DNA of 33,831 bases from contig WFRY01000330.1 in the NCBI GenBank assembly GCA_015486315.1, positions 1 through 33,831 of the forward strand, read 5' to 3'. Source of the stretch: Desulfobulbaceae bacterium (GTDB taxonomy: Bacteria > Desulfobacterota > Desulfobulbia > Desulfobulbales > Desulfobulbaceae). The notes under the pieces were generated by a model, which saw only the letters and a list, made by a program, of their open reading frames with translations, did no database searches and was not told where the DNA came from. Positions within the stretch are counted from its first letter, which is position 1. Each line of letters begins with the position of its first letter. A program made the translations under genes and the position numbers. Below, in pieces: positions 1-33,831 of this stretch.

Positions 1-354
1 ATTATAACCATTCGATGGTGCATAAGGAGAAGCTGTAGCTGTGCTGCCAAAAATGCCATCTACATCAATAAAAATATCCCCTGATTCATACCCTTCGTTA
101 CCAGCTTTAAAATCAAAGCCGCCAACCATGCTGAGCGTATTACCGTTAAGGAAAAACCCCTCTAAATCCCAACTCTGATCATTCACCATGCCTGGTTCGG
201 TTTCACCATCTTCTAATCCAACACCGTGTCCTATGGTTCCGGTTCCATCATAGATTGTTATATTGGTGCCATATGAATCGGCCAAGGATGTGTGTGACAA
301 GCCAAGAAGACTTGTCAGGCCTATTGCGAATCCGGTGACAAGCAATTTTTTCAT
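1..354 (-). CDS. Secreted PEP-CTERM-like protein, N-terminal part (runs off the window)
   Basis: The frame is open from an ATG at 354 to the window edge, giving 118 residues with no stop. It is absent from the ORF track because it is incomplete. The ATG follows an AAAGGAG ribosome site. Residues 1-25 form a signal peptide: MKKLL, a hydrophobic stretch, and a likely cut after SHTSLA. The mature part is acidic and glycine-rich, with a stretch reading QSWDLEGFFLNGNTLSMVGG followed by GDIFIDVDG. From memory, this style is typical of exported PEP-CTERM-sorted proteins with a beta-sandwich body. The C-terminal sorting signal that would prove it lies outside the window, so the class is inferred. A sigma-54-type promoter candidate sits 70 nt upstream. 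Alternatives are another exported adhesin or matrix protein. The gene call is firm; the family is moderate. Confidence 0.7.
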   Translation of the reverse strand, partial: MKKLLVTGFAIGLTSLLGLSHTSLADSYGTNITIYDGTGTIGHGVGLEDGETEPGMVNDQSWDLEGFFLNGNTLSMVGGFDFKAGNEGYESGDIFIDVDGIFGSTATASPYAPSNGYN

Positions 355-421
355 TTCATTCTCCTTTTACAAGTTATTATGGTATAAAAAATACAATTTA
401 ATACTTGAGACACAATGCCTT

Positions 422-440
422 ATGCAGAAACTGTGCCTGG
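422..440 (-). promoter_or_regulatory. Sigma-54 (-24/-12) promoter candidate for the PEP-CTERM-like gene
   Basis: Read on the minus strand the site is CAGGCACAGTTTCTGCAT. The invariant GG (437-436) and GC (425-424) are separated by exactly 10 nt, and GGCAC matches the consensus TGGCAC-N5-TTGC. The start would fall near 412, leaving a leader of about 58 nt before the ATG at 354. Known biology: PEP-CTERM loci often carry the PrsK/PrsR pair, in which PrsR is a sigma-54-dependent activator. No activator site was identified. Confidence 0.55.
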
Positions 441-742
441 AGAACACCAATTACTTGACTATCTATCATTCCAATGAGTTACCCAACAAGCCCTTAACAA
501 GGCCGATAAAAAGCGAATACATTTTTTTCGGATTGCAGAAAACAGCAGTCCGCTTCTCCGGAATTTAAAAATATCGATGACAGTGATCCCGCAAAGAACC
601 AACGAACGTCATTAAATCCCTTATCATTTTCCCCTGAATTCAATAAGTTGAACCTATTCAGGACAGACATCCGCCGCCTGTCGATTATCATCGGCAGTTG
701 CTGGAACAACGAAGGAGGTGATTTGCAACAGATCCTGTAGAA
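441..742. other. Intergenic stretch without a supported gene
   Basis: This gap separates the PEP-CTERM-like gene from the 3' end of zwf. The minus-strand 71-residue ORF here has no ribosome site and no recognisable family. A strong Shine-Dalgarno-like AAGGAGGTGAT lies on the plus strand at 712-722 but leads only to a five-codon frame starting with TTG. A short inverted repeat, CCTGAAT at 633 and ATTCAGG at 656, is present. I see no terminator with a clear T-run after zwf. Confidence 0.5.
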
Positions 743-2248
743 TCAGGAACGGATAATTTTTTTCATGAGCCCCTGAACACTTTCAGGCCCCCAGGTACCG
801 GCGGCGTAATAGTGCAGCTGCTGATCCAGGTTACAGCATTGCTCGCATTCCTCAAGGACAGGGGTGAGAAAATCCCAGGAGGCTTCAATGCCGTCCTGAC
901 GCCAGAAGAGCATGTGATCCCCGTTCATACAGTCAAGAAGCACGCGCCCATAGGCCTCAAGAGGTTTTCCCGGGTAATGGGCGCTATAGGTAAAATCCAT
1001 GACCATGGTACGTAGGCAGGTTGCAGCCCCGGGACTTTTAGTTTGAAAGTTCAAACGAATGGCTTCTTCCGGAAAAGTTTCTATAACAAGACGGTTGGCA
1101 CTGATACTGTCGCCGAACATGCTCTGAAACAGTTTATGGGGCACCTCTTTAAACTGAACAACTATCCTGGTTGTCTTACGCGGCAGCCTTTTTCCGGAAA
1201 CAAGGAAAAATGGAACGCCCTGCCAGCGCCAGTTATCAAGGTATAGCTCCATAAGGGCAAAGGTAGGAACAAGTGACTGCCGGGCAATGCCCTGTTCTTG
1301 TCGGTAACCGGAAACAGCAACGCCATCAATCAGCCCGGCCTCATATTGGCCAAGACTGATCCGACTTCCCCTGGCGGGATGAAAATCACGTAACGAGCGG
1401 ATAGTCTTTACTTTTTCGTCCTGTACAGCACCGGCCTCCAGACGACACGGCGGCTCCATGGCCGTCAGTACCAGCAGCTGCATCATATGGTTCTGAAACA
1501 TATCCCGCAGCACACCAGCCTGTTCATAGTATCCGGCCCTGTTCCCGACGCCCAGGGACTCTGCAGCCATAATGGAAACATGCTCTATATGGTGACGGTT
1601 CCAGATCGGCTCAAAGATGGAGTTGGCAAAACGAAAGATGAGCATATTCTGCACGGTTTCCTTGGCCAGATAATGATCTATGCGAAAAATCTGCTCTTCC
1701 CTGAACGAATCGTGCAGGATCCGGTCAAGCTCCTTTGCACTTTCCAGGTCACGGCCAAATGGTTTCTCAACCACGATCCGTGCCCAGCCGTTACCATCGT
1801 CATCCTCTCTTGAAAGTTTTGTCCGGCCAAGGAGTTCGGCAATAATCGGATACAGGGAGGGGGGAACGGCCAGATCAAAGATACGGTTGCCCCGGCAGCT
1901 GCAGGTTCGGTCCTGCTGTATCAGGTACTCTCTGAGACCGGAAAAACCTGCTGAATCGTAAGAGACTGGATAATAGTATAATAAAGAGGCAAAGGCATCC
2001 CAGTCGGTAAGGTCCTGCCCGTTTTTCTGCAAGTCTTTTTTCAGCCTGTCACGATATTGGTCAGAGGTCAGCTGCGTGCGGCTGCAGCCTATAACAGCAA
2101 AAGGTTCAGGCAGCTGGTTCCGGCTGAACAGTGAGTACAGGGCCGGGATGAGTTTTCTTCTGGTCAGATCACCTGATCCCCCGAAGATCACCAGGGTGCA
2201 TGGATCCGGTTTGTTGTTCGCCAGGATGTCACAGAAATCTTTCGGCAT
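743..2248 (-). CDS. zwf: Glucose-6-phosphate 1-dehydrogenase
   Basis: Oxidises glucose 6-phosphate to 6-phosphogluconolactone with NAD(P)+, the first step of the oxidative pentose phosphate pathway, in the cytoplasm. The N-terminal nucleotide-binding loop reads FGGSGDLTRRKL (about residues 22-33 from the chosen start). EKPFG follows near 161, and the active-site signature RIDHYLAKE is at about 189-197, containing the catalytic His and Lys. Length is 501 residues, normal for the family. The track starts at a TTG (2263); I prefer the ATG five codons later because GAGG sits six bases before it. It lies 57 bp after the acetolactate synthase-like gene on the same strand, so the two are probably co-transcribed. 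No partner genes of the pathway (pgl, gnd) are nearby. Confidence 0.95.
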   Translation of the reverse strand: MPKDFCDILANNKPDPCTLVIFGGSGDLTRRKLIPALYSLFSRNQLPEPFAVIGCSRTQLTSDQYRDRLKKDLQKNGQDLTDWDAFASLLYYYPVSYDSAGFSGLREYLIQQDRTCSCRGNRIFDLAVPPSLYPIIAELLGRTKLSREDDDGNGWARIVVEKPFGRDLESAKELDRILHDSFREEQIFRIDHYLAKETVQNMLIFRFANSIFEPIWNRHHIEHVSIMAAESLGVGNRAGYYEQAGVLRDMFQNHMMQLLVLTAMEPPCRLEAGAVQDEKVKTIRSLRDFHPARGSRISLGQYEAGLIDGVAVSGYRQEQGIARQSLVPTFALMELYLDNWRWQGVPFFLVSGKRLPRKTTRIVVQFKEVPHKLFQSMFGDSISANRLVIETFPEEAIRLNFQTKSPGAATCLRTMVMDFTYSAHYPGKPLEAYGRVLLDCMNGDHMLFWRQDGIEASWDFLTPVLEECEQCCNLDQQLHYYAAGTWGPESVQGLMKKIIRS

Positions 2249-2305
2249 TGTAAACCTCGGCAAGGGGGAGCAACGGCAGCGACCGGCAGGTAAAGGGTAG
2301 CGGAC

Positions 2306-3949
2306 TCATCCGATGAGGCAGGTTTTGGCCCTGAGTTCTTCAATCAGTATCGATTCATTCTCCGCATAATCCACGGGCAGCTCTATCAGATGAACCCCGG
2401 GAGTCTCCAGGCAATGCGCAAGGATAAGCGAAAGCTTTCCCTGCTCTTCCACCCGGTAGCCATGGGCGCCGTAACTGTCAGCATATTTGACAAAATCCGG
2501 ATTACCGAAATTCAGGCCGAAAGCCGGCAATCCCATTCCCGCCTGTTTCCATTTAATCATTCCGAATCCATTATCACGCAGCAGAAGAATCGTGAGGTCC
2601 AGCTGCAGGCGGATGGCGGTTTCCAGCTCCTGCGAGTTCATCATGAAACCGCCGTCCCCGCAGACCGCCACAACATTTCGTTTCGGGAAGAGCATCTTGG
2701 CAGCAACAGCAACCGGCAGCCCGGCCCCCATTGTTGCCAGGGCATTATCGAGCAGCACCGACAGGGAACTGGTCGACCGGTAGTTGCGGGCAAACCATAT
2801 CTTATACATACCGTTGTCAAGAGAGAGAATCGAATCCTCGGGCATGACATCCCGGATTACTCCGGTGAGCTGCTGCGGGGTGTACGGGAAGGAACGGGGC
2901 CGCTGACGCTTGAACACATTATCAATAATCCCCTGTTTCAAAACCTTGAAATACCCATCCCCCCCGAGGGAATCGGCTTTCACCAGAGACGCCAGCCGGT
3001 TGATCGAGTCGGAAATATCGCCGATTACCTCATACTGGGGAAAGTATACCTCGTCAAAGGCAGCACTGAAATAGTTGACATGAATCACTTCGACCCCGTC
3101 CCTGGTCATAAAAAAGGGCGGTTTTTCGACCACATCATGGCCGACGATAATAATAACATCAGCCTTGTCAATGGCACAGTGCAGGTAATCATGCTCGGAC
3201 AGGGCTGCCGTGCCGAGAGAACGATGGTGATATTCGCTGACAACGCCCTTGCCCATCTGAGTGGAAAAAAAATAAATACCGCTTCGTTCGATAAAGTTCC
3301 CAAGGGCAGCGCAGGTCTGACGACGGTTAGCTGCCGCTGCAATCAGCAGCAGCGGGTTTTTTGCCTGCTGGAGGAGTTCTGCGACCTCTTCCAGGGCCTC
3401 ACCTGCTGCAAGTGGCGGCTGGATATCGGTGACCGGAAAGGGCTGAACATCGCTCTGCTCGGCAGCAATATCCTCAGGCAGTTCCAGATGAACCGGACCG
3501 GATTTTTCGTTGACGGCGGTGCGGAAGGCCTCCCTGATCAAGGCCGGGATCGAATCCGCCCCGACAATCTGCTTGGTCATCTTGGTGATCGGCTCCATCA
3601 TGCCGACAACGTCAATAATCTGGAACCTGCCCTGTTTCGACTTCTTGATCGGCTTTTGACCGGTTATAAACAGAGAGGGCATCCCCCCAAGCAGGGCATA
3701 GGAAACACTGGTAACAAAATTGGTGGCACCCGGGCCCAGCGTTGCCAGGCAAACCCCGGGCCTGCCGGTAATCCTTCCGTACGTTGCGGCCATAAACCCG
3801 GCCGCCTGCTCATGCCGGGTCAGAATAAGCTTTATGGAAGACGTTCGCAGGGCCTCGAGCAGGGCAAGATTTTCTTCTCCAGGGATACCAAAAATATATT
3901 TAACCCCTTCATTCTCCAGGCAGCGGACCAAAAGTTCTGCACCGTTCAT
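2306..3949 (-). CDS. Acetolactate synthase-like TPP-dependent enzyme (AlsS/IlvB family)
   Basis: Probably condenses two pyruvates to 2-acetolactate using thiamine diphosphate and Mg2+. Domains: the N-terminal pyrimidine-binding domain with the catalytic Glu in TRHEQAAGF (Glu47), a central domain, and the C-terminal TPP domain with the metal motif GDGGFMMN at about 431-438 followed by NGFGMIKWK. The KWKQ-type ending resembles catabolic acetolactate synthases more than biosynthetic IlvB. No small regulatory subunit (ilvN) is adjacent, which also fits the catabolic type. The track start (4015) adds 22 residues; the ATG at 3949 has GGAG six bases upstream and begins MNGAELLVRC, the usual family start. 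A TATAAT-like -10 lies at 3998-3993. The divergent intergenic region carries a MITE. The exact substrate is not provable here. Confidence 0.85.
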   Translation of the reverse strand: MNGAELLVRCLENEGVKYIFGIPGEENLALLEALRTSSIKLILTRHEQAAGFMAATYGRITGRPGVCLATLGPGATNFVTSVSYALLGGMPSLFITGQKPIKKSKQGRFQIIDVVGMMEPITKMTKQIVGADSIPALIREAFRTAVNEKSGPVHLELPEDIAAEQSDVQPFPVTDIQPPLAAGEALEEVAELLQQAKNPLLLIAAAANRRQTCAALGNFIERSGIYFFSTQMGKGVVSEYHHRSLGTAALSEHDYLHCAIDKADVIIIVGHDVVEKPPFFMTRDGVEVIHVNYFSAAFDEVYFPQYEVIGDISDSINRLASLVKADSLGGDGYFKVLKQGIIDNVFKRQRPRSFPYTPQQLTGVIRDVMPEDSILSLDNGMYKIWFARNYRSTSSLSVLLDNALATMGAGLPVAVAAKMLFPKRNVVAVCGDGGFMMNSQELETAIRLQLDLTILLLRDNGFGMIKWKQAGMGLPAFGLNFGNPDFVKYADSYGAHGYRVEEQGKLSLILAHCLETPGVHLIELPVDYAENESILIEELRAKTCLIG

Positions 3950-4063
3950 GGCTGTTCTCCATTGGAATTTATGCGTAAATGAGCAATTATGAATTATAGT
4001 GCAACAGTACAGCAAATATTGAGTATAATACCCTATCAGGTCGAAAAAAAACGAAGAAAAGAG

Positions 4064-4266
4064 GTAACTATTCAGGAGCAGCTCACGGAGTCTGCGCTTA
4101 CCTCTTCACCCATTTAAACCCTCTCGAGTAGCATAAGTACGCTTCGCGGTCTTAAATGAACAGGTAGATAAGCGAAGACTTCGAGCGTAGACTCCGAATC
4201 TAAGGCACTCCCGAACAGTTACAGGCTGGTGGTATTGCCAATGTATTTTACTACCTGAAGAGTTAC
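4064..4266. mobile_element. MITE, family A copy 1 (203 bp, 8-bp target duplication)
   Basis: The element begins GTAACTATTCAGGAGC and ends CTACCTGAAGAGTTAC, which are imperfect inverted repeats. It is flanked by the perfect direct repeat GAAAAGAG at 4056-4063 and 4267-4274. Inside, a long hairpin is built from CCCATTTAA and TCTTAAATG and extended by arms GGAGTCT and AGACTCC that copy 2 lacks. An inverted copy of the end (CCCGAACAGTTAC) finishes at 4222, 44 nt before the outer end. It carries no ORF. GTAA ends and 8-bp duplications are features of the IS66 family, so an IS66-type transposase is the likely mover (inference). It lies between the divergent als-like and AAA-ATPase genes. Confidence 0.88.
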
Positions 4267-4488
4267 GAAAAGAGTTGCGCTGGGGCGTATTTATCCGTCA
4301 CTCCCTTCTGACAGAGAAAATAAGAAAAAACAACCGGTGGTTGAAAAAGAGGTTTACAGAAAGGCTCAAGTGTCTGATAATTACCCCCTATATACCTGCA
4401 AAATATTTCGGGTTGTAATAAGTATACCAAGTCACCATGTTACGACTATCTACCCGATTCAAAATGACTCAATAAAATTGCTGACAAA

Positions 4489-6096
4489 ATGTATCTGGAA
4501 CATTTTAACCTGAAAAAATCCCCATTTGCCGAAGAACCGGATCCGGATATATTTTTCAAGGAGGCCGGTAGAGAAAAGATTCTCAAGGCCCTGAACCAAG
4601 AACTGCAAACCGGTAAACCACTGATCAGACTTACCGGCAGTGAGGGTTCCGGAAAAACCTTGTTGTGCAGGGTCCTGCAGCATCAAGTATCAGGCAGCGC
4701 CTATGAAGTCGTTTATCTTGACAATCCAGTGGGTTCGTTTGATGACCTGCTCCATATCGTCTGCCTGGATCTCGGAATGGATCCGGCCACAGTGCCGGAC
4801 CGGAACATGCTTTCAGAATTACGGACCCTGCTGGTCCGCAGGGAAGATGTTCATAAAAAAGTGCTGCTGATTGTGGATGAAGCCGAAAAACTGTTCCTGG
4901 CGGCCCTGGAACGTCTGATGCGTGCGCTCTGTGAAGCGAGCGGAAAGCATACGCTCCAGGTTTTGCTGGCAGGCCGCCCCACTCTTAACGCCAACCTTGA
5001 CCAGTTAACCGTATACTGTTCAGACGTGGACCTGGAAGGAGGTTATGTCCTTGAACCGCTCTCCGAAGAAGAAACCGCCCGTTATTTACGATTTCGCCTC
5101 AGCGCTGCAGGACTTGCCCCTGACAGCCGTGAAGAAATCTTTACCGAAGGTGCTGTACATAAAATTTTTGAGTCTGCCAGGGGAAACCTGCGCCTGATAA
5201 ACATACTGGCTGAAGAGGCGTTACGAACCTCCTCCTCCGATAAATCTTTTCTGGTGCTGCTTGACCATGTCGCAAACCAGCATGACAACAGTGAGAAGAC
5301 CCGTGCCTTAACTCTTTCTTCAGGCCTGACAGGAAAAAAAGTGATGGTGCTGGGCGGAGGAATTCTTGCCCTGCTGCTGGTCCTGGTGTTTCTGTTTAAC
5401 GGTGGCTTGATTAAGAAAAAAACCGAACCGGATGTGGAAGCCGAACACACTCTTACCACACCCGAGGTTACTGAGCCGCCCGATTTGACTTCCGAACAGC
5501 TTGAGTCGCCTCCGGAGATGATTGTCGAGGTTACAGAAGAAGAGCAGATTCCTGAAACTGTTGCAATTCAGCCCCCGCCTGAACGACCTGCGCCTGAATT
5601 GCATCCAGACAGGGTGGTAGAGCTCAAAGCCGACAAAATTAAATCTTTACCTGCCAGGCGGGGACATACCGATCCGGCGAAGGTTGAACCAAAAAGAGAC
5701 CACAGGCAGCTTCAATCCCAACCATTATCGGCAGGTACTGCAAATTCCGCCAACCGGAACGGCGAGCAACTCTACCAGGAACGGCTCAGGGCCAGTGCCA
5801 AATGGGTGGCCGGCGCCTACCATAACGTCTACACTGTCCAGATGATGATGCTTGCCTCTGAACAGGCCATCCCGAACATCAAAAAAATGCTGGTCGAAGA
5901 CCAATACTATGCCATAAAAAATAACTTTTATATCCTGCGCAAAAAAACCTCCCCCCCCACCCTTTTTGTTTTCTACGGGACCTATAACTCCATGGAACAG
6001 GCCAGGCAGGCCCGCAACAACATGCCGCTTTTTTTACGAAAGCACCATCCCTATGCCCTGTCGATCAACGATGCCCTCAAAAAAACGGAAGATTAA
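4489..6096 (+). CDS. ExeA/DamX-like AAA ATPase with membrane segment and C-terminal SPOR-like domain
   Basis: The N-terminus MYLEHFNLKKSPF is the typical opening of ExeA/GspA-type AAA ATPases. Walker A is GSEGSGKT (50-57) and Walker B is LLIVDE (about 126-131). A single membrane helix occupies about 284-304. A long Pro/Glu-rich linker follows, then a C-terminal region of about 90 residues (YTVQMMMLASEQ...FYGTYNSMEQA) resembling SPOR domains, which bind denuded peptidoglycan at division sites. The predicted layout is a cytoplasmic ATPase with a periplasmic peptidoglycan-binding tail. Relatives act in type II secretion, MSHA pilus assembly or cell division. Standing alone, with the rod-shape operon 0.7 kb downstream, a cell-envelope role is likely but unproven. 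No strong ribosome site is visible before the ATG. Confidence 0.82.
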   Translation: MYLEHFNLKKSPFAEEPDPDIFFKEAGREKILKALNQELQTGKPLIRLTGSEGSGKTLLCRVLQHQVSGSAYEVVYLDNPVGSFDDLLHIVCLDLGMDPATVPDRNMLSELRTLLVRREDVHKKVLLIVDEAEKLFLAALERLMRALCEASGKHTLQVLLAGRPTLNANLDQLTVYCSDVDLEGGYVLEPLSEEETARYLRFRLSAAGLAPDSREEIFTEGAVHKIFESARGNLRLINILAEEALRTSSSDKSFLVLLDHVANQHDNSEKTRALTLSSGLTGKKVMVLGGGILALLLVLVFLFNGGLIKKKTEPDVEAEHTLTTPEVTEPPDLTSEQLESPPEMIVEVTEEEQIPETVAIQPPPERPAPELHPDRVVELKADKIKSLPARRGHTDPAKVEPKRDHRQLQSQPLSAGTANSANRNGEQLYQERLRASAKWVAGAYHNVYTVQMMMLASEQAIPNIKKMLVEDQYYAIKNNFYILRKKTSPPTLFVFYGTYNSMEQARQARNNMPLFLRKHHPYALSINDALKKTED

Positions 6097-6237
6097 CCGG
6101 GAATAAGCAAATAACACTCAACTACGGTCCGGTGACCTTAAGGAACCGCTCTAAACGATTTTATCAACGAACGTCAGTTTAAAAACCGGTGTTTGTCAAG
6201 GACAAGATGTACCGAGCTCCCCTGTAGTTCCCCGAAC

Positions 6238-6272
6238 AAAAAAAGGGGTTACGGTAAACATACCGTAACCCC
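6238..6272 (-). terminator. Rho-independent terminator of tRNA-Ala
   Basis: On the minus strand a perfect 12-bp stem, GGGGTTACGGTA pairing with TACCGTAACCCC around a 4-nt loop, is followed directly by seven T residues. It starts 13 nt after the encoded CCA end of the tRNA. Confidence 0.93.
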
Positions 6273-6284
6273 TTGTATTTCCTT

Positions 6285-6360
<76 letters not shown>

Positions 6361-6380
6361 TCCACATTTTGTCAGCGGTG

Positions 6381-6409
6381 AATTACCATGGTTATGGTCC
6401 GGCTGTCAA
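6381..6409 (-). promoter_or_regulatory. Sigma-70 promoter candidate of tRNA-Ala
   Basis: On the minus strand a perfect TTGACA (6409-6404) is followed after 17 nt by GTAATT (6386-6381), preceded by TG. The tRNA begins 20 nt further on. The -35 box is excellent and the -10 box moderate. Confidence 0.6.
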
Positions 6410-6519
6410 GTGGATTTCGTTTTTTGGTCACCGACAGCCTCTATTACGTTGCCAGTTTTTTATCGTATTGGTATGATATGGGTTTTGATCATGAAAAACA
6501 GGCATAAATTCATCATGGC

Positions 6520-6616
6520 CGTCATTCCGGCAAATGCCGGAGGTTAGCGACTAACTGGACACTCCAATCCAGAACGACTTGAACTTATTGGATTCCTTAC
6601 CAAATCCGAGATGACG
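6520..6616. repeat. Palindromic REP-like repeat (CGTCATTCCGG...GATGACG type)
   Basis: The outer ends CGTCATTCCGG and CCGAGATGACG are inverted repeats (9 of 11 match). Within lie the hairpin CCGGCAAATGCCGG and a second pair, ATCCA and TGGAT. From memory, GTCATTCCGG...GGATTCC...GATGACG palindromes are common dispersed intergenic repeats in many proteobacteria. Only one copy is in this window, so dispersal cannot be shown here. It sits between tRNA-Ala and mreB. Confidence 0.7.
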
Positions 6617-6628
6617 AACATATCGGAT

Positions 6629-6658
6629 TTGCACTTTTTACAAAACCATCAGTTATAT
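6629..6658 (+). promoter_or_regulatory. Possible sigma-70 promoter of the mre operon
   Basis: TTGCAC (6629-6634) is followed after 18 nt by TTATAT (6653-6658), leaving a leader of roughly 100 nt before mreB. The match is moderate; an overlapping TTTACA offers an alternative -35 with poor spacing. Confidence 0.35.
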
Positions 6659-6757
6659 ATTATTGAATGTTCTCAGTTGCGTTCTCCGGGACCGATCATA
6701 TCTTTTACCCCTATCTCGTGGAACTGAGCTGTACAACAGCTGACTCTTTTTAGGTGA

Positions 6758-7801
<1,044 letters not shown>

Positions 7802-7861
7802 CAACCGGCCCGGTACAGTCGTAGACAGGCTGTTAACCTTTTCAGTTTTTCATTCCGTCCG

Positions 7862-8713
7862 ATGAGGAAAAAAAGTACCAGGAAACGGGGAGGCCGTTTC
7901 AGAACATTTCGCCTTGTTCTTCTCAGTGGAGTTTTGCTGACCGTTGGTTTAATTTTTCTGGTTTTTATTTTTGGAGACCAGAAGGTCGGTCCGATGCACA
8001 AACTGCTCCTGGAGACTACCGGGCCGCTCCAGAAAATAGTTTCCCGGGCAACGGATTCTATCCAGTCCCTGAAACAAGACTATATCGACCTGCTCTCGGT
8101 GCGGGATGAAAAAAACCGTCTCTTAGAGGAGCTGCAGAAATGTCGGGCGATAGCCTATCAGCACCGGAAGGCCGTTGCAACAAATGCCCGTCTGGAGAAG
8201 CTGCTTGATTTTAAAGAATCCTCCGGTCTGCCCACCCTGGCCGTACGGATAATCGGCAAGGATCCCTCGCTCTGGTTTCGCAGTGTGGTTGTCGACCGTG
8301 GAAGCAGTGAGGGCGTTGCCAAGGGCATGCCGGTTGTCACGGGCGATGGGATAGTCGGGCAGGTTTACTCCACATCGCCCAATTATGCCAAGGTATTACT
8401 CTCTATTGCACCGTCAAGTGCCCTGGATGTACTGCTGCAGGAGTCAAGGGTGCGCGGTATCCTGAAGGGTACCGGCGGCAACACCTACCGTCTGGAATAT
8501 GTTCTCAAGACAGTGGAGGTCTCCGAGGGAGATCATGTGGTCACGGCCGGCTACGGCGGTCTGTTTCCAACCGGCCTGCCGGTGGGAGTTGTCTCCAGGG
8601 TAGTCAAAAAACGGCGTGGTATGTTTCTGGAAATCGAGGTGACACCGGCTGTAAATTTTGATACCCTTGAAGACCTGCTCATTATTGAGCAGGAAAGACC
8701 TGCAGTCGAGTAG
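7862..8713 (+). CDS. mreC: Rod-shape-determining protein MreC
   Basis: Bitopic inner-membrane protein that links the MreB filament to the periplasmic PBP2-RodA wall synthase. A basic N-terminus (MRKKSTRKRGGR) precedes one membrane helix at about 17-38. A coiled-coil region follows at about 60-110 (SVRDEKNRLLEELQK), then the beta-rich MreC core (SLWFRSVVVDRGSSEGVAKGMPV; GIVGQV; VVTAGYGGLFPTGLPVG). Length of 283 residues is typical. It begins 60 bp after mreB and is followed by mreD after 2 bp. Confidence 0.95.
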   Translation: MRKKSTRKRGGRFRTFRLVLLSGVLLTVGLIFLVFIFGDQKVGPMHKLLLETTGPLQKIVSRATDSIQSLKQDYIDLLSVRDEKNRLLEELQKCRAIAYQHRKAVATNARLEKLLDFKESSGLPTLAVRIIGKDPSLWFRSVVVDRGSSEGVAKGMPVVTGDGIVGQVYSTSPNYAKVLLSIAPSSALDVLLQESRVRGILKGTGGNTYRLEYVLKTVEVSEGDHVVTAGYGGLFPTGLPVGVVSRVVKKRRGMFLEIEVTPAVNFDTLEDLLIIEQERPAVE

Positions 8714-8715
8714 TT

Positions 8716-9249
8716 ATGCTGACTGTCGGTCTTTTAGTAGTGGGTCTGGTGCTCATTATTTTGCAGACAACGGTGTTTATGTTCACACCGACCTGGGTTG
8801 CAGCGCCTGATTTTTATTATATTCTGGTAGCCTATCTGGCATATCGGATTGATCTCTTCCGCGGGCTGATTATCCTGCTGCCCGTAAGCTGTGTGCTTGA
8901 CGTCTTTTCAGGCACTATTATCGGTATGTATCCGGCAATCTGTTTCAGCGGTTATTTTCTGCTCAGATTTATTTCCAGCAAAATGCCTGTCCGAGAATCC
9001 CTCTACCAGATTCCATTTGTGGCAGTATCGTATCTTGTTGTCAGCTGGCTGGTTTTTCAGCTGCTTAACTTTATCCAACCCGGCACCCTCATCCCCTGGA
9101 GCTGGCCGGTCATGCTGCTCAGAGCAGGACTGATTATCCTGTTTTCCTTTCCCCTGTTCCGGTTTTTTGAATTTCTCAACCTCCATCTTCGAGGCAGACT
9201 TTCCTCTTTAAAGATACTTCGTTCCCGTTCGGGAAATAAGTACCGATAG
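8716..9249 (+). CDS. mreD: Rod-shape-determining protein MreD
   Basis: Small polytopic inner-membrane protein of the rod complex. The 177 residues are almost entirely hydrophobic, with about five predicted helices and the family-like stretch LFRGLIILLPVSCVLDVFSG. The ATG lies 2 bp after the mreC stop, so translation is probably coupled. The basic C-terminus (RSRSGNKYR) would face the cytoplasm. Assignment rests on size, hydrophobicity and position, since MreD is poorly conserved. Confidence 0.9.
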   Translation: MLTVGLLVVGLVLIILQTTVFMFTPTWVAAPDFYYILVAYLAYRIDLFRGLIILLPVSCVLDVFSGTIIGMYPAICFSGYFLLRFISSKMPVRESLYQIPFVAVSYLVVSWLVFQLLNFIQPGTLIPWSWPVMLLRAGLIILFSFPLFRFFEFLNLHLRGRLSSLKILRSRSGNKYR

Positions 9250-9262
9250 GGGACACTGTTTT

Positions 9263-11272
9263 GTGATGAAGAGTATAAAAAAACGTAATAAAAAGCGGAG
9301 CAAGCCCGCTGAAGACATTGACCGGCGCCGTAATGCCGGCAAGACCAAGATTACCCATCGAGATGAGGGCGAGCTTGATTTTTTCCGCCGTCGGGCCATG
9401 TATTCCTCGGTTATTCTGATCTTCTTCTTTGCAACCCTTATTGCCCGTCTCTGGTACCTGCAGATCCAGCAGGGAGAGGAATATAAGAAGCTGGCTGAAA
9501 ACAACCGGGTTCGCTATCTTGAAATTGCTGCCCCGCGCGGCAACATCCTGGACAAAAAAGGACGGGAAATCGTTACCAATCGCCCATCGTTCAACGTGGT
9601 ATGGATTCGGGAGGGAAACCGGCTTGATGAAGATCTGATCAAAAGGATGGCCGGAATCCTGGAGGTGAATGTCTCCGACCTGTTAGCCAGGGTCCGGAAG
9701 ATGGCTGGTACTCCGGGGCATTACCCGATTCGACTTGGCGAAGACATCGACTGGGACAAGGTGGCCTATATAGAGAATAATCGTATGGACCTGCCGGGAA
9801 TCAAGATAGAGGTGGTTCCGCTCCGGGTATATCATTACGGGAATGTTGCCTCCCACGTCATCGGTTATCTCGGTGAAATAAACAAAAAAGAGCTTGCAAA
9901 GGCGGATCCCGGGATCTATCGCGGCGGTGATATGATCGGCAAAATGGGATTGGAACGGTTACGGGAAAAAGACCTGCGGGGAGAGAAGGGACGGGATTAC
10001 ATGGAGGTCAACGCCCTTGGATTTGAGCAGCGAAATTTAAAGGGTGTTGCCCCGCTGCCGGGCAATGATCTGCAGCTCACCATTGATATTGACATGCAGA
10101 AAGCTGCTGAAGATATCATGATGGCGGAAGAAAAATCCGGTGCTGTAGTTGCCATTGAAGTCAACTCCGGGCGGCTGCTTATGTTAGCCAGTTCTCCGGT
10201 CCTTGAGCTGGACAAATTTATCGGCGGCATTTCTCATAAGAACTGGAATGCCATGCTGGACAATCCGAATCACCCCCTGCTCAACAAAATTGTTCAGGGC
10301 CAGTACCCCCCCGGTTCAACGTATAAACTCGTCACCGCTACCGCCGGGCTGGCCGAGGGAGTTATCACACCGGATACCATTATCTATTGTCCCGGATATT
10401 ACCGATTCGGCAATCGTACCTATCGCTGCTGGAAACACAGCGGCCATGGTGCGGTAAACCTGAAACGGGCCCTGTCTGAATCCTGTGACGTCTATTTTTA
10501 TCAGGTAGGCCAGCGTCTCGGGGTTAACAGGCTTGCCGGTTATGCAAAACGCCTGGGGCTTGGCAAGAAAACCGGGGTGGAGATGGAACATGAAAAGTCA
10601 GGCCTTATTCCCACCTCGGACTGGAAGATGAAACGGTATGGCAAGCCCTGGCAGGAGGGCGAGACATTATCTGTTGCCATTGGTCAGGGGTTTGATCTGG
10701 TAACGCCCCTCCAGCTGGCACTTATGACCGCTACCGTTGCCAATGGCGGCACCCTGTATAAACCAAGCCTGATTGAACAGGTTCGAGACCCGGAGGGCCG
10801 GATTCTTGAACAGTTTACCCCCACAGTACTTGATCGGTTCACAGGTCAGGACCATAACCTGGACCTGGTACGCAAGGGCCTGATAGAGGCGGTGAATGGA
10901 CGACATGGCACAGGTCGTAGAGCCAGACTCAAAAACATTACGGTTGCCGGCAAAACCGGTACAGCCCAGGTGGTACGCTTAAAGCAGTACAGGCATCTTA
11001 AAGAAAAGGATATTCCGTATAAATACCGGGACCATGCCTGGTTTACCTGTTTTGCACCTGCGGAAAAACCCGAAATTGCCGTCAGTGTACTGGTGGAACA
11101 TGGACTGCACGGCGGATCGGGTGCTGCACCTATTGCCAAAGCGGTTCTGGAAAAATATTTTGGCGACAGGCTGCAGGATCCGAAAGAGGTAACCACTGTT
11201 ATCGTGCCGGGAAACCTACTGGCCGACATTCTTAATCCACCGGCGGATCACGATGCCGGAACGACTGACTGA
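9263..11272 (+). CDS. mrdA: Penicillin-binding protein 2, peptidoglycan DD-transpeptidase
   Basis: Crosslinks peptidoglycan during cell elongation in complex with RodA. A membrane anchor at about 47-66 is followed by the pedestal domain and the transpeptidase domain. The catalytic triad motifs are visible: STYK with the nucleophile Ser352 (PPGSTYKLV), SCD in ALSESCDVYFYQ, and KTGT beginning at Lys564 (VAGKTGTAQVV). The 669-residue length fits the family. The track start is a GTG; an ATG follows immediately at 9266 and may be the real start, since GGGGA lies 11-14 nt upstream. The 60-residue extension before the membrane helix is rich in Lys and Arg. It lies 13 bp after mreD. Confidence 0.96.
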   Translation: MMKSIKKRNKKRSKPAEDIDRRRNAGKTKITHRDEGELDFFRRRAMYSSVILIFFFATLIARLWYLQIQQGEEYKKLAENNRVRYLEIAAPRGNILDKKGREIVTNRPSFNVVWIREGNRLDEDLIKRMAGILEVNVSDLLARVRKMAGTPGHYPIRLGEDIDWDKVAYIENNRMDLPGIKIEVVPLRVYHYGNVASHVIGYLGEINKKELAKADPGIYRGGDMIGKMGLERLREKDLRGEKGRDYMEVNALGFEQRNLKGVAPLPGNDLQLTIDIDMQKAAEDIMMAEEKSGAVVAIEVNSGRLLMLASSPVLELDKFIGGISHKNWNAMLDNPNHPLLNKIVQGQYPPGSTYKLVTATAGLAEGVITPDTIIYCPGYYRFGNRTYRCWKHSGHGAVNLKRALSESCDVYFYQVGQRLGVNRLAGYAKRLGLGKKTGVEMEHEKSGLIPTSDWKMKRYGKPWQEGETLSVAIGQGFDLVTPLQLALMTATVANGGTLYKPSLIEQVRDPEGRILEQFTPTVLDRFTGQDHNLDLVRKGLIEAVNGRHGTGRRARLKNITVAGKTGTAQVVRLKQYRHLKEKDIPYKYRDHAWFTCFAPAEKPEIAVSVLVEHGLHGGSGAAPIAKAVLEKYFGDRLQDPKEVTTVIVPGNLLADILNPPADHDAGTTD

Positions 11273-11279
11273 GTGAGAT

Positions 11280-12392
11280 ATGCTGCGTTTTGACCGACGA
11301 TTGATCCATCATTTTGACTGGGTAATGCTGTTGATGCTTCTCCTGGTGTCTGCAATGTCACTGGCCAACCTGTTCAGCTCAACATGGGTCGGTGGCCCGG
11401 GCCCATCAACTGTGTTCATGAAACAGTTCTATTTCTTCCTGGTTGGCTATGTCCTGATCTTCATGTTGATCAGTATGGATTATAAGCATCTGGAAAAATT
11501 AGGCTATGCCAGCTATGTACTCATCTGTTTCCTGCTGCTCTACACCAACCTGTTTGTCCATACCATTGCCGGTACCCAGCGCTGGATAAATCTCGGTTTT
11601 TTTCATCTTCAGCCGTCTGAACCGGCAAAACTCGTTCTTGTGCTGGTGCTCGCCAGTGTCTATTCCCGCAGTGATGTCGGAGGAAGGGGATACGGCCTGC
11701 TTGACTTACTTAAACCCGGTATATTAACGGCAATACCGTTTGTTCTGATCCTGGTTCAGCCGGACCTGGGAACAGCTCTGATGTTGGGAATTTTATTTGT
11801 TTCCATGACCCTGTTTGTCAAGCTGCGCTGGTCGACAATGGGCATCCTTGGGGGAACCGGCCTTATCCTTGCCGTACTGGGCTGGAAATTTGCTCTTAAG
11901 GATTATCAGCGCCGCCGGATTGAGACCTTCCTCAACCCGGAAAAAGACCCCATGAACCATGGCTACCAGATCACCCAGTCTAAAATTGCAGTGGGCAGCG
12001 GGCAGGGCTTCGGCAACGGATTCATGGAGGGCACCCAGGGACATCTCCACTTCCTGCCCGAGCGGCATACCGATTTTGCCTTCTCGGTCTGGTGCGAGGA
12101 GTGGGGGTTTGTCGGAGCCCTGTTTTTTCTGAGCTGTTATTTCTTCATGCTCCTCTGGGGCATTAACATTGCCCTGACAGCCCGGGATAAATTCGGCGTT
12201 CTCCTTGCATTCGGCCTGGTCATGCTCATCTTCTGGCAGGCCGTAATCAACCTGTTTATGATAATGGGATTCCTGCCTGTAGTGGGGATTCCCCTCCCCC
12301 TGTTCAGTTACGGCGGATCTTCTCTCTGGACCACCCTGCTGGCCATCGGCATCCTGATGAATATCCGGATGCGCCGTTTTCAGACGCAGTAG
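11280..12392 (+). CDS. rodA: Rod-shape SEDS glycosyltransferase RodA
   Basis: SEDS-family polymerase that extends peptidoglycan glycan strands from lipid II and partners PBP2. The 370 residues contain about ten membrane helices. Family signatures include LGFFHLQPSEPAKL, LVQPDLGTAL (which includes the catalytic Asp region), ITQSKIAVGSGQGFGNGF, HTDFAFSVWCEEWGF and the terminal FSYGGSS. It begins 7 bp after mrdA and is the last gene of the rod operon; a family B MITE lies downstream between it and the convergent transporter gene. Confidence 0.96.
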   Translation: MLRFDRRLIHHFDWVMLLMLLLVSAMSLANLFSSTWVGGPGPSTVFMKQFYFFLVGYVLIFMLISMDYKHLEKLGYASYVLICFLLLYTNLFVHTIAGTQRWINLGFFHLQPSEPAKLVLVLVLASVYSRSDVGGRGYGLLDLLKPGILTAIPFVLILVQPDLGTALMLGILFVSMTLFVKLRWSTMGILGGTGLILAVLGWKFALKDYQRRRIETFLNPEKDPMNHGYQITQSKIAVGSGQGFGNGFMEGTQGHLHFLPERHTDFAFSVWCEEWGFVGALFFLSCYFFMLLWGINIALTARDKFGVLLAFGLVMLIFWQAVINLFMIMGFLPVVGIPLPLFSYGGSSLWTTLLAIGILMNIRMRRFQTQ

Positions 12393-12423
12393 ATTTCCAC
12401 GATCGTCCCGTTACCTCTTTTTA

Positions 12424-12571
12424 GTATGCGCAACTACACTCTTAACATAACAACACCACGGAATGTAAGCGTTTCAGGAACGCCCTGCTGTGCGTGATCA
12501 AGTCCCCCGATAATACCCCTGTATATCTGGGGACTTGAGCGCGTGCAGCAGGGCGTTCATGGAGCGCTTAC
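12424..12571. mobile_element. MITE, family B copy 1 (148 bp, near-perfect long palindrome)
   Basis: The 107 bp from 12465 to 12571 form a giant hairpin: GTAAGCGTTTCAGGAACGCC matches the inverse of the right end (ATGGAGCGCTTAC), and arms TCAAGTCCCC and GGGGACTTGA lie inside. Aligning it with the copy at 19162-19304 in reverse orientation extends the left side to about 12424 (GTATGCGCAACTAC). The flanks TCTTTTTA and TCTTTACC agree in 5 of 8 positions, suggesting a decayed target duplication. It ends 3 bp from the stop of the transporter gene, in a convergent gap where its hairpin could act as a two-way terminator. The left boundary is approximate. Confidence 0.75.
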
Positions 12572-12574
12572 TCT

Positions 12575-13495
12575 TTACCTTCTCTGCACGTAAGCTGCAA
12601 GAAAGGAATCGATAAAGAGCTGGAAGAAGTGAAACATCAGGCAGACAATGATCGCACTGCCGGTATCATAACGGATGTTGGTCAACACGGCCAGTCCGAT
12701 GGCCAGGGTCTTCTGGGAAGCTACAAAAACCAGGGCCTTGTGATCAGCCGAAACCAGGTGTAACATTTTTCCGGCTTGCGCAGTGATGATCAAAAGCAGG
12801 CAATGGAGTATGGAAACCCCTGCCAGAACCATACCATACTCATTGAGCCCCAGACCGGAAAAAGCACTTTTGGAAACTGACAGGGAACTGTAAACCACCA
12901 GGATAACACAGGCCGAGTTAACATAACTCCAGTTTGGCGAGATCCGGCTCCTGCCGCTTGTATTGCGGATCAACTTGCCCACGGCAAAGGGCAGAAGAAC
13001 GAAAAAAATCATTTTCACCAGCAGCGCCGTCTGGTCAATATCTACCGGCCCCGCCGCCTTAAGACAGAGGTCAAGCGTGAAGGGCATGATAAAAATGCCC
13101 AGCAGGTTGAGGGAGATGGTGATGAACAGGGCCAGCACCGCATTCCCCCGACTCACCTCGGTAATAACAATACCAGAAGAAATGGTAGGCGGCACCGCCG
13201 AGATAATGATTAATCCCATGGCCAGGGAAACCGGGAAATCAATCAGTCTGATTATCACATACCCCAGCAGAGGGGCAAGCAGCAGCGAAATAACAGCTGC
13301 CGTCAACACAATATGAAACAGGTGCCTGTCCAGCGGCAAAGCCTTTGATCCTGTCTGATAACCGCTGACCAGAAAAATTATAAATACCAGAATCCTGGTA
13401 CCGCTGTTCTCGGAAATAAAGATACCGCCACCGGGCAGAAGCAGGGCTAAAACAATTGCCGACAACAGGCCCAAGGGAAGAAAGAGCTGTTTCAT
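12575..13495 (-). CDS. Bile acid:sodium symporter (SBF-like) family transporter
   Basis: A 306-residue polytopic protein with about nine or ten helices. Family hallmarks are the paired motifs AVPPTISSGIVIT (near 99-112) and FVASQKTLAIGLAV (near 258-271), the crossover regions of the BASS/SBF fold, as in the SLC10A7-like branch. The substrate is unknown: members move organic anions, often with sodium. It is 40 bp downstream of argD on the same strand and so is probably co-transcribed with argB-argD, but nothing in the sequence ties it to arginine. A family B MITE abuts its 3' end. Confidence 0.85.
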   Translation of the reverse strand: MKQLFLPLGLLSAIVLALLLPGGGIFISENSGTRILVFIIFLVSGYQTGSKALPLDRHLFHIVLTAAVISLLLAPLLGYVIIRLIDFPVSLAMGLIIISAVPPTISSGIVITEVSRGNAVLALFITISLNLLGIFIMPFTLDLCLKAAGPVDIDQTALLVKMIFFVLLPFAVGKLIRNTSGRSRISPNWSYVNSACVILVVYSSLSVSKSAFSGLGLNEYGMVLAGVSILHCLLLIITAQAGKMLHLVSADHKALVFVASQKTLAIGLAVLTNIRYDTGSAIIVCLMFHFFQLFIDSFLAAYVQRR

Positions 13496-13535
13496 GAATC
13501 CCGGCTCTCTTGCAGGCCAGACGTTCCCGGCACAA

Positions 13536-14738
13536 TCACTTGATGTCTGCCAGTACTGAAGTCACCTGCTCGATACATTGATCAATTTCTTCCCTGCTCA
13601 CGATCAACGGTGGTATAAAACGCAGTACCCGCATGCCGGCAAAGTTGATCAGGAGACCTTTTTTAAAGAGCTGCTGAACAATATCAGCCCCATGTTCAAT
13701 GCCCCGTTCTGTCAGGACCAGTCCAAGAAGCATCCCCCGACCCCGTACTCCGGTGGCCAGCCCCGGAAACCTTGCCGCGACCCCCTGCAGTTGTTCGACA
13801 AAATAGTCGCTTCGCCCCTGGAGAGAGGCAAAAAAACCATCTGCCAGCATGGTCTGCAGCACTGCAACTCCGGCAGCAGCAGCTACCGGGTTGCCGCCAA
13901 AAGTGGAGGCGTGGGTGCCCACACCAAGGGAGGCAGCTATCTCCTTCCGAGTCAGCATGGCACCGATGGGCAGACCATTTCCCAACGCCTTTGCCAGGGT
14001 CATAATATCCGGTATAACCCCTAACTGCTGGTAGGCAAAGAGGCTTCCGGTCCGCCCAATACCTGTCTGGACCTCATCAAAGATAAGCAGCAGACCGTGT
14101 TTATCACAGAGAGCCCGAATCGCCTGCAGGTACGCGCCGTCAAGCGGCCGCACCCCGCTCTCCCCCTGCAGCGGTTCACAGAGAACGGCACAGGTTTTAT
14201 CAGTAATCAACGCTTCTATTTTATGCGGATCGCCAAAACCGGCATGGACAAAACCAGAGGGCAGCGGTTCAAACCCCTGATGAAACTTGGGTTGGCCGGT
14301 TGCCGCCACAGTGGCAAGGGTCCGCCCGTGAAAGGAGCCGGACAGCGAAATTACTTCAAAACGGCCCTCATCGCTGTGAATCCTGGCCAGTTTAATAGCG
14401 GCCTCATTGGCCTCGGCACCGGAATTGGCCATGAACACCCGGTCGGCAAAGCTGTTTGCCGTCAAGAGTTCGGCGAGCTGTATCTGCGGTTCGGTATGAA
14501 AGAGGTTGGAGACATGCATAAGCTTTGCCGCCTGCTCACAAACCGCTCTGGTCACTGCCGGATGACAGTGACCGAGCGAACAGACCGCAATACCTGCCAG
14601 AAAATCAAGATACTCTTTACCATCCGCATCCCAAAGTCTGCATCCATCACCTCTGATCATGGCTGCCGGAAACCGGCTGTAGGTTCCTACAAACACTGAT
14701 TCTCCTCTGTTTATCCACTCTGCATTGTTCATACTCAT
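13536..14738 (-). CDS. argD: Acetylornithine aminotransferase
   Basis: PLP enzyme of arginine biosynthesis that converts N-acetylglutamate semialdehyde to N-acetylornithine with glutamate as amino donor; some homologues also act in lysine synthesis. A class III aminotransferase of 400 residues. The phosphate-binding stretch is [16 protein letters not shown], the cofactor Asp lies in [15 protein letters not shown], and the PLP lysine is in TLAKALGNG. Its ATG overlaps the argB stop by 4 bp (ATGA type), so translation is coupled. argF and argG, often next in such clusters, are absent here; a transporter gene follows instead. Confidence 0.95.
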
Positions 14739-15619
14739 GCTGTAATCTCCGTGCCGATGCCCTTATGGGTGAAAATTTCCAGCAGAATGGCATGCTCCTG
14801 CCGACCGTCGACAATATGTGCCTTGCCCACACCGCCGTGAGTAACCGACGCGCAGCAGCGAAGCTTGGGAATCATGCCGCCCTGGATCACACCTTCATCA
14901 ATCATCTGCTCGATGGACTGCCCGGCAATGGATGACAGGAGTTGTCCATCACCGTCCTGTACGCCCTCCACATCAGTAAGCAGAATCAGCTTGACGGCAT
15001 TCAGCTCTGCAGCGATTGCTCCGGCCACAAGATCTGCATTAATATTATAGGCCTGGCCGTCTTCACCTACCCCCACAGGTGCGATGACCGGAATAAAATC
15101 TTCGGCATCCAGGGTCCGGAGGATTTCCGGGTTTATCCTGGTCACTTCACCCACCCGGCCCAGGTCAATGAGTTCCGGCGGTGCATTTTCAACCTCGGGT
15201 CTGCTTAAAATCTTCATCTTCCGGGCCTGGACAAGATCCCCGTCCCGGCCGGAAAGCCCTACGGCCTTACCGCCGCAATGGTTGATCAGGCCGACAATCT
15301 CCTTGTTCACCTTACCGACCAGTACCATCTCAACCACATCCATGGTCTCGCCATCCGTGACCCGCATTCCCTGGATATAGTTGGAGGTAATCTGCATCTT
15401 TTCCAGAAAGCGGTTAATCTGCGGACCGCCTCCGTGAACTATTACCGGATTAAGGCCAATATATTTGAGCAGGATCACGTCCAGGGCAAAACTTTTTTTA
15501 AGCGCTTCATCCACCATGGCGTGACCACCGTATTTGATCACCACGGTTTTTTCATTAAACTCTCTAATATACGGCAACGCCTCTATCAGCACCTTGGCCT
15601 TGGCTATTTCTTTCTCCAT
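14735..15619 (-). CDS. argB: Acetylglutamate kinase
   Basis: Phosphorylates N-acetylglutamate with ATP, the second and often arginine-inhibited step of arginine biosynthesis. The amino acid kinase fold is recognised from [10 protein letters not shown] near residue 26, [20 protein letters not shown] and [12 protein letters not shown]. The track start (15676) would add 19 residues, partly encoded by the MITE upstream. The ATG at 15619 gives [18 protein letters not shown], the usual family start, with GGAG eight bases before it, for 295 residues. The N-terminal helix is of the kind present in arginine-sensitive hexameric enzymes. First gene of argB-argD-transporter. Confidence 0.95.
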
Positions 15620-15643
15620 TCCCTGTACTCCAATACAATTATT

Positions 15644-15795
15644 GTAACTATTCAGGAGCACCTCATCTTCGCCCATTTAAGCCTGCTCGAGTAGCACTAG
15701 TACACTTCACAGTCTTAAATGAACGAATCTAAGGCACTCCTGAACAGTTACAGGACGGTGGTTTTGCAAGTTTTCTGCACCACCTGAATAGTTAC
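15644..15795. mobile_element. MITE, family A copy 2 (152 bp, 8-bp target duplication) in the argB leader
   Basis: Begins GTAACTATTCAGGAGC and ends CACCTGAATAGTTAC: the outer 13 bases are perfect inverted repeats. The flanks are the perfect direct repeat CAATTATT (15636-15643 and 15796-15803). The internal hairpin uses CATTTAAG and CTTAAATG. An inverted end copy (CACTCCTGAACAGTTAC) finishes at 15751, then GGTGGT and ACCACC form a small hairpin before the outer end. It shares most of its sequence with copy 1 at 4064. It lies 24 bp upstream of the argB start and downstream of the argB promoter candidate, so it should be transcribed in the argB-argD leader. Confidence 0.93.
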
Positions 15796-15819
15796 CAATT
15801 ATTATATATAAAATCTAAA

Positions 15820-15849
15820 ATTATACCCACCCTCTGGCCGTCTTGTAAA
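15820..15849 (-). promoter_or_regulatory. Sigma-70 promoter candidate of argB-argD
   Basis: On the minus strand TTTACA (15849-15844) and a consensus TATAAT (15825-15820) are separated by 18 nt. The predicted start near 15812 lies just outside the MITE and its duplication. No ARG-box-like operator was recognised. Confidence 0.6.
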
Positions 15850-15896
15850 CAACTCTCTTTCCCCATATTCCGGAAGACGCTTATATCCGGAAACGC

Positions 15897-15925
15897 TTTA
15901 CATTTACCGGCGAACCCGGTATTCT
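15897..15925 (+). promoter_or_regulatory. Sigma-70 promoter candidate of lptA-lptB-rpoN-ptsN
   Basis: TTTACA (15897-15902), a 17-nt spacer and TATTCT (15920-15925). The leader to the lptA ATG would be about 55 nt. It diverges from the argB promoter candidate, the two -35 boxes lying about 48 bp apart. Confidence 0.5.
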
Positions 15926-15987
15926 TTGCTATTAATGCAAAAAACAATCCGGAACAATCAGTACACGTAATTTAAATAGGGATAACA

Positions 15988-16515
15988 ATGTCTATCTTTT
16001 CATTACCTGCCAGACAGGCCCTGCAGACGATGATGGTTATCACCCTTATCCTGTTTACCGCAGGACCGGGGTTCAGTGAAGACGAACCTATTCATATCGA
16101 GGCAGACCGCATGGTCTCCCAGGAGCAGAAAAACTCTGTTGTCTTTATCGGCAACGTAGATGCCAGTCAGGGCAAGATCACCATCCGCTCCGACGAGATG
16201 ACGGTGTATTACACCCAGAACGACAAAAGCAAACCAAAATCCCAATCCAGTCAGGTTAAAAAACTGATCTGCAGGGGCAATGTGGAGATCACCCAGGATG
16301 ACTGGCTGGGAACCAGCAAACGAATGGACTACTTTGCCAAGGACCGGAAGGTAATTCTGACAGGTGATGCCAAGGCCTGGCAGGGACAGAACATGGTCTC
16401 CGGTAAAACTATTATTTATTACCTTGATGAAAAAAGATCCGTTGTTGAACAGGACAGAAAAAAACCGGGTCGGGTCAAGGCCGTTATTCATCCTGAATCC
16501 GATTCAAAAAAATAA
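15988..16515 (+). CDS. lptA: Lipopolysaccharide transport periplasmic protein LptA
   Basis: Periplasmic bridge that carries lipopolysaccharide from the inner-membrane LptBFGC complex to LptD. A signal peptide (about 1-30, hydrophobic MMVITLILFTAGPGFS) precedes the OstA/LptA beta-jellyroll, recognised from IHIEADRMVSQEQKNSVVF, GNVDASQGKITIRSDEM, VYY and DYFAKDRKVILTGDAKAWQG. Length of 175 residues is normal. A GGGA ribosome site precedes the ATG. lptC, usually just upstream, is not in the divergent gap here. lptB follows after 2 bp. Confidence 0.93.
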   Translation: MSIFSLPARQALQTMMVITLILFTAGPGFSEDEPIHIEADRMVSQEQKNSVVFIGNVDASQGKITIRSDEMTVYYTQNDKSKPKSQSSQVKKLICRGNVEITQDDWLGTSKRMDYFAKDRKVILTGDAKAWQGQNMVSGKTIIYYLDEKRSVVEQDRKKPGRVKAVIHPESDSKK

Positions 16516-16517
16516 TA

Positions 16518-17249
16518 ATGAAATCCGGCTCAATCCTGGAGACCAGAAATCTTATAAAAGAATATCGTTCACGCAGGGTGGTGGATCAGGTCAACCTCCA
16601 GGTGCAGAGCGGTTCCATTGTCGGCCTGCTGGGGCCGAACGGGGCCGGTAAAACCACAACTTTTTACTCCATCGTCGGATTTATCCGGCCCACAGCCGGT
16701 TCCATTTATCTTGACAGGGCAGACATTACCACCCTTCCCATCCACCAGCGGGCATCCCGGGGTATTACCTATCTCGCCCAGGAACCATCGGTCTTTAAAA
16801 AACTGACCGTAGAAGAAAATGTCCGTATCGTCCTTGAACCGCTTGGGTTAACCCGCAACGAGATCAACAATCGTATTGAAGAACTGATGGCGGAACTGAA
16901 GATCGAATACCTGGCCCAGAACAAGGGGCATGCCCTTTCCGGCGGTGAACGAAGACGGGTGGAGATCATGCGGGCCCTGGCCACCCGGCCTCGTTTTATC
17001 CTGCTTGATGAGCCGTTTGCCGGTGTCGATCCCCTCTCGGTTGCCGATCTGCAGCAGATCATCCGCGGCCTCAAGGACAAGGGACTCGGCGTGCTGATCT
17101 CAGACCATAACGTCCGGGAAACGCTGCAGGTTTGTGATTTTGCGTATATTATGAATGCAGGCCAGATTCTGACCAGTGGCGTTGCTGCAGATATCATTGA
17201 AAGTGAACTCGCCAAAAAGATGTACCTGGGCGAAAACTTTACCATGTAA
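16518..17249 (+). CDS. lptB: LPS export ABC transporter ATP-binding protein LptB
   Basis: Cytoplasmic ATPase that powers LPS extraction by LptFG. Walker A is GPNGAGKTT, the Q-loop region is TYLAQEPSVFKKLTVEENV, the ABC signature is LSGGERRRVEI, Walker B is FILLDEPFAGVDP, and the switch His is in LISDHNVRETL. The AQEPSVF and FAGVDPLSV stretches are specific to LptB among ABC proteins. Length of 243 residues is typical. It sits between lptA and rpoN, the conserved order in proteobacteria. Confidence 0.97.
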   Translation: MKSGSILETRNLIKEYRSRRVVDQVNLQVQSGSIVGLLGPNGAGKTTTFYSIVGFIRPTAGSIYLDRADITTLPIHQRASRGITYLAQEPSVFKKLTVEENVRIVLEPLGLTRNEINNRIEELMAELKIEYLAQNKGHALSGGERRRVEIMRALATRPRFILLDEPFAGVDPLSVADLQQIIRGLKDKGLGVLISDHNVRETLQVCDFAYIMNAGQILTSGVAADIIESELAKKMYLGENFTM

Positions 17250-17265
17250 AGAGCAAACCTGATCC

Positions 17266-18717
17266 ATGCTTGAGCTCCGACAACAGCTGAAACTTGCCCA
17301 GAAACTCGTGATGACGCCGCAGTTACGTCAGGCGATCAAGCTGCTGCAGCTCAACCGGCTGGAGCTCACCGATGCCCTGCAGTCGGAAATGGAACAAAAC
17401 CCACTGCTTGAAGAGGCTGTCGATCTCCCCGACGTTGACAGCAACCCGGAATCCCTGTCCGCAGAAGAGGTCAAGGAGCTGCCCGAAACAGCCGCCACCA
17501 CCCAGGTGGCCGGTGACGACCCGACCACGGTTGCCGAGGTAAACTGGGAAGATTATGCCAATAACTTTGACTCCGACTTTTCCTTTGCCAGGGAGACCCC
17601 GCCTGCTGATGCTCCTTCGCAGTTTGATTTTATCTCTGCGTCCCCCGGACTTAACTCGCATCTGCAATGGCAGCTCAGTCATCTGAAACTGAACGAGCTG
17701 GATAAAAATATTGCTCATTTTATTCTCGGAAACCTTGACGGGCACGGCTTTTTTGAAGCTGATATTCCCGATATCTGTACCTATGCCCACTGCACAGTAG
17801 AGGAGGCGGAAGGCGTTCTACGGCTCGTGCAAAGCCTGGAACCACCGGGGATTGCCGCCCGGGATATCCGGGAATCCCTGCTTCTGCAGCTGGATCGACT
17901 GGAGCAGGATGAGTCTCTGGCGTACCGGATCGTAGAAGAACACATGAACGAGCTGCAAACACGAAACTACGCCCTGATTGCACGCCAGACAGGTGTTACG
18001 GCCCGTAAGGTTCTGGCGGCTGTGGAGGTCATCTCCTCGCTCACTCCCTATCCCGGCAACGAATTCAGTAACGAGCAGACAAACTATGTCGTTCCCGATG
18101 TGTATGTGTACAAGATAGATGGTGAATTCGTTATCCAGCTCAACAATGAGGGCCTCCCCCGGCTGCAGCTATCTGAAGAGTACCAGAAACTGATCAAAGA
18201 GAAAAAGGCGCTGAATACGGAATCAAAGGGTTACCTGCAGGAAAAAAAACGAAGCGCCCAATGGTTTATCAAATCACTCCAGCAGCGCCAGCGGACTATT
18301 TACAAGGTAATGGAAAGCCTGCTTAAATTCCAGCACGACTTTTTTGAAAAAGGGCCGGGCTTTCTCAAGCCACTCATCCTCCATGATGTGGCAGAAGATA
18401 TCGGTATGCATGAATCAACGGTCAGCCGGGTTACCTCCAACAAGTACGTTCATACCCCCCAGGGAATCTATGAATTAAAATATTTTTTCTCCACTGCCGT
18501 TGCCACCACAAACGGTGATACAGTGGCTGCCGAGGCCATAAAAAATCGTATCAGGCAACTTATCCAGAAAGAGGACTCGGTAAAACCGCTCAGCGACAAC
18601 AAGATCTCCAAGCTTCTCAAAGAGGAAGGAATCAAGGTCGCCCGACGGACGGTGGCCAAGTATAGAGACCAGATGAAAATCCTGCCGGTCAAGCATCGCC
18701 GCAAGGCAAGAAAATAA
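17266..18717 (+). CDS. rpoN: RNA polymerase sigma-54 factor
   Basis: Sigma factor that recognises -24/-12 promoters and needs AAA+ activators. Region I is Gln/Leu-rich (LAQKLVMTPQLRQAIKLLQL; LEMEQNPLLEE-like), followed by an acidic linker at about 50-115, the core-binding domain, the helix-turn-helix (DVAEDIGMHESTVSRVTSNKY) and the C-terminal RpoN box ARRTVAKYRD (about 459-468) that reads the -24 element. The 483 residues fit the family. It lies 16 bp after lptB. Three good -24/-12 sites occur in this same window (near 430, 30257 and 33694). Confidence 0.97.
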   Translation: MLELRQQLKLAQKLVMTPQLRQAIKLLQLNRLELTDALQSEMEQNPLLEEAVDLPDVDSNPESLSAEEVKELPETAATTQVAGDDPTTVAEVNWEDYANNFDSDFSFARETPPADAPSQFDFISASPGLNSHLQWQLSHLKLNELDKNIAHFILGNLDGHGFFEADIPDICTYAHCTVEEAEGVLRLVQSLEPPGIAARDIRESLLLQLDRLEQDESLAYRIVEEHMNELQTRNYALIARQTGVTARKVLAAVEVISSLTPYPGNEFSNEQTNYVVPDVYVYKIDGEFVIQLNNEGLPRLQLSEEYQKLIKEKKALNTESKGYLQEKKRSAQWFIKSLQQRQRTIYKVMESLLKFQHDFFEKGPGFLKPLILHDVAEDIGMHESTVSRVTSNKYVHTPQGIYELKYFFSTAVATTNGDTVAAEAIKNRIRQLIQKEDSVKPLSDNKISKLLKEEGIKVARRTVAKYRDQMKILPVKHRRKARK

Positions 18718-18729
18718 CGTTGAATACAG

Positions 18730-19176
18730 ATGGTACAACTGGAAGGCGAATGCATAATTCCTGAACTGGAATCAAGCGGCAAAGAAGCTGTGCTGCGGGA
18801 ACTTGCGGAGACCGTGCATCATAAATGCACATTGATCGATATCGACACCCTGTACACAGTTCTGACGGAACGTGAACAGCTTGGTTCCACCGGAGTCGGC
18901 AATGGCGTTGCCATCCCGCACGGCAAGGTAAGCGGCCTGGAAAAACTGCTGCTCTGTCTTGGCCGCTCCAGGACCGGGATCAGCTTTGATGCCGTGGACA
19001 ACCGGCCTGTTCACCTCTTTGTGATGATCCTCTCGCCGCCGGGCATGGCCGAAGAATACCTGCAGACCCTGGCCAGGGTGAGCAAACTTCTCAAAGATGA
19101 CAATATAAGAAACAAATTCCTGCAGGCAGCAGATGTCGAGACTATCCTGGAACTGTTCAACGGAAGCGCTCCATGA
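18730..19176 (+). CDS. ptsN: PTS IIA-like nitrogen-regulatory protein PtsN (EIIA-Ntr), C-terminus altered by MITE insertion
   Basis: A phosphoacceptor of the nitrogen-related phosphotransferase system (PtsP-Npr-PtsN), generally regulatory. The phosphorylated His is His64 in VAIPHGKV. Other family stretches are LGSTGVGNG and LFVMILSPPGMAEEYLQTLARVSKLL. It lies 12 bp after rpoN; hpf, often between them, is absent. The last codons GGA AGC GCT CCA TGA belong to a family B MITE whose 8-bp duplication begins at 19154. Beyond the element the old frame is still readable: the duplicated TGTTCAAC continues as CGC TCA TAA. The original protein therefore probably ended ELFNRS, and now ends ELFNGSAP. Function is unlikely to be lost. 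Confidence 0.93.
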   Translation: MVQLEGECIIPELESSGKEAVLRELAETVHHKCTLIDIDTLYTVLTEREQLGSTGVGNGVAIPHGKVSGLEKLLLCLGRSRTGISFDAVDNRPVHLFVMILSPPGMAEEYLQTLARVSKLLKDDNIRNKFLQAADVETILELFNGSAP

Positions 19177-19304
19177 ACGCCCTCAAGTCCCCCGAATACA
19201 AGAGGGTATAACCAGGGGTCTCGCTCACGCACAGCAGGACGTTCCTGAAACGCTTACATTCTGAAGTGTTATCAAGTCAAGAGTGGCGTTAATGACGCAC
19301 TTAC
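19162..19304. mobile_element. MITE, family B copy 2 (143 bp, 8-bp target duplication) inserted in the 3' end of ptsN
   Basis: Flanked by the perfect direct repeat TGTTCAAC (19154-19161 and 19305-19312). The left end GGAAGCGCTCCATGAACGCC and the inverse of the right end, GTAAGTGCGTCATTAACGCC, agree at 16 of 20 positions. An internal inverted end copy (GTTCCTGAAACGCTTAC) finishes at 19257, 47 nt before the outer end. It is homologous, in reverse, to 12424-12571 (shared ATGAACGCC, CAAGTCCCC, CACAGCAGG and CCTGAAACGCTTACATTC). It has no ORF. It supplies the stop codon of ptsN and separates it from the convergent DAHP synthase gene. Confidence 0.92.
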
Positions 19305-19328
19305 TGTTCAACCGCTCATAATAAACAT

Positions 19329-19368
19329 AAAAAGGCGGTATTTGATTCAGCTGAACCCTGAACCGCCT
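19329..19368 (-). terminator. Terminator of the DAHP synthase gene
   Basis: On the minus strand AGGCGGT and ACCGCCT form a stem whose loop contains a further inner pairing (TTCAGCTGAA), followed by TTTTT. It begins 11 nt after the stop codon. Confidence 0.75.
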
Positions 19369-19378
19369 CTGCCTGTTA

Positions 19379-20728
19379 TCAATTTCTGATCATCTCCGCA
19401 ATCTGAAACGCCATCTCCAGGGATTGTTCGGCATTGAGCCGGGGATCACAGGTCGTCAGATAGTTCCGGCCCAGCTGTTCGTCAGCGAGCTGACGTGCAC
19501 CGCCGGTACACTCGGTAACATCATCACCGGTAAGTTCAAAGTGAACCCCGCCCGGTACTGTTCCCTCTGCCCAGTGCAGTTCAAAAAAGCAGCGAAGTTC
19601 CGACAGGATATCATCAAAACTGCGGGTCTTGTGACCGCCCTCGGTCTTGCGGATATTGGCATGCATGGGATCACAGCTCCAGAGAACGTTCATACCCTCT
19701 TTTTTAACTGCCCGCAGCAGGGGGGGCAGATATTTTTCAATATCGTGTGCTCCAAAACGGGCAATCAGGGTCATCCGGCCCGCCTCATTCTCCGGGTTCA
19801 GCCGCTCAATGATGGCGAGAATATCGTCGATATCATGCTTGGGTCCAACCTTCATACCCAGTGGATTGAGAACACCACGCAGAAACTCGACATGGGCACC
19901 GTCAATCTGACGGGTACGGTCACCAATCCACAACATATGGCCGGAACAGTCGTACCAGCCGCCGTCCATTGAGTCTTCCCGGGTCAGCGACTCCTCATAA
20001 CCGAGAAATAATGCCTCATGGGAGGTAAAGAACTGGGCCTGCTTGAGCTGCGGCGCATCGGTATCGATACCAATGGTTTCCATAAAGGCAAGGGCCTGGC
20101 TGATCTGCTTGGCCAACCGTTCGTACGAACGTCCCATGGGGGACTGTTTAACAAACTCCTGATTCCAGGCCTGAACCTTGTGCAGGGCTCCGAACCCTCC
20201 CCTGGTAAAGGCCCGCAGCAGATTCAGGGTGGCGGCGGACATATTGTATCCCTGAAGAAGCCGCCGGGGATCAGGAATACGCGACTCCAGATCAGGCTGT
20301 ACTGCATTTGCCATATCACCACGATAACTGGGCAGTTCAACTCCGTTGACCATCTCGGTGTCGCTGGAACGGGGCTTGGCATACTGACCGGCAATACGAC
20401 CGACCTTGACCACTGGTTTGCCACCGGCATAGGTCAGGGTAACAGCCATCTGCAGGAGTACTTTCAAGGTATCCCTGATATTGGGAGCGGTACAGCGGGA
20501 AAACTCTTCCGAACAGTCCCCCCCCTGCAGCAGAAAGGCCTCGCCCTTTACCGCCTTGGCAAGTCCGGCCTTGAGATCACGAATTTCACCGGCAAATACC
20601 AGGGGCGGCAGGGACGCTATGGTCGCCAGGATTTCGTTGAGTTTTGTTTCATCCGGCCAGTTGGGCTGTTGCAGAGCAGTAAAATTATGCCAGGAAGACT
20701 TGGTCCAGTTATCTGTTGTATTGGTCAT
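19379..20728 (-). CDS. Class II (plant-type) 3-deoxy-7-phosphoheptulonate synthase
   Basis: Condenses phosphoenolpyruvate and erythrose 4-phosphate to DAHP, the entry to the shikimate pathway. The class II (AroA-II) family is clear from FAGEIRDLKAGLAKA, FLLQGGDCSEEF, PVVKVGRIAGQYAKPRSS, LPSYRGDMAN, FFTSHEALFLGYEESLTR and WSCDPMHANI, with metal and PEP ligands in these motifs. At 449 residues it has the standard length. It is transcribed alone on the minus strand with its own terminator. The ribosome site is weak (AAAGAAA). No other aromatic pathway gene is adjacent. Allosteric properties cannot be told from the sequence. Confidence 0.95.
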   Translation of the reverse strand: MTNTTDNWTKSSWHNFTALQQPNWPDETKLNEILATIASLPPLVFAGEIRDLKAGLAKAVKGEAFLLQGGDCSEEFSRCTAPNIRDTLKVLLQMAVTLTYAGGKPVVKVGRIAGQYAKPRSSDTEMVNGVELPSYRGDMANAVQPDLESRIPDPRRLLQGYNMSAATLNLLRAFTRGGFGALHKVQAWNQEFVKQSPMGRSYERLAKQISQALAFMETIGIDTDAPQLKQAQFFTSHEALFLGYEESLTREDSMDGGWYDCSGHMLWIGDRTRQIDGAHVEFLRGVLNPLGMKVGPKHDIDDILAIIERLNPENEAGRMTLIARFGAHDIEKYLPPLLRAVKKEGMNVLWSCDPMHANIRKTEGGHKTRSFDDILSELRCFFELHWAEGTVPGGVHFELTGDDVTECTGGARQLADEQLGRNYLTTCDPRLNAEQSLEMAFQIAEMIRN

Positions 20729-20803
20729 GGTACGGTTTCTTTTTAGTTATTGGGTTAAAGGTGGAGGGTTGTACAAAAGGATCACCCGCAGGAGTAATAA
20801 AAT

Positions 20804-21379
20804 CTACTCTGTTTTGGGCAGGCTGCAGGAATCACCCCGACAGCAGACTTCAAGGTCAAAGGCGTTGAGGACGCGCAGGGTTCGCTCCCGTACCGCCTCA
20901 TCAACAGGCGGCCTGCAGCTGTATTCGTTAATCATCCCTTCCGCCTGCTCGCGGTTCGGGATGGCCTCCAGGCCGGTGGCCAGCACCTTGCCGGTGGCGG
21001 TTTCCAGCAGTTCGGCATCCCGGCCGTTGGTGACGACTGCCAAAGGTATGCAGTATTCGGGGTCAAGTACCCGCGCCGCTGCCAGAGCTGACTTTTCCCT
21101 GGTCACAAGTGACCCGGGACCGTAGCGCAGGACATACAGTCGTTTTCCTGCAACCGAGACCGTCAAATCAATGATGGAGCGGACGAAAATTTTATTAAAG
21201 GTCGTTTCAATGGTAAGGCGGGGCTCCAGATCTTCCCTGGCAAACCCCTTTTCCTCAACCATCATCCGCTCCAGATCCTGGCGAAACCGCTCATCATCGG
21301 TATCCGGTAGATCTTCACCGGTCAGGTAATCCTTTAAAGTACCATAAATAATATGATGACCAGGAATCTTGCGTTGCAT
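20804..21379 (-). CDS. HsdR_N-like (type I restriction N-terminal fold) protein of unknown role, next to acsE
   Basis: A 191-residue soluble protein. The central part (TTFNKIFVRSIIDLTVSVAG; YVLRYGPGSLVTREKSALAAARVL; CIPLAVVTNGRDAELLETATG) resembles the HsdR N-terminal nuclease-fold family. The ExK of an active PD-(D/E)xK nuclease is not visible: the expected strand reads YVLRYGPG. It is therefore probably not a nuclease. The VVTNGRDAELL stretch is typical of stand-alone family members. The C-terminus has CCRGDSC. The track start is a TTG (21436); I chose the ATG at 21379, although no clear ribosome site precedes either. It follows acsE after about 100 bp with a hairpin between. A role with the corrinoid methyltransferase is inference only. 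Confidence 0.6.
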   Translation of the reverse strand: MQRKIPGHHIIYGTLKDYLTGEDLPDTDDERFRQDLERMMVEEKGFAREDLEPRLTIETTFNKIFVRSIIDLTVSVAGKRLYVLRYGPGSLVTREKSALAAARVLDPEYCIPLAVVTNGRDAELLETATGKVLATGLEAIPNREQAEGMINEYSCRPPVDEAVRERTLRVLNAFDLEVCCRGDSCSLPKTE

Positions 21380-21417
21380 AATGGGACTTGAATACGTGTT
21401 AACTGTTGCCTTCTGCA

Positions 21418-21452
21418 GACTGCCGGTCAATGGCAAACCATTGCCGGCAGTC
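21418..21452 (-). terminator. Intercistronic hairpin between acsE and the HsdR_N-like gene
   Basis: GACTGCCGG-CAATGG pairs with CCATTG-CCGGCAGTC, a 15-bp stem with one bulge and a 4-nt loop. On the minus strand no T-run follows (CTGCAG), so it may be a processing or attenuation site; on the plus strand it is followed by TTTC. It overlaps the TTG start of the longer ORF version, arguing for the later ATG. Confidence 0.5.
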
Positions 21453-21475
21453 TTTCGCCTTGCTGTTGTGTACTC

Positions 21476-22372
21476 TTACAGTTCCAGCCAGGACTCGGAA
21501 AAAATAGTCTGACCGGACAGGGCCTTATAGGTTTTATAATGCTCCATGGCTGTTCCTTCAAGGGTAGACGGATCAGGATCAGTGCCGTCCATCATGGCGT
21601 GTACCATATCCACCACATCCTGCCGCTCACCTTTACAGATAGCCATCAGCTCGGTATCATAGGAGTTAACGATTGCAGTACTGATGCCATACTTCATGAG
21701 CATGATCAGATAGGTGCGATCCAGGTACTTGCGCAGGTGATCGGCAACGCCGTTGGAGACATTGGACAGCCCGACTGTTGAACCGGAACCCGGAGCGATG
21801 TCAGGCAGCATCATCATGAACTCCAGGCCTGCGGCTATCTGATCCGCTCCCAGGGTAATGGGCGTGCCGATGGGATCAAAGAGAATTTTTTCATTGGGAA
21901 TTCCCGCCTCGTTCAGGGCCATCATCAGGTCAACGGACATTGCAGCACGCTCCGCGGAATCACGGGGCATACCATCTGGTCCCCACAGCAGGGCAATGAC
22001 ATCACAACCCGCCTCCGCAGCCACGGGAATCAATGCCTCCATACGCTCCGGCTGGGCCGAAATAGAATTCATAATTGCCTGGGTTTTGTTCTTGACCACT
22101 TTAAAGCCGGCTGCCATGGCATCGGTATTGGTGCTGTCCAGACAAAGCGGGGTATCAACGGTATCCTGTACAGTCTCAACAACCCAGGGCATGAGCTCGG
22201 TCCCATCCTTACGCGCCGGTCCGATATTAAGGTCCAGATAACTGGCACCGGAAGCGGTTTCTTCCTTTGCCATTTCCTGAACAGGGCCCTGGCTGCGCTC
22301 CTTCATGGCAGAACCACTCCTGGTACCCATGATATTAATACTCTCAGCTATTGCCTTTACCGTCATTGCCAT
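21476..22372 (-). CDS. acsE: Methyltetrahydrofolate:corrinoid/iron-sulfur protein methyltransferase
   Basis: Moves the methyl group between methyl-tetrahydrofolate and the corrinoid iron-sulfur protein in the Wood-Ljungdahl pathway, run for CO2 fixation or in reverse for acetate oxidation. The pterin-binding (DHPS-like) TIM barrel is recognised from SINIMGTRSGSAM, SGASYLDLNIGP, TPLCLDSTNTDAM, DPIGTPITLGADQ and STVGLSNVSNGV. At 298 residues it is slightly longer than the roughly 262-residue acetogen enzyme. GGAG lies eight bases before the ATG. The other pathway genes (acsABCD, metF) are not in the window. The MtrH-like methyltransferases are relatives, so the exact corrinoid partner is inferred. 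Confidence 0.85.
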   Translation of the reverse strand: MAMTVKAIAESINIMGTRSGSAMKERSQGPVQEMAKEETASGASYLDLNIGPARKDGTELMPWVVETVQDTVDTPLCLDSTNTDAMAAGFKVVKNKTQAIMNSISAQPERMEALIPVAAEAGCDVIALLWGPDGMPRDSAERAAMSVDLMMALNEAGIPNEKILFDPIGTPITLGADQIAAGLEFMMMLPDIAPGSGSTVGLSNVSNGVADHLRKYLDRTYLIMLMKYGISTAIVNSYDTELMAICKGERQDVVDMVHAMMDGTDPDPSTLEGTAMEHYKTYKALSGQTIFSESWLEL

Positions 22373-22615
22373 TTGCGTTCTCCTTTGGTAAATTATTTTC
22401 AGATGTTAAAGTATTCAATGCGGCCACCGGTGCCGACCGGAGAGGTGACAGTCATCACCCACCCGGCCGCCCCGACAAATCCGCGTAAACCACGGGCCGT
22501 GCATTATATCATTTCCGACCGCATGATCTCTGTTACAATCCGTCAAGGATAGAACCTGATAATTAATCGCATTTTTGCGTATTTGTCAATCATCAAATTG
22601 CCATACACCCCCACA

Positions 22616-24052
22616 ATGTGCAGGCTCCGCCTGCCGATGTTTCTCCTGCTGCTGCTCTTAACACTGGCTGCCGGCGGCTGCATGGATCTGCGTCCGGAAC
22701 CTGCAGTTCCCGGTCCGGAAAATCTTTCCGACCATTTTTCTCTGTACAGCACCGCTGATGATGCCGCCCTCCCCTGGTGGAACAACTTTAACGACCCCGA
22801 GCTCGACCAGCTGATTACAAGCGGTCTCGCAGACAACCTCAGCCTCCAGGAGGCATGGGCCAGACTCTCACAGACCAGGGCCCTGGCTGCAAAAGCCGGG
22901 GCCGGGCAGTACCCGGATCTCTCGATGAACGGAACAGCTGCCCACCTACGTTCCGACAGTTCGGATGCCCGGCAGCAGACCAATGAAAATTTTACCCTGG
23001 GCCTGGACACCGGCTACGAAATTGATCTCTGGGGGCGGGTACGGGCACAGATTAAAGGTGCTGATCTTGATCTGGATGCAGGCCGGGAGGATGTCAACGT
23101 CCTCATCATGAGCCTGAGCGGTCTGATAGCTGAAACCTGGGTGGAACTGCTCTCCCAGCGACAGCAGCAACTGCAGCTTAAAGAACAACTGGAGCTCAAT
23201 AAAAAACTACTGGACCTCATTGAAATGCGCTTTACCATGTCCCGGGCCAGTGCCCTGGACGTGTACCAGCAGGGACAGACCGTCACCGCTCTGCAGGGAG
23301 GGCTGATCAATTCACGGGCCCGCAGACAGCTGCAGCTCAACCAGCTGGCACTGCTCACCGGACGCTCCACTGCCGCCGGGATGAACCTGAGCCGGGTGAA
23401 GTTTCCGGAAATTTCCTCACTGCCCCCCACCGGCCTCCCCGCTGATCTACTGGCAAGGCGGCCTGATATCCGGGCGGCGGGACTGCGCCTGCAAAGTGCA
23501 GGTTGGCAGGTTGCCGCAGCACGGGCGGACCGGCTGCCGAAAATCAGGCTTGGCGGGGCAGTCAACTACACCTCGACCGCCCTTGACCTCTTGCTGGATA
23601 ACTGGATACTGAGACTTGCAGCCACGGTAACCGGCCCCATCTTTGACGGAGGGTACCGCCGGGCCGAGGTGAAACGCAGCCGGGCAGTGGTGGATGAGCG
23701 GCTGGCTGCTTACCGAAACACCGTGCTCACTGCCGTCCGTGAGGTTGAAGATGCCCTGACCCGGGAGCAGCAATACCGGAATTTCCTCATCAATATCGAC
23801 AAACAGCTGCAGTTAACTGAAATGGCCTACCGGGAGGCAACCTGGCGCTATCTGAACGGGCTCAACGACTTCCTGCCAGTGCTCAGGGAACAGATCAACC
23901 TGATCACCTTCCAGCTTGACCGAATCAAGACCGGTGCCGACCTGCTCAAGGCAAGAATCCTGCTCTATAAGGCCCTGGGCGGCAGTTGGATGGCAGACAT
24001 TCCGGAGCCTGCTGCCGAAAAAAGTATCCACCTATACAAAAAAACGAAATGA
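22616..24052 (+). CDS. NodT-family outer-membrane factor lipoprotein of an RND efflux system
   Basis: TolC-like outer-membrane channel. A lipoprotein signal with Cys22 (LTLAAGGC) implies lipid anchoring. Two OEP repeats form the periplasmic barrel: PWWNNFNDPELDQLI is the NodT-type opening, YEIDLWGRVRAQI and LLARRPDIRAAGLRLQSAGW are family signatures, and IFDGGYRRAEVKRSRA starts the second half. The track start is a TTG; the ATG at 22616 gives 478 residues and a compact signal peptide. No strong ribosome site is visible. First of four genes with small gaps or overlaps; 18 bp separate it from the fusion protein. Confidence 0.93.
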   Translation: MCRLRLPMFLLLLLLTLAAGGCMDLRPEPAVPGPENLSDHFSLYSTADDAALPWWNNFNDPELDQLITSGLADNLSLQEAWARLSQTRALAAKAGAGQYPDLSMNGTAAHLRSDSSDARQQTNENFTLGLDTGYEIDLWGRVRAQIKGADLDLDAGREDVNVLIMSLSGLIAETWVELLSQRQQQLQLKEQLELNKKLLDLIEMRFTMSRASALDVYQQGQTVTALQGGLINSRARRQLQLNQLALLTGRSTAAGMNLSRVKFPEISSLPPTGLPADLLARRPDIRAAGLRLQSAGWQVAAARADRLPKIRLGGAVNYTSTALDLLLDNWILRLAATVTGPIFDGGYRRAEVKRSRAVVDERLAAYRNTVLTAVREVEDALTREQQYRNFLINIDKQLQLTEMAYREATWRYLNGLNDFLPVLREQINLITFQLDRIKTGADLLKARILLYKALGGSWMADIPEPAAEKSIHLYKKTK

Positions 24053-24070
24053 CCATAATATACACCTCCC

Positions 24071-25330
24071 ATGACTGATAAAAAATTTCAGCAGGAAGAT
24101 CCCCTCCAGGTCGATACTGCTGCCCCGGTACGTTCGGGAAAACAAAAATTCATGGCCGTCATCATTATTACGGCAATACTGGCCTGCGGCTGGTTTATTT
24201 CGCAGGGGTTGCTCCACTCGAAGCCGAAAGTCCATCGCCGGCAACCAACCAAGATGAAAACCGTAGTTCGACTGCAGGAGCTCAAACCTGCCGACCTTGC
24301 CCTTGAAGTCGAGGCCATGGGGACGGCAATTGCCTCGCAAAAGCTTGAGCTTAAGCCCAGGGTTTCCGGCAGAGTTGTGGAGGTCAGTCCGCAACTCGTC
24401 CCCGGCAGTCTGCTGAAAAAATCAGCTTTTATCCTGAAGATTGATGACCAGGACTATCAGCTTGCCCTTGAGCGCAGCAAAAATAACCTGCAAAAGGCCT
24501 CCATGGACCTGCGTCTTGAGCAGGGCAACCAGAAAGTAGCCAGACGTGAATTCGACCTGCTTCGTGAATATTCAGCATCCGGACTCAATAATGCCCCCCG
24601 GGACCTTGCCCTGCGCAAACCGCAATTAGCCAAGGCAACAGCCGTTGAAGCCGCCGCCCGCACTGAACTGCAGCAGGCTGAACTCAACCTGAACCGTACC
24701 ACGCTCCGAATGCCTTTTAACAGTGTGGTACTGGAAAAAAATGTTACCATCGGCACAGAGATTTCTCCGCAAACCACAGTAGCCACCATGGCCGGAACAG
24801 ATGAATTCTGGATCAGGGTGTCCATACCCCGCAGTGATCTGGACGACATCCTCCTGCCCTCGACACAATCAGAACAGATACCGGTTACCCTGCTCCCTAC
24901 CCCCTGGAATGGAAATGCCGACACAACCTGGCAGGGCACCATCCTCCGCCTGCTGCCCGATGTCGACCCCAGGGGCCTCATGGCCCGGCTGCTGATCTCG
25001 GTTAAAAATCCGCTGCTGCAAAACCAGAAAAATCCACTGCTGCTCGGCACCATGGTCAAAGTCCTGCTGCCCGGAAAAACCATTGCTGCCTGTTATGCCA
25101 TCCCGCGCACGGCTGTCCTTCCGGACTTCAGCGTTCTCCTGGCCGATGCGACTGACACCCTGGAAATCCGACCGGTCACAGTGGCTAAAATGGACAGTAA
25201 TGTTGCCTACATAACGAGTGGCCTGCACAGTGGTGAACGCTTGATTGTCTCTCCGGTACCGGCCCCCATTAGCGGCATGAAACTCTCTCCGACATCCGGA
25301 AAAAAATCCACCGGACAATCCCGGCCATGA
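24071..25330 (+). CDS. RND efflux membrane fusion protein (HlyD/AcrA family)
   Basis: Periplasmic adaptor that joins the RND pump to the outer-membrane channel. One membrane helix at about 28-44, with no lipobox, anchors it in the inner membrane. The lipoyl half-motifs (VSGRVVEVSPQLVPGSLLKK and LNRTTLRMPFNSVVLEKNV), an alpha-hairpin of about 80 residues, and a beta-barrel domain (FWIRVSIPRSDL) are in normal order. Length of 419 residues is typical. Its stop overlaps the RND ATG by 4 bp, so the two are translationally coupled. Confidence 0.93.
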   Translation: MTDKKFQQEDPLQVDTAAPVRSGKQKFMAVIIITAILACGWFISQGLLHSKPKVHRRQPTKMKTVVRLQELKPADLALEVEAMGTAIASQKLELKPRVSGRVVEVSPQLVPGSLLKKSAFILKIDDQDYQLALERSKNNLQKASMDLRLEQGNQKVARREFDLLREYSASGLNNAPRDLALRKPQLAKATAVEAAARTELQQAELNLNRTTLRMPFNSVVLEKNVTIGTEISPQTTVATMAGTDEFWIRVSIPRSDLDDILLPSTQSEQIPVTLLPTPWNGNADTTWQGTILRLLPDVDPRGLMARLLISVKNPLLQNQKNPLLLGTMVKVLLPGKTIAACYAIPRTAVLPDFSVLLADATDTLEIRPVTVAKMDSNVAYITSGLHSGERLIVSPVPAPISGMKLSPTSGKKSTGQSRP

Positions 25331-28300
25331 CCCGGACCCAGTTCTCCGGAAAACATGGCCCCCTGGGATGGATGGCCGCCAATCCTGTGGCCGCCAATAT
25401 CCTGATGCTCTTCTTCCTGCTCGGCGGCCTGTACTGGTCCTCCCAGATCAGACAGGAGGTATTTCCTGAATTTGACCTGGACGAAGTCATTGTCCGGGTC
25501 GCCTATCCCGGAGCCAGCCCGGAAGAAGTCGCTGAAGGAATCATCCTGCCGGTGGAAGAGGCGGTTTCATCGCTTGCCGGGATTAAGGAGATCACCAGTT
25601 CCGCTGTCGAGGGCAGCGGAACTGTCCGTATAGAGGCGATGCTGGACATGGATCTGCAGCAGCTGGCCCTTGACGTCAAAAACGAGGTGGATCGAATCGC
25701 CTCGTTCCCTGTTGATGCGGAAGAACCATCCGTGACCATACCAATCAAACGCAGGTCGGTGATTACCCTGATCCTGTATGGCAACCTCAGCCGTCATGTA
25801 CTGCGCGAAAATGCGGAGCTGGTCCGTGACCAACTGCTGCAGGATAAGATCATCTCCCAGGTTGAACTGCTGGGAGCACGTCCCCTTGAAATTTCCATTG
25901 ATATTTCCCTGGATACCCTGCGCAGTTTTGATCTCAACCTGCAGGACGTTGCCGGCCGCATTCGCCAGGCCTCCCTTGACCTGCCCGGCGGCACCATCAA
26001 GGCACCCGGCGGCCAGGTGCAGCTCAGGATGAAGGAGCGGCGTGATTTCGGCCATGAGTTCGGCAGTCTGCCGGTATTGACCACGGCTGACGGCACCCCT
26101 GTCCTGCTGCGGGATATTGCAGTCATTACGGACGGCTTCAGAGAGACCGATCGGGAACTGAGCTATAATCACAAACCGGCCATCGGTGTAGAGGTGTTCC
26201 GGGTGGGTGAGCAGGGCCCCATTGAAATTGCCGATGCCGTGCGCAGACATATCACCCGATTACAGGCCGTACTGCCTGACGGCATAGAGGTCGCAGCAGT
26301 AAATGACCGATCCGAAATCTATAAACAGCGCCTGCACCTGCTGCTCAAAAACGGCTACCTGGGTTTACTCCTGGTCTTTCTCCTGCTGGGCATCTTTCTG
26401 GAACCACGCCTTGCCTTCTGGGTAACCATGGGCATTCCGGTTTCTTTTGCCGGTGCCCTGCTCTTTCTGCCCATGCTTGATGTATCCATCAATATGGTGT
26501 CGCTGTTTGCCTTTATTGTCTCGCTTGGTATTGTTGTAGATGATACCATTATTATCGGCGAAAATATACACAGCCTCCGGCAGCGCGGCATGTCCGCTCT
26601 GGATGCGTCCATTGCCGGGGTGCGGGAGATGGCGGTCCCGGTGACTTTTTCCGTGCTTACAAACATCATTACCTTTATGCCCCTCTACTTCATTCCCGGA
26701 GTAATGGGCAAAATATTCCGTAACATCCCCCTGGTTGTGGTGGTGGTCTTTGCCATCTCGCTTGTTGAAGCCCTTTTTGTTCTGCCCGCCCATCTTGGCC
26801 ACCAGAAGCCGCTGCGCGGAAAAATAACGACCACTATAGCCGACTGGCAGGCAATGATCAGCCAGGGCATCCGCCGGTTTATCAGCCGGGTCTTTACTCC
26901 CATGCTCATCTTCTGTCTCCGCTACCGTTACATTACCGTGGCGACCGGTATTGTGCTGCTGATGATCACCGGGGCCTACGTCAAAAGCGGACGCATGGGC
27001 ATGACCATGTTTCCCCGCATTGAATCGGACAAAGCCTATGTCAATTTTTCTCTGCCCGTGGGAGTGCCGCTGGAACAGACGCAGGAGGCAAGAGACAGAC
27101 TGCTGGCTGCTGCAGAAAAAATCAGTCAGGAAAACGGCGGCAGAGTCCTGGTGCAGGGCATGCTCTCTGAAATCATCGACAACACCGGCTGGATTAAAGT
27201 CTTTCTCACGCCTCCGGATTCCCGCCCCCTGTCAACAGCTGAATTTGTTAAAAAATGGCGGCGGCTGACCAGGCACATCCCCGGCATTGAGTCAATCCGG
27301 TTTAAATCCAACTTCGGCGGGCCCGGATCAGGCGCAGTCCTGACCGTCGAGCTGGCCCATCGAAACAGTGCTGTCCTTGAACAGGCCGGCAGTGAACTGG
27401 CCGCAGCACTCACCTCCTTTGCAACGGTCAGTGATATAGATGACGGCTTTGCCGGAGGCAAGCAGCAGTTTGATTTTCAGCTGCTCAACACAGGATACCG
27501 TCTGGGACTGCGCCCGGAAACCGTGGCCCGTCAGATCCGCGCCTCCTTTTATGGCTACGAAATTACCCGCCAGCTGCGTGGACGAAACGAAATACGGGTA
27601 ATGATCCGGTTGCCCGAGCAGGAACGTAGATCCCTGCACTCCCTGGAGACCATGATGATCCGCCTGCCGAACGGTGGTGAAGTTCCCCTCTCCGCTGTTG
27701 CCGCCATCACCAGGGGCCGGGCCGATACAAAAATTGAACGGCGTAACGGGCGCAGGATCATCCGGGTTACCGCCGATATCACCCCGCCCAGCCAGTCCGA
27801 CCAGGTGGTTACCGTGCTGAGAGAGGAAATCCTGCCCGAACTGCAGAAACAGTTTCCGGGACTGTCCTTTGATTTCAGCGGCAAGCAGAAAGATCGGAAA
27901 GAATCCATGCAGGCACTGGCCCGGGGAATGGCTACCGCCCTGCTGCTGGTCTACGTGCTGCTTGCCGTTGTCTTCAGGTCGTATATACAGCCGGCAATCA
28001 TCATGACCGCCATTCCCTTCGGCATTGTCGGTGCTGTTCTCGGCCACCTGATCATGGGCTATTCCCTGAGCCTGATCTCTTTTTTCGGTATTGTGGCCCT
28101 GTCCGGCGTGGTGGTCAACGACTCACTGGTCCTTATTGATCTGGCCAACCGGAAACGAATGGAGGGCCAAACCGGTTATGCAGCAGTGGTTAACGCCGCA
28201 GTATCAAGATTCCGGCCCATCCTGCTCACCACTCTGACCACTTTTTTCGGCCTGCTGCCGATGATCTTTGAGACCTCACGCCAGGCCAGGTTTCTTATTC

Positions 28301-28464
28301 CCATGGCTATCTCCCTTGGGTTTGGTATTCTTTTTGCAACCATCATTACCCTGGTTCTGGTACCATCTCTATACCTGATCCTGCAGGACATCCATAACAT
28401 TGCACCGGCTGAAGGAAAAACCATCAATGGCAGCCGTTCCCATTCCAGAAGGTATTCATTATGA
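25327..28464 (+). CDS. RND-family efflux pump, inner-membrane permease
   Basis: Proton-driven drug or metabolite exporter of the AcrB superfamily, 1045 residues. The N-terminus has a membrane helix (NPVAANILMLFFLLGGLYW), then the porter domain (VAYPGASPEEVAEGI). TM4 has the proton-relay pair in GIVVDDTIIIGENI, and the second half repeats the layout with ALSGVVVNDSLVLIDLANR and RFRPILLTTLTTFFGLLP. The overall pattern is that of hydrophobe/amphiphile pumps rather than the metal (CzcA) type, but the substrate cannot be read from the sequence. It overlaps the fusion protein and the downstream nucleotidase-like gene by 4 bp each. Confidence 0.95.
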   Translation: MTRTQFSGKHGPLGWMAANPVAANILMLFFLLGGLYWSSQIRQEVFPEFDLDEVIVRVAYPGASPEEVAEGIILPVEEAVSSLAGIKEITSSAVEGSGTVRIEAMLDMDLQQLALDVKNEVDRIASFPVDAEEPSVTIPIKRRSVITLILYGNLSRHVLRENAELVRDQLLQDKIISQVELLGARPLEISIDISLDTLRSFDLNLQDVAGRIRQASLDLPGGTIKAPGGQVQLRMKERRDFGHEFGSLPVLTTADGTPVLLRDIAVITDGFRETDRELSYNHKPAIGVEVFRVGEQGPIEIADAVRRHITRLQAVLPDGIEVAAVNDRSEIYKQRLHLLLKNGYLGLLLVFLLLGIFLEPRLAFWVTMGIPVSFAGALLFLPMLDVSINMVSLFAFIVSLGIVVDDTIIIGENIHSLRQRGMSALDASIAGVREMAVPVTFSVLTNIITFMPLYFIPGVMGKIFRNIPLVVVVVFAISLVEALFVLPAHLGHQKPLRGKITTTIADWQAMISQGIRRFISRVFTPMLIFCLRYRYITVATGIVLLMITGAYVKSGRMGMTMFPRIESDKAYVNFSLPVGVPLEQTQEARDRLLAAAEKISQENGGRVLVQGMLSEIIDNTGWIKVFLTPPDSRPLSTAEFVKKWRRLTRHIPGIESIRFKSNFGGPGSGAVLTVELAHRNSAVLEQAGSELAAALTSFATVSDIDDGFAGGKQQFDFQLLNTGYRLGLRPETVARQIRASFYGYEITRQLRGRNEIRVMIRLPEQERRSLHSLETMMIRLPNGGEVPLSAVAAITRGRADTKIERRNGRRIIRVTADITPPSQSDQVVTVLREEILPELQKQFPGLSFDFSGKQKDRKESMQALARGMATALLLVYVLLAVVFRSYIQPAIIMTAIPFGIVGAVLGHLIMGYSLSLISFFGIVALSGVVVNDSLVLIDLANRKRMEGQTGYAAVVNAAVSRFRPILLTTLTTFFGLLPMIFETSRQARFLIPMAISLGFGILFATIITLVLVPSLYLILQDIHNIAPAEGKTINGSRSHSRRYSL

Positions 28465-30092
28465 TCAGCGAAAAAAAACAGCAACTCCTTATCTTCAGTA
28501 TACTCTGTCTGCTGGCAGGCTGTGGCCTGATATCCTGCGCTCAGAAAGCACCGGAACCTGCTCCGGCAGTACGCAAACTCACCATCATCGGCACGGGTGA
28601 TCTGCAGGGAAACCTTGAGCCGACACTCAGATCAATTCGCATTACCAGGGGAGAAGAAAAAACCGAGGTCGTTGGAGGCATCAGCAGGCTTGCCGCGCTG
28701 ATCAAACAGATCCGGCAGGAGAGCCCGGATCCGGTAATTGCCGTATCTTCCGGTGATGATCTCATGGGGAAATACTTCCAGCAGTTCAGGGGCAAGGCCA
28801 TCTTCAGTCTGATGGATACGGCAGGTTATGAACTGCTGGCCCTGGGCAATCATGAATTCGACCATGGCCCCGAGGTGTTGGCCCGGGCTCTGAACTCCGT
28901 TGACTTCACTGTACTCTGCTCTGATCTGGAGGTCGAAAAAACCTCCATGGCAGGAAGCTGTCAACCGTATCTGCTCAAGGACTACCAGGGTATCCGGGTA
29001 GGTTTCTTCTCCCTTATGACGAATGATTTCCCGGTGGTTACAGTACACGGCAAGGTAAAAATCCGGCAAAACCAGGTGGTCGTTGCCCGCAACATGGTTG
29101 AGCTGCTCAGGAAAAAAGGCGCCCGGATCATTATCGCGGTCACCCATATCGGGACGGCCAAAGACCGGGAACTTGCCGCAGGTGTAGAAGGCATTGATAT
29201 CATATTCGGCGGTCATTCCCATAACTACCAGGCCACAGTGGAACGAGTGAACAACACACTTATTGTCAACGGCGGCGAAAAGGGTCCGGCCCTGGTCAGG
29301 CTGGATGTTTCTCTGGATAAGGATAATCATATACTGCCGGGCTCGGCAGCATACACACTCATTCCGGTCACAGCAGATATCAAGCCTGTTCCTGCAGTGG
29401 AAACACAACTTGCCCAGTACCGAAATCAACTGCCTGCGGCAACCGTGGTGGGGAAAACAGAACAGGAATGGGACCTGAGCAGTACAAGTCTGCGCACCCG
29501 GGAATCAGCCGTTGCCGATCTGGTGACTGATATAATACGCAACCAGTTTCAGGTTGACGTCGTCCTCTACAATGGGGGTGCCTTTCGCGGCAGGCAACAA
29601 TACCCTGCCGGTCCGATTACCAATAGGATGTTGACCGACATAGACGAATTTGAATGCACTATCTACCTGCTGACCATACAGGGAAAATATCTCCGCCAAA
29701 TCCTTGAACACTCTGCCACCCTGATCGGCGAGGGGGGATTTTTGCAGGTTTCAGGGATTCAATTCAAAATTGACCCCAATGGACTCCCCCAGAAACTGTC
29801 GGTAACAGACGCTGCACACTCCCGCATCAGTCAGGCGGGCAGCCGAGTCCAGGATATCAGGATACAGTCCTCAGACGGTTCCTGGCAACCCATTGATCCT
29901 GAGCACGAGTACCGAATTGCCAGCAACAGTTTTCTGGTCGAGATGGGGGGGAACCATTATTTCTGGTTAAAAAAATACGGTACCGATATCCGGAACACCT
30001 ACCTGACCATGGGAGCAATCATGATAAACTATGTCCGCAATCATAAGGTCGTCAATCCCGTCACACCGGACGGCAGGATTACCATAAAATAA
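28461..30092 (+). CDS. 5'-nucleotidase/UshA-like metallophosphatase lipoprotein
   Basis: Predicted exported phosphatase of 543 residues. A lipoprotein signal has LAGC with Cys21. The metallophosphatase domain shows SSGDD (99-100), GNHEFDHG (129-136), THIG and GGHSHNYQ. The first metal motif, normally DxH, reads GTGDLQGNLEP, so Gln49 replaces the His ligand. The C-terminal 5'-nucleotidase domain is present (VLYNGGAFRGRQQYPAG; MGGNHYFW). Its ATG overlaps the RND stop by 4 bp, so it belongs to the efflux operon. It may hydrolyse nucleotides or another phosphate ester at the cell surface; the link with the pump is inferred from coupling only. Activity with the changed ligand is uncertain. Confidence 0.88.
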   Translation: MISEKKQQLLIFSILCLLAGCGLISCAQKAPEPAPAVRKLTIIGTGDLQGNLEPTLRSIRITRGEEKTEVVGGISRLAALIKQIRQESPDPVIAVSSGDDLMGKYFQQFRGKAIFSLMDTAGYELLALGNHEFDHGPEVLARALNSVDFTVLCSDLEVEKTSMAGSCQPYLLKDYQGIRVGFFSLMTNDFPVVTVHGKVKIRQNQVVVARNMVELLRKKGARIIIAVTHIGTAKDRELAAGVEGIDIIFGGHSHNYQATVERVNNTLIVNGGEKGPALVRLDVSLDKDNHILPGSAAYTLIPVTADIKPVPAVETQLAQYRNQLPAATVVGKTEQEWDLSSTSLRTRESAVADLVTDIIRNQFQVDVVLYNGGAFRGRQQYPAGPITNRMLTDIDEFECTIYLLTIQGKYLRQILEHSATLIGEGGFLQVSGIQFKIDPNGLPQKLSVTDAAHSRISQAGSRVQDIRIQSSDGSWQPIDPEHEYRIASNSFLVEMGGNHYFWLKKYGTDIRNTYLTMGAIMINYVRNHKVVNPVTPDGRITIK

Positions 30093-30103
30093 TGGTTTGC
30101 GCA

Positions 30104-30132
30104 GTAAGCGCTCCATGAACACCCTGCTGCCA
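30104..30132 (+). mobile_element. Solo end of a family B MITE (fragment)
   Basis: GTAAGCGCTCCATGAACACC, continuing CTGCTG, matches the end of copy 12424-12571 with one difference over 26 bases, then diverges. No second end or target duplication was found within about 200 bp, so this is a truncated remnant. It sits 12 bp after the nucleotidase-like stop codon. Confidence 0.7.
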
Positions 30133-30134
30133 AG

Positions 30135-30158
30135 AGATGTCAATTTTTCGACATCTTT
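30135..30158 (+). terminator. Weak hairpin after the efflux operon
   Basis: AGATGTC and GACATCT form a 7-bp stem around an 8-nt loop, followed by TTGCC. It could end the efflux operon transcript, but the T-run is short. Confidence 0.35.
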
Positions 30159-30247
30159 GCCGTCTTTACCTCATAGCCTCTTTGTCACCGGCAAGACTTA
30201 TTGACATAACATGCTGTTTCAACAGATTAAATATTAAAATAATTTTT

Positions 30248-30266
30248 ATTGGCACGATATTAGCTT
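30248..30266 (+). promoter_or_regulatory. Sigma-54 (-24/-12) promoter candidate for the PilZ gene
   Basis: The site ATTGGCACGATATTAGCTT has GG (30251-30252) and GC (30263-30264) exactly 10 nt apart, and TTGGCACG matches the -24 consensus fully; the -12 box is TAGC instead of TTGC. Transcription would begin near 30276, 44 nt before the ATG. This is the best of the three candidates. Confidence 0.65.
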
Positions 30267-30319
30267 CTTTACAATCAAATTGTATTGCAAAATTTCAGCA
30301 AATAGACAGGAGATTGCAA

Positions 30320-30619
30320 ATGTTAAACGAACGACGTCATGCCGGCAGATATGAAATCAACTACCCCCTGCTGCTCACAGAGAAAACAGGGCCGGCCGAA
30401 GGAACATATCTGGCACAAATTCTTGACGCCGGAACAGACGGTATGCGCCTGCTGCTGGCTGGTGCCAACCCTCTCCAAGTCGGCAGTGAATTGAACCTTG
30501 CCTGTTCTCCTGCCCGTGATAACGAAGATGATCAGGGGTGGCAACCTGTTCATCTTCGCTGTAAGGTTGCCTGGCAGGATCTGGATAATAACCAGATAGG
30601 CCTGGCCTATATCCAATAA
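30320..30619 (+). CDS. PilZ-domain protein (possible c-di-GMP receptor)
   Basis: A 99-residue single-domain protein. The first PilZ motif RxxxR is Arg6-Arg10 in ERRHAGRYE. The second motif (D/N)xSxxG reads DAGTDG, with Gly in place of Ser. The end, CKVAWQDLDNNQIGLAYIQ, matches the usual PilZ C-terminal strands. The track start at 30137 extends the frame through the leader and is not credible; the ATG at 30320 has AGGAG seven bases upstream. A sigma-54 promoter candidate precedes it and a terminator follows, so it is transcribed alone. c-di-GMP binding is plausible from RxxxR but weakened by the changed second motif. Confidence 0.85.
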   Translation: MLNERRHAGRYEINYPLLLTEKTGPAEGTYLAQILDAGTDGMRLLLAGANPLQVGSELNLACSPARDNEDDQGWQPVHLRCKVAWQDLDNNQIGLAYIQ

Positions 30620-30636
30620 CAGGTAACCTCCCTGCT

Positions 30637-30675
30637 CCCCGGCAAGGCCGCCTCCTCCCTGCCGGGGTGTTTTTT
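30637..30675 (+). terminator. Rho-independent terminator after the PilZ gene
   Basis: CCCCGGCA (30637-30644) pairs with TGCCGGGG (30660-30667), followed by TGTTTTTT. It begins 17 nt after the stop. A second weaker hairpin, CCGACA with TGTCGG, lies near 30700-30722 before another T-rich run. Confidence 0.85.
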
Positions 30676-30847
30676 CCGCAGTAGTTCTCCTTTTTAGCCC
30701 CGACAACAGGCCCCCTGTCGGATTTTCTTGTTTTTTCCGGTTTTCTCTGCTATTTCCCGATCACTATTCAAATTGTATACAGGCCCCTCTGTCCTGCTTT
30801 GCTCCCGACAGTGAGCATAAACCTTAACAAATCCGAACCTCCTGTCC

Positions 30848-32089
30848 ATGAACCCCTATCTCATCTTTATTCTGGCCGTCCTGATCCTGAGCTACCTCCT
30901 GAATCTGCTCATTGCCGTCCTGGAACTGCGGGCTCTGGACCCTGAGCTGCCAATTGAGTTCAGGGATGTCTTTAATCAGGAGAAATACCGAAAATCTCAG
31001 CAATACACCAGAGTAACGACCCGTTTCTCCCAAATTCAAGATACCTTTATGCTGCTGGTCACTATCTGGTTTATCCTGGCAGGCGGCTTTAACAAACTGG
31101 ATCTGATCGCCCGCAGTTTCGGACTGGCCTCCATTGGTACCGGTCTGCTGTTCACCGGAGGACTTGTCCTGCTCTCCTCCGTTGTGGGCCTGCCTTTCTC
31201 CATCTACTCCACCTTTGTCATTGAAGAACGATTTGGTTTCAACACAACCACCCTGAAAACTTTTATCCTGGACCTGTTGAAAACCATAGTCCTGGCTGTC
31301 TGTATCGGAGGACCGCTGCTGACTGCCATACTCTGGTTTTTCCAGGTCACCGGCAGCCTGGCCTGGTTATACTGCTGGCTCGCCGTTACCATCTTTATCC
31401 TCATCATCCAGTTCCTGGCCCCGGTACTGATCATGCCGCTGTTTAACAAGTTTACTCCGCTTGAGGATGGGGAGCTGAAAAAATCAATCTCCGACTATGC
31501 ACAGGCGCAGCAGTTTGCCATCCAGGGTATTTACACCATGGATGGATCCAAACGTTCGACCCGGCTCAATGCTTTTTTCACCGGTTTCGGCCGCTTTCGC
31601 AGGATTGTTTTTTTTGATACCCTGGTGGAAAAACTTAAAGTCAAGGAGATCGTCGCTGTCCTGGCTCACGAAATGGGCCATTTCAAACATAAGCATATTT
31701 TCAAGATGATGGCGGCCTCCATTCTCCAGACAGGGATCATGTTTTTTATCATGTCCCTGTTCCTGGAGAACCGGCAGCTCTTTGCAGCCTTTGGCATGGA
31801 ACATGTTTCCATCTACGGGGGACTGATTTTCTTTGGTTTTCTCTATGCACCATTCTCCACCCTGATCGCCATCTTCTTTAACCTGTTTTCCAGAAAACAT
31901 GAGTTTGAAGCAGATGCCTGGGCAGTGACCAGCACGGGACAACCACAGGATTTGATCAGCGGACTGAAAAAACTCTGTGTCCACAACCTCTCCAACCTGA
32001 CCCCGCACCCGCTCAATGTGTTTGTAAACTACTCCCACCCGCCGATTCTGCAGCGGATCCGGGCCATTGAGCAGTTGTCAAAGACATGA
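30848..32089 (+). CDS. M48-family membrane metalloprotease (Ste24/CAAX-protease-like)
   Basis: A polytopic zinc protease of 413 residues. The N-terminal M48 extension carries several membrane helices. The zinc site is HEMGH (274-278) in VLAHEMGHFKHKHIF, and the third ligand lies in HEFEADAWA (351-359). SKRSTRLNAFFTGFGRFRRIVFFDTL is the strand-loop typical of Ste24-type proteases. In bacteria such enzymes are linked to membrane-protein quality control; there is no prenylation to suggest CAAX processing. Its stop overlaps a tiny zinc-ribbon ORF by 4 bp, making it the first gene of a three-gene coupled set. Confidence 0.92.
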   Translation: MNPYLIFILAVLILSYLLNLLIAVLELRALDPELPIEFRDVFNQEKYRKSQQYTRVTTRFSQIQDTFMLLVTIWFILAGGFNKLDLIARSFGLASIGTGLLFTGGLVLLSSVVGLPFSIYSTFVIEERFGFNTTTLKTFILDLLKTIVLAVCIGGPLLTAILWFFQVTGSLAWLYCWLAVTIFILIIQFLAPVLIMPLFNKFTPLEDGELKKSISDYAQAQQFAIQGIYTMDGSKRSTRLNAFFTGFGRFRRIVFFDTLVEKLKVKEIVAVLAHEMGHFKHKHIFKMMAASILQTGIMFFIMSLFLENRQLFAAFGMEHVSIYGGLIFFGFLYAPFSTLIAIFFNLFSRKHEFEADAWAVTSTGQPQDLISGLKKLCVHNLSNLTPHPLNVFVNYSHPPILQRIRAIEQLSKT

Positions 32090-32238
32090 CCCAACCGATA
32101 ACCAAACACCATGTGACCTGTCCTGTCTGCGGCCGCAGCTTTGCCATGGATGCAGTGATATGGTCTGAGCAGTCCGGGCACCCCCTCTACCCTGAATGCC
32201 GGGCAGAAGAAGAGAGTTGCGGGTGCAGCGATGATTAA
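32086..32238 (+). CDS. Small zinc-ribbon-like protein (50 aa), not in the ORF track
   Basis: A 50-codon frame, MTQPITKHHVTCPVCGRSF to the end SCGCSDD. Its ATG overlaps the M48 stop by 4 bp, and its stop overlaps the start of the SprT-like gene by 8 bp, so it is translated in a coupled chain. It has CPVC, a third Cys in YPEC and a CGC near the end, a possible zinc-binding set. The family was not recognised. Alternatively it could be a coupling leader, but a Cys pattern of this kind favours a real protein. Confidence 0.7.
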   Translation: MTQPITKHHVTCPVCGRSFAMDAVIWSEQSGHPLYPECRAEEESCGCSDD

Positions 32239-33349
32239 TGAACTGCAGCAGTTATGGCTTAACCAGCTGGTGCGTGAATTTACCGATATCTGTTTTCAGT
32301 ACCGGCTTGAACTTCGACCCCCTATTCTGGAACTGTCAAATGCGACAAAGCAGTTGGGGTGCTGGCTTCCCGGCCAAAGAACAATCAGGTTAAGCCGCAG
32401 CCTTATCATGGAGAACCCATGGGACGTTGTGCTGATGGTATTCAAACATGAAATGGCCCACCAGGTATGCAGTGAAATCTTTGCCTGCCGCAACAATGGG
32501 CATGATCAACATTTCCAACAGGCCTGCCGAATGCTTGGCGTGCCGCCTCCCTATAACCGTTCCTCCGGTGATCTGACCGAGGTGGTCTGCCGACCGCCGG
32601 AAGACCGGCAGACCACAGCCGGACGAAACATCATCGTACGTATAAACAAATTACTGGCCCTGGCCGGATCCGACAACGAACACGAGGCAGCCCTTGCCAT
32701 GCAGCGAGCCACCGAACTCCTGCATCGACATAATCTGAATGCAGCAACAGACACATCCCCATCGACCTGCACCCGCCTCATCATCAATACCCGGAAAAAA
32801 CAGATCCCCTCCTTCAGACGATCCATCTGTGCAATCCTGAGGGATTATTTTTTTGTCCAGATCATCTGCTCATCAATCTATGACCCGCAGACAGACAACA
32901 CCTACAAAACCATTGAACTGCTGGGCAGGGCTGAAAACGTGCCGGTTGCCGAACACTGCTATTACTTCCTGGAACAGCAATTAGAAGGCCTCTGGCAAAA
33001 AAATCGCCATAAATTCAGGGGTAATACCCGCACAGCCAAGAACAGCTATTACCTTGGCCTGCTGCACGGCTTTGCCCGGAAGCTGGCAGCCCAGGTTCAG
33101 AGTAATGAGAGAATAAATGAGCAGGCTCTTTCCGGGAAAATAACTCCGGGAGCTCTGGCTGTAACCACGGACAACCAGTTACAGGATTTTGTCGGTTTCC
33201 ACTTTCCGCGCCTGAAGACACGTACTGTTCGTGGAGCCAGGATCTATCGACAGCCCTATGATGAAGCCGTAGCTACCGGCAAAACCATTGTCTTAAATAG
33301 AAGTGTTACCGATAAAAAAAAGGGTGCAGGAGGGCTGCTCAAGAGATAA
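32231..33349 (+). CDS. SprT-like zinc-metalloprotease domain fused to DUF2786
   Basis: A soluble protein of 372 residues. The N-terminal SprT-like domain has HEMAH (73-77) in VFKHEMAHQVC, with His91 or His94 (GHDQHF) as the likely third zinc ligand. A DUF2786 helical motif follows at about 138-170 (INKLLALAGSDNEHEAALAM), then a region of about 170 residues that usually accompanies DUF2786 (YYLGLLHGFARKL). SprT-like domains in SprT and Spartan act on DNA-bound proteins, so a nucleic-acid-linked protease role is possible but inferred. Its start overlaps the zinc-ribbon ORF, placing it in one operon with the M48 protease. Confidence 0.85.
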   Translation: MINELQQLWLNQLVREFTDICFQYRLELRPPILELSNATKQLGCWLPGQRTIRLSRSLIMENPWDVVLMVFKHEMAHQVCSEIFACRNNGHDQHFQQACRMLGVPPPYNRSSGDLTEVVCRPPEDRQTTAGRNIIVRINKLLALAGSDNEHEAALAMQRATELLHRHNLNAATDTSPSTCTRLIINTRKKQIPSFRRSICAILRDYFFVQIICSSIYDPQTDNTYKTIELLGRAENVPVAEHCYYFLEQQLEGLWQKNRHKFRGNTRTAKNSYYLGLLHGFARKLAAQVQSNERINEQALSGKITPGALAVTTDNQLQDFVGFHFPRLKTRTVRGARIYRQPYDEAVATGKTIVLNRSVTDKKKGAGGLLKR

Positions 33350-33684
33350 TTAAAAGGCTTAAGGCGGGTGTAATGCTGCCGGGCCCTTGTCCACATCATC
33401 ACCCGATTAAAGTACAACATATTTTTCATATTTCCCCTGCCGGTTTATAGAAGACCAACCTTACCCGTGCCCCCTGCAGCAACCTGACCCACCTGCAACA
33501 CAACTGTCGGCCATATCGCCACACTCCTGTTATTTCCCGCCACAGTAATGTAAAATATCTCAGTCTGCAGCACATAAGTGTTGTAGGCCCACCTCTGTAA
33601 TCCGCTGAATTATAAAACAAAAATTAGGAATAAAAACAGATAATTATAACACACCATTACCTTTTACTTGTTAAAAAATTCAAT
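33350..33684. other. Intergenic stretch without a supported gene
   Basis: The 64-residue minus-strand ORF here (33426-33620) has no ribosome site and no recognisable motif. The region becomes AT-rich from about 33600. I see no convincing terminator after the SprT-like gene and no RNA gene. Confidence 0.5.
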
Positions 33685-33704
33685 TCAGGCACGCATGGTG
33701 CAAT
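33685..33704 (+). promoter_or_regulatory. Sigma-54 (-24/-12) promoter candidate for the last gene
   Basis: The site TCAGGCACGCATGGTGCAAT has GG (33688-33689) and GC (33700-33701) 10 nt apart; GGCACG matches the -24 box and GTGCA approximates TTGCA. Start near 33713 leaves a leader of about 37 nt containing the ribosome site. It shares CAGGCAC with the candidate at 422-440. Confidence 0.6.
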
Positions 33705-33749
33705 AGTGAGGACAAAGAAACAAACCAACCAATAAATCAGGAGGACACC

Positions 33750-33831
33750 ATGACTGCTCAGACAACCACAAAAACAACGGCAAAAGTAAATGTTGGACAG
33801 GAAACCGGACAGTATGCAGTTAAGGCAATCG
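33750..33831 (+). CDS. N-terminal fragment of an unidentified protein (runs off the window)
   Basis: The ATG is preceded by a strong ribosome site, GGAGG, five bases upstream. Only 27 codons are visible: MTAQTTTKTTAKVNV then GQETGQYAVKAI. There is no signal peptide. The Thr/Lys-rich opening gives no family. The strong ribosome site together with a sigma-54-type promoter suggests a gene that can be highly expressed under control of an activator. Absent from the ORF track because it is incomplete. Confidence 0.7.
   Translation, partial: MTAQTTTKTTAKVNVGQETGQYAVKAI

Follow-up and report, generated by a model that had tools for sequence, protein, structure and literature searches.

A miniature inverted-repeat transposon with IS66-type ends in the argB-argD leader, probably transcribed as an RNA hairpin

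Positions 15644 to 15795 of the window (the whole 33,831-nucleotide stretch of DNA that was analyzed) are a noncoding miniature inverted-repeat transposon (MITE) in the leader of the arginine-synthesis gene argB, and the argB message very probably carries, judging from the sequence, a transposon-derived RNA hairpin. The explanation that best accounts for the whole, and in which we have high confidence, is that of an IS66-type MITE that is transcribed with argB, leaves translation in place, and most likely has a modest effect at the RNA level. A nonautonomous IS66-family element with ISBst12-type ends would have moved into the argB leader in this lineage and landed downstream of the conserved argB-argD promoter but ahead of the argB Shine-Dalgarno sequence, with duplication of 8 bp. 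Transcription would begin ∼18 nt before the element and pass through it, and the argB-argD mRNA would gain a small hairpin and a long, ∼108-nt hairpin, both made by the MITE. In the open-access papers searched, we found no IS66-derived MITE in an argB leader or in this bacterial group. The locus offers a natural before-and-after comparison, with a hairpin-forming transposon in the leader of a biosynthetic operon, the same promoter and Shine-Dalgarno sequence, and MITE-free relatives.

The insertion and its surroundings

Read on the forward strand, the ends of the element are GTAACTATTCAGG (15644 to 15656) and CCTGAATAGTTAC (15783 to 15795), a perfect inverted pair (13 of 13 positions), and direct reading gives an exact 8-bp duplication, CAATTATT, on both sides (Table 1). 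This agrees with the earlier note, which had described perfect 13-bp outer inverted repeats and the same sequence flanking both sides. The 152-bp element is short and has neither a transposase gene nor a coding frame of its own. In the argB sense, its parts are ordered as the outer terminal inverted repeat (TIR), a small hairpin formed by GGTGGTGCAG and CAAAACCACC, an inner TIR-like repeat (GTAACTGTTCAGG), the long hairpin, and the distal TIR; the long hairpin is closed by pairing of the inner repeat with the distal TIR. Its shortness, lack of coding capacity, perfect TIRs, fixed 8-bp duplications, dispersed copies, and absence from the site in relatives bear out the classification as a MITE (copy 2 of family A in the earlier note).

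Table 1. Coordinates of the MITE, the argB-argD operon, and related features in the window
Feature	Position	Strand	Remark
MITE, 152 bp	15644..15795	(-)	folding sense (tandem TIR at 5' end) is the argB mRNA strand
Outer TIR GTAACTATTCAGG	15783..15795	(-)	
Distal TIR GTAACTATTCAGG, argB side	15644..15656	(+)	
Inner TIR-like repeat GTAACTGTTCAGG	15738..15750	(-)	45 bp inside outer TIR; pairs with distal TIR in long hairpin
8-bp target-site duplication CAATTATT, promoter side	15796..15803		
8-bp target-site duplication CAATTATT, argB side	15636..15643		
Predicted long hairpin of transcript, ∼108 nt	15644..15751	(-)	covarying stem
In-frame upstream ATG within MITE	15674..15676	(-)	would add 19 residues to ArgB; in hairpin stem
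-35 hexamer TTTACA, argB-argD promoter	15844..15849	(-)	aligned in 15/19 family genomes
-10 hexamer TATAAT, argB-argD promoter	15820..15825	(-)	18-nt spacer
Predicted transcription start	15813	(-)	approximate, ∼7 nt after -10; placed from promoter position
Shine-Dalgarno GGAG	15628..15631	(-)	kept as TTGGAGT/CTGGAGT in several close relatives (G001, G004, G009)
argB, 294 aa, PF00696	14735..15619	(-)	stop overlaps argD start (ATGA)
argD, aminotransferase class III, PF00202	13536..14738	(-)	
Second family copy, 203 bp, duplication GAAAAGAG	4064..4266	(-)	upstream of TPP-enzyme gene

The site TTTACA-18-TATAAT (15849 to 15820) is the only sigma-70-like site on the minus strand between 15000 and 16600 and scores 11 of 12 against TTGACA/TATAAT. 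The argB ATG, at 15619, stands exactly 24 nt beyond the MITE. The earlier note had likewise placed the only good minus-strand promoter outside the element and the ATG 24 bp past it, and relatives support this arrangement. argB was found in 30 of the 32 relatives searched, and GTTTACA-N17/18-TAnnnT occurs upstream of it in 15 of 19 family genomes; the best promoter score averages 10.0 in argB upstream regions, compared with 7.9 in shuffled ones. Transcription might start at or downstream of the MITE, or from a promoter within it, which would leave the element outside the message. The argB start is placed by prediction, and an AT-rich duplication adjoins the MITE, but the sole minus-strand promoter-like site near argB lies outside the element and is conserved in those 15 genomes, and we judge such a start to be highly improbable.

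A comparison of argB leaders in related strains, as proposed in the earlier note, supports transcription through the inserted element. In G001 and G004, the only same-genus genomes whose leader could be read, the promoter is present with an N18 spacer and the MITE is absent. Here 200 nt separate the -10 hexamer from the ATG, versus 43 nt in G001 and 89 nt in G004; removal of the MITE and one duplication (160 nt) leaves 40 nt, near the G001 value. The Shine-Dalgarno context, which lies outside the MITE, is TTGGAGT here, in G001, and in G009 and is CTGGAGT in G004. Because the promoter is conserved and the Shine-Dalgarno sequence is intact outside the element, we place the insertion between the promoter and the ribosome-binding site; given the overlap of argB and argD (ATGA), it affects both genes.

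Because MITE copies coincide with many contig breaks, the assembly at argB has to be taken on trust. A chimera at this locus is argued against by the exact duplications and by the divergence of argB and lptA as in G004, where the two genes are separated by the same promoter region, making the locus syntenic. In same-genus G004 (L083; G004:C256), the argB match is split in two, with residues 1-113 on one strand and 91-180 on the other, a pattern that suggests an inverted duplication or a fault of assembly. In another genus (L063, G015), the -10-to-argB distance is also long, at 204 nt, and includes a GC-rich hairpin unrelated to the MITE.

The MITE family and its probable mobilizer

Similarity searches identified ∼40 recognizable homologous copies in the same genome (3.75 Mb, 485 contigs, 89% complete), in which the 13-mer GTAACTRTTCAGG occurs exactly 180 times, versus 0 times for a reversed control pattern. 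The end motif also occurs often in other genomes of the genus and in a second genus of the family. This genome, together with three related genomes, yielded 57 distinct elements. Identical 8-bp flanks were found in 53 of the 57 and flanks differing at one position in the other 4; end pairing demanded a flank match of at least 7 of 8 positions, so 53 of 57 should be read as a tally rather than as an unbiased rate. Despite this filter, dozens of perfect 8-bp matches are not due to chance. Element sizes are mostly 150 to 203 bp, with short forms of 60 bp and 80 bp, and the subfamilies keep one plan despite a further paired insertion and largely different arm sequences. The 60-bp form (L048:602-661), an internal deletion that retains a perfect 8-bp duplication (CTTCATAT), suggests that movement may require no more than the ends. 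Contigs C32, C54, C100, C120, C298, C338, and C404 of G000 are among the many that start at MITE copies; the family thus fragments the assembly and hides further copies.

The MITE was very probably mobilized by a member of the single-ORF ISBst12 group of IS66, to which it is assigned because its ends and duplication length agree. Scanning 84,980 species genomes with a 477-aa relative from L098 as the query yielded 80 loci; the complete ones have ends GTAACTATTCAGC (the commonest) or GTAACTACTCAGC and 8-bp duplications, and L241 carries GTAACTATTCAGG at one end. Pfam assigns the protein to DDE_Tnp_IS66. Within the same bacterial family, L095-L097 are IS66-type elements that end in GTAACTACTCAGC, are flanked by 8-bp duplications, and have a single transposase frame. 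The MITE end matches GTAACTATTCAGC at 12 of 13 positions and has G at position 13, where most autonomous ends have C. ISDge4, a published member of the ISBst12 group, is bounded by GTGACTACTCAGCA/GTAACTGCTCAGCA and flanked by an 8-bp duplication, CCTCGATG (PMC12898284). The likeness to this group lies in the terminal repeat, GTAACTA(T/C)TCAGC versus GTAACTATTCAGG in the MITE, and in the 8-bp target duplications of both autonomous elements and MITE. ISBst12 elements are 1.5 to 1.7 kb long with a single ORF, whereas the MITE is 152 bp, is without a transposase gene, and has no internal similarity that we could see. These data document a high-copy MITE family and tie it to a little-studied group of IS66.

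Other candidate parents were rejected. None of the four IS66 matches in the same genome has the ends of the MITE, and the long-type IS66 elements of relatives (L085-L087) have GTAAGCGC ends. The search for a close ISBst12-type transposase found none in the 89%-complete assembly, and the same genus yielded only a fragment (L107/L242; G003), so the actual mobilizer is one that we infer. A cognate transposase in the same genome is not a defining feature of MITEs. A second family of hairpin repeats, with GTAAGCG...CGCTTAC ends that resemble the ends of the long-type elements, is present in the window at 12465-12571, at 19175-19257, and from 30104 onward; no 8-bp duplication was seen at 12465-12571.

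Folding of the family on one strand

Of 53 oriented copies, 52 fold more stably on the argB-sense (tandem-TIR) strand than on its complement, by a mean of 12.5 kcal/mol, and the consensus fold has −40 kcal/mol on the sense strand versus −19.5 kcal/mol on the complement. Examples of such strand-specific folding are the element at argB (window 15644-15795, minus strand), L161:1528-1679, and L145:1478-1665. The argB leader happens to contain the MITE in the folding sense. Over all copies, arm mismatches comprise 255 G.U and 100 A.C, counted on a stem alignment that treats the two alike, and the G.U excess recurs in every subfamily representative examined. Among 17 diverse copies, the 32 pairs of the consensus stem are kept in 97.8% of cells, 15 pairs have changes on both sides, and the covariation score is 0.403, versus 0.167 in shuffles. 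All of these counts on one-sided folding overstate the evidence, as the copies share ancestry, RNA energies were used to predict the sense structure, and arms may be exchanged in palindromes.

Based on the compensatory stem changes across subfamilies and genera and on G.U mismatches mainly on the sense strand, the family could be read as having been shaped as RNA on one strand, with a transcript that matters for survival or movement. We regard this as rather unlikely. The G.U excess may alternatively derive from common ancestry of the wobbles, from arm-to-arm conversion in the palindrome, or from strand-biased deamination, and fresh stem substitutions (10 keeping pairing and 5 breaking it) are too few to tell selection and deamination apart. 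We also looked for an orientation bias of copies relative to genes, which would have pointed to a host function, and found none (32 sense and 32 antisense at gene 5' sides); this speaks against a general host function. The one-sided wobble pairing does provide a way to test for RNA-level selection on bacterial MITEs.

The predicted leader RNA and its consequences for argB

With a start near 15813, the argB leader is predicted to be ∼194 nt long, 160 nt of which would come from the insertion, versus ∼34 nt without it. Folding, which the earlier note had suggested, predicts a strong structure: the argB-sense strand of the MITE has a minimum free energy of −73.6 kcal/mol, compared with −36.9 kcal/mol in shuffles (standard deviation, 3.95; z, −9.3), and the opposite strand has −50.1 kcal/mol. 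The transcribed, folded leader put forward in that note gains support from the copies with target duplications, the MITE-free relatives, and the family-conserved promoter, from which we infer transcription. In an Rfam search of the window at the gathering score, the only match was a tRNA, and the MITE corresponds to no known Rfam RNA family.

Two of the effects that the earlier note had raised, on termination and on translation, found no support. Intrinsic termination is not supported, as the argB-sense strand has no terminator-like site and no U-tract. Blocking of translation is not supported either: the predicted mean unpaired probability of the Shine-Dalgarno/ATG region is 0.41 with the MITE versus 0.38 without it, and opening a 21-nt segment there costs 5.1 to 5.7 kcal/mol versus 4.2 to 5.6 kcal/mol over 18 end choices, a shift of at most ∼1.3 kcal/mol. 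Because the MITE ends short of it, the native Shine-Dalgarno sequence and start codon would be kept, about as accessible as before, and with no terminator created, translation of ArgB should continue. It is very improbable that the in-frame ATG within the MITE is used instead and gives ArgB 19 additional residues. The open frame does run from 15676 into argB, and MITE reading frames fused to proteins are known elsewhere (PMC2229807), but this ATG sits in the stem of the long hairpin behind a weak Shine-Dalgarno sequence, whereas 15619 has the one common to close relatives and is where homologues start.

The third effect raised, a change in mRNA stability, is possible by analogy with known elements, as is a change in processing by RNase III-type cleavage. 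The likeliest consequence of the insertion would be that an RNase III-type enzyme cuts the long duplex or that mRNA stability shifts modestly. It is very unlikely, in our view, that the MITE, rather than being tolerated, has been co-opted to regulate argB-argD (as an attenuator, switch, or stability device). The strong covarying fold of the transcribed strand and the long leader of a biosynthetic operon would suit a regulator, but the MITE is absent from both readable same-genus argB leaders, lies beside many unrelated genes with 5' sides evenly split between the two orientations, creates no terminator, and hardly changes Shine-Dalgarno accessibility. The best reading, based on these predictions, is an ordinary, largely tolerated and perhaps nearly neutral insertion that would create a possible RNase III substrate.

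Transcribed MITEs with effects on mRNA are known from other bacteria. The Correia elements (NEMIS/CREE) of Neisseria alter mRNA and are cleaved by RNase III (PMC10969869, PMC2649163), which could serve as a model for the MITE at argB. Both are short, noncoding MITEs with a long terminal duplex that are transcribed with neighboring genes (as predicted for argB), but Correia elements have other ends and another target duplication, and we saw no promoter in the argB MITE. ERIC elements of Enterobacteria and Yersinia, also hairpin-forming MITEs, carry an RNase E site and affect mRNA in an orientation-dependent manner (PMC2229807); they differ in sequence and ends and act through that site on the upstream message, whereas the argB MITE lies in a 5' leader. 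BOX and RUP of Streptococcus pneumoniae, presumed to be moved by host insertion sequences (PMC3049150), are unrelated in sequence and insertion sequence family, and BOX is modular, but they resemble the argB MITE family in their high copy number, tight folding, and position in untranslated leaders.

Follow-up and report, generated by a model that had tools for sequence, protein, structure and literature searches.

Our analysis makes it very probable that insertion of an IS66-type MITE gave the ptsN gene of a Desulfobulbaceae bacterium (GenBank assembly GCA_015486315.1) a new 3' end, leaving the old end beyond the right target-site duplication, and that the change of tail survived, probably because it was near-neutral. 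The window is the whole stretch of DNA analysed (33,831 nucleotides; contig WFRY01000330.1, positions 1 to 33,831 of the forward strand), and positions refer to it unless a locus is named. The features at the insertion site are as follows.

18730 to 19176, plus strand: ptsN (PTS EIIA-Ntr) open reading frame, 148 amino acids, ending LELFNGSAP-stop (ORF list; Pfam PF00359)
19154 to 19161, plus strand: left target-site duplication TGTTCAAC, within the ptsN codons L-F-N (read directly)
19162 to 19304, plus strand: degraded 143-bp copy of a 154-bp MITE, IS66-type by structure, with left end GGAAGCGCTCC and right end GACGCACTTAC (consensus alignment)
19162 to 19176, plus strand: element-coded PtsN end, GGA AGC GCT CCA TGA, G S A P stop (read from sequence; family consensus)
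19305 to 19312, plus strand: right target-site duplication TGTTCAAC (read directly)
19313 to 19321, plus strand: stranded earlier ptsN end, CGC TCA TAA (R S stop) once joined to the left duplication
19334 to 19367, no strand assigned: GGCGGT...ACCGCC hairpin between convergent genes (sequence and RNA fold)
19379 to 20728, minus strand: class II DAHP synthase gene, convergent to ptsN (PF01474, E 9.4e-203)

The PTS_EIIA_2 domain (PF00359) matches residues 4–144 of the ptsN product (E 1.3e-27, Pfam profile search), reaching the Phe-Asn immediately ahead of the element. The gene lies directly 3' of a sigma-54 gene (PF04552, PF04963, PF00309), and an ABC ATPase gene precedes (Pfam); the domain and the rpoN operon context together identify the protein as PtsN. 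Its stop codon, TGA at 19174–19176, lies within the element, whose first 12 bases encode GSAP, as the sequence-only reading had claimed in describing a protein that ends FNGSAP with its stop inside the element. At the same place, the family consensus reads GTA AGC GCT CCA TGA (V S A P stop). The two 8-bp duplications around the copy match perfectly, and excising the element with one of them yields CTG TTC AAC CGC TCA TAA. The earlier placement of a "family B" copy, with a duplicated flanking sequence, in the ptsN frame is borne out by the duplications at 19154–19161 and 19305–19312 and by an end-to-end match to the consensus; the interval it gave, 19154–19321, runs exactly from the first duplication through the TAA.

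The element belongs to a family with at least dozens of near-complete copies, among the best candidates scored, in the window's own genome, a draft of 485 contigs (89% complete, 6% contamination); these family counts rest on sampled loci and pattern totals. A 17-base end motif occurs five times in the window, versus 0.07 expected, and 256 times in the genome, versus none for the reversed control. The left-end motif, with up to one mismatch, occurs 135 times in the genome (control, 0). Among 47 unique full-length copies having both flanks, 37 carry an 8-bp duplication that is perfect (32 copies) or has one mismatch (five copies); when the flanks were moved 10 bases outward, none of the 47 did, and none had fewer than three mismatches. 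Given these rates, the ptsN copy is bounded independently by family ends and duplication. Two further copies lie in the window.

12432 to 12571, minus strand: second MITE copy, without its right end, intergenic
30104 to 30130, plus strand: 27-bp left-end fragment of the MITE

Aligned end to end with the consensus, which was built from copies in this genome, the ptsN copy is identical at 121 of 141 aligned bases (86%) and has a 12-bp deletion; it starts GGAAGCG, and its right end is GTAAGTG. Since copies typically match the consensus at 97% identity, the ptsN copy is probably an older insertion. Alternatively, it may be a member of a divergent subfamily, a reading that we do not favour over greater age.

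By structure, the MITE is IS66-type. The IS66 family has ends beginning GTAAGCG and generates 8-bp target duplications (PMC11946415; for the duplications, also PMC3281130). The MITE shares both features, with terminal inverted repeats that begin GTAAGCG (consensus left GTAAGCGCTCCATGAAC; right, reversed, GTAAGCGCTTCATTAAC), and is a short repeated element without a transposase. IS66 elements are ∼2.5–3 kb with a transposase, whereas the MITE is 154 bp or shorter and lacks one, and its internal sequence matched no IS66 parent in this analysis. There are four matches to the IS66 transposase (PF03050) in the genome. One remnant, on contig C156, has the end GTAAGCGCCTCATCAAGCA adjoining a transposase C-terminus. 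No intact IS66 with the MITE's exact ends was found in the draft genome; the two intact copies have other inverted repeats, which do not begin GTAAGCG, and were not accepted as direct parents. The affiliation is thus structural. The end of locus L082 (contig C178) carries part of an IS66 transposase that passes into CTGTCTCTTATACACATCT as the contig runs out; those letters resemble sequencing adaptor left in the assembly.

The genome also holds variant forms. Very short internal-deletion derivatives occur at L007 (near 1703, plus strand), L167 (near 99, minus strand), L222 (1501–1548) and L194 (1501–1583); they include a 23-bp form, GTAAGCGCTCCATGAACGCTTAC, between duplications (CAATCATA at L007), and forms of 48, 62, 70 and 83 bp are also present. 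The internal deletions seem to fuse short repeats lying close to the terminal sequences of the element. Truncated copies at L170 and L189, with the left end at 1501, have flanking repeats that look ∼12 bp long (e.g. CTTATTTATTTT), longer than the usual 8 bp and unexplained by simple insertion. Composite elements of ∼261–319 bp at L177, L188, L228 and L232 combine MITE ends with a different, hairpin-rich core, and some begin with sequence like GTAACTTCTCAATAAGTGGTG. An unrelated second repeat, CGAATCTAAGGCACTCC...GAACAGTTACAGG, has two copies in the window (4103–4269 and 15666–15798; 81–85% identical over two blocks), and similar sequence lies beside a MITE left end in locus L192.

The closest relative found, G002 (same genus, PtsN 77% identical), provides an empty site. 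As the sequence-only reading had anticipated of close relatives, its ptsN 3' end lacks the element and reads GAACTGTTCAACCGCTCA without interruption, identical to the joined window flanks at 18 of 18 bases over the junction. Aligned to G002, the joined flanks score 273 and the occupied site 235, and in both genomes the end of the convergent DAHP synthase gene follows ptsN. PtsN of G007, from the same family, has the tail FNRPV; further tails from the genus are FTSHTLSK, FNQQIGS and FSRKNVKDN. Among 109 related loci whose PtsN-like C-terminus is complete, we found neither an SAP ending nor a left-end motif near ptsN, and so none of these has the GSAP ending without the element; most of the named relatives that PtsN led to belong to the Desulfobulbaceae. 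The empty site, the relatives' tails and the lack of SAP among these 109 loci mark FN-RS as the old sequence and, at the level of sequence comparison, confirm the residues FNRS as ancestral at the junction.

The position of the ancestral stop is less certain, because G002 continues for five residues past FNRS. At the junction it reads CTG TTC AAC CGC TCA, then CCAGTCCCAACTCCATAA, so that its PtsN ends FNRSPVPTP; CGCTCA of the stranded end is matched at the same place and TAA is not. Joining across the element, as the earlier reading proposed, thus recovers the ancestral residues; the exact stop after FNRS did not hold in this relative. The insertion may be real and the ancestral gene may have ended further 3', with FNRS and a short tail as in G002, the TAA having arisen later by drift. 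The 13–15 extra bases ahead of the G002 stop, where the window has TAA, point this way, and the sequence past the element would have been free of coding constraint since the insertion. On the other hand, relatives have tails of freely varying length (from FNS-stop to FNTSPPENTISPL-stop), which makes an ancestral FNRS-stop equally plausible. We give a later origin of TAA slightly less than even credence; that the gene stopped exactly at TAA 19319–19321, in an uninterrupted TTCAACCGCTCATAA, is itself a guess.

The ending seen in PtsN recurs on other proteins. At least six Pfam-recognisable genes, PtsN and five others, end (V)SAP-stop at the left end of the MITE, and seven ORFs of at least 100 residues in the sampled loci end SAP-stop exactly there. 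The other six ORFs, by locus, are as follows.

L012: CreA, SAP-stop end (PF05981, E 1.5e-54)
L175: LysR regulator, SAP-stop end (Pfam), element copy truncated or altered
L201: phosphatidylserine decarboxylase (PSD), SAP-stop end (Pfam, E 4e-45)
L228: radical-SAM-like protein, SAP-stop end (E 8.9e-5, under Pfam's cut-off)
L234: CxxCxxCC protein, SAP-stop end (Pfam), element copy truncated or altered
L211: membrane ORF without an assigned family, SAP-stop end

Relatives of CreA, PSD and LysR never carried the SAP tail; their tails were other and variable. Removal of the element restores an immediate stop in the PSD and radical-SAM-like genes, and the restored PSD is about as long as its relatives. 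That short repeats happen to surround an unrelated stretch, with GSAP an ordinary lineage-specific PtsN tail, draws on the variability of PtsN tails and is extremely improbable given a high-copy family matched end to end, an exact duplication, an exact empty site and the recurrence of the tail on unrelated proteins. A chance match is ruled out by the empty site, the family boundaries and the motif and duplication controls.

The consensus has no transposase gene, and its longest frame from either end is 26 amino acids. From the left end, frame 0 reaches TGA after four codons, frame 1 gives a 24-residue tail and frame 2 stops immediately at the element's own GTAA; from the right end, the tails are 10, 1 and 26. 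Recognisable genes enter at the left end 11 times (seven in frame 0 and four in frame 2, at L024, L185, L215 and L222) and at the right end once (L002), and at L222 (LolA) the element simply recreates the original TAG. Among sampled loci, no recognisable gene lies in the 24- or 26-residue long-tail frames; the gene count leaves out the ORFs that run into the element at L188, L195, L199, L216, L225, L236 and L003, none of which matched Pfam. The 11-to-1 bias (P = 0.006) is given little weight: it was counted post hoc, and using the left-end motif to collect some of the loci favours left ends. Selection might maintain the (V)SAP frame and the orientation toward the upstream gene, making the left end a benign mobile stop cassette; the frame and end counts above are post hoc signs of this, although we consider it unlikely.

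The copy at the end of ptsN could instead have been kept for a function in the operon, for instance as an mRNA 3' hairpin altering stability or termination. The folding of the region's transcript is somewhat better than that of shuffled versions (z −2.2), and the left-end bias would fit such a role. However, the ptsN copy has decayed, as expected without selection, that bias is subject to the sampling just described, and a terminator-like hairpin, probably common to both convergent genes, is already present at 19334–19367. We therefore regard a retained function as improbable. No known RNA family was matched at the site by Rfam at the gathering threshold; the only match in the window is a tRNA (6288–6360).

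The preferred account, re-ending of ptsN by the MITE, would run as follows. An IS66-family transposase would have inserted the non-autonomous MITE in the last ptsN codons, duplicating 8 bp (TGTTCAAC). Because a stop codon lies a few codons into the left end, translation would then have ended inside the element, with R-S, and whatever came after, replaced by V-S-A-P. The first tail was probably VSAP, since the consensus has GTA at the first codon, and a single T-to-G substitution would later have made it GSAP. The old end would remain untranslated past the right duplication. Met in the same frame, this left end also produced the VSAP-stop endings on other genes in the genome. The insertion may have survived because it hit the tail beyond the EIIA domain, which is variable in relatives too, and judging from these sequences, it was probably close to neutral for PtsN. 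The element did replace the tail; to say that it "rewrote" the C-terminus, as the sequence-only reading did, is too strong, as the change adds just two residues to a tail that differs among all relatives.

The closest precedent in the open-licence literature is that of QMITE1 and QMITE2 in Coxiella burnetii, which insert at the 3' ends of functional genes (ubiB, pntAA, mutT, nagZ, ogt, recN and others) and supply a stop or short C-terminal tail; enhC is lengthened by an in-frame copy (PMC5896051). The present MITE likewise yields a stop or short tail at gene 3' ends. However, the QMITEs are different families, and most of their listed tails differ by gene, whereas here one end in one frame puts the same four-residue VSAP tail on several genes. 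Rickettsia palindromic elements, like the MITE, are ∼150 bp, repeated and joined to host proteins, but they keep the frame open and lie within proteins (PMC10969869, PMC2229807); the MITE brings a stop after a few codons and so survives only at gene ends. The 155-bp Correia element of Neisseria is also small and mobile, with stops in its reading frames, but is almost never found in ORFs (PMC2229807), whereas the MITE is at several gene ends. Given the Coxiella precedent and the in-frame MITE fusions described in reviews (PMC10969869, PMC2229807), ptsN is a well-documented new example of a known phenomenon, and its distinctive feature is the recurring identical tail.

The ptsN locus is a clean, relative-bracketed case in which a mobile element replaces the C-terminus of a conserved regulator, with both ends of the element and the former gene end visible. 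For annotation, it warns that an identical C-terminal tail on unrelated proteins can mark an element rather than homology. Across the genome, the SAP tail shared by at least six recognisable proteins offers a natural experiment in which C-termini can accept one standard addition. If the stop-cassette reading were true, the family would persist by harmless capping of gene 3' ends.
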